The notes beneath the pieces were generated by a model. It saw only the letters and a list, made by a program, of their open reading frames with translations, ran no database searches and was not told the DNA's origin. A DNA stretch of 64,000 nt, from the NCBI GenBank assembly GCA_902765855.1, contig CACXBF010000003.1, positions 25,412 through 89,411 on the forward strand, in the 5' to 3' direction. This stretch comes from an uncultured Ruminococcus sp. (GTDB lineage Bacteria > Bacillota > Clostridia > Oscillospirales > Acutalibacteraceae). Shown one piece after another: positions 1 through 64,000 of this stretch. The stretch's first letter is position 1, and each line of letters starts with the position of its first letter. A program made the translations under genes and the position numbers.

Positions 1-131
1 ATCAAGCGAGATTGTTTTGGTATTCATCAGAACCAAACCTTTCTGCTGTAAAATCTTTCAGCTTCTCACTATCTATCTTATGCTGTTATATTCCATAAGG
101 GTACTTAGAGAGTGTTTTATAATAAAAAATT
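1..131. other. left edge, no recognised gene
   Basis: Short open stretches exist on both strands, but none has a recognisable protein signature or a start with a ribosome-binding site. The stretch could be the end of a gene cut by the window edge. It ends at the hairpin that follows. Confidence 0.4.
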
Positions 132-179
132 AAAGGCTTCATTCAAATACATTTTAAGAATCTGAATGAAGCCTTTTGG
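132..179. terminator. bidirectional intrinsic terminator
   Basis: A near-perfect stem (AAAGGCTTCATTCA at 132-145 against TGAATGAAGCCTTTT at 163-177) is flanked by A-rich and T-rich runs. It can terminate the leftward unit that ends at 190 and any rightward gene entering from the left edge. Confidence 0.8.
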
Positions 180-189
180 TTTAATATTA

Positions 190-645
190 TTATTTTATGC
201 CTATGTAAATATGAATTTCTGCGTTATTCATATCGCTATTTTGATATTCTTCAAAATCGCATACGAAAGTTCTTGGAAGATTCATTTGCCATAATTCTTT
301 CCAAAAATCTGAAACTGCTGTTACGCCATTACCTTTTACTATAAACTTTGCATATTTCCCAGCGGGGATTTTTATAATGCTTAAATCGCTGTTATTTCCA
401 TCAGAAGAACTTACCTCACAGGCTACTGCGGTAGAATAATCTCCTTCTTCGTTATTTTCATAATCGTAATACATTCCGAGTGCTTTTTCATTAGCTTTAT
501 TTTTTATGCCGAAGAAAATGCCTTCCTCGAAAAAGCGTTTCCAAAGATTGCCGATGACCTTGCACATATCAGGTGAGAAATTATTTGTTCTTGCAGAGAT
601 TCCTACTGCTGTTTTTTCGGGCAAATTGACGATTTCATATTCCAT
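190..645 (-). CDS. GyrI-like/AraC effector-binding domain protein
   Basis: This is a stand-alone effector-binding domain of about 151 residues. It starts MEYEIVNLPEKTAVGIS, the typical opening of GyrI-like/SOUL-fold domains (short motif around 'vG' followed by helices and a beta-rich C-terminus with PAGKYAKF). A reading frame extends further upstream to 732, but the ATG at 645 has a well-placed AAAGGAG about 11 bases before it, so I chose that start. Stand-alone members bind small molecules or drugs or act as partners of regulators; no DNA-binding domain is present here. It lies 90 bases downstream of the radical SAM gene in the same direction and is probably the last gene of a three-gene leftward unit with the WYL regulator. 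Its ligand is unknown. Confidence 0.75.
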   Translation of the reverse strand: MEYEIVNLPEKTAVGISARTNNFSPDMCKVIGNLWKRFFEEGIFFGIKNKANEKALGMYYDYENNEEGDYSTAVACEVSSSDGNNSDLSIIKIPAGKYAKFIVKGNGVTAVSDFWKELWQMNLPRTFVCDFEEYQNSDMNNAEIHIYIGIK

Positions 646-735
646 AATAATTTTATCTCCTTTGAATTTTTTAGATATATCTTTTGTCGACAAGATAAGA
701 ATATCATAGTAACCACGACAACAGTGTGTCATATT

Positions 736-1611
736 TTATAGCATATCAAAAAAATTAAGTTGTTCATTTTCGTTTTGTTTAAATTCTGATAAATACGAGA
801 AAATTTCGTCGATATTATACATGATTCCAAGTTTTCGACAGAATGATATAAGAATCTGCATAAGTTCCTTATTTTTAGGGCTTGTAATCTCATAGCTGTT
901 TCCGTATTTGTGTATGTATTTTTCTTTAAGATTTGGAAAGTGTTCATCAAGCTTTTTATAAAAATATTCGCGATTGCCGTTTCTGAGAGTAAGTCCCATT
1001 CCAAAGCACATGATTCCACAAACTTTTGCTTTTTCACAATAACTTAATATACCGCGAATATTTTCTTCCGTATCGTTTATAAACGGAAGAATAGGGTCAA
1101 GCCAAACAATCGTTGGAATACCGTTATCACGCATAATTTCAAGCACCTTAAAACGTTCATAGCTTGTACTGACATTTGGCTCAAGAATTTTACAGAGTTT
1201 TTCATCATATGTAGTTAAAGTCATTTGGACAACGACTTTTGTTTTTTGATTTATACTTTTTAGCAACTCCAAATCTCTCAAAATAAGGTTTGATTTTGTA
1301 AGAATAGATACTCCGAAACCATATTTATTAATAATTTCAAGACATTTTCTCATATTACAAAGATTTTTTTCAAGTGGAATATATGGGTCGCTCATAGCAC
1401 CTGTTCCAATCATACATGGCTTTCGCTTCCTTTTTAAAGCGTTTTCTAAAAGTTGAACAGCATTAGCTTTTACTTCAATATCTTCAAAGCTATGCGACAT
1501 CTGATAACACTTACTTCTTGAATCGCAATATATACATCCATGTGAACAGCCACGGTATATATTCATTCCATTTTGTGCGGATAAAATTCCTTTTGCATTT
1601 ACCATGTGCAT
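736..1611 (-). CDS. radical SAM protein (SplB-like/Rv2578c-type)
   Basis: The protein has about 291 residues with a CX3CX2C cluster motif in RGCSHGCIYCDSRS near residue 25, which binds the SAM-cleaving 4Fe-4S cluster. The sequence that follows (GTGAMSDPYIPLEKN, later SILTKSN and WLDPILPFINDTEEN) matches the Rv2578c/spore-photoproduct-lyase-like family, whose substrates are mostly unknown. A TTG at 1620 opens the longest frame, but AAAAGGA abuts it; the ATG at 1611 sits at proper spacing and is preferred. It begins 14 bases after the WYL regulator gene ends, so the two are cotranscribed and the regulator probably controls this unit. A nucleic-acid repair or modification role is plausible but not shown. 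Confidence 0.85.
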   Translation of the reverse strand: MHMVNAKGILSAQNGMNIYRGCSHGCIYCDSRSKCYQMSHSFEDIEVKANAVQLLENALKRKRKPCMIGTGAMSDPYIPLEKNLCNMRKCLEIINKYGFGVSILTKSNLILRDLELLKSINQKTKVVVQMTLTTYDEKLCKILEPNVSTSYERFKVLEIMRDNGIPTIVWLDPILPFINDTEENIRGILSYCEKAKVCGIMCFGMGLTLRNGNREYFYKKLDEHFPNLKEKYIHKYGNSYEITSPKNKELMQILISFCRKLGIMYNIDEIFSYLSEFKQNENEQLNFFDML

Positions 1612-1625
1612 ATTTTTCAATCCTT

Positions 1626-2540
1626 TTAAGTGTAAATCTTGCTTATATTTTTGAGATATTTTGCAAATTCTGAACGCAAAAATTCGGGTTTTAAAAGTTC
1701 AACAGCTTCTCCGAATGTCAATAGCCAAGAAAATAAGCTGTATTTATCGGTGGATTCATGAATGAAATATAATTTTCCATTTTCAAGTTGTTTAAAGCTA
1801 TCGATTCCATATTCATCAATTATACGCCATTTTACAGACGAATCGAAAATAGCTTCGATTGTAAATTCTGTCGGAAAGATATTTTCTGCTGAAAAGTCGG
1901 GCGGAGGTTTTATATGTTTTTTGGTGATGATTTTGCCTGTTTTAAGTTCGGTAATTCGATTTAATTTAAAAAGGCGAAAATCGTTTCGTTTCAGACAATA
2001 TCCCCATACATACCATGATGACCACTTAAATATTAGCGAGATAGGTTCAATCTCACGAAAGCTTTCTTCATTTGGCGAGAAATATCGGAATGAAATTGTT
2101 TTTGAATTACTTATAGAGGCTTGAATAAGTTCTATTTTTGGAGCAAGAGAAGATTTTTGCCAAGAGGAGAGATCTATTATAATATGTTCGTTAGATGGAA
2201 GAATATCTGGATTTTTATTATTTCCTGCGGAAAGCTTTTCAATTAAGAGCTTATATTTATTTGTGTTGCTTATGCTGTCAAGACCTTTGAGAGCGGAAAG
2301 TATAGAATTCATATCATCATTTGTGAGAAGTGTTTTGTCAATCTGATAGCCATCCATTATTGATATTCCGCCATTTTTTCCTTGAATTGTTACTATTGGA
2401 ATTCCTGCTTTGCACATATCTTCTATATCACGATTTATTGTTCTGCGTGAAACTTCAAATTTTTCTGCAAGATAAGGTGCAGTTACTTTTTCCTTTTGTA
2501 AAAGAATGGTAAGGATTCCGATTAGTCGGTCGATTTTCAT
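1626..2540 (-). CDS. WYL-domain transcriptional regulator (YafY/DeoR-like)
   Basis: This 304-residue protein has an N-terminal HTH_11 winged helix (IGILTILLQKEKVTAPYLAE, then a recognition helix with SRRTINRDIEDM, residues 5-50) and a C-terminal WYL domain (residues about 140-225, containing WSSWYVWGYCLKRNDFRLF followed by LNRI). WYL domains bind nucleic acid or nucleotide ligands and often control stress, defence or repair genes. The ATG at 2540 follows AAGGAAGTGAT. The gene is the first of a leftward unit with the radical SAM and GyrI-like genes and faces a 600-base non-coding gap, where its promoter must lie. Autoregulation is likely but no clear operator was identified. Confidence 0.88.
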   Translation of the reverse strand: MKIDRLIGILTILLQKEKVTAPYLAEKFEVSRRTINRDIEDMCKAGIPIVTIQGKNGGISIMDGYQIDKTLLTNDDMNSILSALKGLDSISNTNKYKLLIEKLSAGNNKNPDILPSNEHIIIDLSSWQKSSLAPKIELIQASISNSKTISFRYFSPNEESFREIEPISLIFKWSSWYVWGYCLKRNDFRLFKLNRITELKTGKIITKKHIKPPPDFSAENIFPTEFTIEAIFDSSVKWRIIDEYGIDSFKQLENGKLYFIHESTDKYSLFSWLLTFGEAVELLKPEFLRSEFAKYLKNISKIYT

Positions 2541-3152
2541 ATGAAATCACTTCCTTATAAAATACATTATATTTGTATAAACATGACGGCAACTTGTCTT
2601 GTTTATAATGATTTAAGAAATAATTTTTAGAATAATATGGATTCAATTATAATTCTTAATCTATAATAGTTTTGAGAAACTATCAAATTCAAAGTTTTCA
2701 GCATTTATACATTTATATTTAACATGCTCTCCTGCAAGAGTTCACTACGAAAAACATTCCGCCGGAATGTTTTTATGCCCTCCTGCGCTCAGAGAAATAT
2801 AAAGGGTTTCGCCGTCTGCGGACGGCGACAAAGGCGTTGCGTTTGATCTACAATCCTTTGAAAAGGCTTGAGCGAAATTTTTACTATTAAAGCAAATTTC
2901 ATAGTTTTGCTTTAATAGTAGCATAATAACCCAAAGTAAGCAATGTCTAAATATCTGAATAAAAAGTGATACATATAGTATAATCAGTAGAAATTTATCC
3001 TAAAATATTGACATTGTATCGGATTTGAGGTTTAATAGTATCTGTATAAGTGTTACTGTGCTTTTTAAAAAATAAATGTGTGGTGACATAAATTGTAGTC
3101 AGGAAGTTGGCAAATGTTTTGGTCTTGACTAAAGAAAGGATATGAACTTAAA
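2541..3152. other. gene-free gap with repeat copy A
   Basis: No credible gene. The gap holds a copy of the dispersed palindromic repeat (2655-2920) and must carry divergent promoters for the WYL unit on the left and the DJ-1 unit on the right. Confidence 0.6.
2655..2920. repeat. dispersed modular repeat, copy A
   Basis: It contains the module ACGAAAAACATTCC-GCC-GGAATGTTTTT (2746-2773), a GC-rich palindrome around GCCGTCTGCGGACGGC, the CAAAGGCGTTGCG and CTTTGAAAAGGCTTGAGCG modules, and a perfect 15-base stem (2882-2896 with 2906-2920). The same modules in the same order occur at 5965-6225, and parts occur at 10284, 14943, 36296 and 55655. Confidence 0.75.
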
Positions 3153-3695
3153 ATGGTATATGTATTTTTAGCAGATGGCTTTGAGGAGATTGAGGCACTT
3201 ACACCTGTCGATATTCTAAGACGAGGCGGTGTAGATGTTGTTACTGTAGGAGTTACAGGAAGAGATGCTATGAGTTCACATAATATCGTTGTTACAGCTG
3301 ATATTATGGAAGAAGAAATTGATGATTTTGATGATATCGAGGCAATCGTACTTCCAGGCGGTATGCCGGGGACTACGAATCTTGAGGAGTCTGAAATTGT
3401 TAAGGGTACTGTGGAATATTGCAGTCAGAACGATATTCTCATCGGTGCTATTTGTGCCGCACCGTCAATTCTTGGACATATGGGTCTGCTAAAAGGCAAG
3501 CACGCAACAGCTTTTCCGGGTTTTCAGAAAGAACTTGACGGAGCTATATGCAATAATGGTTTTGTTGAGAAAGACGGCAAGATTATTACTGCAAGAGGTA
3601 TGGGAGTTTCTGTTGAATTCGGACTTGAACTTCTCAGGGAGCTTAAAGGCAATGATGTGGCTAACAGCGTAAGGAATGCAATACAATGCCGATAG
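3153..3695 (+). CDS. DJ-1/PfpI family protein
   Basis: This 180-residue single-domain protein of the DJ-1/ThiJ/PfpI superfamily has its nucleophile-elbow cysteine at residue 101 (IGAICAAPSIL) and the upstream acidic residue in FEEIEALTP near residue 15. Bacterial members (YajL/ThiJ type) act as chaperones or glyoxalase/deglycase-like stress proteins; the activity cannot be told from sequence. The start follows AAAGGAT about 12 bases away. The end overlaps the formyltetrahydrofolate cyclo-ligase start by 10 bases, so the two are translationally coupled and form an operon with mltG. Confidence 0.9.
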   Translation: MVYVFLADGFEEIEALTPVDILRRGGVDVVTVGVTGRDAMSSHNIVVTADIMEEEIDDFDDIEAIVLPGGMPGTTNLEESEIVKGTVEYCSQNDILIGAICAAPSILGHMGLLKGKHATAFPGFQKELDGAICNNGFVEKDGKIITARGMGVSVEFGLELLRELKGNDVANSVRNAIQCR

Positions 3696-4288
3696 ATGAT
3701 ATTCGAGAATATAAATCTGAGCTGCGAAAAAAAATACGCAGACAAAGAGAAGAAATGCCACCTAAGCAAAAAGCTTTGCTTGATAAGATGGTTCTCAAAA
3801 ATATATTAAAGCTCAGACAATATAAATCTAATGATACGATTCTGACATATGTTTCTACAAAGATAGAAGTAGATACATTTGGTCTTATTCGTCAGGCTTT
3901 AAAAGACGGCAAGAGAGTTGCCGTCCCGAGATGTATAGATAATAGTCGAGAGATGGATTTTTATTATATTACTTCAATCGACCAGCTTGAGCCGAGAACA
4001 TTTGGAGTTCTTGAGCCGATTAAAGAACAGTGTGAACTTCTGACGGATTACTCAAAAGGCTTATGTATTATTCCAGGATTGGTATTCGATTTTGATGGTT
4101 ATCGTTTAGGCTATGGGAAAGGTTATTATGATAGATTTTTGAGCCGTTTCGGAGGAGATACGGCGGGAATTTGTTATAGCTCTTGCGTTCAGTGGAAGCT
4201 TGTGCATGGCTTTTATGATAGGAGAGCAGATTTGCTTGTTACCGAAAAATACATAAGACGGACTAACCAAAGAACTACGGAGGTATAG
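3686..4288 (+). CDS. 5-formyltetrahydrofolate cyclo-ligase
   Basis: The enzyme converts 5-formyl-THF to 5,10-methenyl-THF using ATP, returning stored folate to one-carbon metabolism. It has 200 residues, the usual size. The family signature RLGYGKGYYDRFL lies near residue 145, and the basic N-terminus (KSELRKKIRRQREEM) is typical. The start lies inside the DJ-1 gene, and mltG follows after two bases. This one-carbon function could support the formyl-THF steps (PurN, AICAR formyltransferase) encoded further right, though it is not in that operon. Confidence 0.93.
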   Translation: MPIDDIREYKSELRKKIRRQREEMPPKQKALLDKMVLKNILKLRQYKSNDTILTYVSTKIEVDTFGLIRQALKDGKRVAVPRCIDNSREMDFYYITSIDQLEPRTFGVLEPIKEQCELLTDYSKGLCIIPGLVFDFDGYRLGYGKGYYDRFLSRFGGDTAGICYSSCVQWKLVHGFYDRRADLLVTEKYIRRTNQRTTEV

Positions 4289-4290
4289 AT

Positions 4291-5907
4291 ATGAGCGATG
4301 ATATGAATGAAAAGCGTCAGGAAAAAATAGAGGGCTTTAAGCTTCATATCAATGAAGAAAGTTTTCCGACTGACGATACTCAAGCTCAGACAGAGGAAAA
4401 TAATATAGCCGATGAGAGCTTTGGCGAAGCTGTTTCAAGGCGTGATAAGATAGAGAACTTTAAGGTTCATATTGATAATATAGATGACATAGACAATATG
4501 GAGGATATGCCACAGGAAGAAAGAACCGATTATGGTATACCTCAAAAACCGATTTACAGCAATTTTGATGAGGATATAAATTCTTCCAGTATTTTGCAGA
4601 ATATAGACCAGAGTATGATTATTGCTGACGATGACCTCGATAGTACAAGCGATAGCATACAGAGCTATAGTGCAAATGTTATTACTAAAAAGATGACTCC
4701 TGCTGAAAAGAAGGAATTTAAGAGGGCAAGAGAAGCGGATAAAAAGCGTCTTAAAGCAAAATCACGCAAAAATAAGCGTTTCTTTAGAGTTGTATGGGCT
4801 ATAATGGCGGCACTTATTTCCATTCTTTTAGGTGGATATATGGTTGTCGGCATAAACGATATGCTTGCTGTTGGAAGAACTGATGAAGAAGTTACGATAA
4901 ATATTCCAAGTAAAGCTTCGTTTGATGATGTTTTAAATATACTTTATAAAAATAATATTATCAATAATAAAAGCTTTTTCAATCTTTATGCTACTATGAC
5001 AAAATCTAAATCGGGCTTTGTCAGCGGAACTTATGACATAAAGAAAAATCTTGACTATCAGGCTATTATTTCATATCTTCAGACAGATACTAACAGAACG
5101 GATATAGTTTCTGTACAGTTTACAGAAGGTATGAATGTAAGAGAATTTTCTGAGGTACTTGAAAAGAATGGCGTATGCTCATCAGCTGAATTCCTTAATG
5201 CTTGCAATAGCGATACCTACGATGACGAATTTACTTTCCTGAAGGAAATAAAAAATAAGTCTGAAAGATATTACAAGCTTGAGGGCTATCTTTTCCCTGA
5301 TACTTATTATTTCTATAAAGATGAAAAAATGGAAAATGTAATGAGAAAACTTCTCAATAACTACGAGCTTAAAGTTTATCATACAAAATCTCGTGTAGAT
5401 GGTTTTGATAAGCGTGTTACAATAGAACAGAGAGCTAAGGCTGCCGGAATGACAGTAGATGAGGTTATAACACTTGCGTCTATTATTCAGGCAGAAGCTG
5501 CCGATGTTGATGATATGTATCTTGTTTCAAGCGTTTTGCATAATCGTCTTAATACTGCTAAATCAGATGGTGTAAGCCCATTTGGCGATGTTGGTATGAC
5601 TAAGCTTCAGGTTGACTCTACTGTATATTATCCATATAAGAGTAAAACTCAAATTCCTATTGCTGAGAAAAACAGCTTTAAGAGCCGTTATGATACATAC
5701 GATATAGAAGGTCTGCCGGCTGGTGCTATATGTAACCCTGGTAAAGACGCTATTGATGCGGCACTTTCTCCTGATGATACAAATTACTACTTCTTCTGTC
5801 ATAAGGCTGCTACTTCTGATTCACCTGCTCAGTCCTATTATGCAACAACAGGTGCTGAACACGAATCAAATCTCATTAAGGCAGGCTTAACTACAACACA
5901 GAACTAA
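4291..5907 (+). CDS. mltG: endolytic transglycosylase MltG (YceG-like)
   Basis: MltG cleaves nascent glycan strands and so sets peptidoglycan chain length. The 538-residue protein has a long cytoplasmic N-terminus of about 160 residues, one membrane segment (about 167-190, rich in V, I, A and L), and an extracellular YceG domain with the catalytic glutamate at residue 402 in ASIIQAEAADV and the C-terminal LPAGAICNPGKDAI motif. The cytoplasmic part is acidic and carries the same motif twice (RQEKIEGFKLHI near residue 9 and RRDKIENFKVHI near residue 50). The start has CGGAGG upstream. It is the last gene of its operon, followed by a strong terminator. Confidence 0.93.
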   Translation: MSDDMNEKRQEKIEGFKLHINEESFPTDDTQAQTEENNIADESFGEAVSRRDKIENFKVHIDNIDDIDNMEDMPQEERTDYGIPQKPIYSNFDEDINSSSILQNIDQSMIIADDDLDSTSDSIQSYSANVITKKMTPAEKKEFKRAREADKKRLKAKSRKNKRFFRVVWAIMAALISILLGGYMVVGINDMLAVGRTDEEVTINIPSKASFDDVLNILYKNNIINNKSFFNLYATMTKSKSGFVSGTYDIKKNLDYQAIISYLQTDTNRTDIVSVQFTEGMNVREFSEVLEKNGVCSSAEFLNACNSDTYDDEFTFLKEIKNKSERYYKLEGYLFPDTYYFYKDEKMENVMRKLLNNYELKVYHTKSRVDGFDKRVTIEQRAKAAGMTVDEVITLASIIQAEAADVDDMYLVSSVLHNRLNTAKSDGVSPFGDVGMTKLQVDSTVYYPYKSKTQIPIAEKNSFKSRYDTYDIEGLPAGAICNPGKDAIDAALSPDDTNYYFFCHKAATSDSPAQSYYATTGAEHESNLIKAGLTTTQN

Positions 5908-5913
5908 TAAAAC

Positions 5914-5952
5914 AAAAACGCCGACTGACTAAGCAGTTTGTCGGCGTTTTTA
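5914..5952 (+). terminator. terminator after mltG
   Basis: Stem AAAAACGCCGAC with GTCGGCGTTTTT ending in a T run, 6 bases after the mltG stop. Confidence 0.9.
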
Positions 5953-5964
5953 AAATAACATAAG

Positions 5965-6225
5965 TTTGACGATAGATTTGAAAAACTATCGGGTTGAAAG
6001 TTTTAGTTAGAAATTATATTTCAGGGACCCCCTGCGAGGATTCCCTACGAAAAACATTCCAGTGGAATGTTTTTCTACCTTCCTGCGCTTTTAGGAGCAT
6101 AAAGTGTTTCTATTTTTTGTGGAGAGCGACCAAAGGCTTTGCCGTAGGTGATTACCTTTGGAAACTGCGAGCCTTTAAAAAGGCTCGAGCGAAACTTTTA
6201 AGTGTCTTAAAGAAACTTGCTAACT
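5965..6225. repeat. dispersed modular repeat, copy B
   Basis: It matches copy A: CTACGAAAAACATTCC-AGT-GGAATGTTTTT (6046-6075), CCTGCGCTTTTAGGAG, CAAAGGCTTTGCCGTAGGTG, then CTTTGGAAACTGCGAGCC-TTTAAAAAGGCTCGAGCGAAAC. The loop of the first hairpin differs (AGT versus GCC) while the arms are kept. It fills the gap between the mltG terminator and the U32 gene, which otherwise holds nothing recognisable. Confidence 0.75.
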
Positions 6226-6283
6226 AATCAATAATTTCTACCAAATTTACATTAAAATAAGAAAAAAATTCGGAGCTGATAAA

Positions 6284-7498
6284 ATGAAAAATACAGAGTT
6301 ACTTTCACCTGCTGGTGATTTTGAATGTTTTCAAAGTGCGTTGAAATTCGGTGCAGACGCAATTTATCTTGCGGGTGAGGAATATGGTATGCGAACCTCA
6401 TCGGCAAACTTTGACCACGATACTCTAAAAAAAGCGGTAGCACTTGCACACGAAAAGGGCGTTGATGTTTATGTTACCTGCAATACAACTCCACGAAGCA
6501 AAGAAATGGAAACACTTCCAAGTTTTCTTGAAAGTACCGCAGATTGCGGAGTTGACGCTTTTATAGTTGCAGATTTGGGAGTATTTTCTTTAGCAAAAAA
6601 ATATGCACCGAATGTTGAAATTCATATGTCTACACAGACAGGAATAGTTAACTATCATACAGCAAATGTTTTACACGATATGGGTGCAAAGAGAGTTGTT
6701 CTTGCAAGAGAATTATCACTTGATGAAATTGCTGAGATAAGAGCAAAAACTCCAAAAGAGCTTGAACTTGAAGCCTTTGTGCATGGCTCGATGTGCGTAT
6801 CATTTTCGGGAAGATGTCTTATCTCAAGCTATATGACAGGTCGTGACGCAAATAGGGGAGATTGTGCTCAACCTTGCCGTTGGAAATATCACCTCTATGA
6901 GCAAAATCGTGAGGGACAATATTTTCCGATTGAAGAAAATGAAAATGGAACATATCTCTATAATTCCCGTGACCTTTGCATGATTGAGCATATTCCTGAG
7001 CTTGTTAAGGCGGGAGTTTATAGTTTGAAGATTGAGGGCAGAGCAAAGTCGGCTTATTATGTTTCGGTTACGACTAATGCTTATCGTCACGCAATAGATG
7101 ATTATTATGCAGAGGGCGAAAATTATACTCTCAAGCCTTGGATTCGTGACGAGCTTGACAAGGTAAGCCACAGAGAATACAATACAGGCTTTTTCTTTGG
7201 AGGAGAACCCGGGCAGGTTACATCTAATGGCGGATATATCAGAAATTATGAGGTTGTCGCCGTATGTGAGGATTATGCAGACGGCAAGGCAAGCCTTACA
7301 CAAAGAAATAAATTCTATGCAGGCGATGAACTTGATGTACTTCCGCCATCAGGAGTGCCTTTCTATGCAAAAGCTGAAAAGCTCTTTGACGAGTGGGGCA
7401 ACGAGATTGAATCAGCGCCACACGCAATGCAAAAGCTTACTATGATAACAAGCGTAGAAATTCCGAAAGGCTCTGTGCTTAGAAAGAAACGAGTATAA
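6284..7498 (+). CDS. U32 peptidase family protein (TrhP/YrrO-like)
   Basis: The 404-residue protein begins NTELLSPAGDFECFQSAL, and the U32 signature (EAFVHGSMCVSFSGRCLIS) is near residue 165. The cysteines in RGDCAQPCRW near residue 190 are the family's further conserved cysteines. Homologues named TrhP (YrrN/YrrO) take part in prephenate-dependent hydroxylation of U34 in tRNA; older annotation calls them collagenase-like peptidases. The ATG follows CGGAGC. A companion trhO or yrrM is not present here, so the tRNA role is inferred from the family. It stands alone, followed by the alaS promoter. Confidence 0.88.
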   Translation: MKNTELLSPAGDFECFQSALKFGADAIYLAGEEYGMRTSSANFDHDTLKKAVALAHEKGVDVYVTCNTTPRSKEMETLPSFLESTADCGVDAFIVADLGVFSLAKKYAPNVEIHMSTQTGIVNYHTANVLHDMGAKRVVLARELSLDEIAEIRAKTPKELELEAFVHGSMCVSFSGRCLISSYMTGRDANRGDCAQPCRWKYHLYEQNREGQYFPIEENENGTYLYNSRDLCMIEHIPELVKAGVYSLKIEGRAKSAYYVSVTTNAYRHAIDDYYAEGENYTLKPWIRDELDKVSHREYNTGFFFGGEPGQVTSNGGYIRNYEVVAVCEDYADGKASLTQRNKFYAGDELDVLPPSGVPFYAKAEKLFDEWGNEIESAPHAMQKLTMITSVEIPKGSVLRKKRV

Positions 7499-7506
7499 AT
7501 TTGTGC

Positions 7507-7534
7507 TTGACACTTAGCGAAAAGAGAATATAAT
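7507..7534 (+). promoter_or_regulatory. sigma-A promoter of alaS
   Basis: Consensus TTGACA (7507-7512) and TATAAT (7529-7534) with a 16-base spacer, about 75 bases before the alaS ribosome-binding site. No T-box is visible in this leader, in contrast to thrS. Confidence 0.8.
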
Positions 7535-7611
7535 ATATAATGGAATTTTAAGATGAAAAATCATCTATCAATCTCATGGGTTAAAAATAATTTTAATATA
7601 AGGTGAAAAAA

Positions 7612-10242
7612 ATGGAATGGACAGGACTTAATGAATTAAGAGAAAAATATTTGTCTTTCTTTGAATCAAAGGGACATCTTCGCTTGCCGAGCTTCCCATT
7701 GGTTCCTAAGGACGATAAGAGCCTTTTGCTGATTAACTCAGGTATGGCTCCTATGAAAAAGTATTTTACAGGCGAGGTTACTCCGCCAAGAAAGCGTGTA
7801 ACTACTTGCCAAAAATGTATTCGTACGCCTGATATTGAGCGTGTCGGCATTACTGCAAGACACGGCACATATTTTGAAATGCTTGGTAACTTTTCATTCG
7901 GAGATTATTTCAAGCACGAGGCAACAGCTTGGAGCTGGGAATTCTGCACAAAGGTTCTTAAATTGCCGGAAGATAAAATCTGGGTTTCTATCTATGAAAA
8001 AGATGATGAGGCTTTCGATATTTGGACAAAGGAAGTCGGCGTATCTCCTAAGAGAATAGTTCGTCTTGGTAAAGAGGATAACTTCTGGGAGCATGGTTCA
8101 GGTCCTTGCGGCCCTTGTTCAGAGCTTTATTTCGATAGAGGCGAAAAGTACGGTTGTGGAAAGCCTACCTGTGGAGTTGGTTGTGACTGTGACAGATATG
8201 TTGAATTCTGGAACAATGTTTTCACACAGTTCAACAATGACGGCAACGGCAACTATACACCACTTGAGCATCCAAACATTGATACAGGTATGGGACTTGA
8301 AAGACTTGCTTGCATTATGCAAGGAGTTGATAACTTGTTCCTTGTTGATACAGTTCAGAATATTATGAAACACGTTTCCGAAATTTCGGGCGTAAAATAT
8401 GGCGAAAGCGAAAAGACAGATGTTTCACTTCGTGTTGTAACTGACCATATCAGAAGTGTTACATTTATGATTGGTGACGGTGTTATGCCTTCAAATGAGG
8501 GCAGAGGCTATGTTCTCAGAAGACTTCTCAGAAGAGCAGCAAGACACGGAAGAATCCTTGGCGTAACAGAACCTTTCCTCTATAAGATTGTTGATACTGT
8601 TATCAAGGAAAATCCTGCATATCCTGAGCTTGAGGAGAAGCGTGAGATTATCACTAAGGTTGTTAAGATGGAGGAAGAAAATTTCTCTAAGACTCTTTCT
8701 CTTGGCTTTGAACTTCTAAATAAGGTCATTGATGATTCAGACTTCCAGACAATTTCAGGCGATGACGCATTTAAACTTAACGATACCTTTGGTTTGCCAC
8801 TCGATTTGATTAAGGAAATTGCAAAAGAGCGTAATTTCAAGGTTGATGAGGAAGGCTTCCATCAACTTCTTGCAGAGCAGAAAAAGCGTGCAAAGGAAGC
8901 AAGAAGCAAGGCTGATTCAGAGGCTTGGCTCAGTGATAATGCAGACCTCAGTGATGTTGCAAAGACAGAGTTCCTCGGTTATACTCAGCTTTCTAATGAC
9001 GCTAAGGTTCTTGCAATCATCAAGAATGGCGAAAGAGTAAAATTTTCCGGCGCAGATGATAAGGTTGTAATAGTTCTTGATAAGACTTCTTTCTATGCAG
9101 AAAGCGGCGGTCAGACAGGTGATATCGGTGTTCTTAAAACTTCTAATGGTGAAATCGAAGTTGAAGATACAGCTAAAAACAACAACGGAATATTCATGCA
9201 CCATTGCGTAGTTAAGAGCGGTGTTATTTCTGAAGGCGATACAGTTACTGCTGAGGTCGATAAGGAAACAAGAAATTCCACTATGAGAAATCACACTGCT
9301 GCTCATATTCTCCAAGCAAGCCTCAGAAAACTTCTCGGCAACCATGTTGAACAAGCTGGTCAGCTTGTTTCTGCTGATAGAATGCGTTTCGACTTTACTC
9401 ATTTCTCAGCTCTTACTGACGAAGAACTTCATCAGATTGAAAATATGGTAAATGATGTAATCTTTGACGCTATTGATGTCGATTGCAGAGAAATGCCTAT
9501 TGAAGAGGCTAAGAAGCTCGGTGCTATGGCATTGTTCGGTGAGAAATACGGCGATGTAGTTCGTGTTGTTTCTATCGGAGATTATTCAAGAGAATTTTGC
9601 GGCGGTACTCATGTTGATAATACTTCAAAAATCGGTATGTTTAAGATTATAAGCGAAAGCTCTGTTGCAGCTGGTGTAAGAAGAATAGAAGCTGTTACAG
9701 GTCGTGGTGTTCTCAATGCACTTAATCATATCTCAGATATGGTTAAGCAAGGTGCTGCTATCCTCAAGGTTAATAACATCAATGACTTTGTTGATGTTTG
9801 TGAGCATATCGCAAATGATATTAAGGAGAAAGAACATTCTATTAGTAAGCTCAATAACTCTATTGCAGCATTTAAGCTTGATTCACTCTTTGCAAATTCT
9901 GAACTCAAGAAAGATGTAAGAATTATTTCAGCAGCATTTACATCTACAAATTCAGAAATGCTCAAGAATATGTGTGACAGAGTTCTTAGTTCAGCAGATA
10001 AGTGCGTTGCAGTTCTATTCGGTATTGACGGCGAAAAGGCAACTATCGCTGTTGCTTGCGGTAAGGAAGCTGTTAAGAAGGGTGCTCACGCTGGAAAGAT
10101 AGTCAAAGAAGTCGCTGCTATTGTAGGTGGAAAAGGCGGCGGTAAGCCGGAAAGAGCTATGGCTGGCGTAAAAGATTTGACTAAGATTGATGAAGCACTT
10201 ATGCAGGTTGAAAATATAGTTTTGCCAATGATAAAGGAATAG
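7612..10242 (+). CDS. alaS: alanyl-tRNA synthetase
   Basis: This class II aminoacyl-tRNA synthetase charges tRNA-Ala. The 876-residue chain is full length: catalytic core at the N-terminus (LREKYLSFFESKGH, then FTGEVTPPRKRVTTCQKC), editing domain with HTAAHIL and CGGTHV zinc-ligand motifs, and a C-terminal DHHA1/C-Ala region with GGKGGGKPERAMAG. A GTG at 7603 lies inside the ribosome-binding site AAGGTGA, so the ATG at 7612 is the true start. It has its own consensus promoter and is followed by a GC-rich hairpin terminator within a repeat copy. Confidence 0.97.
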   Translation: MEWTGLNELREKYLSFFESKGHLRLPSFPLVPKDDKSLLLINSGMAPMKKYFTGEVTPPRKRVTTCQKCIRTPDIERVGITARHGTYFEMLGNFSFGDYFKHEATAWSWEFCTKVLKLPEDKIWVSIYEKDDEAFDIWTKEVGVSPKRIVRLGKEDNFWEHGSGPCGPCSELYFDRGEKYGCGKPTCGVGCDCDRYVEFWNNVFTQFNNDGNGNYTPLEHPNIDTGMGLERLACIMQGVDNLFLVDTVQNIMKHVSEISGVKYGESEKTDVSLRVVTDHIRSVTFMIGDGVMPSNEGRGYVLRRLLRRAARHGRILGVTEPFLYKIVDTVIKENPAYPELEEKREIITKVVKMEEENFSKTLSLGFELLNKVIDDSDFQTISGDDAFKLNDTFGLPLDLIKEIAKERNFKVDEEGFHQLLAEQKKRAKEARSKADSEAWLSDNADLSDVAKTEFLGYTQLSNDAKVLAIIKNGERVKFSGADDKVVIVLDKTSFYAESGGQTGDIGVLKTSNGEIEVEDTAKNNNGIFMHHCVVKSGVISEGDTVTAEVDKETRNSTMRNHTAAHILQASLRKLLGNHVEQAGQLVSADRMRFDFTHFSALTDEELHQIENMVNDVIFDAIDVDCREMPIEEAKKLGAMALFGEKYGDVVRVVSIGDYSREFCGGTHVDNTSKIGMFKIISESSVAAGVRRIEAVTGRGVLNALNHISDMVKQGAAILKVNNINDFVDVCEHIANDIKEKEHSISKLNNSIAAFKLDSLFANSELKKDVRIISAAFTSTNSEMLKNMCDRVLSSADKCVAVLFGIDGEKATIAVACGKEAVKKGAHAGKIVKEVAAIVGGKGGGKPERAMAGVKDLTKIDEALMQVENIVLPMIKE

Positions 10243-10283
10243 AATTCTATAATTAGCTAAATTACTTCTCTAAGAAAATTAAA

Positions 10284-10560
10284 ATTTAGGTCAAGCCTTT
10301 TTAAAGGCTTGCATGGTCGAGGGACGGAGTCCCTCGTAGGTTTTAAGGGCGAAGCCCTTAACCATTCTTTGCTCTTGAGCGACGGACTTTGTCCGTCGCT
10401 TTATTTTTTGTCGATAGTTCATTGGAAATTTTTTTATCTGCGTTAATAAAATTTCCTTGCATATGTCGAGGTTTTGCTTGCAAAACCGATTCTGCGTCTT
10501 GTCCGGTGTGGTCACGCATTGCGTCTTTGGAACGGCGGCTTGCCGCCGATTTGTTGGAAA
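10284..10560. repeat. dispersed modular repeat, copy C (includes alaS terminator)
   Basis: A chain of short perfect palindromes: GCCTTTTTAAAGGC, CGAGGGACGGAGTCCCTCG (10318-10336), AAGGGCGAAGCCCTT (10345-10359), AGCGACGGAC-TTT-GTCCGTCGCT followed by TTATTTTTT (10378-10410), which is a good terminator for alaS, and GGCGGCTTGCCGCC near 10530. The stretch around 10464-10505 is the reverse complement of part of copy F near 36400-36436. Apart from this, the 390-base gap before spoIVB holds nothing recognisable. Confidence 0.75.
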
Positions 10561-10634
10561 GTTTGTAGCTTAGCATTTTCCTTAGTTATTTTATTCGTAG
10601 TCGGAAAAGCTATTCTTAAAGGGAGGTGAAGTAA

Positions 10635-11867
10635 TTGAAAAAATTTTTTAAAATGCTTTCATATATATGTTCAATTATTTCAATGATGATTTTTTATATT
10701 GTAGGCTATGAATCAGTATCGGCACAATCTTCATTTACTGTTTCGGAAAATAAAAGTCAGATAAGTTTACCTTATCCGCTTTGTGTTTCGGCCGATGCAG
10801 ATAGCTTTATTTCGGCAAGTACAAAAAGTGGTTCCACAAAAGTGGGAAGTGGAGAACTTAAGCTATTTAACAGTATTCCCATAAAAAAGATTGATATTAA
10901 AATAAGTGACGAAAAAACTGTTGTTCCTTGCGGAACACCTTTCGGAGTAAAACTCTATACTCGTGGAGTTATAGTTATAAATATGGAAGATATTATCGTA
11001 GACGGTAAGTATCTTAATCCGGCAAAGGACGCCGGATTACAAGTGGGTGATATTATTTTATCCGCCGATGGAACAGAAACTGACACTAATGAACAACTTT
11101 CTGAGATAGTTTCAAAGTCAAAGGGGAAATCTATAAAGTTGAAAGTTCGCAGGGATAATGTTATTTTTACAACTAAACTTTTGCCTGCTTTATGTGGAAC
11201 GGCTCAATATAAAATAGGGGTATGGGTGCGTGACAGCTCCGCCGGTATCGGTACTATGACCTTTTATGATAACGATACAGGGTGTTTTGCGGGGCTTGGA
11301 CATGGAATATGCGATAGCGAAGCAGGAACTATTTTGCCTTTATTAAGCGGTGATATTGTTACAGCGGAAATTAACGGTCTTACAAAAAGTACCACTGGTT
11401 CGGCAGGTTCTTTAAGAGGATATTTTGCCGATGATAATGCTATCGGAACAATTCTTACAAATTCAGAGAGGGGCGTTTTTGGTAAGGCAGAAAAAGCACC
11501 GATTGATAATTCAGAAATTCCTATTGCTTGGAAGCAAAATGTTCATACAGGCGAGGCAAAGGTGCTTTCTACAATAGATGGCAGTGAACCGAAGTATTAC
11601 AATATTTGGATTGAGAATGTCAGCAGAAATGATAGTCAGGAAACGAAAAATATGGTAATTCATGTTACAGATGAGGAACTTCTTGATACTGCAGGAGGAA
11701 TTGTTCAGGGTATGAGCGGAAGTCCGATTATTCAAGATGGTAAGCTGATAGGAGCTGTTACCCATGTTTTTGTCAATGACCCGACAAGAGGCTATGCGAT
11801 TTTTGCGGAGAATATGTATGAAAGTGTCAACGAAATTGCACAAAACGATATAGAAAATATTGCCTAA
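10635..11867 (+). CDS. spoIVB: SpoIVB peptidase (sporulation checkpoint protease)
   Basis: SpoIVB is made in the forespore, secreted into the intermembrane space, and triggers pro-sigma-K processing by cleaving SpoIVFA. The 410-residue protein has an N-terminal membrane/signal segment (residues 5-27), a PDZ domain (about 118-175, with AGLQVGDIILSADG), and an S55 serine peptidase domain with the expected catalytic His (H223 in GLGHGIC) and Ser (S363 in GMSGSPI). The start is TTG with an excellent GGGAGGTGA. Its position before spo0A is the conserved arrangement in spore formers. With bofA at 27.7 kb this indicates a working sigma-K checkpoint. Confidence 0.95.
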   Translation: MKKFFKMLSYICSIISMMIFYIVGYESVSAQSSFTVSENKSQISLPYPLCVSADADSFISASTKSGSTKVGSGELKLFNSIPIKKIDIKISDEKTVVPCGTPFGVKLYTRGVIVINMEDIIVDGKYLNPAKDAGLQVGDIILSADGTETDTNEQLSEIVSKSKGKSIKLKVRRDNVIFTTKLLPALCGTAQYKIGVWVRDSSAGIGTMTFYDNDTGCFAGLGHGICDSEAGTILPLLSGDIVTAEINGLTKSTTGSAGSLRGYFADDNAIGTILTNSERGVFGKAEKAPIDNSEIPIAWKQNVHTGEAKVLSTIDGSEPKYYNIWIENVSRNDSQETKNMVIHVTDEELLDTAGGIVQGMSGSPIIQDGKLIGAVTHVFVNDPTRGYAIFAENMYESVNEIAQNDIENIA

Positions 11868-11984
11868 TTTTATGCAAGCAACCATATTTCCATTTTTTTC
11901 CAATTTTTTGACGATAAACTATTGCTATTTTTTCCAGTTTATGGTAATATTCAATCATCAAATAAATCAATCGGGGGAATGGTC

Positions 11985-12773
11985 ATGGAAAATACAATTA
12001 AAATGCTTATTGCGGAGGATTCCGCAGAATTTGCTGATGTAGGAACAACAGTTTATGCAGAATTTGGTGTATCACCAAGTTTTTGCGAAAAAGACGGAAC
12101 AGCTCTTCTTGAAGAAATTCATAAACAATCACCTGATGTTGTCGTTATGGATATGTTTATGAAAAATATTGACGCTGTCGGAGTTATGAAGAATGCAAGA
12201 AGAAATTCAAAGGGTAAGGAGATTATTTATATCACACTCTCAAATTTCGATAGTTCAATGCTTGAAAGAGAGGCACTCGGAGCAGGAGCAGCTTATTATG
12301 TAATCAAGCCTTTCAAAACAGCAGATTTGCTTGAGAGAATAAGTGACTTTATTCGAGGAAATTCTTCAAGGACAAGCGGTGCTATAAAAAGCTCCGATAG
12401 CGAATTGCAGATTCAGGTTACAGAGATTCTACACCAGATAGGAGTTCCTGCACATATTAAGGGTTATCAGTATCTTAGAGATTCGATTATTATGTCGATA
12501 GAACACCCTGAGATAATAAACGCAGTAACAAAGCAGCTTTACCCAAGTGTTGCAAAGAAATATGAAACTACTTCATCAAGAGTAGAAAGAGCAATACGAC
12601 ACGCAATAGAGGTTGCATGGGATAGAGGCGATGTAGATGTATTAAATTCTTACTTCGGATATACAATTCACAACGGCAGAGGAAAGCCAACAAACAGCGA
12701 ATTTGTGGCAATGATTTCTGACAGATTGAGATTGCATATGAAGCAAGTGCCAAATCGTGGCGATGTGGCTTGA
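11985..12773 (+). CDS. spo0A: sporulation master regulator Spo0A
   Basis: This 262-residue response regulator has a receiver domain (residues 5-120) with the acidic pair E11/D12, phosphoacceptor D56 (VVVMDMFM) and the conserved lysine in YVIKPFKT. The Spo0A_C DNA-binding domain (about 150-262) contains SSRVERAIRHAIEVAWDRG and the GKPTNSEFVAMISDRLRL tail. The frame opens earlier, but GGGGGA lies 6 bases before the ATG at 11985, giving the standard N-terminus MENTIKMLIAEDS. Spo0A-P binds 0A boxes and starts sporulation. It is probably transcribed from its own promoter in the 117-base gap after spoIVB, although readthrough is possible. Confidence 0.97.
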   Translation: MENTIKMLIAEDSAEFADVGTTVYAEFGVSPSFCEKDGTALLEEIHKQSPDVVVMDMFMKNIDAVGVMKNARRNSKGKEIIYITLSNFDSSMLEREALGAGAAYYVIKPFKTADLLERISDFIRGNSSRTSGAIKSSDSELQIQVTEILHQIGVPAHIKGYQYLRDSIIMSIEHPEIINAVTKQLYPSVAKKYETTSSRVERAIRHAIEVAWDRGDVDVLNSYFGYTIHNGRGKPTNSEFVAMISDRLRLHMKQVPNRGDVA

Positions 12774-13095
12774 TTTTCTGATATTCGTATAAAATTAATC
12801 AATGCTGATAAGATTTTGGTATATAATAAAGCTCATTGATGTTTTAAACTATTTAAAAATTCACACAATATAATTTGCTTACAAGATTTTCATATACAGT
12901 TCGACATTATAAATCCTCTCAGAATAAGCGCAGTTCGTTTTTGAACTGCGCTTATTTGTCGCTTTCCGCAATATTTGACAAAATGAATGATTGGTATTAT
13001 TATATAAACAACAGGCAGCACCATAATTCTATATGGTATTGCCTGTTTAAATCTACATAAAAAATCCGGCAATTACGCCATAGGAGGTTTTTATA
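12774..13095. other. spo0A-htpG gap with two hairpins
   Basis: There is no gene here. The gap has a perfect 14-base stem (12923-12936 with 12943-12956) and a second imperfect stem just before htpG (13009-13048, two mismatches in 16 pairs). Neither is followed by a long T run. Confidence 0.5.
12923..12960 (+). terminator. probable terminator hairpin downstream of spo0A
   Basis: The perfect stem AATAAGCGCAGTTC / GAACTGCGCTTATT has a 6-base loop and is followed by TGTCGCTTT, a weak T tract. It is 150 bases after the spo0A stop, so the spo0A mRNA would carry a long 3' end. Confidence 0.5.
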
Positions 13096-14934
13096 ATGCA
13101 AAAAGAAGGACAAATTAAGGTAAGCTCGGAAAATATTTTTCCGATAATTAAGAAATGGCTCTATTCTGACAAGGATATTTTCCTCAGAGAAATTGTTGCA
13201 AACGCTTGCGATGCTATTAAAAAATATCAAAGTCTTTGTAGTATTGGTGAGGCTGAAAATGACGGTATTAAGCCAAGGATTGAAGTTATCGCTGATAAGA
13301 ACGCAAAAACCCTTACTGTTACAGATAACGGTATTGGTATGACTGCTGATGAGGTTGAAAAATATATTACTCAAATTGCTTTTTCCGGTGCGGAAGAATT
13401 TATAGAGAAATATAAAGATAAATCCGATGACAACGCAGGTATTATCGGTCACTTTGGACTTGGTTTCTACTCATCTTATATGGTTTCTGAAAGCGTTGAA
13501 ATTGAAACACTTTCGTATCAGCCAAATTCACAGCCTGTACACTGGGTAAGTGATGGAAGTACAACTTATGAAATTACAGATGGTACTCGCACACAGCACG
13601 GTACATCTATCATTATGCACATAACTGAGGACGAGGAAGAATTTCTTGACAAGGATAAGCTTCGTGATTTACTCCTTAAATACTGCCATTTTATGCCTTA
13701 TGAGATTTATCTCAATCCTGCTGAAGAAGAGGCTGTTGTAACAAAAGACGCAGACGGAAACGAGATTAAGCACGACGCAAAGCCTGTTAATAATACAACT
13801 CCACTTTGGCTTAAAGCTCCAAGAGATTGCACAGATGAAGAATATAAGGAATTTTATGTAGAGGCTTTCCACGACTTTAATGAGCCACTTTTCTGGATTC
13901 ACCTCAATGTTGACTATCCTTTCAACTTAAAGGGTATTCTTTATTTCCCTAAGCAGACAGATAAGCTTCAGGTTATGCCTGGTGAAATTAAGCTTTATTC
14001 AAATCAGGTTTATATCGCAGATAACATCAAAGAGGTTGTCCCTGAGTTCCTTATGCTCTTAAAGGGTGTAATTGATTGTCCTGATATTCCGCTTAATGTT
14101 TCAAGAAGCTTCTTGCAGAATGATGGCGAAGTCGCTAAGATTTCAAAGCATATCACAAAGAAGGTTGCAGATAAGCTTTCTTCAATGTTTAAGAACGACA
14201 GAGAAACCTATGAAAAATATTGGGACGATATTGCTCCATTTATTAAATTCGGTTGCATTAAGGACGAGAAGTTCTATGACAGAGTTAAGGATATAATTCT
14301 CTTTAAGACTATCTCAGGCGAATATAAAACTTTCGCAGATTGTCCAAAACAGGGCGACAAGATTTTCTATGTCACAGATGAAAGTGTTCAGGCACAGTAT
14401 ATTGATATGTTTAAGGCTAATGGACTTGACGCGGTTCTTCTTACACATACTATTGATACACATTTCATAAGCTTCCTTGAATATAAGGAAACCGGCACAA
14501 AACTTGTAAGAATAGATTCAGAGCTTGGCGATGCACTTAAATCTGATGAGGTTACTGATGATGCAAGTAACGAAAAGCTAAAGGAAATCTTTAAGACTGC
14601 ACTCGGCGACGATAAGCTTGAAATTCAGACAGAAAGTCTTAAAGCTAAGGGAACTCCCGCAATTCTTCTTCAAAATGAGTATATGAGAAGAATGAATGAT
14701 ATGAATACGCTTTATGGCGGAATTTTCGGGGGTTCACCTGAGGCTAAGGAAACACTTGTTATTAATACAACAAATGATATTATCAAGACACTTCCGACAT
14801 TAAGCGAAGAAAATCGCAAGCTTGTTTGTAAGCATATTCTTGACCTTGCTACTATCAGCCAGAGAAAGCTCACTGCTGATGAACTCAAGGACTTTGTAGC
14901 AAGAAGTGTTGAAATTCTTGGCATAATTAAATAA
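13096..14934 (+). CDS. htpG: chaperone HtpG (Hsp90)
   Basis: This bacterial Hsp90 is an ATP-dependent dimeric chaperone in the cytosol. Its 612 residues are full length for the family. The GHKL ATPase domain is at residues 1-220 with LREIVANACDAIKK, TDNGIGMTADEV and IGHFGLGFYSSYMV; the middle domain contains NVSRSFLQND with the arginine that contacts ATP; the C-terminal dimerisation domain ends LGIIK. The start has ATAGGAGG upstream. No CIRCE element is visible; an imperfect hairpin at 13009-13048 in the leader might be regulatory. The gene is monocistronic, with a GC-rich terminator downstream. Confidence 0.95.
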   Translation: MQKEGQIKVSSENIFPIIKKWLYSDKDIFLREIVANACDAIKKYQSLCSIGEAENDGIKPRIEVIADKNAKTLTVTDNGIGMTADEVEKYITQIAFSGAEEFIEKYKDKSDDNAGIIGHFGLGFYSSYMVSESVEIETLSYQPNSQPVHWVSDGSTTYEITDGTRTQHGTSIIMHITEDEEEFLDKDKLRDLLLKYCHFMPYEIYLNPAEEEAVVTKDADGNEIKHDAKPVNNTTPLWLKAPRDCTDEEYKEFYVEAFHDFNEPLFWIHLNVDYPFNLKGILYFPKQTDKLQVMPGEIKLYSNQVYIADNIKEVVPEFLMLLKGVIDCPDIPLNVSRSFLQNDGEVAKISKHITKKVADKLSSMFKNDRETYEKYWDDIAPFIKFGCIKDEKFYDRVKDIILFKTISGEYKTFADCPKQGDKIFYVTDESVQAQYIDMFKANGLDAVLLTHTIDTHFISFLEYKETGTKLVRIDSELGDALKSDEVTDDASNEKLKEIFKTALGDDKLEIQTESLKAKGTPAILLQNEYMRRMNDMNTLYGGIFGGSPEAKETLVINTTNDIIKTLPTLSEENRKLVCKHILDLATISQRKLTADELKDFVARSVEILGIIK

Positions 14935-14942
14935 TTAGCTAA

Positions 14943-15262
14943 CAAACTTCCCTTAGACACTTAAAGGTTTCGCTCGAGCCTTTTCAAAGGCTCGCAGGGT
15001 TGAGGGACGGAGTCCCTCATGGGTTTTAAGGGCAACGCCCTTAACATTCTTTGCTCTTTTAGCGGCGGATTTTATCCGCCGCTTTTTCTTTTGTTAGTAA
15101 CATTAATAAAAAAGTGTCGGAAAAAGTCCGACACTTTAATAGATATTAAGAGCTTCGCCCTTAAAATCCACCAAAGGCTCTGCCGTAGGTGACTACCTTT
15201 GTAAACCGCAAGCTTTTGAAAAAGCTTGACCTAAACTTTAAGTGTTTAAAATAAGTGCGTTA
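14943..15262. repeat. dispersed modular repeat, copy D (double)
   Basis: The first part has AAAGGTTTCGCTCGAGCC-TTTTCAAAGGCTCG, TGAGGGACGGAGTCCCTCA, AAGGGCAACGCCCTT and AGCGGCGGAT-TTT-ATCCGCCGC plus T run (15061-15091, the likely htpG terminator). Next is a hairpin AAAGTGTCGGA/TCCGACACTTT (15111-15137). The last part (15155-15262) repeats the CAAAGGCTCTGCCGTAGGTGACTACC module and AAGCTTTTGAAAAAGCTTGACC. It fills the whole gap after htpG. Confidence 0.75.
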
Positions 15263-15324
15263 GATAATTGTAAATAAATGAATATATTTAAAAGTTTAGG
15301 CTCATAATAATCTTGGTGATTATT

Positions 15325-15711
15325 ATGAAAGAGCTTATAAAAGATGCAGAAGTTTTTGCGATCGGTGGTTTATCCTATGGTGCGATAGAAATTATGTGGC
15401 GACAGTATACACATTGGACAATGGTTATTACAGGAGGAGTATGTTTTTATACTTTATATAAATTGAGCAAAGGCAAAGAAAAAATGCCCCTCTGGAAAAA
15501 GTGCTTACTTGGAAGTGCTGTTATAACAACTGCAGAATTTCTCACAGGAATAATTGTAAATATGATATTCGATATGAAGGTATGGGATTATTCCGGATTG
15601 CCATTCAATCTTTTCGGTCAGATTTGTTTGCTTTATAGTGTTCTTTGGGCATTGCTTGCTATACCGATTGATGTTGTATGCAAAGCATTAAGAAAGCATT
15701 TAGAGGCATAA
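15325..15711 (+). CDS. small membrane protein, CmpB-like (putative ABC-transporter type IV family)
   Basis: The protein has about 128 residues and four hydrophobic segments. The C-terminal part with KVWDYSGLPFNLFGQICLLY resembles the 'putative ABC-transporter type IV' (CmpB-like) membrane family, whose function is unknown despite the name. TTG and GTG codons lie a few bases upstream, and the start choice is uncertain; the ATG at 15325 is preceded by GGTGAT. The gene is monocistronic and shares a bidirectional terminator with the convergent C39 lipoprotein gene. Confidence 0.75.
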   Translation: MKELIKDAEVFAIGGLSYGAIEIMWRQYTHWTMVITGGVCFYTLYKLSKGKEKMPLWKKCLLGSAVITTAEFLTGIIVNMIFDMKVWDYSGLPFNLFGQICLLYSVLWALLAIPIDVVCKALRKHLEA

Positions 15712-15746
15712 GAATTATATCTAAAAAATACTATATCTTTTAAAAA

Positions 15747-15789
15747 TAAAAATGGCAGAACTTCAAATTGAAATTCTGTCATTTTTTCT
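15747..15789. terminator. bidirectional terminator
   Basis: AAAAATGGCAGAA and TTCTGTCATTTTTT form a stem of about 13 pairs with T runs on both strands, between convergent genes. Confidence 0.85.
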
Positions 15790-15792
15790 TTG

Positions 15793-16611
15793 CTATTGAG
15801 CTTCGGAAGAAGTATCTTTATCAAAAAGTGCAACAGCTTTATTTCCCCGAGATGCAAGAACTTTTTCAAATTGTGTCTTGCTATATTCTACATCACCAAG
15901 AATAGGGTCTGCTATTTTTACTGTTTTTTCGGTATATCCCATAAGCACACTGCAATGGTCATTCTGACTCCATTCTAAGTGTTTGCCGCTTTCTGTGTAC
16001 CAATCTTCAGTTTCCCACCTGTCTGCCATTTCTATTGTTGTCCAAACAACAATAGGTTTATCTTGAGAAACATATTTATATAATTCTGAAAAATCACAGC
16101 CACTTAAATCTTTAGCCACATATTTGGCATTTTTATCTGATAGGAATTTGTTTGCTGCGGTTACTATTGCACCTGTTCCACAAACATAGCCATATACGCT
16201 CGTTGGGTCGCCTAAAAAATAATTATCTGAATCAGGTCCCATAAGCTTATTATTTTCATAGTAGGTAGAATATTCGGTCGTTGGAAGATATTCTGTTGCA
16301 AGCTCAACCTTATCAGGATTAAGACCGTAATAGTTCAGCACCATAGTAAGCGCTGTAATTTCACAACCCGTTGGAAGCTCAGGAAGCTGATCGATAACTT
16401 CAAAATCCTTTATAGTATGAGAAACCGGAATTGAATTTTTGTCATTTTTTGATACTTCTGTAGTGGCTTGAGGTTTACTCGCCGGAGATTTAGAAGCGAT
16501 AGTTTGTTTAGGTTTTTCAGATGAAGTTGTTTGTTGATTTGATGTTTGTTTTGCGGAACAGCCTGAAAGAATAGTGGTTGATAATAAGATAAGAATAATT
16601 AATTTTTTCAT
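15793..16611 (-). CDS. C39-family peptidase lipoprotein
   Basis: This 272-residue exported lipoprotein has a signal peptide ending in the lipobox LSGC (Cys18) and a Ser/Thr/Lys-rich linker (about 20-65). The C39_2 peptidase-like domain has its catalytic Cys in LPTGCEITAL (near residue 83) and His in NDHCSVLMGY (near 219). C39_2 proteins are predicted cysteine peptidases at the cell surface; this one is not a bacteriocin-exporter domain because no ABC parts are present. The start follows TAAGGAATC. It stands alone. The substrate is unknown. Confidence 0.85.
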   Translation of the reverse strand: MKKLIILILLSTTILSGCSAKQTSNQQTTSSEKPKQTIASKSPASKPQATTEVSKNDKNSIPVSHTIKDFEVIDQLPELPTGCEITALTMVLNYYGLNPDKVELATEYLPTTEYSTYYENNKLMGPDSDNYFLGDPTSVYGYVCGTGAIVTAANKFLSDKNAKYVAKDLSGCDFSELYKYVSQDKPIVVWTTIEMADRWETEDWYTESGKHLEWSQNDHCSVLMGYTEKTVKIADPILGDVEYSKTQFEKVLASRGNKAVALFDKDTSSEAQ

Positions 16612-17336
16612 ATTGATTCCTTACTTTAATAAAAATTTTAATTAGATTATACTCTAATTTTAAGAAATATCAATCTTAGTTTATACATATAAATGTCAAA
16701 AAAATGTAAAAATATATACAATGAAAATTTAATCGTTATTTATGTATAAATTTGCATTTATACATAATGTTAATTTTGGTTGAAATTTGTTTGAATATAA
16801 AAGACAAAAAATTATAAAATATGTTATGAAATTAAATTTTAAGAAGTTATAATTTTAAAATATTATATTATGAAGAAATATGTATAATTTTTTATGAACA
16901 AACTTTTACAATAGTGTAAAAATAAATAAGTTTTTTAAAGGTGAAAATAAAAAAATTATGCTCTTGAAAAACATTGATAAAAATTTATCAAAGAATTATA
17001 AATAAATTTCATATTGTATATATAGTGGTAAAAGCATAACCTGAAACATCATATTGTGCTTTTTAGCTTTTAAATTATAATTGTGTTATATACAGTAACT
17101 ATAATATAGTTTTTTCTTTTTCCAAAAAAATTATGCTTAAATTTTACCTAAAATATCGTTAAAAAACTTGCACTATAAATTGTAGTGTGTTATAATAGCT
17201 TACACAACTCAAAGACGCTTTAACTGATTTTTTTCGATAAATTTCTTCGCAGGAATTTTATATCTAAAAAAATTTCGTTAAACGCTTTACTAAAATTTTA
17301 CCGGTTGTAGATTGGTATATAGGAAGGGGATTCTCG
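16612..17336. other. long AT-rich gap upstream of pflB
   Basis: This 725-base stretch is very AT-rich with no credible open reading frame or RNA gene. It carries the pflB promoter (17168-17196) and a 140-base leader before the pflB ribosome-binding site. I looked for Rex or cre operators and found no convincing match. Confidence 0.6.
17168..17196 (+). promoter_or_regulatory. sigma-A promoter of pflB
   Basis: TTGCAC (17168-17173) and consensus TATAAT (17191-17196) are separated by 17 bases, with a long 5' leader of about 140 bases. Confidence 0.75.
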
Positions 17337-19589
17337 ATGAAAGAATTTACACAATGGGAAGGCTTTGAAGGTAGCATTTGGAAAGAAGAAGTCAATACTC
17401 GTGACTTTATCCAGAAGAACTATCGTCCATATGACGGTGATTCATCTTTCCTTGCTGGCCCTACAGAAGCTACAAACACTCTTTGGGGTATTCTCCAAGG
17501 ACTTCAGAAGGAAGAAAGAGCTAAGGGCGGCGTTCTTGATATGGATACTCATATCGTTTCTACCCTTACATCTCATAAGCCAGGCTATATAAGCGAAGAA
17601 ACAAAGGATCTTGAGAAGGTTGTTGGTCTTCAGACAGATAAGCCTCTTAAGCGTGCATTTATGCCTCTTGGCGGTATTAAGATGGCTGAGCAGGCTTGCG
17701 AAACAAACGGCTATACTCCTGACCCGGAGCTTCACAAGATTTTCACAGAGTATGCAACAACTCATAACCAGGGAGTTTTTGATGCATATACTCCTGAAAT
17801 GAAGAAGGCTCGTCACAATAAGATTATCACAGGTCTTCCAGACACATATGGTCGTGGAAGAATCGTTGGTGACTATCGTCGTGTTGCTCTCTACGGTATT
17901 GATTTCCTTATCGAAGAGAAGAAGAAGGATTTCGCTAACTGTGGCGATGGCACAATGACAGACGATGTTATCAGACTTCGTGAGGAAATTTCTAAGCAAA
18001 TCAGAGCTTTGAACGACATGAAGAAAATGGCTGCTTCTTACGGCTATGACATTTCTGTTCCTGCTAAGGACGCTCATGAAGCTGTTCAGTGGCTCTATTT
18101 CGGATACCTCGCAGCTATCAAGACTCAGAACGGTGCTGCAATGAGCGTTGGCCGTATCTCAACATTCCTTGATATTTATATTCAGAGAGATATGGATAAC
18201 GGCAAGCTCACAGAGTCTGAGGCTCAGGAGCTTATCGACCATCTCGTTATGAAGTTCAGAATGGTTAAGTTTGCTCGTATTCCTTCTTACAACCAGCTCT
18301 TCTCTGGTGACCCGGTTTGGGCTACACTCGAAGTTGGTGGTATCGGCGTAGACGGCAGATCTATGGTTACAAAGAACGACTTCCGTTTCCTCCATACACT
18401 TGAGAATATGGGACCTTCCCCAGAGCCAAACCTCACAGTTCTTTACTCATCAGCTCTTCCTGCTGAATTCAAGAAGTATGCTTCTTATATTTCTATCAAG
18501 ACAAGTTCTGTTCAGTATGAGAACGACGATGTTATGAAGCCGGTATGGGGCGATGACTACTCAATCTGCTGCTGCGTATCTGCAACACAGACAGGTAAGG
18601 AAATGCAGTTCTTCGGTGCAAGAGCTAACCTTGCTAAGTGCTTGCTCTATGCTATAAACGGCGGTGTTGATGTTAAGACTCGTGATCAATGTGGTCCTGC
18701 ATATCGTCCAATCACTTCTGAAATTCTCAACTATGACGAGGTTATCGAGAAGTATGACAAAATGATGGATTGGCTTGCTGGTCTTTATGTAAATACACTT
18801 AACCTCATTCAGTATATGCATGATAAGTACTTCTATGAGGCTGCTGAAATGGCTCTTATCGACACAGAAGTAAGAAGAACATTTGCAACAGGTATTGCAG
18901 GCTTCTCTCATGTTGTTGACTCACTCAGTGCTATTAAGTATGCTACTGTTAAGACAGTAAGAGATGAAACAGGTATCGTTGTTGACTATGTAACAGAGGG
19001 TGACTTCCCACGCTACGGTAATGATGATGACAGAGCTGATGAAATCGCTATCTGGCTTCTCAGAACATTCCTTGATAAGATTAAGAAGCATCACACATAT
19101 CGTAACTCTGAGCCTACAACTTCTATCCTTACTATTACATCTAATGTTGTTTATGGTAAGGCAACAGGTTCTATGCCTGACGGAAGAAAGGCCGGCGAGC
19201 CACTTTCTCCTGGTGCTAACCCAAGCTACGGCGCAGAAAAGAGCGGTCTTCTTGCTTCTCTTAACTCTGTTGCAAAGCTTCCATATCACTGGGCACTTGA
19301 TGGTATTTCTAATACTCAGACAATCAACCCAGACGCTCTCGGTCACTCAGATGACGAGCGTGTAGGTAACCTTGTACAGGTTATGGACGGATATTTTGAC
19401 CAAGGCGCACATCACCTCAATGTTAATGTATTCGGCAAAGAGAAGCTCATCGACGCTATGGAGCATCCTGAGAAGGAAGAGTATGCTAACTTCACAATCC
19501 GTGTTTCTGGTTATGCAGTTAAGTTTATTGACCTTACTCGTGAACAGCAGCTCGATGTTATTTCTCGTACTTGCCACGCAACAATGTAA
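17337..19589 (+). CDS. pflB: pyruvate formate-lyase (formate C-acetyltransferase)
   Basis: This glycyl-radical enzyme converts pyruvate and CoA to acetyl-CoA and formate. It has 750 residues, full length. The active-site cysteines lie in a triple-Cys run C411-C413 ([10 protein letters not shown]), and the radical glycine is G725 in [12 protein letters not shown] near the C-terminus. The start follows AGGAAGGGG. Codon choice looks strongly biased, as expected for an abundant enzyme. The activase gene follows after two bases, so the two are coupled. With ackA at 24 kb this indicates formate/acetate fermentation. Confidence 0.97.
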
Positions 19590-19591
19590 TT

Positions 19592-20347
19592 ATGGCTGAT
19601 ACAATAGGTTATGTTCATTCTCTCGAATCCTTTGGCCTTGTTGACGGGCCTGGAGTAAGATTTGTTGTATTTTTGCAGGGCTGTAATCTAAGATGTAAGT
19701 TCTGCCACAACCCTGAAACATGGAGCTGCAAGGGCAAAAATGTTGAGGAATGGACTGCTGAAAAATTATTTGAGCGTATCTATCGTTATCGTAAATATTG
19801 GGCAAAAAACGGTGGTATCACTGTAAGTGGCGGAGAACCTCTGCTTCAGATGGACTTTATGATTGAGCTTTTTGAAATTGCTAAAAAGCATAATGTTCAT
19901 ACTGCGATTGATACCGCAGGACAGCCTTTTGATGATAACAATCCCGAATGGATGGATAAATTCAAAAAGCTTATGTCTATGACCGATTTGGTTATACTTG
20001 ATCTCAAAGAAATGGACCCTGAAAAGCATAAGAACCTTACTGGTTTTGATAATGCTAACATTCTCAGAATGGCAAGGTGGCTTTCAGATAACGGAAAGAA
20101 AATGTGGCTTCGTCATGTTCTCGTTCCTGGTATTACTGACGACCCGGCAGGTCTTGAGGAAATGCATAAGTTTATTTCAGAACTTAATACTGTTGATAGG
20201 GTAGAAATTTTGCCATATCACACTCTTGGCTTAATGAAATGGGAAGAGCTTAAAATGAAATATCCACTTGAGGGCGTTCCTGTGCCTACAAAGGAACAAG
20301 TTGAAGAAGCTCAGAAAATTCTTCATACGGCTGATTATTTGCAATAA
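19592..20347 (+). CDS. pflA: pyruvate formate-lyase activating enzyme
   Basis: This radical SAM enzyme installs the glycyl radical on PflB. The 251-residue chain has the CX3CX2C motif in GCNLRCKFCHNPETW near residue 30 and the GGEPLLQ glycine-rich motif. A longer frame starts inside pflB, but the ATG at 19592, two bases after the pflB stop, gives the standard N-terminus MADTIGYVHSLESFG. No clear ribosome-binding site precedes it, so translation probably depends on ribosomes finishing pflB. A terminator follows. Confidence 0.96.
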   Translation: MADTIGYVHSLESFGLVDGPGVRFVVFLQGCNLRCKFCHNPETWSCKGKNVEEWTAEKLFERIYRYRKYWAKNGGITVSGGEPLLQMDFMIELFEIAKKHNVHTAIDTAGQPFDDNNPEWMDKFKKLMSMTDLVILDLKEMDPEKHKNLTGFDNANILRMARWLSDNGKKMWLRHVLVPGITDDPAGLEEMHKFISELNTVDRVEILPYHTLGLMKWEELKMKYPLEGVPVPTKEQVEEAQKILHTADYLQ

Positions 20348-20357
20348 AATATAATAT

Positions 20358-20402
20358 TAAAGGACAATGCTGATTTGAAAATTTCGGCATTGTCCTTTTT
20401 GT
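20358..20402 (+). terminator. terminator after pflA
   Basis: AAAGGACAATGC pairs with GCATTGTCCTTT and is followed by a T run; it also lies at the 3' end of the convergent gapN gene. Confidence 0.88.
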
Positions 20403-20405
20403 TTG

Positions 20406-21881
20406 TTATCGTTTTTTATTGCAAGGGGCAGCAAGGTTTACAACTATTGCTTTGTGCCTTGTCATTGCCTCGATTGAATATTTGATACCTTGTGTTCCCA
20501 TACCAGAGGATTTAACGCCCAAGAATGGAAAATGGTCTGGTCCTCTCTCGGTCTTATTATTGATTTGTACTGTTCCGACTTCTAATTTTCTTGCTATTGT
20601 AAAGGCTTTTCCTATATCGCTTGTGAAAACTGAGGATTGTAGTCCATATTCGGAGCGATTTGCTATTGAAATAGCTTCATCAATGTTTTTGACACGAATT
20701 ATAGGCAAGATTGGCCCGAATGGTTCTTCCCATGCAACCTCCATATCTGTTGTTACATAGTCTAAAACTGTTGGTGAGATTAGCTTATCGTTTCGAGTGC
20801 CACCTGTGATAACTTCTGCACCTTTTGTTACAGCACTTTCGATTAAACCGAAAACATAATCAGCGGATTTATCATTTATCAGAGGAACTATGCTTACATC
20901 TTCGTGTGGAGAACCACTTTTTAATTTTAAAGTTTTTTCTTTGAGCAGAGCAACAAATTGGTCGGCTATGCTCTCCATAACGAGTATGCGTTTTACGGCG
21001 GTACATCTTTGACCCGAATAAGAAAACGCACCTGCGACACACTGTTCGGCGGCATAGTCGAGATTGCAGTCATCAAGGATAATTGCGGCGTCTTTTCCGC
21101 CAAGCTCAAGCATAATCGGAATCATTCCACAGTTTTTTGCAATGTGATGACCAACGGCGGTACTTCCTGTGAAATTTATAAAATCAATATTAGGGTGGGT
21201 TATTAGGTAGTCGCCAATTTCTGAGCCACTGCCTGTAACGGTATTAAGAACACCATCGGGTAAACCGGCCTCTTTGAATACTAAGGCAAGATATAGGGCA
21301 CTTATACCGCCTTGTGAGGGTGGTTTTAAAACAACAGTATTTCCTCCCATAAGTGCGGGTGCAATTTTGGATACAGAAAGGTTTACAGGATAATTAAATG
21401 GAGAAATTGCAAGAACTGTTCCAAGAGGTTCTCTTGTGACATATGAAAGCTTGTCCCTACTTCCGCCTGGAAAATTTTCTCCATAAACGGCTGTTCCTTC
21501 AAGGGATTTGCCTATGTCGGCAGTATATCTCAGAAAATCTACTGTGCGTTCTACTTCGCTTTCGGCAGAGGCTTTGTCCTTTGCGATTTCCATAGTTATA
21601 ACATGAGAAATAACCTGTTTATATTCTTTTAGTAGGTCTGCGGCACGATAGAGATATTCCGCTCTCATATACATAGGTGTTTCTTGCCATAGATTTTGAG
21701 ATTTCTTGGCAACATTCATAGCATAATCTATATCTTCACAGCTCATTGCAGGAACAGTACCAATCAATGAACCATCAATAGGGGAGAAGATTTTAAGATT
21801 AGCATTATTTGTTGCAAAAAGCCAATCGCCACCTATTAGATTTTTATAATTTTTTTCCGAATCATAAAGTCCGTTTAACAT
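20406..21881 (-). CDS. gapN: non-phosphorylating NADP-dependent glyceraldehyde-3-phosphate dehydrogenase
   Basis: This aldehyde dehydrogenase superfamily protein of 491 residues has the catalytic Cys in SYSGQRCTAVKR (near 288), the catalytic Glu in MLELGGKDAA, the cofactor motif NFTGSTAVG, and the GapN-typical ERGPDHFPFLGVK near the C-terminus. GapN oxidises glyceraldehyde-3-phosphate directly to 3-phosphoglycerate, yielding NADPH but no ATP. The start follows AAGGAGTGAT. It is monocistronic and convergent with pfl. Another aldehyde dehydrogenase specificity is possible, but the C-terminal motif favours GapN. Confidence 0.88.
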   Translation of the reverse strand: MLNGLYDSEKNYKNLIGGDWLFATNNANLKIFSPIDGSLIGTVPAMSCEDIDYAMNVAKKSQNLWQETPMYMRAEYLYRAADLLKEYKQVISHVITMEIAKDKASAESEVERTVDFLRYTADIGKSLEGTAVYGENFPGGSRDKLSYVTREPLGTVLAISPFNYPVNLSVSKIAPALMGGNTVVLKPPSQGGISALYLALVFKEAGLPDGVLNTVTGSGSEIGDYLITHPNIDFINFTGSTAVGHHIAKNCGMIPIMLELGGKDAAIILDDCNLDYAAEQCVAGAFSYSGQRCTAVKRILVMESIADQFVALLKEKTLKLKSGSPHEDVSIVPLINDKSADYVFGLIESAVTKGAEVITGGTRNDKLISPTVLDYVTTDMEVAWEEPFGPILPIIRVKNIDEAISIANRSEYGLQSSVFTSDIGKAFTIARKLEVGTVQINNKTERGPDHFPFLGVKSSGMGTQGIKYSIEAMTRHKAIVVNLAAPCNKKR

Positions 21882-22237
21882 TCAATAATCACTCCTTAAT
21901 ATATAGAGTATGTGAATGTTAAGCGGACTTAATTCATTTTTATATTAAATTCGTTTAATTAGTAGATTGCATCTTGACAGCGGCGGCTCGCCACCTTGAG
22001 CGAAATTTTCAATTTAAAAACTTCGACGCGAATAGCAAATATAATTTAACGAAAAAGCGGAATGTATCTTGAGAGCGGCGGTTCGCCACCTTAAGCGAAG
22101 TTTTCAATTTAAAAACTTCGACGCGAATAGCAAATGATAATTTAATGAAAAAGCGGAATGTATCTTGGGAGCGGCGGTTCGCCACCTTAAGCGAAGTTTT
22201 CAATTAAAAAACTTCGACGCGAATAGCAAATGATAAT
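21882..22237. other. gapN upstream gap with tandem repeats
   Basis: The leftmost 80 bases must hold the gapN promoter; the rest is the 96-base tandem repeat described next. The leftward frame at 22009-22203 only reads through the repeat and is not a gene. Confidence 0.6.
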
Positions 22238-22290
22238 TTAATGAAAAAGCGGAACGCGTCTTGGGAGCGGCGGCTCGCCGCAGTGGTGGC
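21971..22290. repeat. 96-base tandem repeat, three units plus a partial fourth
   Basis: Units begin at the CTTG-AGCGGCGG landmark near 21971, 22066, 22162 and 22258, spaced 95, 96 and 96 bases. Each holds a GCGGCGG(T/C)TCGCC palindrome-like core, TTAAGCGAAGTTTTCAATT, the ACTTCGACGCGAATAGCAAA stretch and an A-rich end with AAAAAGCGGAA. The fourth, partial unit forms the 3' end of the hypothetical gene at 22238-22648. Confidence 0.88.
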
Positions 22291-22648
22291 ACGCCACTAA
22301 TCTTTCAACTTCGCAACGATAACCCGAATCATCAAATTTTGTTACAGTGAAAATTCCGTCTTTTTCTGTTAATGTGATAATGGAATTTCGTGGCTGAGTT
22401 TCAAGAACGCCAGCAATTTTTTTGCGTGAAGGAATGATACTGCGACCTTTCTCATTGTGCATATCAAGTGCAATGAAGAGTTCCTTTACATCTTCAGCAG
22501 AAAATTTTGTGATTCCATATGACGCAAGAATTATAGCAATTTCTTGTATTATCATAAAAGACGGAAGAAGTTGAAAATTTATGATAGCCCTATCGCTTTT
22601 GCAGTAGGCTTGGATTTCTTCCATGTTTAACTTAGTAAAATCAAGCAT
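22238..22648 (-). CDS. hypothetical protein, C-terminus formed by repeat
   Basis: This 136-residue protein has no recognised domain. The N-terminal 105 residues look like a genuine helical protein (MLDFTKLNMEEIQAYCKSD, then FIALDMHNEKGRSIIPSR). The last 20 or so residues (from about CHHCGEPPLPRR) are translated from the fourth copy of the 96-base repeat, so the original C-terminus may have been lost to repeat insertion. It starts two bases after the tmcAL stop, without a strong ribosome-binding site, so it is cotranscribed with tmcAL. Confidence 0.5.
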   Translation of the reverse strand: MLDFTKLNMEEIQAYCKSDRAIINFQLLPSFMIIQEIAIILASYGITKFSAEDVKELFIALDMHNEKGRSIIPSRKKIAGVLETQPRNSIITLTEKDGIFTVTKFDDSGYRCEVERLVACHHCGEPPLPRRVPLFH

Positions 22649-22650
22649 AA

Positions 22651-23841
22651 TTATCTTATAATTATATTCTCCGTAAAGTTTTTGCCAAATTTTCCGGTCT
22701 TGGGCAATGCAAGAGCGTAAATATCATCAGCTATGCTTTCACACTCAAACTGTCGTTTCGCCTCTAAGCTAAGCGCCTTTATATCTTGAGCTTTCATAAT
22801 TACCGGTAGCTTTGCCGTTGTGCGCATCTCTCTCAATATTTCCTTACCTCGTTCATTAAAACCAAGCACACGAATATATTGAGGTTTAGAGGAACAGTCA
22901 TTGTCTGTAATATGAAGCAAAGCTCTTAGAACGAGTCTCCTTAGTCTTGAATTAGGATAGCGTTTTGTTTTGATTTTATCGAAAAGCTCTTCGAGTGTTG
23001 TAGCGTTTAGGGAAACATTTCTTAGTCTGTTTTCTATACCCTCACTGATATTCGGAAGTTCCTTATATTCGTTTTCTGTCATTGTTCTAAGGCGGTAAAT
23101 GATAAGCTTTTCAAAATTTGAAAAATCTACAGGAGCAGATTTCTGACGAATAGCATTTTGAATAAGTTCATAACTTCTTTTTGGAACAAATTTTTCATAG
23201 CTGGAATTAGATTTAATTAAAGAGCGTATAAATGATGCAGAGGCATAGCTTTCGTTAGGAATTTTAGAATCGTGTGCAACGCCACTTCTTACGATTGTTT
23301 TAGGTATAAGAGAACTTCCTATATCACGAATGGCTTTGACATATTCAACCGCAAGAAGATTATTTGGAGCACGAATAATATCGGCATATTCGCTTCCAAG
23401 CATATTTGTCAACGAGAGTTCGATTGCCCGTGCATAGCTTTCATTGCTTGAAACATATCCCGCAAACCAAGCTTTAAATTCTATACTTTCAAAGGTTGCA
23501 CATATTTTTTCAAGTTTTTTAATATCTCCGCACTCACTGCCAAAGAAAAGTGAATTGCAACAACCCAAAGCATCTGCTATAGTAACTCCGCCAAAGGCAT
23601 ATTGCTCCGCTGAAGCGGTTGAATATGTTACAGGCAGAAGCAAGACAAGGTCAACGCCACTTTCAAGTGCGGCTTTTGTTCGGATATATTTGTCGATAAT
23701 TGCAGGTTCGCCACGCTGAGTGAAGTTACCGCTCATAATTGCCGCAATATGAGTTGCACCTTGCTCACGCATAGATTTTACGAGATAGTTATGTCCGTTG
23801 TGAAATGGATTAAATTCGCTGATTACAGAAAAAAGATTCAA
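22651..23841 (-). CDS. tmcAL: tRNA(Met) cytidine acetate ligase TmcAL
   Basis: TmcAL uses acetate and ATP to form N4-acetylcytidine at the wobble position of elongator tRNA-Met. The protein has about 396 residues. The nucleotidyltransferase motif ISEFNPFHNGH is near residue 7; MSGNFTQRGEPAIIDKYIR and FGSECGD are further family signatures. The longest frame starts at 23916, but AGGGGTGA sits right before a TTG at 23841, giving MNLFSVISEFNPFH, so the TTG start is chosen. It is divergent from ackA, 101 bases away, so both could respond to acetate status. Confidence 0.92.
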   Translation of the reverse strand: MNLFSVISEFNPFHNGHNYLVKSMREQGATHIAAIMSGNFTQRGEPAIIDKYIRTKAALESGVDLVLLLPVTYSTASAEQYAFGGVTIADALGCCNSLFFGSECGDIKKLEKICATFESIEFKAWFAGYVSSNESYARAIELSLTNMLGSEYADIIRAPNNLLAVEYVKAIRDIGSSLIPKTIVRSGVAHDSKIPNESYASASFIRSLIKSNSSYEKFVPKRSYELIQNAIRQKSAPVDFSNFEKLIIYRLRTMTENEYKELPNISEGIENRLRNVSLNATTLEELFDKIKTKRYPNSRLRRLVLRALLHITDNDCSSKPQYIRVLGFNERGKEILREMRTTAKLPVIMKAQDIKALSLEAKRQFECESIADDIYALALPKTGKFGKNFTENIIIR

Positions 23842-23868
23842 AAAATCACCCCTCATATTAAAAAAAAG

Positions 23869-23897
23869 TTGAAATGTGCCGTAGAATGTATTATTAT
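23869..23897 (+). promoter_or_regulatory. candidate promoter of ackA
   Basis: TTGAAA (23869-23874), a 17-base spacer and TATTAT (23892-23897) lie 45 bases before the ackA start, in the tmcAL-ackA divergent gap. Confidence 0.5.
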
Positions 23898-23942
23898 TAT
23901 AATAAATTAAAAACAAATTTGCAACAAAAAGGAGTATTTATA

Positions 23943-25151
23943 ATGGACATTCTCGTTATTAACGCAGGAAGTTCTTCATTAAAGTTCCAACTTATAAATA
24001 TGGAGAACGAAGAAGTTCTCGCAAAGGGCATTTGTGAGAGAATTGGTACAAAGGGTAGTATTTTTACCTTTAAGTCACACACAGGTTTTCAGATTAAGGA
24101 CGAGCCTGTGCCTATGAATAACCACACAGACGCTTTTAATTGTGTTGTAAAGGCTATGCTCGACCCTGAAAATGGTGTTATTAAGAATATTTCTGATATT
24201 GCTGCTATCGGTCACAGAGTTGTTCAGGGTGGTTCGCTTTATAGCAAGTCTGTAATCGTAGACGATGATGTTATCAAGGGAATTGAATCCCTTATTCCTC
24301 TTGCACCACTTCACAATAAAGCTCATGTTGAGGGTATCTTAGCTTGCAGAAGTGTTTTTGGTAAAGATGTACCTGAGGTTGTTGTATTTGATACAGCTTT
24401 CCATTCAACAATGCCTCCCAAGGCTTACATGTATCCTATTCCTTATGAATACTATGAAAAATATGGTATTCGCCGCTATGGATTCCACGGAACTTCACAT
24501 AGATATGTTACTGCAAAGTGTGCAGAACTTCTCGGTAAAGATGTTAAGGATACAAAGATTATAAGCTGCCACCTTGGCAATGGTTCTTCAATAACTGCGG
24601 TAAATGGCGGCAAGGTTGTAGATACAAGTATGGGACTTACACCACTTGACGGCTTCATGATGGGAACTCGTACAGGTACTCTTGACCCATCGGTTGTTAC
24701 ATTTATTGCAGAAAAGGAAGGTCTTACACCATCAGAGATGAGCGACCTACTCAATAAAAAATCAGGTATGCTTGGTGTTTCCGGTATTTCAAGCGATGAC
24801 AGAGATATTTGTGTTGCTGCTGCTAAGGGAAATAGACGAGCAATTCTTACAAAGGAAATGCTCGAATATGAAATTGCAAAGTTCATCGGTAGCTATATGG
24901 TAGTTCTTGGTGGTTGTGATGCGATTATCTTTACAGCCGGTATCGGTGAAAACGAAGCAAGCCATAGAATAGGCGTATGCAAATACTTTGAGTATCTTGG
25001 CATTAAGATTGATGAAAAGGTTAATGCTGAAACAAAGAGAGGCAAGTGCGGATTGATTTCTACACCTGATTCTGCTGTTAAGGTATTTGTAATTCCTACA
25101 AACGAAGAGCTTCTTATCGCAAGAGATACAAGAGATTTAATAAGCAAATAA
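23943..25151 (+). CDS. ackA: acetate kinase
   Basis: Acetate kinase makes ATP from acetyl phosphate, the last step of acetate fermentation. The 402-residue protein is full length with the N-terminal signature ILVINAGSSSLKF, HLGNGSS and MGTRTGTLDP (near 240), and the ASKHA fold. The ATG at 23943 follows AAAGGAG; the upstream extension is not coding. No phosphate acetyltransferase gene is present in the window. It is monocistronic, with a strong terminator. Confidence 0.97.
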   Translation: MDILVINAGSSSLKFQLINMENEEVLAKGICERIGTKGSIFTFKSHTGFQIKDEPVPMNNHTDAFNCVVKAMLDPENGVIKNISDIAAIGHRVVQGGSLYSKSVIVDDDVIKGIESLIPLAPLHNKAHVEGILACRSVFGKDVPEVVVFDTAFHSTMPPKAYMYPIPYEYYEKYGIRRYGFHGTSHRYVTAKCAELLGKDVKDTKIISCHLGNGSSITAVNGGKVVDTSMGLTPLDGFMMGTRTGTLDPSVVTFIAEKEGLTPSEMSDLLNKKSGMLGVSGISSDDRDICVAAAKGNRRAILTKEMLEYEIAKFIGSYMVVLGGCDAIIFTAGIGENEASHRIGVCKYFEYLGIKIDEKVNAETKRGKCGLISTPDSAVKVFVIPTNEELLIARDTRDLISK

Positions 25152-25154
25152 TAA

Positions 25155-25199
25155 AAAATCAGCGGAGTAACTTGATTATATGTTACTCCGCTATTTTTA
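25155..25199 (+). terminator. terminator after ackA
   Basis: AGCGGAGTAAC pairs with GTTACTCCGCT and is followed by ATTTTTAT. It also faces the convergent DUF378 gene. Confidence 0.88.
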
Positions 25200-25214
25200 T
25201 GCTCTATGTCAGGT

Positions 25215-25439
25215 TTATTGTTGTTGGGCGTGGTTAGAATCGCTTTTTTCGGCATTATCTCTGAAAAGAAGTGATATGCACCATATTGCTGAAAGAGCAA
25301 CAAGCGTATAGATTATTCTGCTGACAATTCCTGTCTGACCGCCGCATATCCAAGCGACAATGTCGAACTGAAAAATTCCGACAGAACCCCAGTTAAGACC
25401 TCCGATTATCAGAAGTATTAGCGCGATTTTATCCATCAT
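25215..25439 (-). CDS. DUF378 membrane protein
   Basis: This 74-residue protein has two predicted membrane helices (about 5-25 and 37-58) and the hallmark GGLNWGSVGIF turn of the DUF378 family. The function of the family is unknown. The double ATG start follows AGGAGG. It lies between ackA and the phage-like regulatory genes and appears monocistronic. Confidence 0.85.
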   Translation of the reverse strand: MMDKIALILLIIGGLNWGSVGIFQFDIVAWICGGQTGIVSRIIYTLVALSAIWCISLLFRDNAEKSDSNHAQQQ

Positions 25440-25508
25440 AATAAATGACCTCCTTTGTTATGCGTTTTGAATAACGCTGATAAAGCCTGATAATAATATT
25501 GACAGGCT

Positions 25509-25817
25509 TTATTTAAAATATTCATCTCCATAAATTGCTACAAAATTTTTTATTGTTTTCATAGCGTTGCGTATATGCTTGTAAACAGTTGCATCAGCTA
25601 TTCCGAGATTATTTGAGATTTCTTTTACACTTTGTTTTTCATAATAACGATGATAAAAGCAGAAACGCTGTTTTTCGGTAAGCTCATTATCTATTATTTT
25701 ACGAAGTCCGTCTTTATATTCATTTAGCTTGCTTGAATTTGTTCCCTTGCTTTGATATTTTATGAATGATGTATAATTATCAATTTCGCTTGATATGGAA
25801 AGAAGTTTTTTACGCAT
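25509..25817 (-). CDS. sigma-factor region 4-like small protein
   Basis: This 102-residue protein has a helix-turn-helix (about 45-100; LTEKQRFCFYHRYYEKQSVK, then ISNNLGIADATVYKHIRNAM) like region 4 of sigma-70 family proteins; region 2 is absent. Such proteins are common on phages and integrative elements as late or autolysis-type regulators. The ATG at 25817 follows AGGTGG; an upstream GTG overlaps this ribosome-binding site. It is in tandem with the small gene at 25842 and divergent from the XRE repressor. Confidence 0.75.
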   Translation of the reverse strand: MRKKLLSISSEIDNYTSFIKYQSKGTNSSKLNEYKDGLRKIIDNELTEKQRFCFYHRYYEKQSVKEISNNLGIADATVYKHIRNAMKTIKNFVAIYGDEYFK

Positions 25818-25841
25818 TTTGACCACCTACTTATAATAAGT

Positions 25842-26054
25842 TTAATTTTTGAGATTCTTTGTTGCACGCTCTTTCATAATTCTTGCGGTAAAATCGCAGT
25901 CGACATACATTTCTTCAAGTATTTTAATTCTATGGTTAAGCTCTTTAAGATGAGCTCCATAGCTACCTTTTTTTTCGATCTTTAGATTTTCTATTTTTTT
26001 CATAAGTTCATTAGCAGTTATTTTATATTCTCTTGACATTTCATTATAATTCAT
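25842..26054 (-). CDS. small hypothetical protein, helical
   Basis: This 70-residue, Lys/Glu-rich protein (residues 10-45 likely coiled coil: MKKIENLKIEKKG then HLKELNHRIKILEEMY) has no recognised family. The ATG at 26054 follows AAAGGGG at 7 bases; the upstream in-frame ATG has no such site. It precedes the sigma-like gene in one leftward unit, divergent from the repressor, as in phage lysogeny regions. Confidence 0.65.
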   Translation of the reverse strand: MNYNEMSREYKITANELMKKIENLKIEKKGSYGAHLKELNHRIKILEEMYVDCDFTARIMKERATKNLKN

Positions 26055-26071
26055 ATAAATACCCCTTTCAT

Positions 26072-26084
26072 ACACGAATTGTGT
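26072..26084. promoter_or_regulatory. candidate repressor operator (leftward side)
   Basis: The palindrome ACAC-GAATT-GTGT lies just upstream of the leftward small-gene unit. The half-site resembles the CACAC/GTGTG half-sites in the rightward promoter, so both may bind the adjacent XRE protein. Confidence 0.4.
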
Positions 26085-26222
26085 TATGAGAAATTAAAAA
26101 TAATGAGAGAACAATAAAGTTTTTGAATCTATTTTCTCTCTATGATTTAATTTTAGCAAAGTGATTAACAAATGTCAATAGATTTCTCGAAAATTTGTTC
26201 GTTAAAAAATTTTTATAAATAG

Positions 26223-26251
26223 TTGATTTTACACACAGCGTGTGGTATAAT
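26223..26251 (+). promoter_or_regulatory. promoter of XRE-immA with embedded operator
   Basis: TTGATT (26223-26228) and consensus TATAAT (26246-26251) are spaced 17 bases apart. The spacer carries the palindrome CACAC-AGC-GTGTG (26232-26244), well placed for autorepression by the XRE protein. Confidence 0.65.
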
Positions 26252-26323
26252 ATTTGCATTAGCTGATAAGGCAAAATAATAGTAATTTATTTTATGGTTA
26301 TAATAATTTGAGAGGTGTCTGAT

Positions 26324-26719
26324 ATGAGCATATTTTCAGAACGACTAAAAGATTGCAGGAAACGATGTGGTTTTACACAAAGGGAGCTTGCTAATAAATT
26401 AGGTGTGGCATCTTCAGCAGTAGGAATGTATGAGCAGGGCAGGAGAGAGCCTGATAGTACAATGCTCTTAAAAATCTGTGCTGTACTAAATACTACTACA
26501 GATTATCTTCTTGGCTTAGATGATGGTAAGTCTTTAAACCAAAATGAAAATCGTGATGTTAGTGAGGTTATAGATGAATTTACTGAAATGCTTGCTAATC
26601 AGAGTGGTCTTATGTTTGACGGAGAACCGATGACTGACGATGACAGGCGAAAGATTATTGACGCAATAAAGGTTGCCGCCGCCGTTGCGGTAAATAGTCG
26701 GAATAGAAACGGAGGTTAG
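26324..26719 (+). CDS. XRE-family (cI-like) repressor
   Basis: This 131-residue protein has an HTH_3 domain at the N-terminus (LKDCRKRCGFTQRELANKLG, then VGMYEQGRREPDSTM; residues 8-65) and an acidic C-terminal region of unknown fold. The GTG at 26315 is part of the ribosome-binding site AGAGGTG; the ATG at 26324 is the start. The ImmA-type peptidase gene follows after two bases, the classic repressor-antirepressor pair of ICEs and prophages (ImmR-ImmA). No integrase or structural genes are adjacent, so it is either a domesticated remnant or a host stress switch. Confidence 0.88.
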   Translation: MSIFSERLKDCRKRCGFTQRELANKLGVASSAVGMYEQGRREPDSTMLLKICAVLNTTTDYLLGLDDGKSLNQNENRDVSEVIDEFTEMLANQSGLMFDGEPMTDDDRRKIIDAIKVAAAVAVNSRNRNGG

Positions 26720-26721
26720 AT

Positions 26722-27156
26722 ATGGAGAATATTGAAAGAATTACCTCTAATCTTGTTCAAAAATATAATACTAATTCGCCGTTTGAACTTTGCGATTATC
26801 TCGGCGTTAATGTTATATATCAGGAATTACCTGATTGTGTTCGCGGCTTTTTTATAAAGATTTTGAAAAGCTTTGTTGTTGTGATAAATAATACCGTTGA
26901 TGAAGATGAAGCAAAAGTAGTATGTGCTCACGAACTTGGACATATAATTTTACATAGCGAAACAAATTCAATCAGCCTTAATAGCAGAACTTATCTTTGC
27001 ACATCAAAATATGAGCGTGAAGCGGATTTGTTCGCAGTTAATCTTCTTTTACAAGGCGAAATTTTTCCGACAGATGATAACCTTAGTGCTGAGGAAATTT
27101 CAAGAATCACACATATACCATTAAAACTTATTATGCTGAAATATTTTCCTGAGTAA
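26722..27156 (+). CDS. ImmA/IrrE family metallopeptidase
   Basis: This 144-residue zinc peptidase has HELGH (near residue 73) and a downstream Glu in YEREADLFAVNLL (near 110), the HEXXH...E arrangement of the family. ImmA enzymes cleave a partner XRE repressor to relieve repression after DNA damage or other signals. The start follows CGGAGG and is two bases after the repressor stop. Its likely substrate is the adjacent repressor (inference from family pairing). Confidence 0.9.
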   Translation: MENIERITSNLVQKYNTNSPFELCDYLGVNVIYQELPDCVRGFFIKILKSFVVVINNTVDEDEAKVVCAHELGHIILHSETNSISLNSRTYLCTSKYEREADLFAVNLLLQGEIFPTDDNLSAEEISRITHIPLKLIMLKYFPE

Positions 27157-27179
27157 TTTATTGCTTGGAGGTGGGTGTT

Positions 27180-27665
27180 ATGAAATATTTTATAATTCGT
27201 GATAATTCTGATGTTGATTCACGACTTGCTATATTTGATTCCAATGGCAATGAAATTTTTAAGGTTTCCGGCGAAAATTCGGGCAATAATCAGAAAATGG
27301 AAATCTCAAATATGAATGGCGAAGAGTTTGTCGCAATAACCTCATCTCCGTTTGCATTTCCACATTTTAGGGTAAGGATTGGCAGGAAAAGAATTATATT
27401 TATAATGACACCTCAGGCAAAATCGCCTATGGCAATCTATGGAGCAAGTGCATATTTTGACGGAGTATTATTGACAGGAGATTATACGCTTACAGACCAT
27501 GGCAAAAATATTGTTGCTGCTCAAAAGCATAGCTGGTGTAAGCTTGGCGAATGCCACGAGCTTGAAATTTTAAACGAGGATTATACATTGCTTAGTCTTG
27601 CAGTATCATCAGCTATTAGTATCTATTATGGAATTTATGACGAAAATAACGCTGTTCCGATATAA
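27180..27665 (+). CDS. LURP-one-related (tubby-like) protein
   Basis: This 161-residue all-beta protein has the repeating strand pattern of LURP-one-related/YxjI proteins (KYFIIRDNSDVDSRLAIFDS, then GNEIFKVSGE, and a GDYTLTDHG-like stretch later). The assignment rests on pattern and is moderate. Function in bacteria is unknown; the fold resembles tubby and scramblase domains. The TTG at 27165 lies in the ribosome-binding site TTGGAGGTGG; the ATG at 27180 is the start. It is the third gene of the repressor unit and ends at the hairpin shared with bofA. Confidence 0.55.
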   Translation: MKYFIIRDNSDVDSRLAIFDSNGNEIFKVSGENSGNNQKMEISNMNGEEFVAITSSPFAFPHFRVRIGRKRIIFIMTPQAKSPMAIYGASAYFDGVLLTGDYTLTDHGKNIVAAQKHSWCKLGECHELEILNEDYTLLSLAVSSAISIYYGIYDENNAVPI

Positions 27666-27672
27666 ATTTTCT

Positions 27673-27701
27673 GCATAAAAAAAGACAGCCCCTCATACAT
27701 T
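27673..27701 (+). promoter_or_regulatory. predicted sigma-E promoter of bofA
   Basis: GCATAAA (27673-27679, matching KMATAtt in its first five bases), a 14-base spacer and CATACATT (27694-27701, matching CATACAnT) fit the B. subtilis sigma-E consensus. The -10 box lies in the left arm of the hairpin at 27689-27721. Confidence 0.6.
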
Positions 27702-27728
27702 GTAAAAAAGTGTATGAGGGGTTGATTT
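27689..27728 (+). terminator. terminator hairpin that also carries the bofA ribosome-binding site
   Basis: CCCCTCATACA (27689-27699) pairs perfectly with TGTATGAGGGG (27711-27721), followed by TTGATTTT. It can terminate the upstream unit. The GAGGGG of the right arm is also the only Shine-Dalgarno candidate of bofA, 8 bases before its ATG. Confidence 0.7.
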
Positions 27729-27729
27729 T

Positions 27730-27990
27730 ATGCCGTGGTGGGCTATTTTATTGGTATGTGGTGGAGTATTTTTAGCATTGGTTGCTATACGGAAGATTAT
27801 GAAGTCGAAGCACCCTATCCGTTCGGCTCTTTTGGGCTTGCTTTTAGGTCCTGCGTGTATGCTTGTGATAAATATAATTTCTATTTTTACAAGTGTAAGC
27901 ATACCTATAAGCCCGCTTTCTCTCGGAATTTCATCTACTCTTGGTATTCCAGGGGTTACAGCTATGCTACTACTTCAACTGATATGTTAA
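27730..27990 (+). CDS. bofA: pro-sigma-K processing inhibitor BofA
   Basis: This 86-residue membrane protein has the BofA-family C-terminus SIPISPLSLGISSTLGIPG followed by a hydrophobic end (LLLQL). BofA holds the SpoIVFB protease inactive in the mother cell until SpoIVB acts. There is a first helix at residues 3-22 and further hydrophobic segments. In B. subtilis bofA is sigma-E dependent, in line with the promoter found here. No recR neighbour is present, unlike in Bacillus. It converges with the DUF4364 gene. Confidence 0.85.
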   Translation: MPWWAILLVCGGVFLALVAIRKIMKSKHPIRSALLGLLLGPACMLVINIISIFTSVSIPISPLSLGISSTLGIPGVTAMLLLQLIC

Positions 27991-27998
27991 AAGTAAGT

Positions 27999-28595
27999 TT
28001 ATTTTGCTATCAGCTTATCAAGAGAATCTTTTATCATTTCACGATTTTCTGTGAGAGCGGCAAGCAAAACAGTATAAATATATTGTGGGTCGTTATAGAA
28101 TGAGCGTTTGATTAGATTAACCTGTGAATAATCAGGCATAAATACTGTAAAGCTCATAAGCGTCATACTTCCGTCTGTAATTGAGAAGGAAACATTATAT
28201 CCGCCGTTTTCAAGCTTTTCAACCTTAACGGGGTTTTCTTTTTGAAGTTTTTGTTTGGCAAGAAGCGATATGCAGGCAGAAAGTGCCTTATCTCTTGTTG
28301 TGAATGGTAATGTAGTATCAAGCTGATTTGCAATCATTTTTCCTCTGCCGGTAAGAATATAATAATCCTTCTTATTCTCAAATTCTGCAATATTTCCGCT
28401 CTGGAGGAGGTCATACATTGCATCGTTTGTTTCAAAATAGTTGGCAAGGCCATTATTTACTATGACAGAAACAATATCGTCTTTTTTAAGTGGTCTGTTT
28501 GCTGAGTTTATAAGATAGCAGATAAGGATACATATATCGCTTTTATTTCGTAGACCACCTGGCTCTATTCCGCCTGTAAATGCGTCAAAATCCAT
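27999..28595 (-). CDS. DUF4364 family protein
   Basis: This 198-residue protein has a predicted winged-helix N-terminus (SDICILICYLINSANRPLKK, then DDIVSVIVNNG) and an alpha/beta C-terminal half with FSITDGSMTLMSFTVFMPDY. It matches the DUF4364 family, common in Clostridia and of unknown role; the winged helix suggests gene regulation. The start follows CGAGGTG. It is monocistronic and convergent with bofA. Confidence 0.8.
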   Translation of the reverse strand: MDFDAFTGGIEPGGLRNKSDICILICYLINSANRPLKKDDIVSVIVNNGLANYFETNDAMYDLLQSGNIAEFENKKDYYILTGRGKMIANQLDTTLPFTTRDKALSACISLLAKQKLQKENPVKVEKLENGGYNVSFSITDGSMTLMSFTVFMPDYSQVNLIKRSFYNDPQYIYTVLLAALTENREMIKDSLDKLIAK

Positions 28596-28856
28596 AGTTT
28601 ACACCTCGTGATATATACTTAAAATTTGATTTTATATATTTTGTAGATATAACAATCATATTATAGCATATTTTGGGTGAAATTTGAAATAGTTTAAAGA
28701 ATTTTTTAAAAAATATACTTTTAGTTACGATATAATATAATTTTATCTAAAGATTAATAAATTTATTGAAAAAATTCAGTATAAGCGATATAATTCTTTT
28801 ATTAATGATAATTTGATGTTTATATCTTTACGGAAATTTAAATATAGGAATGATTG

Positions 28857-29027
28857 ATGATGAAAAAGGTACTAAAATATACTGCGATATTTTTGCTTAA
28901 TTTTTTTATGAGCTTTATATATTGGTTTTGGCAACTTGTTATGAGCTTTGCAACGGGTTTAGGTGATTTTACATATTCATCAAAAGAAGCATATATATAT
29001 ATGCACCAGCAAGGTCTTATTATATGA
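28857..29027 (+). CDS. tiny membrane protein 1
   Basis: This 56-residue protein has one long hydrophobic, aromatic-rich segment (residues 7-35, FLLNFFMSFIYWFWQLVMSF). The double ATG start follows AGGA at 7 bases. Its stop overlaps the next start (ATGA), a strong sign of real coupled translation. No recognised family. It is first of a three-gene unit of small AT-rich membrane proteins. Confidence 0.65.
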   Translation: MMKKVLKYTAIFLLNFFMSFIYWFWQLVMSFATGLGDFTYSSKEAYIYMHQQGLII

Positions 29028-29218
29028 TGTATTTGATTTTAGTTTTTTATATTATAATTGTTGTTTTAATTAATGTATGTATTTTAAATGGTTGGCTTCG
29101 TAAGAAATATGAAATTGATATAATGAAGTATACTATATTAGCAATACTTGGATTTAATATACTTTTTATAATGTGGTTTGCTCAGTATATTTTAGCAGTG
29201 TGTTTTAACATATATTAA
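29024..29218 (+). CDS. tiny membrane protein 2
   Basis: This 64-residue protein has two hydrophobic helices (about 2-22 and 36-60) separated by a basic turn (WLRKKYEIDIMK). It overlaps the previous gene by 4 bases. No recognised family. The coupled arrangement suggests a complex with its neighbours, but function is unknown. Confidence 0.65.
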   Translation: MMYLILVFYIIIVVLINVCILNGWLRKKYEIDIMKYTILAILGFNILFIMWFAQYILAVCFNIY

Positions 29219-29237
29219 AAATTTATGGAGAAAAATT

Positions 29238-29573
29238 ATGAAAGAAAAAATGAAAATTTTTAAAGAAATTATAATTTTAACAATTATAAATACAGTTTTA
29301 ATTTCAATTATTTCAGGTCTTGGCAGAATTATTGTGCTGAATATTATGCAAAATCTTGATAGTACGAATGATATGAGAAGTACATATATTAAATATTTCA
29401 ATATCTCATTGATACTAATTGGCATATTATTTATAATTACTTTAATAGTAAATATGAAAGTATATATTAAGAATAGAGAAAATATTAGCATGAGTTTTTG
29501 GAAAGTATTTTTATATAATACAATAATTTCTTCAGCGCCATTTATTTTACCAACAATTTTTTGGATTCCATAA
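29238..29573 (+). CDS. small membrane protein 3
   Basis: This 111-residue protein has three predicted helices (about 9-35, 54-76 and 90-110) and a basic loop (KVYIKNRENISM). It starts after GGAG, 19 bases after the previous gene. No recognised family. It is the last gene of the three-gene unit, and no clear terminator follows. Confidence 0.65.
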   Translation: MKEKMKIFKEIIILTIINTVLISIISGLGRIIVLNIMQNLDSTNDMRSTYIKYFNISLILIGILFIITLIVNMKVYIKNRENISMSFWKVFLYNTIISSAPFILPTIFWIP

Positions 29574-29618
29574 AATAGAATTTTAAAAGAAATTTTAATT
29601 ATCTTTTTTATGTATTAT

Positions 29619-29647
29619 TTGATTTTTTACGGCATATATGGTAAAAT
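29619..29647 (+). promoter_or_regulatory. promoter candidate of nfeD-SPFH unit
   Basis: TTGATT (29619-29624), a 17-base spacer and TAAAAT (29642-29647). A perfect 10-base stem (29693-29702 with 29717-29726) follows in the leader. Confidence 0.55.
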
Positions 29648-29755
29648 AAATCTATATAAAATCAATGCCTTGTATTCAACTGTATAGCGGTTATTTCATA
29701 TCGAGGTGTATTGCTTGATATGAAATGAATGTTATCCTGATTGTGAGGTGAGAAT

Positions 29756-30196
29756 ATGGAAGAGCAAATGCCTTGGATTTGGCTATGTATTATTATCTGT
29801 TCATGCTTTATTGAGTTTATTACATCTGTTCAGTTGACAGCTATCTGGATGGCTTTAGGTGGCGTCGCCGCTATTATTGCAGAATTTTGCGGCGCGCCGA
29901 TTTACTTGCAGATTATAATTTTCTTAGTGGTAACGGCTGTTGCGATTATACTTACGAGACCGCTTGCCAAAAAGCTAATGAAATTTGAAAAAACAGCAAC
30001 AAATGCAGATATGTTTATCGGAAAAACGGGTACGGTTCTTACGCAGATAAATGGCAGAAAAGAAGTCGGCAGAGTAAAGGTTATGGGCGATGTATGGAGT
30101 GCTGTCGCAGATAATGATGAAATTATTCCCGAAAATACAGAGGTTCATATTAAAAGCATAGAGGGAGTAAAGCTAATTGTAGAAACTAAAAAATAA
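29756..30196 (+). CDS. NfeD family membrane protein (short form)
   Basis: This 146-residue protein has three to four membrane segments in the first 75 residues and a C-terminal OB-fold NfeD domain (TGTVLTQINGRKEVGRVKV, later VKLIVETKK). The short form lacks the ClpP-like protease domain of long NfeD. The partner SPFH protein is encoded 25 bases downstream; NfeD-stomatin pairs act together at membranes, with proposed roles in membrane order or quality control. The start follows GAGGTGAG. Confidence 0.88.
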   Translation: MEEQMPWIWLCIIICSCFIEFITSVQLTAIWMALGGVAAIIAEFCGAPIYLQIIIFLVVTAVAIILTRPLAKKLMKFEKTATNADMFIGKTGTVLTQINGRKEVGRVKVMGDVWSAVADNDEIIPENTEVHIKSIEGVKLIVETKK

Positions 30197-30221
30197 TAAA
30201 TTTTAAGAAAGAAGTGTTATT

Positions 30222-31184
30222 ATGCAACCTATAGGTTGGGTACTTTTGATTCTTGCAGCTATCATAATTCTTATTATTGTAAAAAACTTTCAGATTGTTC
30301 CGCAGTCACACGCATATGTTATAGAAAGACTTGGAGCTTATAAGACCACATGGTCAACAGGTTTACACTTAAAAATTCCTTTTATCGAGAGAATTGCTAA
30401 AAAAGTTTCCTTAAAAGAGCAGGTCGTAGATTTTCCACCTCAGCCTGTTATTACCCGTGATAATGTAACAATGCAGATTGATACTGTTGTTTACTTCTAT
30501 ATCACAGACCCTAAACTTTATGCTTATGGTGTTGAAAGCCCTATCGCAGCTATTGAAAATCTTACTGCAACAACTCTCCGTAACATCATTGGCGACCTTG
30601 AACTTGATAATACTCTTACTTCAAGAGATGTTATCAACACTAAGATTCAGGTTATCCTCGATGAAGCAACAGACGCTTGGGGCATTAAAGTTAAGCGTGT
30701 TGAGCTTAAAAATATTCTTCCGCCGAGAGAAATTCAAGCTGCTATGGAAAAGCAGATGAAGGCAGAGCGTGAAAGAAGAGCAAAGATTCTTGACGCAGAA
30801 GGCGATAAGCGTTCTCAGATTCTTGTTTCAGAGGGCTTAAAGGAATCTGCTATCCTCAAGGCTGACGCTATCAAGGAGAGTAAGATTCGTGAGGCACAGG
30901 GTGAAGCTGAGGCTATTATGACAGTTCAAAAAGCCTATGCTGACAGCTTGAAGATGTTGAACGAGGCTTCTCCGACAGATAAGGTTATCGCACTTAAGAG
31001 TCTTGAAGCTTTTGAAAAAGCCGCCGACGGCAGAGCAACAAAGATTATTATTCCGTCCGAGATTCAATCTATGGCAACTCTTGCCGCAACATTGAAAGAA
31101 ATGGTTTCGGATAAAAATATAGATATTTCCCCGAAGTCTGAAAAGCCTAAACAACAGATTCAGACAACTGAAACAAATAACTGA
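30222..31184 (+). CDS. SPFH/band 7 (stomatin/paraslipin) protein
   Basis: This 320-residue protein has an N-terminal membrane anchor (residues 4-22), an SPFH domain (25-190, with VPQSHAYVIERLGAYK and VDFPPQPVITRDNV), and a long heptad-like helix (190-290, with ILDAEGDKRSQILVSEG) that drives oligomerisation. It matches the bacterial QmcA/paraslipin group. It forms rings on the membrane and pairs with the upstream NfeD protein. The start follows AAGAAAG. A hairpin follows downstream. Confidence 0.92.
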   Translation: MQPIGWVLLILAAIIILIIVKNFQIVPQSHAYVIERLGAYKTTWSTGLHLKIPFIERIAKKVSLKEQVVDFPPQPVITRDNVTMQIDTVVYFYITDPKLYAYGVESPIAAIENLTATTLRNIIGDLELDNTLTSRDVINTKIQVILDEATDAWGIKVKRVELKNILPPREIQAAMEKQMKAERERRAKILDAEGDKRSQILVSEGLKESAILKADAIKESKIREAQGEAEAIMTVQKAYADSLKMLNEASPTDKVIALKSLEAFEKAADGRATKIIIPSEIQSMATLAATLKEMVSDKNIDISPKSEKPKQQIQTTETNN

Positions 31185-31210
31185 AAAACTAATTCTCGGA
31201 GGTTATGACA

Positions 31211-31279
31211 ATGCACTTTACATTGCGTGAAAATTCAATTTTTGGCGTAGGGTGTATAAGTGTATTCAAAAACAGATGA
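31211..31279 (+). CDS. possible micro-ORF (22 residues)
   Basis: MHFTLRENSIFGVGCISVFK plus two residues, starting 7 bases after a near-consensus CGGAGG (31198-31203) and ending just before a terminator hairpin. The strong ribosome-binding site is the only evidence; it may be a remnant or a true small protein at the end of the nfeD-SPFH unit. Confidence 0.3.
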   Translation: MHFTLRENSIFGVGCISVFKNR

Positions 31280-31284
31280 CAACT

Positions 31285-31320
31285 AAGGCTGTGGAGCATA
31301 TCCACAGCCTTGTGTTGTTT
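31285..31320 (+). terminator. terminator after the SPFH unit
   Basis: The perfect stem AAGGCTGTGGA (31285-31295) / TCCACAGCCTT (31301-31311) is followed by GTGTTGTTT. Confidence 0.75.
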
Positions 31321-31369
31321 ATTGTTAATATTATTTTGTCGTGAATTGAAACTTTAAGGAGAATATAGT

Positions 31370-31840
31370 ATGATTACACTAAAAAAAGTTGAGTTAGCAG
31401 ATAAAGATAAATTTTGGAATATATTTCAAAAGTATTGCTATGAAATGTCAGCGTTTTATGATATGGATTTAGATTCAAATGGTAATTATGAATATGAATA
31501 CTTCGATGCATATTTTGAGGAAAATAGTAGAATTGCTAATTTTATTTTTGATGATAAAGCCTTGATAGGTTTTGTTATGATAAACAAGCATTCGTGTCTA
31601 AATGAGGTAATAGATTATTCAATAGCAGAATTTACTATATTTCCAAAGTATAGAAAAAATCATTATGCTATAAAATCAATCTGTCGTATTTTTGAATCAT
31701 ATCTTGGCAGATGGGAGATTAAATTCAGTAATTATAATATACCGGCAAAAGCCCTTTGGCTAAAGGCAACAAAAAATTTTGTACCTCAAATATCGTCATT
31801 TGATGAAACTGAGACAGTGTTATCATTTGTTGTAAAGTGA
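31370..31840 (+). CDS. GNAT-family N-acetyltransferase
   Basis: This 156-residue protein opens MITLKKVELADKDKFWNIFQ and has the GNAT core strand AEFTIFPKYRKNHYAIKSIC (near 90-110), where the acetyl-CoA pyrophosphate loop would be. The loop is degenerate compared with Q/RxxGxG/A (RKNHYAIK). The substrate is unknown. The start follows AAGGAG. It is flanked by small orphan genes. Confidence 0.78.
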   Translation: MITLKKVELADKDKFWNIFQKYCYEMSAFYDMDLDSNGNYEYEYFDAYFEENSRIANFIFDDKALIGFVMINKHSCLNEVIDYSIAEFTIFPKYRKNHYAIKSICRIFESYLGRWEIKFSNYNIPAKALWLKATKNFVPQISSFDETETVLSFVVK

Positions 31841-31970
31841 TAAATCCCAATTTAGATTTTCGGTATGGTTTTGCTATGATAAATAATTATTTGTAGCTTC
31901 ATTGAAAAATATAATTTTATGATAATATCTATCTGTACAAATAGTAACTTGTAAGGAGGATATGTTATTT

Positions 31971-32144
31971 ATGTTTAAAAATTTTTTTAAAAAGATAAAA
32001 GGAAGCAAATTAACGGCAGTATTATCTATTGTAATGATAGTATCAAGTATTGTGAGTATTATATGTGGATATTATGTTGTGTCAAGCGTTGTTAATCTGA
32101 TATTATGGATATTAGTACTTATATGCAGTATAAAAGGTTGGTAA
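31971..32144 (+). CDS. small membrane protein
   Basis: The protein has about 57 residues: a basic N-terminus (MFKNFFKKIKGSK) and two hydrophobic stretches (about 15-35 and 38-53). The ATG at 31971 lies 11 bases after AAGGAGG; the earlier in-frame ATG at 31962 is only two bases after it and is less likely. No recognised family. Confidence 0.55.
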   Translation: MFKNFFKKIKGSKLTAVLSIVMIVSSIVSIICGYYVVSSVVNLILWILVLICSIKGW

Positions 32145-32204
32145 ATTACAATTTGTATAATAAAAAGAAGATGAATTAGAATGTAAGAAAATAAAAGATT
32201 TACT

Positions 32205-32528
32205 TTGAGAAATCAGCAAGAGGAACTTGATAATTTCACAGACGAGGATATAATTGATTTTCTCGAAAATCTTTATAGCGATTGGAACGAATTTATAGTA
32301 TTGTCGGCAGAAGATGTTCCGATAGACAGTGTTTCTTTTGTACAGGCATTTTGGAATGATGATATATTACATATGGAAATAGGCGTATTAACAGAGGAAA
32401 ATCCAAAGCTTGCTCTTTATGAAAGCGATATGCCTATGGAAGATGGCAGAAAATTATTCTTAGATTTCTTCCATGGAAAATGGAGCGGAAATAATGATGA
32501 GTTTTCACTTTGCGAAATGCAGCCTTGA
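32205..32528 (+). CDS. hypothetical acidic protein, start unclear
   Basis: This acidic frame of about 107 residues (FTDEDIIDFLENLYSDWNEF and VSFVQAFWNDDILHMEIGVL) looks like a real folded domain and ends 35 bases before purE. The only in-frame start is a TTG without a ribosome-binding site, and an in-frame stop lies a few codons earlier (near 32181). The 5' end may be damaged, or translation may begin at an unusual site. The family is not recognised. Confidence 0.5.
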   Translation: MRNQQEELDNFTDEDIIDFLENLYSDWNEFIVLSAEDVPIDSVSFVQAFWNDDILHMEIGVLTEENPKLALYESDMPMEDGRKLFLDFFHGKWSGNNDEFSLCEMQP

Positions 32529-32563
32529 TAAATCATAAATTATTAAAAAGGGGATAGATTAAA

Positions 32564-33082
32564 ATGTCAGAAAAGAAAAAAGTAGCTATTATTATGGGAA
32601 GCGACAGCGATTTTCCAACAGTTTCAGGAGCAATTAAGACTCTTGATTCTTTCGGAGTTCCGTTTGAGGTTCATGTAATGTCTGCACACCGTACACCTGA
32701 GGCTGCGGAGAATTTCTCTAAAACAGCTAAGGCAAATGGTTTTGGTGTAATTATTTCAGCAGCAGGTAAGGCAGCACATCTTGGCGGAGTTCTTGCGGCT
32801 AATACTACACTTCCTGTAATCGGTATTCCGATAAAGTCCTCAACTCTTGACGGACTTGACGCACTTCTCGCAACTGTTCAGATGCCTTCTGGTATTCCTG
32901 TTGCAACAGTAGCTATTGACGGTGCTGCAAATGCTGCAATCCTCGCTGTACAGATGCTTGCACTTTCTGATGATGAGCTTGCTAAAAAGCTTGAGGACGA
33001 GAAGGTCAAGATGAAGAATGGCGTAGAGGCTAAGGACAAGGCTATTCAAGATAAGGTTAAGGAACTTTTGGGCAAAAATTAA
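32564..33082 (+). CDS. purE: N5-carboxyaminoimidazole ribonucleotide mutase
   Basis: This class I PurE converts N5-CAIR to CAIR in purine synthesis. The 172-residue protein has the MGSDSDFPT phosphate-binding loop near residue 11 and VMSAHRTPE with the catalytic His near 42. The C-terminus is slightly extended with lysine-rich helices. The start follows AAAAGGGG. It is the first recognised gene of the pur unit. A PurK partner is not in the window. No purine riboswitch is visible in the 35-base gap upstream. Confidence 0.95.
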   Translation: MSEKKKVAIIMGSDSDFPTVSGAIKTLDSFGVPFEVHVMSAHRTPEAAENFSKTAKANGFGVIISAAGKAAHLGGVLAANTTLPVIGIPIKSSTLDGLDALLATVQMPSGIPVATVAIDGAANAAILAVQMLALSDDELAKKLEDEKVKMKNGVEAKDKAIQDKVKELLGKN

Positions 33083-33121
33083 TTACTTTGATTCACCTTG
33101 AAATAAATAGGAGTTAAAATA

Positions 33122-34549
33122 ATGACAGATTTATTTATTGAGGATAAAATCCACGATGAATGTGGTGTGTTTGGTATTTTCGGAAATGATGCAACTGATA
33201 TTATTGACGAAACATATCTTGCACTTTATGCTTTACAGCACAGAGGAACTCTCGGTGCCGGTATTGCGATAAATGATAACGGCAATATGAGCGTTGTCAA
33301 GGGCTTTGGTGTTGTGCCGGAGGCTCTTCCCGAAAAGGAACTTTCAAGGCTTAAAAAGGCTAAAATTGCTCTTGGTCATGTCCGTCATACAACGGCTTCT
33401 GTTGCAAACGACAGAACATCAATTCAGCCTCTTCTTATGAGATATGTCAATGGTCAGCTCTCACTTGCTCTTAATGGTGCTTTGACTAATTATTCTGAGC
33501 TTAGAGAATATCTTCATCGTGGCGGTGCGATTTTCCAATCAAATAGTGATATTGAGGTTATCGCATATATCATAGCTCAAGAAAGACTTAAAACTGCAAG
33601 CATAGAAGAAGCTGTTCTGAATGCTATGGATAAAATTAAGGGTGCGTATTCAATGGTAATGATGGCACCATCACGCTTAATTGGTGTGCGTGATCCGAGA
33701 GGATTTAGACCACTTTGCATTGGTAAACTTGGTAAGAATTATATTATCACAAGTGAATCTTGCGTTTTCGATAGCCTTGGCGGAGAATTTGTAAGAGATG
33801 TCGAACCGGGCGAAATGGTTGTAATTGATGACGAGGGCGTACACAGCTATAAGAATAATTGCGGTGGTAAAACAAGCCTATGTCTTTTCGAGTTTGTATA
33901 TTTCGCAAGACCTGATTCAGTTCTTGACGGTATGTGTGTAAATATTGCAAGACAGAGAGCGGGCATTGAGCTTGCTAAGGAACACCCTGTCGAGGCTGAT
34001 ATGGTATGTGCTGTTCCTGACTGCGGAATTGACGCCGCTATCGGTTATTCAATGCAATCAGGTATTCAATACGGCGTTGGACTTGTAAAGAACAGATTTA
34101 TCGGCAGAGCCCACAACAATAGAAAGAAGCACGCTCAGTATAATTTGAGAATCAAGCTTAACGCTATGAAATCAAATGTTCAGGGCAAAAGAATTGTTCT
34201 CATTGATGATTCTATAGTTAAGGGTGAAACAAGTAAGCATATTGTTTCAATGCTAAAGAAAGCAGGAGCTAAGGAAGTTCATCTTAGAATTTCTTCTCCA
34301 CCATTTAAGTATCCTTGCTATTTTGGCACAGATATTGACAGCACAGATAATCTCATAGCTGCACATAAGAGCATTGATGAGATGTGTGCTGAAATCGGTG
34401 CAGATTCTCTTGGTTTCTTAAGCATAGACGGTTTGCATAGAATTGCTGATGAATGTAAGATTGATTTCTGCGACGCTTGTTTCAGCGGAAATTATCCAAT
34501 AGAGGCTTCAAGACAATCACACGAGGATAAATATTCAAAGAAGCTCTAA
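33122..34549 (+). CDS. purF: amidophosphoribosyltransferase
   Basis: PurF makes 5-phosphoribosylamine from PRPP and glutamine, the first step of purine synthesis. The 475-residue protein has an N-terminal Ntn glutaminase with the nucleophile at Cys14 after a 13-residue propeptide (DKIHDECGVFGIF), as in B. subtilis PurF, and a phosphoribosyltransferase domain with the PRPP motif IVLIDDSIVKGETS. The glutaminase motifs are unusual: QHRGTLGAG instead of QHRGQ(E/D)xAG, and LNGALTN instead of HNGNLTN, although the oxyanion Asn-Gly is kept. Start ATG after AGGAG. Confidence 0.93.
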   Translation: MTDLFIEDKIHDECGVFGIFGNDATDIIDETYLALYALQHRGTLGAGIAINDNGNMSVVKGFGVVPEALPEKELSRLKKAKIALGHVRHTTASVANDRTSIQPLLMRYVNGQLSLALNGALTNYSELREYLHRGGAIFQSNSDIEVIAYIIAQERLKTASIEEAVLNAMDKIKGAYSMVMMAPSRLIGVRDPRGFRPLCIGKLGKNYIITSESCVFDSLGGEFVRDVEPGEMVVIDDEGVHSYKNNCGGKTSLCLFEFVYFARPDSVLDGMCVNIARQRAGIELAKEHPVEADMVCAVPDCGIDAAIGYSMQSGIQYGVGLVKNRFIGRAHNNRKKHAQYNLRIKLNAMKSNVQGKRIVLIDDSIVKGETSKHIVSMLKKAGAKEVHLRISSPPFKYPCYFGTDIDSTDNLIAAHKSIDEMCAEIGADSLGFLSIDGLHRIADECKIDFCDACFSGNYPIEASRQSHEDKYSKKL

Positions 34550-34600
34550 GCTAAAATTTGCTTGTTAAAATAATTTTAATATATTTTTCGGAGGTACAAT

Positions 34601-35635
34601 ATGAAAAGCTACAGTGACAGCTATAAGGCTGCGGGTGTTGATGTTACAGCAGGTTACAAGGCGGTTGAACTTATGAAGGCTCATGTCGCTAAGACAATGA
34701 CTTCCGGTGTTCTTTCAGGAATAGGCGGTTTCGGCGGTCTTTTCGAGCTTGATGTTGAAAATATCAAAAAGCCTGTTCTTGTTTCCGGTACAGACGGTGT
34801 TGGCACGAAGTTGAAAATTGCTTTCCTTATGGATAAGCACGATACAGTTGGTATCGACTGTGTTGCTATGTGCGTAAACGATGTTATCTGCTGCGGTGCA
34901 AAGCCACAATTCTTCCTTGACTATATAGCAGTAGGCAAGAATGTTCCTGAGAAGATTGCTTCAATCGTTTCTGGCGTTGCAGAAGGCTGTATTCAGAGTG
35001 GTTGTGCTTTGATTGGTGGAGAAACTGCTGAAATGCCCGGTTTCTATCCAGTTGATGAATATGACCTTGCCGGTTTCTCTGTCGGTGTTGTAGATAAGGA
35101 TAAGATTCTTGACCCATCAACACAAAAAGCCGGAGATGTAATGATTGGTATTAAATCAAGCGGTGTTCACTCAAATGGCTTTTCGCTTGTCCGTAAGGTA
35201 TTCTATGTAAACGAGGAAACTCTTTCTACATACTATGATGAGCTTGGTGCAACTCTTGGCGAAACACTTCTTACACCAACTAAGATTTATGTTAAGGCTG
35301 TTCAGTCTTTACTTGACGCAGTTAAGGTTAAATCTATTTCTCATATCACCGGCGGAGGTTTCTATGAGAATATTCCTCGTTCACTTCCAAAGGGACTTTC
35401 TGCTAAGATTGCAAGAGCTGATGTACAGGTTCTTCCAATATTTGATTTGATTGCTAAGGTTGGTAACATTCCTGAGCATGATATGTTCAACACATTTAAT
35501 ATGGGTGTTGGTATGACAGTTGTAGTAGACAAGGCTGACGCAGATAAGGCTATCGCAGCAATTAAGGCAGCAGGCGAAGAAGCTTATGTTCTCGGCGAAC
35601 TTGTTGAAAGTGACGAGGGTGTTATCATCTGCTAA
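34601..35635 (+). CDS. purM: phosphoribosylformylglycinamidine cyclo-ligase (AIR synthetase)
   Basis: PurM forms AIR from FGAM with ATP. The 344-residue protein has the N-terminal [29 protein letters not shown]-type motif ([14 protein letters not shown]) and [12 protein letters not shown], plus [13 protein letters not shown] near residue 250. The start follows CGGAGG. It lies between purF and purN, as in the common pur operon order. Confidence 0.96.
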
Positions 35636-35653
35636 TTTTCGGGAGAGTATAAT

Positions 35654-36283
35654 ATGAAAAATATAGTTGTTCTCGTTTCTGGCGGTGGTACTAATCTTCA
35701 GGCTTTGATAGACGCACAGGAGAGCGGAATAATCAAGGGTGGCAAAATTACTTGCGTTATAGCTTCTAAAGAGGGTGCTTATGCTCTCGAAAGAGCAAAA
35801 AAGCATAATATCAAGGGAATAGTTTGTCCAAGAAAGGAATATCCTGATTCAGTTTCTTACAGCAAGGAGATTCTAAGACTTCTTCAAGAAGAAAAGGCTG
35901 ATTTGATTGTTTATGCCGGCTTTATGATTATCCTTGATGAAATGGTTTCTCGTGCGTATCCTAATAGAATAATGAATGTTCACCCTGCACTTATTCCATC
36001 ATTCTGCGGAAAGGGTTTTTATGGACTTAGAGTTCATGAAGCCGCACTTGAAAAGGGCGTTAAGGTTACAGGTGCGACAGTCCATTTTGCCAATGAGGTA
36101 TGCGATGGAGGACCTATCATTCTGCAAAAAGCTGTTGATGTTCTTGAGGACGATACACCTGAAACACTTCAACGCAGAGTTATGGAACAGTGTGAGTGGA
36201 AGATTCTCCCTGAGGCAGTATCACTTTTCTGTCAGGATAGACTTGAAGTTGTAGATGGAAAGGTTCATATTCGTAGTAAATAA
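35654..36283 (+). CDS. purN: phosphoribosylglycinamide formyltransferase
   Basis: PurN transfers formyl from 10-formyl-THF to GAR. The 209-residue protein has the N-terminal VLVSGGGTNLQALID loop, the active-site region MNVHPALIPSFCGKGFYGL (near 110) and GATVHFANEVCDGGPII with the catalytic Asp. The start follows GGGAG, 18 bases after purM. The intergenic gap after it (240 bases) is filled with repeat copy F. Confidence 0.96.
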   Translation: MKNIVVLVSGGGTNLQALIDAQESGIIKGGKITCVIASKEGAYALERAKKHNIKGIVCPRKEYPDSVSYSKEILRLLQEEKADLIVYAGFMIILDEMVSRAYPNRIMNVHPALIPSFCGKGFYGLRVHEAALEKGVKVTGATVHFANEVCDGGPIILQKAVDVLEDDTPETLQRRVMEQCEWKILPEAVSLFCQDRLEVVDGKVHIRSK

Positions 36284-36295
36284 TAAAAAATATGC

Positions 36296-36440
36296 TACTG
36301 AACTGGCGAACACAGTTCGCCCCTGCGATTTGTTAACCAACTTAATTTAAGACAGTTAAAAGTTTCGCTCAAGCCTTTTTAAAGCGGCGAGCCGCCGCCC
36401 CCAAGACGCGTAGTCGGTTTTGCAAGCAAAACCTCGATAT
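36296..36440. repeat. dispersed modular repeat, copy F
   Basis: Palindromes GGCGAAC-ACA-GTTCGCC, TTTCGCTCAAGCCTTTTTAA, GCGGCGAGCCGCCGC, and GGTTTTGCAAGCAAAACC (36416-36433). The segment 36400-36436 is the reverse complement of part of copy C near 10464-10505. It lies inside the purine operon between purN and the IMP cyclohydrolase gene and might affect downstream expression. Confidence 0.75.
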
Positions 36441-36524
36441 TCTAAACCGACTTTTATTCATGCGGAGGAAGTAATTACCAAATGGGTGAAAAAGCATAAA
36501 ATAGTAAACGAAAGGAAGTCGAAA

Positions 36525-37232
36525 ATGATAGATATTAAAGAAGAATTAAGCGGAAACACATATCCCGGCAGAGGAATTATTATAGGAAAAAGTGATGACG
36601 GCGAGAAAATAGTTATTGGCTATTTCATTATGGGCAGAAGCGAAAACAGCCGTAACAGAATTTTTGTTGCTGAGGGTGCAGACCTTAAAACAAAGGCTTT
36701 CGATGAATCAAAGCTTCAAGATCCATCTTTGATTATTTATGCACCGGTAAGAGAAATCGGTGAAACAACAGTTGTTACAAACGGCGACCAAACGGACACT
36801 GTTCGTGATTTCATTCTTGAGGGAAAATCCTTTGAGGACGCTCTCAGAACTCGTACATTTGAGCCGGACCCACCGAATTTCACACCAAGAATTTCGGGTA
36901 TCGTAAATCGTCACGACGGAACATTCTCATATAAGATGTCTATTCTCAAGAGCGATAATAACAGAGAAGAAGCTGTACTCAGATTTTTCTATGAGTATGC
37001 AGAGCCTATTTCCGGCGAGGGACATTTTATCCACACATATGAGCATGACGGTAGTCCTATTCCGTCATTTAAGGGTGAGCCAAAGCGTATAAAGCTTTCA
37101 GGCAATATTGACGAATTTACAAAACAGGTTTGGGAAAACCTTAATCCTGATAATAAGGTTTCATTCTTTGCAAGATATATCGACATCAAAACAGGCAAGA
37201 CTGAATCTCGTATTGTAAACAAAAATTCATAA
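36525..37232 (+). CDS. purO: IMP cyclohydrolase, PurO-type stand-alone
   Basis: It closes the ring of FAICAR to IMP, the last step of purine synthesis. The 235-residue protein resembles the stand-alone IMP cyclohydrolase family first known from archaea (NTYPGRGIIIGKSDDGEKIV, then YFIMGRSENSRNR at residues 30-50, and PRISGIVNRHDGTFSYKMSI in the middle). It is not related to the MGS-like domain of bifunctional PurH. The ATG at 36525 follows AAAGGAAG; the longer upstream frame reads through the repeat. The partner formyltransferase gene starts 17 bases downstream. Confidence 0.88.
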   Translation: MIDIKEELSGNTYPGRGIIIGKSDDGEKIVIGYFIMGRSENSRNRIFVAEGADLKTKAFDESKLQDPSLIIYAPVREIGETTVVTNGDQTDTVRDFILEGKSFEDALRTRTFEPDPPNFTPRISGIVNRHDGTFSYKMSILKSDNNREEAVLRFFYEYAEPISGEGHFIHTYEHDGSPIPSFKGEPKRIKLSGNIDEFTKQVWENLNPDNKVSFFARYIDIKTGKTESRIVNKNS

Positions 37233-37249
37233 TAAAAGGAATGAGCAGA

Positions 37250-38425
37250 ATGAACGAATTAGAACTCAAGTACGGTTGTAACCCTAACCAGAAGCCATCA
37301 AGAATCTTTATGGAAAACGGAGAAGATTTACCTATTGAAGTTCTCAATGGTAAGCCCGGATATATTAACTTCCTTGATGCTTTCAATAGCTGGCAGTTGG
37401 TTTCAGAGCTTAAAGCAGCAACAGGACTTCCGGCAGCAGCGTCCTTCAAGCATGTAAGCCCAGCTGGTGCAGCTGTTGCAACAGAACTTTCTGATACTCT
37501 CAAGAAGATTTATTTTGTTGACGATTTGGAGCTTTCTCCTATTGCAAGTGCATATGCAAAGGCTCGTGGTGCAGATAGAATGTCCTCATACGGTGACTGG
37601 GCAGCCCTTTCTGATATTTGTGATAAGGAAACAGCTTTAATTCTCAAGCGTGAAGTTTCTGACGGTATTATTGCTCCCGGTTATACAGATGAAGCACTTG
37701 AAATCCTCAAGAGCAAGAGAAGAGGAACATATAATATAGTTAAGATTGACCCTAATTATGTTCCGGCAGCTATTGAGCATAAGCAGGTTTACGGTGTTAC
37801 TTTTGAGCAGGGCAGAAACAGCCTCAAGATTGACGAGGAATTGCTTAAGAACTTCCCGACAGACAACAAGACTTTCACCGATGAGGCAAAGCGTGATTTA
37901 ATTATCGCTTTGATTACACTCAAGTATACACAGTCAAATTCTGTTTGTTATGCAAAGGATGGACAGGCTATTGGTGTCGGTGCAGGTCAGCAGTCAAGAA
38001 TCCATTGCACAAGACTTGCAGGAAACAAGGCTGATATATGGTATCTCCGCCAAAATCCAAAGGTTATGGCACTTCCATTCAAGGAGGATATTCGCCGTCC
38101 TGACCGTGACAACACTATTGATGTTTATATTTCTGACGACTATGAAGATGTTCTTGCAGACGGTATCTGGGAACAGTTTTTCACAGAAAAACCGGAGCCT
38201 CTTACTCGTGAGGAGAAAAAAGAATGGCTCAAGACATTCAGTGGAGTATCTCTTGGTTCAGACGCATTCTTCCCATTTGGTGACAACATTGAGAGAGCCC
38301 ATAAGAGTGGTGTAGAATTTATTGCACAGCCGGGCGGTTCTATTCGTGATGATAATGTTATTGAGGTTTGCAACAAGTATAATATCGCAATGGCATTTAC
38401 AGGAATCAGACTTTTCCATCACTAA
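37250..38425 (+). CDS. AICAR formyltransferase, stand-alone (C-terminal half of PurH)
   Basis: It transfers formyl from 10-formyl-THF to AICAR. The 391-residue protein corresponds to the AICARFT domain only; the N-terminal cyclohydrolase domain of PurH is absent. Active-site motifs: SFKHVSPAGAAVA with the Lys-His pair (near residue 65), and SNSVCYAKDGQAIGVGAGQQ (near 230). The ATG at 37241 is too close to AAAAGGA, so the ATG at 37250 is preferred. It works with the upstream PurO-type enzyme to replace PurH. Confidence 0.92.
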   Translation: MNELELKYGCNPNQKPSRIFMENGEDLPIEVLNGKPGYINFLDAFNSWQLVSELKAATGLPAAASFKHVSPAGAAVATELSDTLKKIYFVDDLELSPIASAYAKARGADRMSSYGDWAALSDICDKETALILKREVSDGIIAPGYTDEALEILKSKRRGTYNIVKIDPNYVPAAIEHKQVYGVTFEQGRNSLKIDEELLKNFPTDNKTFTDEAKRDLIIALITLKYTQSNSVCYAKDGQAIGVGAGQQSRIHCTRLAGNKADIWYLRQNPKVMALPFKEDIRRPDRDNTIDVYISDDYEDVLADGIWEQFFTEKPEPLTREEKKEWLKTFSGVSLGSDAFFPFGDNIERAHKSGVEFIAQPGGSIRDDNVIEVCNKYNIAMAFTGIRLFHH

Positions 38426-38462
38426 TAAAAAACCTTAACTTCATAGAAAAGAGGTATATAAA

Positions 38463-39731
38463 ATGGATATACTTATGCTTGGAAGTGGCGGCAGAGAACA
38501 CGCACTTATCAAGAAATTAAAGGAAAGTCCTAAAGCAGGAAAAATTTATTGTGCCCCAGGTAATGGCGGTATTTCAAAAGACGCTGAGTGTGTTAATATC
38601 AGCGTTATGGATAAGGAAGGCATTATTGCTTTTGCTAAAGAAAAGAATATAGACCTTGTTTTCGTTGCACCTGATGACCCACTTGCTGCAGGTGTTGTTG
38701 ACGCTCTTAACGATGCAGGAATCAGAGCTTTCGGCCCTGTTGCAAAGGCTGCTGAAATCGAGAGCAGTAAGGTTTTCTCTAAGAACCTTATGAAAAAATA
38801 TAATATTCCGACTGCTGGTTATGAGGTTTTCTCTGACCCTGAAAAGGCTATTGCATACATTGAGGAGCAGAATAAGTTTCCGACAGTTATAAAGGCTGAC
38901 GGACTTGCTCTTGGTAAGGGTGTTATTATTGCACAAAACCTTGAGGAAGCTAAGGACGCAGTTAAGGAAATTATGGAAGATAAGAAGTTCGGTGAATCCG
39001 GAAACAATGTTGTTATCGAAGAATTTCTTACAGGTCCTGAAGTTTCTGTTCTTGCATTTACTGACGGCAAGACACTCAAACCTATGATTTCCTCTATGGA
39101 CCATAAACGTGCATTAGACGGCGATAAAGGACTTAACACAGGCGGTATGGGCACAATTAGTCCTAACCCTTACTACACAGACGATATTGCAGAAGTTTGT
39201 ATGAAGACAATCTTTATGCCGACTGTTGAGGCTATGAACAAAGAGGGCAGACCTTTCAAGGGATGTCTTTACTTCGGACTTATGCTTACACCGGACGGAC
39301 CTAAGGTTATCGAATACAATTCTCGTTTCGGAGACCCTGAGGCACAGGTTGTTCTTACACTTCTTGACAGCGATTTGGTCGATATTGTCAATGCTGTTAT
39401 TGATGAAAAGCTTGACGAAGTAGACATCAAGTGGTCAAATGATAATGCTGCTTGTATAGTTATGGCAAGCGGTGGTTATCCTGAAGCATACAAAAAGGGT
39501 ATCGAGATGAACGGCTTTGACGAGAACGGTCAGGTTGACGGTGCAGTTGTTTTCCACGCAGGAACTAAGTTTGAAAACGGAAAGTTCTATACAAACGGCG
39601 GTAGAGTCATAGGTGTTACTGCAAAGGGAAAAACTCTTGAGAAAGCTCTTGACAACGCTTATGCGGCTGTTGAGAAAATCAACTTTGACGGCGCTCATTA
39701 CAGAAAAGACATAGGCAGAACAAGAAAGTAA
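38463..39731 (+). CDS. purD: phosphoribosylamine-glycine ligase
   Basis: PurD makes GAR from phosphoribosylamine, glycine and ATP. The 422-residue ATP-grasp protein begins LMLGSGGREHALIKKLKESP and has FPTVIKADGLALGKGVIIA, SMDHKRALDGDKGLNTGGMG and EYNSRFGDPEAQVVLTLL. The start follows AAGAGG. It is the last gene of the pur unit and ends 34 bases before the hairpin that also belongs to spoIIGA. Confidence 0.97.
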   Translation: MDILMLGSGGREHALIKKLKESPKAGKIYCAPGNGGISKDAECVNISVMDKEGIIAFAKEKNIDLVFVAPDDPLAAGVVDALNDAGIRAFGPVAKAAEIESSKVFSKNLMKKYNIPTAGYEVFSDPEKAIAYIEEQNKFPTVIKADGLALGKGVIIAQNLEEAKDAVKEIMEDKKFGESGNNVVIEEFLTGPEVSVLAFTDGKTLKPMISSMDHKRALDGDKGLNTGGMGTISPNPYYTDDIAEVCMKTIFMPTVEAMNKEGRPFKGCLYFGLMLTPDGPKVIEYNSRFGDPEAQVVLTLLDSDLVDIVNAVIDEKLDEVDIKWSNDNAACIVMASGGYPEAYKKGIEMNGFDENGQVDGAVVFHAGTKFENGKFYTNGGRVIGVTAKGKTLEKALDNAYAAVEKINFDGAHYRKDIGRTRK

Positions 39732-39749
39732 TTATTCTGACCTTAAAAT

Positions 39750-39783
39750 ATGACATAAATTCAGCCCCCGACTGTGAGATAAT
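39750..39783 (+). promoter_or_regulatory. predicted spoIIG-type promoter with 22-base spacer
   Basis: ATGACA (39750-39755, 5/6 to TTGACA) and GATAAT (39778-39783, 5/6 to TATAAT) are separated by exactly 22 bases. The B. subtilis spoIIG promoter, activated by Spo0A-P, is known for a 22-base spacer. The -10 box lies in the loop of the hairpin 39765-39798, so transcripts would start at about 39790, at the base of the right arm. Confidence 0.55.
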
Positions 39784-39808
39784 AAACGCAGTCGGGGGTG
39801 ATTTTTTT
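39765..39808 (+). terminator. purD terminator that also carries the spoIIGA ribosome-binding site
   Basis: CCCCCGACTG (39765-39774) pairs perfectly with CAGTCGGGGG (39789-39798), followed by TGATTTTTTT. It is a good terminator for the purine operon. GGGGGTGAT of the right arm and its flank is also the Shine-Dalgarno sequence of spoIIGA. Confidence 0.8.
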
Positions 39809-40670
39809 GCATAGGGTTATATACATAGACATACTGTTTTGCGTGAACTTCATTGTCGATTTTATGCTGTTGCTGTCGGTAAGGAAATTTCTTTCTCTAA
39901 AAGCAAGATACCGAAGAATGGTTTTAGGAAGTTTAGTTGGAGCAATTTCGTCATTTGTAATATTTCTGCCGCCGATGAATGAATTTCTAAGCCTTATAAT
40001 TCGGCTTGTGACGGCTTTTGCGGTAGTTTTTGCAACATTTTTTCCGACAAGCAGAAAATCTTTTCTGAAAGCAGTATCAGCATATTTTCTTATAACTTTT
40101 TGTTTCTGCGGAGCTTGTATTGCTTTTTTTATGCTGTTTTCACCGCCTGTTGCTATAAGGAACGGTGCTGTTTATATAGATATTTCACCGATTATGCTTG
40201 TAGGAATAATTTTAGCCTGTTACATAATTATTCGGATTATTTGCAGAGTAAGCGGTCGTTCTTTAGCAAGTCAGGAAATTTGTTGGCTTATGATTGAGAA
40301 TAATGAAAAAAGCGTTAAGCTGATTGCTAAAACGGATACGGGAAATATGCTGAAAGAACCGTTCTCAAATCTACCTGTTATAGTCGCAGAAAGAGAAAAG
40401 CTCGAAGTAATTTTGCCAAATGAGATTTCAAATTATCTTGCAAAGACTGTTTCGGTTAGCAATACTTCTTGTGATTATGTAAGCGGTATAAGACTTGTTC
40501 CATATAATAGTGTGGGCGGAGAAGGTTTATTACCGGCATTTAAACCTGATTCTATAAAAGTTATTTTAAACGGAAAAAGTATAAAGTCAGAGGCGTATAT
40601 CGCAGTAACAAATAGAAAACTATCGGAAAGTTTTTCAGCAATAATTCCATCAGAAATTATATTAAATTAG
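39807..40670 (+). CDS. spoIIGA: sporulation sigma-E factor-processing peptidase SpoIIGA
   Basis: This integral membrane aspartic protease cleaves pro-sigma-E at the sporulation septum. The protein has about 287 residues: five hydrophobic helices in the first 155 residues ([20 protein letters not shown] first) and a cytoplasmic protease domain with the catalytic Asp in [17 protein letters not shown] (near residue 178). A GTG at 39798 lies inside GGGGGTG; the TTG at 39807 gives the standard start [10 protein letters not shown] and is chosen. sigE follows 14 bases later, the classic spoIIG operon. Confidence 0.94.
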
Positions 40671-40684
40671 CGGAGGAAAACAGT

Positions 40685-41410
40685 ATGAATATTTTTCAGA
40701 AAATTATATGTATAGTCAAATTTAAGCTGCTAAAGTATAAGCTTTCAAAATTCGGTGAGGTTCATTATATAAACGGTTCAGAAACACTTCCTGCACCACT
40801 CAAAAAAAACGAGGAAGAGTTGGTAATGAAAAAATTAGCCGAGGGCGACGAATCAGCAAGAGAAACTTTGATTACGCATAATTTAAGGCTTGTAGTGTAT
40901 ATTGCAAAGAAGTTTGAATCAAAATCGGCAAGCGTAGAGGATTTGATTTCTATTGGCACGATAGGTCTTATAAAGGCGGTGAGAACCTTTAATCCCGAAA
41001 AAAACATTAAGCTTGCGACCTATGCTTCTCGCTGTATCGAAAATGAAATTCTTATGTTTCTTAGAAAAAGTTCACAGCAAAAAAACGAAATTTCTATAGA
41101 TGAACCGCTTAATGTTGATTGGGACGGCAACGAACTTCTTATTTCAGATATATTGAGTTGTGATGAAGATAGTGTAAACTGCAATATTGAGCGCGAATCC
41201 GAACATAAGCTGTTACTTATGGCTGTAGATAAGCTATCAGCAAGAGAACGGGAGATTATGGAACTCAGATTTGGTTTGAATGGTAAATGCGAGCATACTC
41301 AAAAACAGGTTGCAGATAAGCTGAAAATTTCTCAGTCTTACATATCAAGGCTTGAAAAAAAGATAATTGCAAGATTGAAAAAAGATTTAGAAATGTCAAA
41401 TTTTATATGA
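40685..41410 (+). CDS. sigE: sporulation sigma factor sigma-E (pro-form)
   Basis: This mother-cell sigma factor has 241 residues including a basic, hydrophobic pro-sequence of about 27 residues, removed by SpoIIGA near [11 protein letters not shown]. Region 2 ([14 protein letters not shown], then [15 protein letters not shown] and [12 protein letters not shown]) and region 4 ([14 protein letters not shown], then [12 protein letters not shown]) match sigma-E closely. The start follows GCGGAGG. A terminator follows. It should direct the bofA promoter predicted at 27673. Confidence 0.96.
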
Positions 41411-41414
41411 TAAT

Positions 41415-41446
41415 AGGGGTTTTGGCTTTTGCCAAGGCCCTTTTTA
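41415..41446 (+). terminator. terminator after sigE
   Basis: GGGGTTTTGGC / GCCAAGGCCC with a TTTT loop and a TTTTT tail, 5 bases after the sigE stop; the stem contains G-T pairs. Confidence 0.75.
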
Positions 41447-41505
41447 CTTGCGTTGTTAATAGTTCTTTATTACTCATAATTTACGAATTGTTCTTTTTTT
41501 GTGTA

Positions 41506-41534
41506 TTGACACACAAATTTATGAATGATATTAT
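41506..41534 (+). promoter_or_regulatory. sigma-A promoter of the twin lipoprotein unit
   Basis: Consensus TTGACA (41506-41511), a 17-base spacer and TATTAT (41529-41534), 61 bases before the TTG start. Confidence 0.65.
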
Positions 41535-41594
41535 AAAATATAGATTTTTAAAATTTTTGTTGAAATATGCAATAAATGAAATGAGGTTATTTAC

Positions 41595-42509
41595 TTGATA
41601 AAAAAATCACTTGCACTAATTATGGCAGCGATGATTGCTATGTCGTTTACAGCTTGTAATGGTAGCTCCAATGAAGAATCTTCTGTTGAATCTACTAATA
41701 CATTATCTTCCGCAGAAAGCAGCGTTGCATCAGAAGCCGAATCAAAGACTACATCAAATTCAGAATCAAGCACCACATCATCTGAAACAAGCCAATCTAC
41801 TAAGTATTCAATTTCAGATTTGAAAATTCCAGACAGTTGTGGACCGCTTTTAAAGCCGGCGTTGCAGGAATTTATGAACACAATGGATTCAGAAAAATAT
41901 CTCATAAAGTATTCTGTTGAATATCTTACAGAATCTACGAATGGCAAGGTTGTTAAAGGTGTAAATACTGTTAAGAGAAGTGGCGACAAAATATCTTCAT
42001 TTATGGAAACAGAAGACTATGACGCAAATCTCCAAATAGTTAAAGATAATAAAGTCTATGAAGTTGATGACAACAAAAAGACTGTAACATGGGCAAATGT
42101 AGAGGAAGGCCTTGTTGATAACTTTACAGTTTATACCGCAAATATTTTCTATATCAACACGCTTGAACTTTGCGGAAGTGGCAAAGAAACAATAAATGGC
42201 AAGGAATATGATTACGAAGAATATAAAGAACCTGAGAATGCCAGTTCTGCATCATCAACGACATCTTCTGAATCATCGGGAGAAAATAGCGTTGTAAGGG
42301 CAAGATATTATTTTGATAGTGACGGAAAGTTGGCAGGCTTAAAGCATACACAGGGAGATTATTACTATACAACAATGATTCTTGAGCTTAGCCAAAATGT
42401 AAGTGATTCTGATTTTGAATATCCATCAGATTATAAACTTACAGAGAGAAGTGAACTTTCTGAGGATTCAGTTGCTTCTTCAACATCATCTTCAACTTCA
42501 TCAAACTAA
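41595..42509 (+). CDS. lipoprotein with Ser/Thr linker, paralogue A
   Basis: This 304-residue exported lipoprotein has a signal peptide and lipobox SFTAC (Cys21), a Ser/Thr/Glu-rich linker (22-70), a beta-rich domain (72-280) and a Ser-rich tail. The domain holds YSVEYLTESTNGKVVKGVN, KTVTWANVEEG and YYFDSDGKLAGLKH. It resembles LolA/LppX-like cups only in general character; no family is assigned. The start is TTG after GAGGTT. It is a tandem duplicate of the next gene, 15 bases away. A sensor or carrier role at the surface is speculative. Confidence 0.8.
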   Translation: MIKKSLALIMAAMIAMSFTACNGSSNEESSVESTNTLSSAESSVASEAESKTTSNSESSTTSSETSQSTKYSISDLKIPDSCGPLLKPALQEFMNTMDSEKYLIKYSVEYLTESTNGKVVKGVNTVKRSGDKISSFMETEDYDANLQIVKDNKVYEVDDNKKTVTWANVEEGLVDNFTVYTANIFYINTLELCGSGKETINGKEYDYEEYKEPENASSASSTTSSESSGENSVVRARYYFDSDGKLAGLKHTQGDYYYTTMILELSQNVSDSDFEYPSDYKLTERSELSEDSVASSTSSSTSSN

Positions 42510-42524
42510 AATAGGAGTATTAAA

Positions 42525-43451
42525 ATGAAAAGATTTTTTGCAATTATATTATCAGCACTTATTCTAACTTCTTTTGCAGCTTGCAATAATAATTCTGCAA
42601 CTGAAACAAACACTTCTAAAGCAGAAGGCGGAACATCAAGTTCTACATCAGAGAGTGGAAACAAGAGTTCCTCAGATTCAAATTCAGGAAGTAAGGTTTC
42701 TTCTGAAACTGATAGCAGTTCTTCAAAATCAGAAAGTAAATCTTCAGAAACCGCATCTTCCTCAGAAACTTCTAATACAAACAAGCTTTCAAACGCTTCT
42801 ATGGCAAAGGCTGCAGGAGCTTTGCTCAAAGATGGCTTACATAATTTCTTTGTAGAGCTTGACGAGGATAAATATCGTCTTGAGATTGATATGTCTACAA
42901 CCACATCTGATAAATCTAAGATTGTTATAATAACTCGTGAAGGAAATGATATTTCTGCGGCAACAGGCGACTCTAAGGATAATCTTAGCAAATCTATCAT
43001 TAAGGATAACAAGGGCTATGTTATTGATGATACAGAAAAGACTGTAACTTGGTCTGAGTTTGAGGAAGGCTATGCAGAAAACTATACAGAATATCTTGCA
43101 CAGCTTTTCTATATTACCGATATAGAAATGATTAAGAGTGGAAAGGAAAAATTTGGCGATAAGGAAATGGAATATGAAGAATATAAAATCTTAGCCTCCT
43201 CATCGTCTTCAACATCTTCTGATGCTTCAAAAGCTGAGGAACAGCATGTAAGATATTATTTCGATAACAAAGAATTCAAGGGAATGAAAATTATTAACGG
43301 AAATGATTATTATTCCCTCAGAATTGCTTCTATGACACATGAAATTCCTAATGGAGAATTTGATTATCCATCAAATTACAAGCTTGTTCAGGCAAAAGAA
43401 TATTCATATACAATAGATGGTTCTTCAAGTGCGGAATCAAGCAAATCTTAA
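42525..43451 (+). CDS. lipoprotein with Ser/Thr linker, paralogue B
   Basis: This 308-residue lipoprotein has lipobox SFAAC (Cys20), a long Ser/Thr linker (21-80), and a domain similar to the upstream gene throughout (YRLEIDMSTTTSDKSKIVII, KTVTWSEFEEGYAENYTEYL, YYFDNKEFKGMKI). An internal second Ser-rich loop before HVRYYFD occurs in both copies at the same place. The start follows TAGGAG. A terminator hairpin follows. Function unknown. Confidence 0.8.
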   Translation: MKRFFAIILSALILTSFAACNNNSATETNTSKAEGGTSSSTSESGNKSSSDSNSGSKVSSETDSSSSKSESKSSETASSSETSNTNKLSNASMAKAAGALLKDGLHNFFVELDEDKYRLEIDMSTTTSDKSKIVIITREGNDISAATGDSKDNLSKSIIKDNKGYVIDDTEKTVTWSEFEEGYAENYTEYLAQLFYITDIEMIKSGKEKFGDKEMEYEEYKILASSSSSTSSDASKAEEQHVRYYFDNKEFKGMKIINGNDYYSLRIASMTHEIPNGEFDYPSNYKLVQAKEYSYTIDGSSSAESSKS

Positions 43452-43480
43452 ACAAGTTCAAACTCTTAATAAATCAGAGA

Positions 43481-43512
43481 AAACCTCTTGCCAAAAGGCG
43501 AGGGGTTTTTAG
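43481..43512 (+). terminator. terminator after the lipoprotein pair
   Basis: AAACCTCTTGCC / GGCGAGGGGTTT with an AAAA loop and a T run. Confidence 0.8.
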
Positions 43513-43593
43513 CATATTTTTGAAAAAAAGCTTGAATAAAACCTAAATATATCATAAAATTATAATAAAATTTATAAGTTTGGAGAGAAAGTT

Positions 43594-44379
43594 GTGAGAA
43601 TTGGTGCGTCGACAGCTTGTTTATATCCTATGGAAACAGAAAATGCCGTAGCTACGCTTATAGAAAATGGATTTCGCATAATAGAAATTTTTTTCAATTC
43701 ATTTTCTGAACTTGAGCCTGAATATCTTGAAGAACTTCATGAATATATTCTGAAATATGATTGTGAGGTTGTGTCTATACATCCTTTTTTATCGAGAATA
43801 GAGCCATTTCTGTTTTTTTCAAATTATGAACGGAGATTTTATGATACTGTTGATTTTTACGAGAAATTTTATAAGGCGGCTCAAATTTTAGGCGCCAAAA
43901 AACTTATACTTCATGGAGGTGCTTTTCCGGATAGATATAAACTTTCTGATGAAGAATATTGCAGACGCTTTGAAATTCTTGCAAAAAGGGGAGAGAATTT
44001 TGGAGTAGATATTCTGCACGAAAATGTAAATAAATTTCGTGCGTCATCGCCTGATTTTATAAGAGCTATGAAAAGAATAATTCCGGATAATGCAAAATTT
44101 ACGCTCGATTTAAAACAAGCTGTGCGTTCGGGATATAGCCCCTTTGAAATTCTAAATTCAATGGGAGATGGCTTGAAACATATTCATATAAATGACCATA
44201 TGGACGAAAAAGATTGTCTTCTTCCGTTTTGCGGAAACTTTAATTATAAAGAATTTTTTTTAGAATGTAAAAAGATTGGTTACGACGGAGATATTATTAT
44301 AGAAGTTTATAGAACTAATTTTAACAATGTTTCAGAACTTATGGAGAGTGCAAAATTGCTTTCTAAAATGCTTTTATAG
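43594..44379 (+). CDS. sugar phosphate isomerase/epimerase-like TIM barrel
   Basis: This 261-residue AP-endonuclease-2/xylose-isomerase-like barrel starts MRIGASTACLYPMETE. Metal-binding positions are seen in VSIHPFLSR, KLILHGGAF, ILHENVN, FTLDLKQAVRSG and HIHINDHMDEKDCLLPFC. Such proteins are sugar or inositol isomerases/epimerases; the substrate cannot be told. The start is GTG after TTGGAGAG. It is monocistronic between the lipoproteins and the Dabb gene. Confidence 0.87.
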   Translation: MRIGASTACLYPMETENAVATLIENGFRIIEIFFNSFSELEPEYLEELHEYILKYDCEVVSIHPFLSRIEPFLFFSNYERRFYDTVDFYEKFYKAAQILGAKKLILHGGAFPDRYKLSDEEYCRRFEILAKRGENFGVDILHENVNKFRASSPDFIRAMKRIIPDNAKFTLDLKQAVRSGYSPFEILNSMGDGLKHIHINDHMDEKDCLLPFCGNFNYKEFFLECKKIGYDGDIIIEVYRTNFNNVSELMESAKLLSKMLL

Positions 44380-44525
44380 AATAATATAGATAAAATAAAT
44401 TTGATTTTTGTCTTGAAATAAAAATATATTAAAATTATTCAAAAGTGCTTGAAGTTATTAATAAAATATGGTAAAATTTATGGTACTTGAATTGTTTTAA
44501 AAACTTTATTGTTAGGAGGATCAAT

Positions 44526-46547
44526 ATGTTAAAACATATTGTTTTTTGGAAAATCAAAGACAATGAAGATAAAGAAAAAAATATGGAACAAATGGTCAAG
44601 ATGCTTTATTCATTGGACGGAAGGATTAAAGGTCTTGAGTCTGTTGAACTTGGCTACAATTTAGATTCCTCATCGGAATATGATGTTGTTCTATATTCTG
44701 TTTTTAAATCTCCCGGAGCTTTGAAATTCTATCAGAATCACCCAGACCATGTTAAGTGTAAAAAATTTATTTCAACTATTGCAGAAAAAAGAGTAGCTTT
44801 TGATTTTGTGCCAGAGGACCCTGATTTCTTGGATATAGAACCTGACATACTTGATTTTGAAAAGAAAAAAGAGCCTATACCAGTTGTAGATATAAGAGAG
44901 CCTAAACTTGCCGAACCGCCTATTGAAAAGATAGAAGCACCAAAATCTGATGATAAAAAATTGCAGATAGATGTTTCTGATATTCAAACCTCTTCAAATG
45001 AATATCAAAGTCTTGTAAGGCCTGTTATTCCGGGTATAAATGCTCCAATTGATTTTGTGCCAACAGAAGAGCCTGAACCAGATTATAATATTATCCCTGA
45101 TTTTATACAGAAGTCTATTAAAGAAGCTCAGGAAGATTATGATGTTTTAGAGGCTATTGTTGATGAAGAAGACCCTTATGGCTTTGAAGTTGCGAGTGAG
45201 CCTGAGAAACCAATCGAGGTTGAAAAGCCGGTTGAGGCTGTAAAACCATTTGAGGTTGAAAAGCCAGTCGAAGCTGTAAAACCAGTCGAGGCTGTAAAAC
45301 CATTTGAGGTTGAAAAGCCAGTCGAAGCTGTAAAACCAGTCGAGGTTGTAAAACCAGTCGAGGTTGAAAAACCAGTTGAGGCTGAAAAGCCAGTCGAGGT
45401 TGAAAAGCCAGTCGAGGTTGAAAAGCCAGTCGAAGCTGAAAATCCGGTTGAGGTTGCAAAGCCAGTTGAGGCTGAAAATCCGATTGAGGTTGCAAAGCCA
45501 GTTGAGGCTGAAAATCCGATTGAGGTTGCAAAGCCAGTTGAGGCTGAAAATCCGGTTGAAGCTGAAAAACCGGTTGAGGTTGCAAAATCAGTGGAAACTA
45601 CTCCGATGCCTTTTGAATCAAAACCTAAAGTAAGTGAAGCAGATATTCCTCCTATACCTGTAAAACATAGAAAATCTCGTTTGTTTGGTGGCAAGAAAGA
45701 AGAGGAAGAGAATACTTCAAAAGAAGTTGATATGACAAACAAATGGCGTTGTCCATCATGTGGTCGTGTTAATGCTAATTATGTTGGTACTTGTGGCTGT
45801 GGCGCATCTAAGCCTTTAGATAATTTTGGTTTTATGTCAACAGATAATAGCTCGGAGTCTAAGCCTGAAACAAAGCCAGCACATGAAGAAACACCATCAA
45901 ACGCATGGAGATGCCCTAAGTGTGGCGCTTTACATGCGAATTTTATAACTGATTGCAGATGCGGTTATGTTAAGCCTGATGGCTTCACAGTAAATCCATT
46001 GGTAGGTGGTTTGAACTCTGATAATTCAAATAATCTTCCGCCATTTGCTCCTATGAGAGCGGTTGATATTGAATCTAAACCTCAAAGAGAAATAGGTACA
46101 GATATGCCTAAACCTGCTCCAATGGAAATTTCTTCAGTTGATAAAGAAAAGATTCGTGATTTGAAATTTGGTGAACATAAATTAGGCTTTGGTAAATCAG
46201 CTTCAAACGAGCCTAAGAAATCAGGGCCGCAGTCGGTTCAAACAAAACCGGAAAAGAGGTCATTCTTCGGACGCAAGAAGAAAGAAGAGGAAGTTAAGCA
46301 AGAAATTGATATGACTAAATTCTGGAAATGCCCAAAATGCGGAAAATATAATCATAACTATGTTGGTACTTGTGGTTGTGGTGAAACAAAGCCGTTTGAT
46401 TTTGATTTCGGAGCAACTACTAAGGAAGAAGATACTTCATTCATTCCTAAATCAAATGCTTGGAAATGCCCTCAGTGCGGAAAACTTAACAATAACTTTG
46501 TTTCTATTTGCCACTGCGGATATAATAATTCGGATACGACTGAATAA
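44526..46547 (+). CDS. Dabb-domain protein with hexapeptide repeats and four zinc ribbons
   Basis: This 673-residue multidomain protein has an N-terminal Dabb (stress-responsive A/B barrel) domain (1-97; KHIVFWKIKD, YDVVLYSVFKSPGAL, FYQNHPDH). An acidic linker and about 22 hexapeptide units of the type PVE(V/A)(E/V/A)(K/N) follow at about 226-356. Four zinc ribbons start near residues 407, 461, 600 and 646, each CPxCG then CxCG (such as WRCPSCGRVNANYVGTCGCG). The ribbons form two pairs; each pair is introduced by an FGxKKxEEE...DMT segment, so the C-terminal half arose by duplication. The ATG at 44526 follows AGGAGG. Function unknown; a cytoplasmic scaffold or RNA/protein-binding role is a guess. 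Confidence 0.88.
   Translation: MLKHIVFWKIKDNEDKEKNMEQMVKMLYSLDGRIKGLESVELGYNLDSSSEYDVVLYSVFKSPGALKFYQNHPDHVKCKKFISTIAEKRVAFDFVPEDPDFLDIEPDILDFEKKKEPIPVVDIREPKLAEPPIEKIEAPKSDDKKLQIDVSDIQTSSNEYQSLVRPVIPGINAPIDFVPTEEPEPDYNIIPDFIQKSIKEAQEDYDVLEAIVDEEDPYGFEVASEPEKPIEVEKPVEAVKPFEVEKPVEAVKPVEAVKPFEVEKPVEAVKPVEVVKPVEVEKPVEAEKPVEVEKPVEVEKPVEAENPVEVAKPVEAENPIEVAKPVEAENPIEVAKPVEAENPVEAEKPVEVAKSVETTPMPFESKPKVSEADIPPIPVKHRKSRLFGGKKEEEENTSKEVDMTNKWRCPSCGRVNANYVGTCGCGASKPLDNFGFMSTDNSSESKPETKPAHEETPSNAWRCPKCGALHANFITDCRCGYVKPDGFTVNPLVGGLNSDNSNNLPPFAPMRAVDIESKPQREIGTDMPKPAPMEISSVDKEKIRDLKFGEHKLGFGKSASNEPKKSGPQSVQTKPEKRSFFGRKKKEEEVKQEIDMTKFWKCPKCGKYNHNYVGTCGCGETKPFDFDFGATTKEEDTSFIPKSNAWKCPQCGKLNNNFVSICHCGYNNSDTTE
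45205..45590 (+). repeat. 18-base in-frame repeat array
   Basis: About 22 copies of an 18-base unit of the form GAGGTTGAAAAGCCAGTC and variants, inside the Dabb gene. Neighbouring pairs and triples are nearly identical, as expected from recent slippage. Changes in copy number would keep the frame. Confidence 0.92.
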
Positions 46548-46573
46548 AATTAATACATTTTAAGAAAATAAAT

Positions 46574-46620
46574 AAGACAGTACAATTTGTAAACTATGGA
46601 CAAGTTGTACTGTCTTTTAT
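46574..46620. terminator. bidirectional terminator
   Basis: AAGACAGTACAA pairs with TTGTACTGTCTT, with T/A runs on both sides, between the convergent Dabb and recombinase genes. Confidence 0.85.
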
Positions 46621-46622
46621 TT

Positions 46623-47627
46623 TTAATCTTTTCTTTTTTTGATTTTGGAAAGAGGATTGCTTTCAGCAGCTTTTTCCATTTGTGTGTTTGAAAGATGTGT
46701 ATAGATTTCTGTTGTGCTGAGACTTTCGTGACCAAGAATATCTTTGAGTATTCGAATATCAACATTTCCGTGCTGATACATAAGAGTAGCGGCGGTATGC
46801 CTTAGTTTATGAACAGAATATCCTGTAGAACCATTTAATGATGTAAGACCGATTTCGGAAAGATATTTTTTGACAAGCCATTGAACAGTTTTAGGGCTTA
46901 TTCTATTTCCATTTCTGCTGATAAACAGAGCGTTTTTATCCTTAGATGACTTAATGCTTCCATTAGGGCGAAGGGGGAGGTAGTCTTTAATTGCAGATAT
47001 ACAGGCTTCATTCAGATAAACTATTCGTTCCTTACTACCTTTACCGAAAAGCCTTAGAGTTTTTTCTTCATAGTTTATATCGGTGAGATTTATTCCGACA
47101 AGCTCAGAAAGACGCATACCACAATTCAGAAATAGTGTCAATATGCAATAATCACGCTCTTTATATTTTCCGTCAACAGTATTGAGAAGTTCTATGCTTT
47201 GCTCTAAAGATAGAAATTTCGGAAGCTTTTTTGATAATTTTGGGGTATCAAGTCCCTTAGAGGGGTCGTATTCGATTAAATTAAGCTTTTGATATAAAAA
47301 ATTGAAAAAAACTCTTATCGCACAAGATTTTCTTGCACGGGCCGCCGCTCCGTTATGTCGTGCATTGATACAATAGTTCATAAAATAGCTTATATCATTA
47401 AAACTGATTGTTTTTATGAAATCAAGGTCTATATCATCTATTGTGATTTTTTCTTCGTCGATATTTTGGTCTACGATTCCCTTGTGCTTTTTCATATATC
47501 TGAAAAATGTACGCAAACTAATAAAGTATTCATTGACAGTATTTTCTGAGCGGCCTTTTACATTCTGCATATAGCTTAGAAATTGCTGTAAAAGTTCAAA
47601 GGATTCATCAAGATATTGCTTTTTCAT
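46623..47627 (-). CDS. tyrosine recombinase (XerC/XerD-like)
   Basis: This 334-residue site-specific recombinase has an N-terminal SAM-like core-binding domain (10-130) and a catalytic domain with R in GMRLSELVGI, HKLRHTAATLMYQ (H-x-x-R) and the nucleophile Tyr in LSTTEIYTHLSN near the C-terminus. The length is slightly above classic XerC/D. No attachment site or mobile partner genes lie near, so a chromosome-dimer resolvase role is plausible, but a dif site was not found in the flanks. The start follows GGGGGT. Confidence 0.88.
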   Translation of the reverse strand: MKKQYLDESFELLQQFLSYMQNVKGRSENTVNEYFISLRTFFRYMKKHKGIVDQNIDEEKITIDDIDLDFIKTISFNDISYFMNYCINARHNGAAARARKSCAIRVFFNFLYQKLNLIEYDPSKGLDTPKLSKKLPKFLSLEQSIELLNTVDGKYKERDYCILTLFLNCGMRLSELVGINLTDINYEEKTLRLFGKGSKERIVYLNEACISAIKDYLPLRPNGSIKSSKDKNALFISRNGNRISPKTVQWLVKKYLSEIGLTSLNGSTGYSVHKLRHTAATLMYQHGNVDIRILKDILGHESLSTTEIYTHLSNTQMEKAAESNPLSKIKKRKD

Positions 47628-47761
47628 AAATTTACCCCCATAAAAAGCATCTAATTTAATTATAACATAATACCTCTATAAATTCAAAGTTTCGACAGAG
47701 CGGTGACAAAAATTTATTGAAAAATTTGTACTAAATTGCATATTTTTTTATTAACAAATTC

Positions 47762-47790
47762 TTGAAAAATATGTAAATATTGTATATAAT
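47762..47790 (+). promoter_or_regulatory. promoter of the beta-helix gene
   Basis: TTGAAA (47762-47767), a 17-base spacer and consensus TATAAT (47785-47790). Confidence 0.65.
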
Positions 47791-47841
47791 GTTCTTGTAC
47801 GATTTTTTAAGCTGTTATTATATTATTTATGAGGAGATTTA

Positions 47842-50364
47842 ATGAAACAATTTAAAATTATTTTGGCAGCATTAGTTGCAGCAACTATGATTCAGGCAGT
47901 TCCTATAACTGCAAATGCAAAAACAGACAATGATACTTCGAAATCAATAGTCACACAAAATACTGTACCGGATAAAATCATAAAAACTATTGATATTCAA
48001 ATTGAAGCAAAAAGTGGTTCGGATATTACATCTAAAGTTCAACAGGCCCTTAATGTCGCAAGAGATTTTGCGATGGATAGTGTACCGTATAGAATTATTA
48101 TTCCTAAGGGTACTTATACTATTTCTTCCACACTTGAGATTTATAGTAATACACAGATTTATGCAGTAGGGGCTCATATAATCAAGCAAAACCTTTCAGG
48201 AGGTATGCTAAGGACAGCTTTTCCAAGAGGTGGAAATCAACTTTATGGATATTCAGGATATAAGAATATTAAGATTGTTGGCGGAATCTGGGACGGAAAT
48301 TCAGAAAGTCCTAAATATGGAGAAGGAAAGTGCAAGGTATTTTCAAGCTTTAGATTTGCACACGCTACCAATATAACACTTGAGAATCTTTCTGTAACCA
48401 ATAATGTAGGTTCACATCATGTGGAGCTTGGAGGTATTGATGGCGTTACAATCACAGACTGTACTTTTGAAGGTTATAAGGACGGTGGCATTTCTGGCGG
48501 CAAAGAAGCGATTCAGCTTGATGTTATGTATAGTTCTGATGTTTTTATAGGATATCCTGCTTTTGATGATACGCCTTGTATAAATGTGAAAATATCGAAT
48601 AATAAATTTAAGAATGTAAACAGAGGTGTGGGAAATCATACTGCCGTAAACGGAGTTTATTTTGAAAATATAGAGGTTACAAACAATATTTTTGAAGATA
48701 TTACACAACAATCAGTTATTGCACTAAACTGGAAAAATTGTAATATATCAGGCAATACTATGAAAAATGTAGGTTCTGGTGTGGATTTTAAGTATATGGA
48801 ACCAAATTTGTATAATAATCCTAAGGTTGGCAATGCAAAAATAGATTCAAATGCTAAAGCAACTATCTCAAAAAATATTATATCATTAAGTAAAAATGCA
48901 GATACAAATCTTCCATATGTTTTTGGTATTCGTGCATGGGGTATGACTATTACAGAATCAAATAATAAAAATTCACTTCCGGAAGAAAATTACTATGTTG
49001 AGGATGTGAATATTTCTGATAATAATATTACTGCATTTGGCAAGGTTAATGCCGGAATTTCCGGAAGATTAATGAATGATAGTAAAATCTATGAAAATGT
49101 AATAGATTTTTCAAATTCTAAAGGAAGTGAAGATAGCAGAGGTATCTATCTAAAACAAAGTAATGGTAATAGAATAGAAAATAATAATTGCCATAAAATT
49201 AACGGTTCCGGCGGAAATGGTATACATCTTTCGGCAAGCGATAAAAATATTATAAAGACAAATACTGTTACCGAATGTACCGGAAGCGGTATTTCACTTA
49301 ATACTTATTCAAATGAAAATCAGATTATAGGCGGTAGCGTTTTCGGAAACCTTGTAAATGGGATTTCTTTAAATTCAAGCAATGCAAATACTATAAAGAA
49401 TATAAGCAAAATTAAGGGTAATGGTAATTATGGAGTTGCGCTAAGTAGTTCTTCAAGCGGTAATAAAGTTACAGATGTAAGTGCTGATTCAAACAAAAAG
49501 AGCGGAATAGCTATACGTGGTTCAAGCTCAAATAATATACTTACAAATAATGTTTCTAAAAACAATGGCGGAAATGGTATTTTGATTTATAATTCTAACA
49601 ATAACACTGTAAATCCATCTTCTTTCTTAGCTAATAATGATTACGGAATTACAATTTCAGGAAGCAGTAAATCGAATAAAGTAACTTCATGTAATTCAAG
49701 TAATAACCAAAAAGGTCAAATTGATATTACAGGTAAATCAAGTAACAATAATGTTGATGTAATAAGGACAAGCAGTGAGGCAAAGGGTATGATTCCGAGC
49801 GTTCCGCAAAATGCTAAGCTTGGAAGTCGTACATCTAATAAAATTAAAATTCAATGGAGTAAAAGTAAAAATGCAAGCGGATATTATATATATCGCAAAG
49901 ACAGCAACGGTACTTATAAAAAAATAAAAACTATTGAGGGAGGTTCGGTACTTTCTTTCATAGATAGCGGATTGACTCCGAATAAAATTTATTCTTACAG
50001 AGTCACTGCCTATTATAAATCAAATAATAATGTTATAAACTCAAGCTATGCTAATAATATAAATTGCTCAACACTTCTTAAAGCGACAGATAAGTTTACA
50101 GGAACAGCTACTAAAAATACAATAACTCTTAAATGGAATAAAGTTTCAGGAGCTACAGGCTATTATGTATATAAATATGATGCAAAATCAAAGAGATATA
50201 AAACGCTTATAACACTGAATAGTGCAAATAGCCTTTCTGTAAAAGTGACTGGTCTTAATTCAAATACAAAATATAGTTATAAAGTTATGGCCTTTAAGAG
50301 CACAAATAGCGGTACTTTAAAAGGAGATGCTTCAAAAACTTTATCTATTACAACTAAGAAATGA
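47842..50364 (+). CDS. secreted right-handed beta-helix protein with two fibronectin-III domains
   Basis: This 840-residue exported protein has a signal peptide ending near residue 26 (ITANA). A parallel beta-helix fold follows (80-640) with many short Asn/Gly/Ser-rich coils (NNISLSK-like and GNGIHLSASDKN turns), of the pectate lyase/NosD type. Two FN3 modules end the chain (about 655-740 and 750-840; IQWSKSKNASGYYIYRK and LKWNKVSGATGYYVYKY). No dockerin, LPXTG or SLH anchor is visible, so it is secreted free or bound through FN3. It may be a polysaccharide lyase or epimerase; catalytic residues could not be assigned. The start follows GAGGAG. Confidence 0.85.
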   Translation: MKQFKIILAALVAATMIQAVPITANAKTDNDTSKSIVTQNTVPDKIIKTIDIQIEAKSGSDITSKVQQALNVARDFAMDSVPYRIIIPKGTYTISSTLEIYSNTQIYAVGAHIIKQNLSGGMLRTAFPRGGNQLYGYSGYKNIKIVGGIWDGNSESPKYGEGKCKVFSSFRFAHATNITLENLSVTNNVGSHHVELGGIDGVTITDCTFEGYKDGGISGGKEAIQLDVMYSSDVFIGYPAFDDTPCINVKISNNKFKNVNRGVGNHTAVNGVYFENIEVTNNIFEDITQQSVIALNWKNCNISGNTMKNVGSGVDFKYMEPNLYNNPKVGNAKIDSNAKATISKNIISLSKNADTNLPYVFGIRAWGMTITESNNKNSLPEENYYVEDVNISDNNITAFGKVNAGISGRLMNDSKIYENVIDFSNSKGSEDSRGIYLKQSNGNRIENNNCHKINGSGGNGIHLSASDKNIIKTNTVTECTGSGISLNTYSNENQIIGGSVFGNLVNGISLNSSNANTIKNISKIKGNGNYGVALSSSSSGNKVTDVSADSNKKSGIAIRGSSSNNILTNNVSKNNGGNGILIYNSNNNTVNPSSFLANNDYGITISGSSKSNKVTSCNSSNNQKGQIDITGKSSNNNVDVIRTSSEAKGMIPSVPQNAKLGSRTSNKIKIQWSKSKNASGYYIYRKDSNGTYKKIKTIEGGSVLSFIDSGLTPNKIYSYRVTAYYKSNNNVINSSYANNINCSTLLKATDKFTGTATKNTITLKWNKVSGATGYYVYKYDAKSKRYKTLITLNSANSLSVKVTGLNSNTKYSYKVMAFKSTNSGTLKGDASKTLSITTKK

Positions 50365-50379
50365 GATTAAAAAAATCTA

Positions 50380-50408
50380 TTGACAAAGCATTTTTAAAGT
50401 GTTATATT
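50380..50408 (+). promoter_or_regulatory. promoter of T-box-thrS
   Basis: Consensus TTGACA (50380-50385), a 17-base spacer and TATATT (50403-50408), just upstream of the T-box leader. Confidence 0.8.
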
Positions 50409-50439
50409 AGCATTAGAAATCAAATAGATTAAATGTAAT

Positions 50440-50692
50440 GATAAGGAAGCGTTTTTCAAATACGGTTTCAAAAGAGAGCAGAGGTCATCGGCTGAAAGCC
50501 TTTGTGGAAACTATGATTAACGACACCGCCTTTGAACATTACTGCGAAATAAGCAGTAACGCCTGCCTGCGTTATGGACATTAACGAGATGACGGATTTT
50601 TATTATATTATCCGTTAAGCTTGGGTGGAACCACGGTGAAAATTCCCCGTCCCAATGTATCCTTAGTGATGCTTTGGGGCGGTTTTTATTTT
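50440..50692 (+). promoter_or_regulatory. T-box riboswitch (threonine) of thrS
   Basis: The leader contains the conserved T-box sequence TGGGTGGAACCACGG (50622-50636) and a terminator (CCGTCCC with GGGGCGG, followed by TTTTTATT, ending near 50690) that competes with the antiterminator. A candidate specifier ACC (Thr) followed by a purine is at 50525-50527. Uncharged tRNA-Thr would stabilise the antiterminator and allow thrS transcription. Confidence 0.92.
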
Positions 50693-50734
50693 GTCTGTTT
50701 GGTAAATTCTATTTTAATAAGGAGCTGTTGAAAA

Positions 50735-52681
50735 ATGATTAAGGTAATGCTTAAAGACGGAGTTGTTAAAGAGTATGAGAGCGGAACAACAGTTGCAGAG
50801 GTTGCAAAGTCACTTGGTGCAGGACTTTATAAGTCTATGTGTGCCTGTAAGATTAATGGTAATGTCTGTGATGTAAGAACTCCACTTACAGAGGATTGTG
50901 AGCTTGCTATCCTCACTTTTGATAATGTTGATGGTAAAAAGGCTTTCTGGCATACTACATCTCATATTCTTGCTCAGGCTGTTAAGAGATTATATCCTGA
51001 GGCAAAGTTTGCTATTGGCCCTGCGATTGACACAGGCTTTTATTATGATTTCGATGTAGAAAAACCATTCTCTCCTGAGGACTTAGAAAAGATTACAGCG
51101 GAGATGAAGAAAATCGTTAAGGAAGGACTTGAGCTTGAAAAGTTTGAGCTTTCTCCTGATGAGGCTGTTAAACTTCTTGAGGAAAAAGACGAGCCATATA
51201 AGGTTGAGCTTTGCAAGGAACACGCAGATAAGGGAGAGCCAATCAGTTTCTATAAGCAAGGCGAATTTATAGACCTTTGTGCAGGTCCTCACCTTATGTC
51301 TGTTGCTCCTGTAAAGGCTATTAAACTCACAGCCTGTACTGGTGCATACTGGCGTGGAAACCAAAATAATCGCCAGCTTTGCAGAGTTTATGGTGTTTCT
51401 TTCCCTAAGGCATCTATGCTTGAGGAACATCTCAAGATGCTTGAGGAGGCTAAGGAGCGTGACCACAACAAGATAGGCAGAGAACTTGAGTACTTCACAA
51501 CTGTTGACTATGTAGGTCAGGGACTTCCTGTACTTCTTCCTAAGGGTGCAAGAGTTATTCAGCTGCTCCAGAGATGGGTTGAAGATGTTGAGCAATCAAA
51601 GGGCTGCTTGTTGACAAAAACACCACTTCTCGCAAAGAGAGAACTTTATAAGATTTCAGGACACTGGGACCACTATCTTGATGGTATGTTTGTTCTTGGT
51701 GACCCATATGACGAGGAGAAAGAGTGCTTTGCACTTCGTCCTATGACTTGCCCATTTCAGTATCAGGTATTCCTCAATAAACAGCGTTCTTACAGAGAAC
51801 TTCCTATGAGATTGACAGAAACATCTACACTTTTCAGAAATGAAGCAAGTGGCGAAATGCACGGACTTATCAGGGTTCGTCAATTTACAATCTCTGAGGG
51901 ACACTATATTCTCCGTCCTGACCAGCTTGAGGAAGAATTTAAGAACTGCCTTGAGCTTGCAAAATATTTCCTTGATACAGTAGGTCTTCTTGAGAACTGC
52001 ACATTCAGATTCTCTCAGTGGGACCCTGAAAATAAGAATAATAAGTATGAAGGTACAAAGGAACAGTGGGAAGAATCTCAGGCTGTTATGAAGAAGATTC
52101 TCGACCATATTGGACTCGATTACGAAATCGGTATTGACGAGGCTGCATTCTATGGTCCTAAGCTTGATATTCAGTATAAGAATGTTTTCGGTAAGGAAGA
52201 TACAATCGTTACCATTCAGATTGATATGCTTGAGGCAGAAAGATTTGGAATGTACTATATCGACAAGGACGGTCAAAAGAAAATTCCTTATATTATTCAC
52301 AGAACTTCACTTGGTTGCTATGAAAGAACTCTTGCTTATATGCTTGAGCGTTTTAATGGTGTACTTCCACTTTGGCTTGCACCTGAGCAGGTAAGACTTC
52401 TTCCTATCAAGTCAGTTCATAACGAATATGCACAGTCTATCGCAGATAAGCTGACAGCACTCGGAATGAGAGTAACTGTTGATAGCAGAGAAGAAAATAT
52501 CGGCCCTAAGATTAAGAATGCAAGACTTGAGAGGATACCATATATTCTTGTTATCGGTGATAATGAGGTTGCCTCTAATACAGTTACAATTCGTTCAAGA
52601 AAAAGAGGCGAGATGCCTAATACTCCTGTTGATGAATTTATCAATATGGTTAAAACAGAGGTTGATACTAAAGAAAAATAA
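50735..52681 (+). CDS. thrS: threonyl-tRNA synthetase
   Basis: This 648-residue class II synthetase is full length. The TGS domain is at 1-62, the editing domain has HTTSHILAQAVK and CxGPHLxxT-like motifs (LCAGPHL), and the catalytic core has motif 2/3 regions (PMTCPFQYQVFLN, RLTETSTLFRNEASGEMHGL) with zinc-ligand Cys. The anticodon-binding domain is at the C-terminus (LPIKSVHNEYAQS and later). The start follows AAGGAG. It is controlled by the T-box leader. Confidence 0.97.
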   Translation: MIKVMLKDGVVKEYESGTTVAEVAKSLGAGLYKSMCACKINGNVCDVRTPLTEDCELAILTFDNVDGKKAFWHTTSHILAQAVKRLYPEAKFAIGPAIDTGFYYDFDVEKPFSPEDLEKITAEMKKIVKEGLELEKFELSPDEAVKLLEEKDEPYKVELCKEHADKGEPISFYKQGEFIDLCAGPHLMSVAPVKAIKLTACTGAYWRGNQNNRQLCRVYGVSFPKASMLEEHLKMLEEAKERDHNKIGRELEYFTTVDYVGQGLPVLLPKGARVIQLLQRWVEDVEQSKGCLLTKTPLLAKRELYKISGHWDHYLDGMFVLGDPYDEEKECFALRPMTCPFQYQVFLNKQRSYRELPMRLTETSTLFRNEASGEMHGLIRVRQFTISEGHYILRPDQLEEEFKNCLELAKYFLDTVGLLENCTFRFSQWDPENKNNKYEGTKEQWEESQAVMKKILDHIGLDYEIGIDEAAFYGPKLDIQYKNVFGKEDTIVTIQIDMLEAERFGMYYIDKDGQKKIPYIIHRTSLGCYERTLAYMLERFNGVLPLWLAPEQVRLLPIKSVHNEYAQSIADKLTALGMRVTVDSREENIGPKIKNARLERIPYILVIGDNEVASNTVTIRSRKRGEMPNTPVDEFINMVKTEVDTKEK

Positions 52682-52734
52682 TCTTTGTCTTAATTCTGAA
52701 ATTCTATTATTAAATTAGCTATTTATCTATATTC

Positions 52735-52769
52735 AGCACAGCTCGGGTTTCGGGCTGTGCTTTTTTTAT
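52735..52769 (+). terminator. terminator after thrS
   Basis: AGCACAGCTCG / CGGGCTGTGCT with GGTTT loop and a run of seven Ts. Confidence 0.92.
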
Positions 52770-53247
52770 ATATCATCTTTAAATATTATTGATAAAAACA
52801 TTTTGATTTTTAGCAGAAATCAGTAAAAAATAACAAAATTATTCTGTATTTTTATACAATATTATAATTTAATTTTTGTTAGTTTATACTAAAAGTCTTC
52901 AACTTGATATAGCATACCGCACGAATGTGATAGCGGAAAATGTAAAGTTTTCTGTAAGTATTGACAAATTGAATGAAATCGTGTTTAATAAGATTAAGGA
53001 AATTGAGAAACTATATTTTTATAGTGGTAGATAAATATTATTGCATAATAAAATAGTATTGTTTGATAAATATTATGCTTTTTAAAATTTCGTCGAACTT
53101 ATCTTGGTGTAAATTCGGAAATTTATTTTTAAAAAATCTATACAATAGAAAATATATAATTTCGTGTGATATAACATTCAAACTTAACATATTAAACTTC
53201 CGAAGTGAAACCGGTATTTTGTCGGCAAATGACAGGTGGTGAATTTT
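52770..53247. other. AT-rich gap upstream of the enzyme I-like gene
   Basis: No credible gene. A promoter candidate lies at 52961-52989 (TTGACA, 17 bases, TTTAAT), leaving a leader of more than 240 bases whose role is unknown. The frame on the other strand (53038-53349) overlaps the coding start of the next gene and has no ribosome-binding site. Confidence 0.55.
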
Positions 53248-54891
53248 ATGCTGAAATTTGAAGGAACGGCTATATCTATGGGTTACGCTATCGGAAAGAT
53301 TCATTATTTGAACAATCCTAAGAAAAATATCCCAAGATATACAATACAAGATACAGAAAAAGAAATGGCAAGACTGATGGAAGCAATAGATATAGTTTAT
53401 GACCAGCTAACTGTTTTGAATGAACGGGCGAAAGAGAGTATTGGAAATAAAAACGCCTTGATTTTTCAATTTCATCAGATGCTTTTGAATGATAATTCCC
53501 TTAGAGATTATTCGAAAAATATAATAGTAAATCAACATATGAATTGTGAATATGCGGTTAAAAAAACTTATGAGCATTTTTATAATATCTTCGCTAACTT
53601 AGAAGATGATTATATGAGAGAGCGTGCAGATGATATTGTTGATTTATCTAATAAATTACTCAATGTGCTTATGTCAGAAAATGAGGCAAATAAGGTTAAT
53701 ATAACTGAACCTCTTATTATTGCAGCAAGAGAGCTTTATCCAAGCGATACACTTTCTTTTAAGAAAGAAAATATTCTTGGTATTGTTACTAATGTTGGTT
53801 CTTTTACTTCTCATGCGTCTATTATATCAAGGATTATGGGTATACCTTCTATGTCTAATACTACTGCGGTTTTAGAGCGTCTGAATGGCAGGTATGCTAT
53901 TCTTGACGGAGAGCAGGGAATACTATATGTCGACCCACCGGAAGGCTTGCTTTTGCAATACAAATCTAAGAAACAAAGATATGAAGAATATCGCAATATG
54001 CTTAATAGTCAAAAAAATCTTCCTACCGTAACTTTAGATGGAAAGAAAATAGGACTTTTGGCAACAATAGGTTCTATAGACGGCGCTCAAGTTGCAATAG
54101 ATAATGATGCAGAGGGTATAGGATTTTTAAAGAGTGATTTTCTTTTTGCGGGTAGAGCCTCTTTACCAAGTGAAGAAGAGCAATTTATGGCATATAGAGC
54201 AATCTCAAAAACTATGGGAAAAAAGGTTACGAGAATATGTATGCTCGATATGCTTCCGGAACAGGAGTGTAGCTATTTTAATATATCAAAGGAAAATAAC
54301 CCTGCTATGGGTATGCGAGGAATAAGACTTCTCCTTGAAAATCAAAGCATACTTAAAATGCAGTTAAGAGCTATATACAGAGCCTCAGCTTTTGGCAAGG
54401 TTTCTATATGTATTCCTATGGTATCATCTGTAAGCGAGGTACGCTCATTCAAAAAGACAGCTAAAGAAGTTCGTGATGAATTAAAGCGAGAGGGTATAAA
54501 TTATGACCCGTCAACACAAATAGGAATAATGGTAGAAACACCTGCGGCGGCGGTTATAAGCGATATTCTTGCCGAAATGGTAGATTTTATAAGCATAGGC
54601 ACTAATGATTTAACTCAATATACCTTAGCTGTTGACAGAAATAATGAGGACCTTATAAATTTCTATATAACAGCACATAAAGCGGTTCTAAGGCTTATTA
54701 AGCTTACCATACAAAACGCTCATAAGGCGGAAATTCCTGTTGGGATATGTGGTGACCTTGCCGCTGATAAACGACTTACAGAAAAATTCTTGAAATATGG
54801 TGCCGATAGCTTTTCAGTTATTCCGAGCAAGATACTTGAAATGCGTTCTGAAATAAGAAAAGTAGACCTCAAAGAAAAGAAATCAAAATAA
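53248..54891 (+). CDS. PTS enzyme I-like phosphotransferase, atypical
   Basis: This 547-residue protein has enzyme I architecture: N-terminal phosphohistidine domain with the His in GSFTSHASIISR (near 190), and a PEP-binding TIM barrel with RASLPSEEEQFMAYRAI, NPAMGMRGIRLL, IGTNDLTQYTLAVDRNN and the catalytic Cys in GICGDLAAD. Two normally conserved motifs differ: GGRTSH is GSFTSH, and the LDIGGDK motif is replaced by MLDMLPEQE. There is no ptsH (HPr) next to it. The start is the ATG at 53248 after AGGTGGTGA. It may be a divergent enzyme I or a regulatory phosphotransferase. nth follows 10 bases later. Confidence 0.82.
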   Translation: MLKFEGTAISMGYAIGKIHYLNNPKKNIPRYTIQDTEKEMARLMEAIDIVYDQLTVLNERAKESIGNKNALIFQFHQMLLNDNSLRDYSKNIIVNQHMNCEYAVKKTYEHFYNIFANLEDDYMRERADDIVDLSNKLLNVLMSENEANKVNITEPLIIAARELYPSDTLSFKKENILGIVTNVGSFTSHASIISRIMGIPSMSNTTAVLERLNGRYAILDGEQGILYVDPPEGLLLQYKSKKQRYEEYRNMLNSQKNLPTVTLDGKKIGLLATIGSIDGAQVAIDNDAEGIGFLKSDFLFAGRASLPSEEEQFMAYRAISKTMGKKVTRICMLDMLPEQECSYFNISKENNPAMGMRGIRLLLENQSILKMQLRAIYRASAFGKVSICIPMVSSVSEVRSFKKTAKEVRDELKREGINYDPSTQIGIMVETPAAAVISDILAEMVDFISIGTNDLTQYTLAVDRNNEDLINFYITAHKAVLRLIKLTIQNAHKAEIPVGICGDLAADKRLTEKFLKYGADSFSVIPSKILEMRSEIRKVDLKEKKSK

Positions 54892-54901
54892 AGGTGATTA
54901 G

Positions 54902-55543
54902 ATGGATTCAAAACAGCGAGCATTGCTTGCGGTTGAGGCTTTAAAAAAAGAATATCCTGATGCGATATGTTCGCTTGTTTATACTGAGCCATTACAGCTT
55001 CTTATAGCGACAAGGCTTGCTGCACAATGCACAGATGCAAGAGTAAATATGGTTACTCCGGCATTATTTGAACGTTTTAAAACAGCGGAAGATTTCGCAG
55101 AAGCCGATGTGTCTGAGGTGGAAAAATATATTCATTCCTGCGGACTTTATAAAACTAAGGCGAGAGATATAGTTGCTATGTGTAAGATGCTTGTTTCAGA
55201 TTTTGGCGGAGTAGTACCTGATACAATCGAAAAGCTAATAAAGCTTCCGGGTGTAGGAAGAAAGACAGCAAATTTGGTTGTGGGGGATATTTTCGGAAAA
55301 CCTGCTGTGGTTGTCGATACTCATTGCATAAGAATAACATCAAAGCTTGGATTTCATTCAATTAAGGATGCAACTAAGATAGAAAAGATATTGAGAGATG
55401 TTCTTCCGTCAGAAGAAAGTAATGACTTTTGTCATAGACTTGTGCTTCACGGCAGGGCTGTCTGTGACGCACGAAAACCCAAATGCGATAAATGTTGTAT
55501 GAATGGTTTTTGCGAATATTATATCCAAAATAAAAAAAATTAA
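54902..55543 (+). CDS. nth: endonuclease III
   Basis: This base-excision repair DNA glycosylase/AP lyase removes oxidised pyrimidines. The 213-residue protein has a helix-hairpin-helix LPGVGRKTANLVVG with catalytic Lys (near 120), Asp in VVVDTHCIRI (near 138), and a 4Fe-4S cluster motif CX6CX2CX5C (CDARKPKCDKCCMNGFC) at the C-terminus. The start follows AAGGTG. It is probably cotranscribed with the enzyme I-like gene. Confidence 0.95.
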   Translation: MDSKQRALLAVEALKKEYPDAICSLVYTEPLQLLIATRLAAQCTDARVNMVTPALFERFKTAEDFAEADVSEVEKYIHSCGLYKTKARDIVAMCKMLVSDFGGVVPDTIEKLIKLPGVGRKTANLVVGDIFGKPAVVVDTHCIRITSKLGFHSIKDATKIEKILRDVLPSEESNDFCHRLVLHGRAVCDARKPKCDKCCMNGFCEYYIQNKKN

Positions 55544-55555
55544 AAATTGTGTGAG

Positions 55556-55590
55556 AAAGTGTAGCAGAGAAATCTGCTGCACTTTTTGTA
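55556..55590 (+). terminator. terminator after nth
   Basis: AAAGTGTAGCAGA / TCTGCTGCACTTT (one G-T pair) plus T run. Nearly the same hairpin recurs at 59606-59640. Confidence 0.88.
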
Positions 55591-55654
55591 TGAAAGCTAA
55601 ATGTTAGTTTATACAAGATTTATTGAGTGATTGTGCGTCCTTGCTGTGAATTTG

Positions 55655-55745
55655 TACCCAAAGGCTCTGTTGTAGGTAAGCATCTTTGGAAACTACAAGC
55701 CTTTAAAAAGGCTTGAGCGAAACTTTTAATTTTTATCAAGCTCCT
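55655..55745. repeat. dispersed modular repeat, copy G (partial)
   Basis: CCCAAAGGCTCTGTTGTAGG, CATCTTTGGAAACTACAAGC and CTTTAAAAAGGCTTGAGCGA modules match copies A, B and D. Confidence 0.7.
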
Positions 55746-55848
55746 GTTAATTAGCAATTAAATTTTGCTTAGAATTTCAAAAAGATGTTCCCTCAAACGG
55801 AAAAATATGCTATAATCAATTTATATCATACCGAAAGGATTGAATTTG

Positions 55849-56601
55849 ATGAAATACGATGCCCGTCCATGTCCGCTGGTTAAGAAAACTCAGCTGACTG
55901 ACACAATTTTTGATTTTAGAATTCTGAATAAAGAGCTTGCAGAAATTGCTAAGCCCGGACAATTTGTCCATATTCGTGTTCCGGGAAAAACTCTCCGCCG
56001 TCCGATTTCAATTTGTGATATAAACGGTTCAGAGTTTCGTCTTGTATTCGAGGTTCGTGGAGAGGGTACTGATATACTTTCGCAAACAGAAGTTGGCGGA
56101 GAGGTCGATATGATTGCTCCTTTGGGAAATGGCTTTAAGATAGAGCCGGACCAAAGAACAGTATTTATCGGCGGAGGTATTGGTGTACCTCCTATGTTAT
56201 ATGCGGCAAAACAGAGCAATAATGCAGTTACTATTACAGGTTTCAGAGATAAGAGTGCCGTTATACTTGAGAAAGATTTTAAATCAATCGACGAACATAT
56301 TCTTATGACAGATAATGGCTCGGCAGGTAGACAGGGTTTTGTTACAGAGGCTCTGAAAGATGTTATAGGAAATGCTGATATGGTTTGTGCTTGTGGACCA
56401 ATGGTTATGCTCAGAGGCGTTGCAGAAATTGCTCGTCAAGCAGGTGTGCCTTGCCAGATTTCTTTGGAGGAAAGAATGGCTTGCGGCGTTGGTGCTTGCT
56501 TAGGTTGTGCTGTACTTGTCAATAGAGAAGACGGCACACAAGGCTATAAGCATGTTTGCAAAAATGGTCCTGTATTTAATGCAGAGGAGGTTGTATTCTG
56601 A
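55849..56601 (+). CDS. pyrK: dihydroorotate dehydrogenase B, electron-transfer subunit
   Basis: PyrK passes electrons from dihydroorotate through FAD and a 2Fe-2S cluster to NAD. The 250-residue protein has the FAD motif RRPISICDI (near 50), the NAD-binding IGGGIGVPPMLYAA (near 107) and the cluster cysteines in CGVGACLGCAVLV and HVCKNGPVF. The ATG at 55849 lies 9 bases after AAAGGA; a TTG upstream is less likely. It overlaps pyrD by one base, forming the usual PyrK-PyrDB pair. Confidence 0.95.
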   Translation: MKYDARPCPLVKKTQLTDTIFDFRILNKELAEIAKPGQFVHIRVPGKTLRRPISICDINGSEFRLVFEVRGEGTDILSQTEVGGEVDMIAPLGNGFKIEPDQRTVFIGGGIGVPPMLYAAKQSNNAVTITGFRDKSAVILEKDFKSIDEHILMTDNGSAGRQGFVTEALKDVIGNADMVCACGPMVMLRGVAEIARQAGVPCQISLEERMACGVGACLGCAVLVNREDGTQGYKHVCKNGPVFNAEEVVF

Positions 56602-57512
56602 TGGCAGATTTAAGCGTAAATATTGCAGGTGTAGAATTTAAGAATCCGATTATAGCAGCTTCGGGAACTATCGGTTTTGGCCACGAATACAGCGAGTTCT
56701 ATCCGCTTGAAGAATTGGGAGGAATCTCTTGTAAGGGAATTACCCTTAAGGAGCGTTTGGGAAACCCTCCGCCAAGAATAGCAGAAACTCCATCAGGTAT
56801 GCTTAATGCGGTCGGACTTCAAAACCCCGGTGTAGAGCATTTTATAGAAAAGGACTTGCCTTGGCTTCGCGAGCAGAACACAGTTATAATTGCAAATGTT
56901 GCAGGAAGCACTCAGGAAGATTACTGCAAAATGGCTGAGCGACTTTCCGACACTGATATTGATATGATTGAACTGAATATTTCTTGCCCAAATGTCAAAG
57001 AGGGCGGAGTTCAGTTCGGTACTTCTTGCGAATCCGTTGGTGCTATTACAAAGGCTGTACGCAAATATTGCAAAAAGCCACTTATAGTTAAGCTTTCACC
57101 GAATGTTTCTGATATAGCTTCCATAGCAAAAGCAGCAGAGGCAGAGGGTGCAGACGCACTTTCCCTTATAAACACTCTAACAGGTATGAGAATTGATATA
57201 AATACACGCAGACCAATTATAAGAAATATTACAGGCGGTATGTCAGGTCCGGCTGTATTTCCTGTTGCAGTAAGAATGGTATGGCAGGTTGCTAATGCTG
57301 TTGATATTCCTATAATAGGAATGGGCGGTATTACTACTTGGAAAGATGCTGTTGAAATGCTTATGGCAGGTGCAGACGCACTTCAAATCGGTACAGCACT
57401 TTTCACAGACCCATATTCTCCAGTAAAAATCAGACAAGGCTTGAATGATTATCTCGATAGAAACGGTATGAAGTCTGTAACAGAACTTACAGGTACTGTT
57501 ATAACAGGCTGA
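56601..57512 (+). CDS. pyrD: dihydroorotate dehydrogenase B, catalytic subunit
   Basis: PyrD oxidises dihydroorotate to orotate in pyrimidine synthesis with FMN. The 303-residue class 1B enzyme has the catalytic Cys in IELNISCPNVKEGGVQFG (near 130), and GITLKERLGNPPPRI and IIGMGGITTWKDAVEML at the FMN site. It begins at the last base of pyrK (TGATG), so the two are coupled. No other pyr genes are present in the window. Confidence 0.96.
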   Translation: MADLSVNIAGVEFKNPIIAASGTIGFGHEYSEFYPLEELGGISCKGITLKERLGNPPPRIAETPSGMLNAVGLQNPGVEHFIEKDLPWLREQNTVIIANVAGSTQEDYCKMAERLSDTDIDMIELNISCPNVKEGGVQFGTSCESVGAITKAVRKYCKKPLIVKLSPNVSDIASIAKAAEAEGADALSLINTLTGMRIDINTRRPIIRNITGGMSGPAVFPVAVRMVWQVANAVDIPIIGMGGITTWKDAVEMLMAGADALQIGTALFTDPYSPVKIRQGLNDYLDRNGMKSVTELTGTVITG

Positions 57513-57553
57513 GTTGATGATTCATATAGTCGTTGGTATAGGGGAGAATAGTA

Positions 57554-58180
57554 ATGACAAAGATAATTTTAGTCCGCCATTGTCAGGCAGAGGGAAACGA
57601 AAAGAGATTTTTTCAGGGAAGAATAAATACAGAGATTACCGAAAAGGGTAAAAGACAGATTGAGGCTACTGTAAACAAGCTTAAAGATGAGCCGATAGAT
57701 GTTGTTTATTCAAGTCCCTTGAAACGTGCATTTGTTACGGCTAAAAGTATTGCGGAAAGCCATAATATTTCTGAGGATAAAATCATTCTTGATGATGACC
57801 TTATGGAAATAGACGCAGGAATCTGGGACGGAATGTATATAAAGGATATTGTAAGACTTTTTCCTGAACAGAGCGATAACTGGGATAATCACCCAGAACG
57901 CTTTAATCCCGAAAAAAGCGAAGGAATGGAAAGCGTTTATCAGCGTGCCGGCAGAATGTTGAGAAAGCTTATTGATAACAATGAGGGCAAATGCGTATGC
58001 GTTGTATCGCATGGCTGTGCTATAAGAAATATGCTTTGCAATGCCTATGGAAAGCCGATTGATGAGCTTAAAACAGTGCCTTGGGGAACAAATTGTGCGA
58101 TAAGCACCATTGTTGCTGATGATGATTGGATTGAAGTCGTAACTGAAAATGATACAGAGCATCTCAAGGATATACAGTAG
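57554..58180 (+). CDS. histidine phosphatase family protein
   Basis: This 208-residue member of the phosphoglycerate mutase-like superfamily has its catalytic histidine in ILVRHCQAEGN (RHC where RHG is usual) and the second His in VVSHGCAIRNML. The size and the EGNEKRFFQGRINTEIT stretch resemble cobalamin-related or broad-specificity phosphatases. The substrate is unknown. The start follows GGGGAG, 41 bases after pyrD, so it may be read from the pyr unit. Confidence 0.9.
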   Translation: MTKIILVRHCQAEGNEKRFFQGRINTEITEKGKRQIEATVNKLKDEPIDVVYSSPLKRAFVTAKSIAESHNISEDKIILDDDLMEIDAGIWDGMYIKDIVRLFPEQSDNWDNHPERFNPEKSEGMESVYQRAGRMLRKLIDNNEGKCVCVVSHGCAIRNMLCNAYGKPIDELKTVPWGTNCAISTIVADDDWIEVVTENDTEHLKDIQ

Positions 58181-58246
58181 TTAAACGAGCTTGCAGAACA
58201 GTTATAGCTCGGTTCGGAAAATAATATATTCAAAGGAAATATCGTT

Positions 58247-58666
58247 ATGATTATAATGTCGGTCGATTTAGGAAAAGTTAGAACGGGCTTAGCTGTATGC
58301 GATAAGAGCGGATTTCTTGCATCACCTGTTGGTGTGATTACAGAAAGAAATCCCGAAGTGCTTGCAGATAAGATTGCAGAGAAAGCAAAGGAACTTAAAG
58401 CGGAAAAAATTGTCCTCGGACTTCCTAAAAATATGGACGGTTCTGAGGGCGACAGTGCTAAAAATGCAAGAAGCTTTGGTGAGCTTTTGAAGCAAAAAAC
58501 GGGTTTAGAGCTTATTATGCAGGACGAGCGTGGTACGACTATGACCGCTCACAAATACTTAAACGAAACCAATACAAGAGGAAAAAAGCGTAAGGCTGTT
58601 GTTGACAGCGTTGCGGCGGTTATTATTTTACAGGATTATCTTGATAGTGAAAGGAGCAGGCTATGA
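58247..58666 (+). CDS. ruvX: Holliday junction resolvase-like RuvX (YqgF)
   Basis: This 139-residue RNase H-fold nuclease has SVDLGKVRTGLAVCD with the first catalytic Asp, GLPKNMDGSEGDSAKNAR and DERGTTMTA, and the final catalytic Asp in KAVVDSVAAVIILQDYL. It functions in 16S rRNA 5' maturation in E. coli (YqgF) and may resolve junctions. The start follows AAAGGA. It overlaps the VanZ gene by 4 bases. Confidence 0.94.
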   Translation: MIIMSVDLGKVRTGLAVCDKSGFLASPVGVITERNPEVLADKIAEKAKELKAEKIVLGLPKNMDGSEGDSAKNARSFGELLKQKTGLELIMQDERGTTMTAHKYLNETNTRGKKRKAVVDSVAAVIILQDYLDSERSRL

Positions 58667-59553
58667 ATTTTTTAAAAGGGAAAAAGTTGCCTATAGGGCA
58701 TTTTTTCCTTGCATTAGCCGCAGGGCTTATGCTCTTTTTGCTTCCGACAGAAGCTAAGGTTCAATGCGAACAGCAATTCTGGTTACTATATGTTCTTTCT
58801 GTTTCTGTTGCAATTACAGTTGTTTTACTTTTGATTGTAAAAAAATATGACGTTATGGGAGTTGCACTTATAACGGCAACGAGTCTTTTAGCGATACGGT
58901 TTGTATTTGAAACCATAGCCTCAGCAATAAACGGAAATTCAAAGCCACTCGGCGAGGAACTTACGCTTTATGATATGATTTCATGGGTGCTGATATGGTT
59001 TATACCATTTGCAATAACTACAAGCATAAAGCTTTTCGCAGTTGCTTCATGGAATACAAGAGAAAAGCGATATGGCTTTTCAAAGTTTTTATTTCTGAGC
59101 AGTATGGCATTGCTTATTATCTATGTTATGATAATTTTTTGTAAAGATATATTTCCGTTTAATAGTAATTTCAGTGGTGACAGACAGGTTGTAGTTGTGC
59201 CATTTATGCGGATAGTAAAATGCTTAACAGAGGAACATACTACCGGTATTTTCTATATTCTATGGCATTGCGTCTTGTTTATTCCGATAGGATTTTTCCT
59301 ACCTATATTTATCTCTAAAATCAGACTTGTTCCCATAATTCTTATAGGAATAGCTAGTGGAGCATTCTTAGAGCTTTGTCAACTTGTTCTTAATACCGGT
59401 TCAGTATGTTTAGATGATATTATAATGTATACTATCGGTGCTATGTTTGGATATGGCTTAAAGCTTCTGATCGAAAAGACAAGGAGCGTACTTACTCTTG
59501 GGCATGATACAAATATGTTAAAACTTTATTATATTGATAAAAAGGACGAATAA
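58663..59553 (+). CDS. VanZ-like family membrane protein
   Basis: This 296-residue protein has about seven to eight membrane helices. Its C-terminal VanZ domain (about 170-275) contains ILWHCVLFIPIGFFLP and GAFLELCQLVLNTGSVCLDD. VanZ relatives include teicoplanin-resistance VanZ, but most are of unknown function; there is no van cluster. It is translationally coupled to ruvX (ATGA overlap). The N-terminal half (four helices) is longer than in small VanZ proteins. Confidence 0.85.
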   Translation: MNFLKGKKLPIGHFFLALAAGLMLFLLPTEAKVQCEQQFWLLYVLSVSVAITVVLLLIVKKYDVMGVALITATSLLAIRFVFETIASAINGNSKPLGEELTLYDMISWVLIWFIPFAITTSIKLFAVASWNTREKRYGFSKFLFLSSMALLIIYVMIIFCKDIFPFNSNFSGDRQVVVVPFMRIVKCLTEEHTTGIFYILWHCVLFIPIGFFLPIFISKIRLVPIILIGIASGAFLELCQLVLNTGSVCLDDIIMYTIGAMFGYGLKLLIEKTRSVLTLGHDTNMLKLYYIDKKDE

Positions 59554-59605
59554 TAAAGATGCCACGAATAATGGAGCAAATTATGTGCATAAAATAAGTT
59601 GGACT

Positions 59606-59640
59606 AAAAAGTGTAGTAGAGAAATCTGCTACACTTTTTA
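59606..59640 (+). terminator. terminator after the VanZ gene
   Basis: AAAAAGTGTAGTAGA / TCTGCTACACTTTTT (one mismatch/wobble) plus T run. Nearly identical to the hairpin at 55556-55590. Confidence 0.88.
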
Positions 59641-59664
59641 TTGGTTAACTTTAGCAAAATAAAA

Positions 59665-59773
59665 CCCTAGCTCTGCTAGGGAGGTAAAAAATTACATAGT
59701 AAAAAGACCTTCTGGTATGATAGAAGTGCGGTTGGCCGACTGCACAAATAAGAATATCAGGAGGTCTTTTTAA
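59665..59773. mobile_element. IS200/IS605-like non-coding remnant
   Basis: It has a CCCTAGC-TCT-GCTAGGG hairpin (59665-59681) and a long hairpin (left arm 59701-59718, right arm 59754-59771) with an inner stem GTGCGGTTG/CGACTGCAC. Mismatches are G-T wobble pairs, which suits an RNA or single-stranded DNA structure. No TnpA gene is present. The assignment rests on similarity to typical IS200-type ends and is tentative. Confidence 0.5.
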
Positions 59774-59876
59774 AATCCGTGAGTTCGATGAAAAAATAGA
59801 AAAAAGAAAAACTGCCCAAGATTTGATATAATGGAAACATAAAACAAACACCAACCAAAAGAAAGGACAGATTTTC

Positions 59877-60304
59877 ATGGAAGAACTATTAGCAATATTT
59901 TGCGATATTTTCCTAAAATAGTCAGCTATAACCGCTTTGTAGAAATTATGAAAATGTCAATAGTTCCATTAACATTATACCTTATTGAAGTATAGAGTTA
60001 GCAAGCGTACATGAATAAGTTTTATTGATTCTACCACTCTGGATGTTTACAATTCTTATAGAATTTATTCCCATAAAGTATTCAAAGACTTTGCACAGCG
60101 TGGAAAAAGCTCTACAGGCTGGTTTTATGATTTCAAGCTTTACTTGGTTATCAATGATATGGAAGAAATTTTGTCAGTTTGCCTTACTTTTGGCAATGTT
60201 AATGATAGAAATTTGGAAGTCGTTTCACAATTAACAAAAGAATTATATGGGAAATTGTTTTCTGACAGAGCTTATTTGTCTCAAAAGTTATTTAAAAAAT
60301 TTTT
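59877..60304 (+). pseudogene. degraded IS982-family transposase
   Basis: Fragments in several frames read MEELLAIFCDIF, then FPKIVSYNRFVEIMKMSIVP, then after stops LDVYNSYRIYSHKVFKDFAQ, RGKSSTGWFYDFKLYLVIND and GNVNDRNLEVVSQLTKELYG, ending SDRAYLSQKLFKKFL. The order and motifs match IS982 transposases. A large part between the first and second fragment is deleted, there are frameshifts and stops, and the C-terminus is missing. Ribosome-binding site AAAGGAC is still present before the ATG. Confidence 0.8.
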
Positions 60305-60344
60305 GAAAATAATACTACCTTAGGTAACGAAACTTAATAAAAAT

Positions 60345-60520
60345 ATTAAAGGCAACGGTATAATACAAAACGCTGATGGCCTGATGATAAGCGCCGCCTT
60401 CTTGATTTTGATCGCCTGTCTCGCACACAGCAATATAGTTCGCCATCGGAACTGTTACGAGCTCTGGATTGTTTTTGGCATGTAGAATTCTTTGTACTCT
60501 TTCTTAAAATCAAAAGCCAT
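60345..60520 (-). pseudogene. truncated, frameshifted GyrI-like protein gene
   Basis: It starts MAFDFKKEYKEFYMPK after AGGATAAGCT, then loses frame by one missing A in an A run; the other frame continues LVTVPMANYIAVCETGDQNQ and EGGAYHQAISVLYYTVAFNI before similarity ends. It matches the start of GyrI-like small-molecule-binding proteins of about 200 residues; the rest is missing next to the IS982 remnant. Confidence 0.7.
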
Positions 60521-60543
60521 AGCTTATCCTTGCATTTCTTTTA

Positions 60544-60981
60544 TCAGCGGTTATGAAAACTGAAATTACTTTTTTCGTACACTATCAAAGTGTAACTAAA
60601 GCATTTTTTCTGCTTCAATAACTGTATAAAATATTCCTTCGCAAGCTTTGCGCCAGTTACCCCAAAATGCTGCTTGAGCCAAAATTTCTGTGCAGATAGA
60701 TTGGTTTTGGTATAGTCCAACATAATCCGTATATATCCTTCGGCATTTAATGTTTTAGATATTGCTTTCACAATAAAAGTGCTGCTCCCTTTTCCTTGCT
60801 GGTCCTTTGCCACCATAAGAAGTCAGATAAAGGCAATTTGGTCATTTCGATAGTATTGTAGCACATAGTGCTCCATGCAGCTGGGGCGGTATACATTCCA
60901 GAATGACTCACGAGGCAGGTTTTCGATCTTTCTGTAATCGTTCTTAGTTTCAAGGCGGATCGTTATATTCGTTTCTGACAT
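60544..60981 (-). pseudogene. decayed GNAT acetyltransferase gene
   Basis: From the ATG at 60981 the frame reads MSETNITIRLETKNDYRKIE, then SFWNVYRPSCMEHYVLQYYR, and after a TGA stop (near 60823) continues in the same frame as VAKDQQGKGSSTFIVKAISK and LDYTKTNLSAQKFWLKQHFG. Q-x-x-G-x-G is the acetyl-CoA motif. The middle of the domain is missing, so the gene is probably a deletion derivative of one or two GNAT genes. Confidence 0.7.
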
Positions 60982-60992
60982 AGCTTTTATCC

Positions 60993-61583
60993 TTATCTCT
61001 TATCAATGATTTTATCGATCAGCCCATAGGCAAGGGCTTCCTGCGCCGACATATAATTGTTGCGTTCTGTATCGGCGGCAACCTCCGCAAAGGATCTTCC
61101 CGTATTTTCTGAAAGAATGCGGGTAAGCCGCTGTTTGGTTTTTTGCATTTGCTCAGATACGATCTGAATGTCCGTAACTGGGCCGTGCACACCGTTTCCG
61201 CCGATTAACGGCTGATGTATCATAATCTCTGCATTGGGAAGCGCGATCCGCTTGCCCTTTGCGCCGCCTGCCAGCAGGAAGGCGCCGAAGCTTGCGGCCA
61301 GACCGATGCATATGGTAGATACATCACACTTGATATACTGCATGGTGTCGTAAATTGCAAAACCGGCTGTGACCGATCCGCCCGGACTGTTGATATAAAG
61401 CTGAATATCTCTGTCCGGATCCTGTGCTTCTAGAAAAAGCATCTGGGCAATAATCGAACTGGCAGATGTGTCCGTCACTTCTTCGCCGAGAAAAATGATT
61501 CGGTCGGATAGCAGCCTAGAAAAGATGTCATAGTTCCGCTCGCCGCGGCTGGTTTGTTCTATCACATAAGGAATGATACTCAT
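60993..61583 (-). CDS. clpP: ClpP-type ATP-dependent protease proteolytic subunit (acquired paralogue)
   Basis: This 196-residue ClpP has the catalytic Ser in [11 protein letters not shown] (near 98), His in [10 protein letters not shown] (near 123) and Asp in [11 protein letters not shown] (near 172), so it should be active. It is in an apparent operon with DUF998, Cys-rich and TetR genes rather than with tig or clpX, and its base composition is GC-richer than the left 60 kb. It is therefore likely a second, horizontally acquired clpP. The start follows GAGGAG. Substrates or partners are unknown. Confidence 0.9.
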
Positions 61584-61590
61584 ATAAATT

Positions 61591-62226
61591 TTACTCCTCT
61601 ATCTCTTTTGATTTCATACAAAACAGGTGAATGCCCAGCGCTGCATTAAATCCCGTCGCGGCAAACACGCTGAAGCGCTCAACAATGCCGAAGTAATCGA
61701 CCGGTACAATTTTCATGCCCATTGCGCCGACGAGCATCATGCCGAGGGCGATCGCCGCGCATACTCCGTAAGAGCGGCAGGCTTTATTTTTCGTTCCGGC
61801 GACGATGATAACGGTCAGCGATACGATGGACAGCATCACCACTAAAGCGGTGATGACCATGTGCATAACATCCTGAAACGCACCGGCATAGCCGCTGTCA
61901 CTGAGTGGAAACATCCGGTAGCCGACCGCTGAGATCCACTCCATCACGGCAAACAGATAAATTCCGGAACGGAGCAATTTGGTTTTCTGCCCATGGATGC
62001 CGATGCAGACAACAGTTGCACAGACAACCTCGCACACATTGTAAAAGGCACTGAGCTGATTCCACAGTGCTAGCGACGGTGCATTGGTAACACTCAGATC
62101 GCTGACTGCCTGCGACATCCAGTTGTACCCTGGATAGGCCAGCGGTGCAAACACCACGGCCGCCGTGTACGAAAGAAAGCTGACAACACCCAATAGTCCA
62201 AGTTTTTGTATCAAAGATTTTTTCAT
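61591..62226 (-). CDS. DUF998 membrane protein
   Basis: This 211-residue protein has six predicted membrane helices and the DUF998 hallmark [16 protein letters not shown] near residue 32, with conserved RMFPLSDSG in the middle. Function unknown. The start follows AGGAGG. It lies 7 bases upstream of clpP, so both are read together under the TetR gene's control. Confidence 0.85.
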
Positions 62227-62272
62227 GGTTTTCCTCCTAAAAAAATGCAGTGCGTGACCACAAAAATTGCGG

Positions 62273-62464
62273 TCAGCACTGCGTCTTTGCGTCTGGCTGA
62301 TTGATGATTTCTATTTGAAAATTTTGCGCATTTATGATACGCTCTTGTTTGCACTTGGGGCAAAAGAGCGGAAAGTCCTTCAGCACCGTCCTTTGCAGGA
62401 GTCGCAGCCGTGTTTTTGCTCCGCAAACCGGGCAAAGGATCCATTTTTCATCCGACTTACTCAC
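62273..62464 (-). CDS. cysteine-rich KTR-domain protein
   Basis: This 63-residue zinc-ribbon-like protein has two CxxC pairs (WILCPVCGAKTRLRLL and FPLFCPKCKQERII) and the KTR motif. Such proteins are typical cargo of conjugative elements in Firmicutes; function unknown. The GTG start at 62464 follows AAAGAGGTGA and overlaps the TetR gene end by 8 bases. Confidence 0.8.
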   Translation of the reverse strand: MSKSDEKWILCPVCGAKTRLRLLQRTVLKDFPLFCPKCKQERIINAQNFQIEIINQPDAKTQC

Positions 62465-63107
62465 GGCTTTCACCTCTTTGCGAACTGCTGCCATGAACCA
62501 TGCGAAAAAAGAGCCGCACATGGTTTTGGAGCTTATCCAAACACTCGTGCTCTCTTTCCGGCTGGCGGTCACAAACTCCTATGAGCGTTACTACCGGAGC
62601 CACATACATCATGGCCAGTGCATCCGGATTTTCTGCGCAGATCTCGCCGGAGGCGATCAGGGTACGGAAAATATCAGCGTGATAGTTCAGGATGCGTTCC
62701 ACATATCGTTTGGAGTAGAGCGTCGCCAACTCCGGTGAACGGAATTGTTCAATGGTCATCATGCGGCGAAATCGGCTGATCGCTTCGTTGTGGAGAGAAT
62801 ACTCGAAGATCTGCTGTACCTTTTCAAAAAGGGCGTTTTCGGTGATCTCCGTAAAAACTGGAATATCTTTTTGCGCATTCTGCACATGAATGTTGATCTT
62901 ATCTGTATCCGCCTCATACTGCGCCGCCGTGGATTCTACGATGGCGTCAAAAATAGCCTGTTTGCTTGGGAAGTGGTTATAAAGCGAAGGAGCTTTAATG
63001 CCCACCGCTTTTGCAATTTCTCCCACGCTGACGGAATCGTATCCCTGCGTAGAGAACAGCTCCAAGGCTTTATCCAAAATTCTCTGCTTTGTATCCTCCT
63101 GTTTCAT
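62457..63107 (-). CDS. TetR/AcrR family regulator
   Basis: This 216-residue protein has an N-terminal HTH (TKQRILDKALELFSTQGYDS, VGEIAKAVGIKAPSLYNHFP; residues 6-52) and a variable ligand-binding C-terminal domain. The ATG at 63107 is preferred over the TTG at 63113. It is the first gene of the leftward unit TetR-KTR-DUF998-clpP and probably represses it through the palindrome at 63121-63140. Confidence 0.92.
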   Translation of the reverse strand: MKQEDTKQRILDKALELFSTQGYDSVSVGEIAKAVGIKAPSLYNHFPSKQAIFDAIVESTAAQYEADTDKINIHVQNAQKDIPVFTEITENALFEKVQQIFEYSLHNEAISRFRRMMTIEQFRSPELATLYSKRYVERILNYHADIFRTLIASGEICAENPDALAMMYVAPVVTLIGVCDRQPEREHECLDKLQNHVRLFFRMVHGSSSQRGESRE

Positions 63108-63120
63108 AACCAAGCCTCGC

Positions 63121-63169
63121 TAACTAATATTCGTTAGTTATATTATAATCATTTTTTGCAAAATGTCAA
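63121..63169 (-). promoter_or_regulatory. TetR promoter and operator
   Basis: On the reverse strand TTGACA (63164-63169) and TATAAT (63142-63147) have a 16-base spacer. Immediately downstream is the perfect inverted repeat TAACTAA-TATTCG-TTAGTTA (63121-63140), a typical TetR operator overlapping the transcription start. Confidence 0.85.
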
Positions 63170-63192
63170 GAGAATACGCTTACAATGTTCGT

Positions 63193-63795
63193 TCAGTTCT
63201 CAGTCTTTCTAATCCAATTGTCCAGAAACTGCATTTGTTCCTCGGTATGGAACCAATGCTCGCCGCCGGGCATGATAGTCAGATCTGCATGGTGCTGCTT
63301 TGCAAATGTGGATACCGTTTCTATAGATGTCAGGTTATCGTGCTCGCCGTACAGAATGCAGGTGGGAACATTCCATAAAACCGGGTGTTCACGCACATAA
63401 CAAAGGTAGTACCAAGACAGCATTTCCCCGAAATTTGTGGCGATTTCCAATTTCTCTGCAAGATCCCGTTCGGTCACATTTGACCATTGCATCATCTTGC
63501 AAATCAGGTTTTCCATATCCACGACCGGGGAGACAAAAAAAGCTTTGTCAACCAGCGTTTCATCCAACGAGGATAACGCAAAATAGGCACCGATGCTGTT
63601 TGCAATCAAGGTGAGGTGCTTGCACCGGTTTTTCTTTTCAGCAAAAAATGCGAAAAATTCTTCTTTGGCTTCCCAAGGTGTTTTGGAACGGTAATCAAAC
63701 CCAATCACTTCATCATTCGGAAAGAGCATTTTGTAGTGTTCGGCTTCCTGCGCAGAACCGCCCTTTCCGTGGACATATATCATTAAATCTTTCAT
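63193..63795 (-). CDS. alpha/beta hydrolase
   Basis: This 200-residue protein has an N-terminal strand and oxyanion motif LMIYVHGKGGSAQE, the nucleophile Ser in LIANSIGAYFAL (near 79), a probable acid in LYGEHDNLTS and the His in GGEHWFHTEE. It resembles small esterase-like hydrolases. The ATG at 63795 follows GTAAGGAT; the upstream extension is not supported. It belongs to the same GC-richer block but is transcribed as a separate leftward unit. Confidence 0.85.
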   Translation of the reverse strand: MKDLMIYVHGKGGSAQEAEHYKMLFPNDEVIGFDYRSKTPWEAKEEFFAFFAEKKNRCKHLTLIANSIGAYFALSSLDETLVDKAFFVSPVVDMENLICKMMQWSNVTERDLAEKLEIATNFGEMLSWYYLCYVREHPVLWNVPTCILYGEHDNLTSIETVSTFAKQHHADLTIMPGGEHWFHTEEQMQFLDNWIRKTEN

Positions 63796-63903
63796 TTTAT
63801 CCTTACCCTCATTTGGTGTTCTATGGCATCCATCTGCCAAATTATAATTTTACTTCTACGGTTTTACCATAACATACACTTTTTTCTGCCAATAAGCATC
63901 ATT

Positions 63904-64000
63904 GGACCATAGTCAATAAAGTAGACAAGTAAAAGAGCAAATTTTACAAAAAATTCATTTCTGCCTGATCAGGAGAGAGGCCGTTATTGTGAGAATGAGG
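63904..64000 (-). mobile_element. end of an IS3-family-like element (partial)
   Basis: On the reverse strand the last codons before a TAA at 63944-63946 read HSHNNGLSPDQAEMNFL, similar to the C-terminal tail of IS3-type transposases. Beyond the stop a terminal-repeat-like sequence (TGGACCATAGTCAATAAAG, starting near 63904) is of the type seen at IS3-family ends. The element continues past the window. The assignment is moderate. Confidence 0.5.

Follow-up and report, generated by a model that had tools for sequence, protein, structure and literature searches.

Promoter-embedded hairpins that bury ribosome-binding sites: a candidate read-through insulator at spoIIGA and other sporulation genes of Acutalibacteraceae

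The window, the whole 64,000-nucleotide stretch of DNA that was analyzed, is G000:C3:25412-89411 of the source genome (G000), and plain coordinates below are window positions. Two co-directional genes meet on its plus strand. purD (38463-39731; NCBIfam equivalog TIGR00877, 546 bits) lies upstream of spoIIGA (39807-40670), which starts with TTG at 39807 and encodes the sigma-E processing peptidase (Pfam PF03419, 216 bits); its score against NCBIfam TIGR02854, 186.7 bits, is under the cut-off of 209.55. Ahead of spoIIGA, a -35 box ATGACA (39750-39755) is followed at a distance of 22 bases by a -10 box GATAAT (39778-39783), which TGA precedes as in an extended -10. Transcription would start about seven bases past this box, at approximately 39790. 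The left arm of a predicted hairpin, CCCCCGACTGTG (39765-39776), lies within the promoter spacer, the -10 box is in the loop, and the right arm, CGCAGTCGGGGG (39787-39798), carries the core of the spoIIGA Shine-Dalgarno (SD) sequence, GGGGGTGAT (39794-39802). The T7 tract of this terminator-like hairpin of purD (39802-39808) overlaps the spoIIGA start codon.

The first-pass annotation had described a perfect 10-base stem with a T7 tail, and the sequence bears this out: ten perfect pairs join CCCCCGACTG (39765-39774) to CAGTCGGGGG (39789-39798), and the stem is followed by GA and then seven T. Including G-U pairs, the predicted stem comprises 12-13 pairs (39764-39776 with 39787-39799) around the loop AGATAATAAA. 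The hairpin therefore has the G+C-rich stem and T-tract of an intrinsic terminator. The proposed placement of the SD in the right arm holds for its GGGGG core, but TGAT is mostly outside the stem. The leader folds at -35.8 kcal/mol compared with -20.8 ± 3.1 kcal/mol for shuffled sequences (z = -4.9; none of 200 shuffles was equally stable). In longer RNA the SD is buried, with an opening cost of 22.9 and 23.3 kcal/mol at two window lengths, the second highest of 954 open reading frames (ORFs) in the genome sample described below. When arms were exchanged for foreign ones, none of 240 left arms and none of 240 right arms paired equally well. An Rfam scan gave no match to the hairpin at the gathering score. 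The only match in the window was a T-box leader (RF00230, 93.8 bits; 50429-50657), which adjoins the 5' side of a gene with threonyl-type tRNA synthetase domains.

The closest named relative found was Pseudoruminococcus massiliensis (spoIIGA 95% identical), which NCBI places in the family Acutalibacteraceae, and by inference the genome searches covered this same family. Matches to spoIIGA were present in 131 of 150 family genomes. Leaders from these and from G150 gave 71 entries, of which 70 were scored (G030 was dropped, no start being found). A -35/-10 pair was located in 62 of the 70, and GACA was 21 bases from the -10 box in 36 and 22 bases in 18, that is, 54/62. Gaps of 14-27 bases were allowed, so the peak at 21-22 is not built in. 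For the source genome, the promoter returned by the scorer (spacer 19, inside the purD coding region) was mis-placed and was rejected; 54/62 was kept as computed. The earlier assignment of GATAAT to the loop and of ATGACA to a position 22 bases upstream is upheld, and the long spacer of a spoIIG-type promoter is found directly 5' of spoIIGA. Because a spacer of 21 or 22 bases recurs across the family, the spoIIGA promoter is well supported as real by conservation. It follows from this conserved promoter that RNA started at about 39790 would lack the left arm.

All three Pseudoruminococcus species examined (G000; L002/L005; L066) retain the layout, and changes in the stem preserve pairing (CGCAG, CACAG and GTTGGGGG). 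Outside the genus, no stem of comparable strength was found among the 70 family leaders, and of the 63 whose SD was clear only G115 had one of -8 kcal/mol or lower (9 pairs). Shuffle z exceeded 2 in 9/66 leaders, the three genus species included. The permutation z of the arms went from -3.3 uncorrected to -1.9 after correction for composition and to -1.2 once the genus was removed, so that covariation outside the genus was not detected. The strong stem at spoIIGA appears to be a genus-specific example of the arrangement, and the general design that had been proposed does not extend across the family at this gene.

It had also been claimed that the layout recurs at a second sporulation gene under a different sigma factor. 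The analysis first considered spoIVB (10635) as this gene and rejected it, because shuffled sequences fold as well as its leader does (z = +0.65). Several short G+C-rich stem-loops lie between alaS and spoIVB (10300-10550). The second case proved to be bofA (27730-27990, plus strand; Pfam PF07441, 57.5 bits, cut-off 26.1), the promoter of which we take, from the consensus, to be of sigma-E type. Its -35 box GCATAAA (27673-27679) is followed after 14 bases by the -10 box CATACATT (27694-27701). The -10 box is held in the left arm (27686-27701) of a predicted 16-pair stem and the right arm (27709-27724) contains the SD GAGGGGTTG. In the window, bofA and spoIIGA are the two genes with such strong SD stems.

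SD stems of -8 kcal/mol or lower were found at bofA in 9/59 family genomes as compared with 9/467 control ORFs. Two of the nine bofA genomes (G000 and G084) belong to one genus; of the control stems, some are in spurious-looking ORFs (L108, L180) and one is the bofA stem itself, assigned to a wrong-frame ORF (27735). Leaders were entered for 69 of 108 matching genomes, with L063 (G091) left out, and 65 were scored after removal of G080, G061 and G135 (no start) and G019 (leader too short). A strict sigma-E pattern had 14 matches across the genome and 3 when reversed. Only bofA had a downstream ORF and SD within the set limits, which makes the pattern useless as a gene finder. A terminator-like 12-pair stem with sigma-E-like -35 and -10 boxes on the minus strand was noted at 25160-25193, and no minus-strand ORF with an SD was found downstream of it.

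SD occlusion was then assessed in the window and 60 further stretches of the source genome, covering 1,254,689 of 2,394,309 bases (52%) and 954 SD-preceded, non-overlapping ORFs; the positions of spoIIR and spoIIID were already known when the stretches containing them were chosen. The highest opening costs belonged to bofA (25.1 kcal/mol), spoIIGA (22.9), an ORF without family match at locus L219 (21.9), spoIIR (20.7), dpaA (20.1), a gerXA-type gene (15.4) and yabP (15.1). Six of these seven match sporulation families, as an earlier suggestion of enrichment at such genes would predict. They were followed by a phage terminase (14.5, named by eye), an IS200 TnpA (14.1), a T2SS F protein (13.8), an Rny-like ORF (13.6, by eye) and sigG (13.5). 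The gerXA-type match (150.6 bits) is under its curated cut-off; dpaA, yabP and sigG each pass one. The hypothesis itself arose from bofA and spoIIGA, and spoIIR came from a directed check, which leaves only the rest of the list as blind: at ranks 3, 5, 6 and 7, three ORFs match sporulation families and the L219 ORF has no match. The value for dpaA depends on the folding window, falling to 14.3 kcal/mol with 85 bases and 12.5 kcal/mol with 110 bases plus 40 downstream. Among 40 ORFs drawn at random from below rank 26, no sporulation gene was recognized by eye, and a Pfam scan of 10 of them returned no sporulation family, two having no match of any kind.

Ranking by shuffle z (mean -0.05, standard deviation 1.25; 27 of the 954 ORFs above 3) was less pure than ranking by energy. 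With some names assigned by eye, its top ten were bofA, the IS200 TnpA, an unnamed ORF (L182), a GtrA-like ORF, spoIIGA, the L219 ORF, spoIIR, a MurA-like ORF, dpaA and a PlsC-like ORF; yabP (4.1), sigG (3.9) and a SpoIIQ-like gene (3.8; 58.1 bits, under cut-off) came later. Opening costs were higher in ORFs with sigma-E-like (n = 13, p = 0.0003) or sigma-F/G-like motifs (n = 10, p = 0.0046), by patterns written once the top genes were known; about half of the former set and most of the latter may be chance, as reversed leaders gave 7 and 9 matches, respectively. A stricter sigma-E pattern left 3 ORFs (p = 0.11), and costs were not raised in ORFs with a sigma-A-like motif of usual spacing (n = 41, p = 0.54). 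The general sporulation design proposed in the first-pass annotation is therefore borne out in part. Enrichment and the covariation at spoIIR and bofA described below agree with it, but spo0A, spoIVB, spoIVA and ssp in the source genome are without the device and non-sporulation ORFs also score high by energy, the phage terminase and TnpA being eighth and ninth. spoIIID is intermediate (8.9 kcal/mol) and its own arms pair no better than foreign ones.

The unmatched ORF, L219:11399-12256 (-), encodes 286 amino acids, has no match in Pfam or NCBIfam, and has relatives in 23/60 family genomes, its own included. A sigma-E-like promoter is located in its long SD-burying stem, and it is possibly an unannotated sporulation gene. 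In the IS200-like transposase at rank 9/954, L220:975-1481 (-), a CCTCC-type stretch lying upstream pairs with the SD. ClpP-related ORFs of the same type had raised SD occlusion in the source genome (L074:8756-9535 (-), 11.0 kcal/mol) and in G054 (L285:15009-15752 (-), 12.8 kcal/mol).

The second genus sampled was represented by G054, picked for the layout at its bofA and for being a single contig; 400 kb with 346 ORFs were scanned in 20 stretches, two of which were chosen to contain bofA and spoIIGA. The five most occluded ORFs were YlmC/YmxH (from the spoIIGA-targeted stretch), MscL, bofA, spoIIR and a SpoIIM-like gene (49.5 bits, under the cut-off of 100.2), with sigG at rank 19. spoIIGA was not in the top 24 of the 346. 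The mscL gene at rank 2, L283:13739-14140 (+), is a non-sporulation gene with a strong SD-occluding stem.

The device is best conserved at spoIIR, which was found in 82/100 family genomes. The 32 leaders tested were the loci of the best 30 of the 82 matching genomes together with G000 and G150. Against dinucleotide shuffles, stem strength averaged z = 3.6 and exceeded 2 in 22/32 genomes. In G150 the spoIIR stem is absent and the block at bofA is weaker (12.4 kcal/mol). The best-scoring promoter, from scoring run without a chance control, had GAATA or GTATA 17-18 bases 5' of a CATAAT-like -10 box in 25/31 leaders.

The arms of these stems covary. Matched spoIIR arms paired at a mean of -15.4 kcal/mol and mismatched ones at -9.0 kcal/mol. 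Corrected for composition, the z was -12.2 (31 genomes of 30 genera, with both G000 and G150 kept), and 0/20,000 permutations were as low. For bofA the corresponding z was -6.5 (59 genomes, six same-genus genomes having been removed). In contrast, sigE, a co-transcribed control located in just 26 genomes, gave +1.5, and 240 random ORFs of the source genome gave +0.7. The promoter spacer and the ribosome-binding site thus covary at spoIIR and bofA. Within the genus, the sigG stem has a double difference, G-C versus A-U, and G000 also lacks one of its pairs; in the dpaA stem, C/U differences result in G-U pairs in G084.

The effect of the start site on SD access was computed for 12 genes of the source genome by comparing RNA with 110 bases upstream to RNA from the predicted start. 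The opening cost (kcal/mol) went from 23.3 to 1.7 for spoIIGA, 21.2 to 3.8 for bofA, 20.6 to 2.5 for spoIIR, 20.1 to 4.7 for the gerXA-type gene, 21.1 to 5.1 for the L219 ORF, 13.2 to 4.0 for sigG, 13.0 to 1.1 for yabP, 12.5 to 7.2 for dpaA, 12.0 to 5.8 for dac and 10.4 to 3.1 for the SpoIIQ-like gene. In these ten the range moves from 10.4-23.3 to 1.1-7.2; the other two are spoIIID (8.9 to 2.1) and a sipL-like gene (7.7 to 6.0). The promoter boxes of the 12 were picked by eye, so that their spacers (14 in six of sigma-E type) are not independent evidence. Strong spoIIR stems, of at least 12 kcal/mol, occurred in 18/27 leaders with a co-directional upstream ORF and in 0/3 with a divergent one (p = 0.008, with the divergent class limited to three). 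The same comparison was not significant for bofA (8/39 versus 2/20, p = 0.12) or spoIIGA (6/39 versus 1/26, p = 0.30).

Taken with the observed geometry, the conserved spoIIGA promoter, the enrichment at sporulation genes and the covariation at spoIIR and bofA, these calculations lead us to propose, with a probability of about 0.7, that the element is a read-through insulator tying translation to initiation at the sporulation promoter. RNA reading through from the upstream gene, purD in the case of spoIIGA, would form the hairpin. Where a T-tract is present, transcription would be terminated; with or without one, the sporulation gene's SD would be buried in the hairpin. The promoter of this gene is predicted to sit inside the hairpin, with its -10 box in the loop or the left arm, and because of this position RNA begun there would start in the loop or right arm, lack the left arm and have an open SD. 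Translation would then be tied to initiation at this promoter, because only RNA without the left arm would have an accessible SD. A stray upstream transcript is probably untranslatable and the gene's own transcript translatable; the start sites, the read-through RNA, its termination and the effect on translation are all predictions from sequence.

It is unlikely that the stems are simply terminators of the upstream genes maintained by selection, with genome compaction having overlaid the next promoter and ribosome-binding site and SD occlusion arising as a by-product. The T-tract at spoIIGA agrees with such an origin, as does the finding of at least five T among the six bases before the start in 13/18 strong spoIIR cases and 0/12 weaker ones, and upkeep of a terminator would likewise give covarying stems. 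Against it, four or fewer T are found in 5/18 strong spoIIR and 8/10 strong bofA cases, and 6/7 of the most occluded ORFs are in sporulation families. The terminator that the first-pass annotation made part of its insulator is accordingly retained for most strong spoIIR stems, but for only 2/10 at bofA. T-tracts are common without being present in every case, so what the cases share is SD occlusion, and the terminator is one form of the device.

Chance and composition were also considered, since C-rich bases before a sigma-E-type -10 box and a G-rich SD could form stems by default in a short 5' untranslated region. Left arms do often adjoin the CATA -10 box, ending within one base of it in 12/31 spoIIR leaders and in several bofA leaders. 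Nevertheless, the native arms of spoIIR and bofA far out-pair foreign ones once G+C, C and G content are corrected for, and the dinucleotide shuffles of spoIIR leaders speak against this origin as well, which makes it highly improbable. We give similarly little credence to a regulatory hairpin (attenuator, thermosensor or protein site) acting in the gene's own transcript, with the true start further upstream. The start sites used here are predicted ones and the short dpaA RNA retains its cost of 7.2 kcal/mol, two points in favor of this reading; however, the predicted promoters put the start within the hairpin, the arms vary between genera (22 distinct left arms among spoIIR stems of -4 kcal/mol or lower in 31 genomes), and the spoIIGA site has no Rfam match.

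A recurrent read-through insulator at a subset of sporulation genes, narrower than a general design, is therefore a supported hypothesis. Its wider form, to which we give about even odds, is that in Acutalibacteraceae pairing between the spacer of the promoter and the ribosome-binding site has been selected across the family as an insulator of developmental genes, strongest at spoIIR, then bofA, then by lineage at spoIIGA, sigG, dpaA, yabP and gerA. It would act at promoters of sigma A, E, F/G and perhaps K, would often be fused to a terminator, and would license translation only by initiation at the developmental promoter. Compact genomes can put sporulation genes directly behind vegetative ones, and leaked SpoIIR, SpoIIGA or sigma G could trigger the cascade prematurely or late, or in a cell where it does not belong. 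An element that recurs, covaries and ties translation to the start site would offer a general safeguard against such leakage. The insulator reading predicts directly mappable start sites, points to the L219 ORF as a likely unannotated sporulation gene, and offers a compact terminator-promoter-ribosome-binding-site part.

Several known systems resemble parts of this arrangement. The Spo0A-dependent spoIIG promoter of Bacillus subtilis has a 22-base spacing between -35 and -10, a figure that was not found in the literature text searched. It likewise has a long spacer upstream of spoIIGA-sigE; in the family studied here the spacer is 21 or 22 bases, and in Pseudoruminococcus it also encodes the stem. 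In the transposases of IS200 and IS10, the ribosome-binding site is occluded in RNA coming from outside the element. The occlusion is the same, and an IS200-like TnpA was ninth in the scan of the source genome, but these are mobile elements and not sporulation promoters. No description of the device at spoIIGA, bofA, spoIIR or family-wide was found in the open-access papers searched.

In phage T4, the ribosome-binding site of gene e (and of soc, 49 and I-TevI) is hidden in early long RNA, and a late promoter in the 5' strand of the stem yields RNA without the block (PMC3014915). The logic of a site hidden in long RNA with a promoter inside the stem is shared with the present genes. The T4 case serves the timing of phage lysis and not a cellular set of developmental genes, and the accessible part of that account describes no terminator role (PMC3014915). 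Closer in subject is B. subtilis sigG (spoIIIG), for which a large hairpin has been put forward as a barrier to translating RNA that reads through from PspoIIG; RNA from PsigG cannot form this hairpin (PMC5942855). There too a sporulation regulator is the target of a read-through hairpin. That proposal concerns one gene and its available passages do not mention a terminator, whereas here several genes including spoIIGA are involved and many have a T-tract (PMC5942855). The principle of insulation is thus already known from B. subtilis sigG and T4 gene e, one gene at a time. Its breadth across sporulation genes and its fusion with a terminator appear to be new, and the device looks unusually widespread in this spore-forming gut family.
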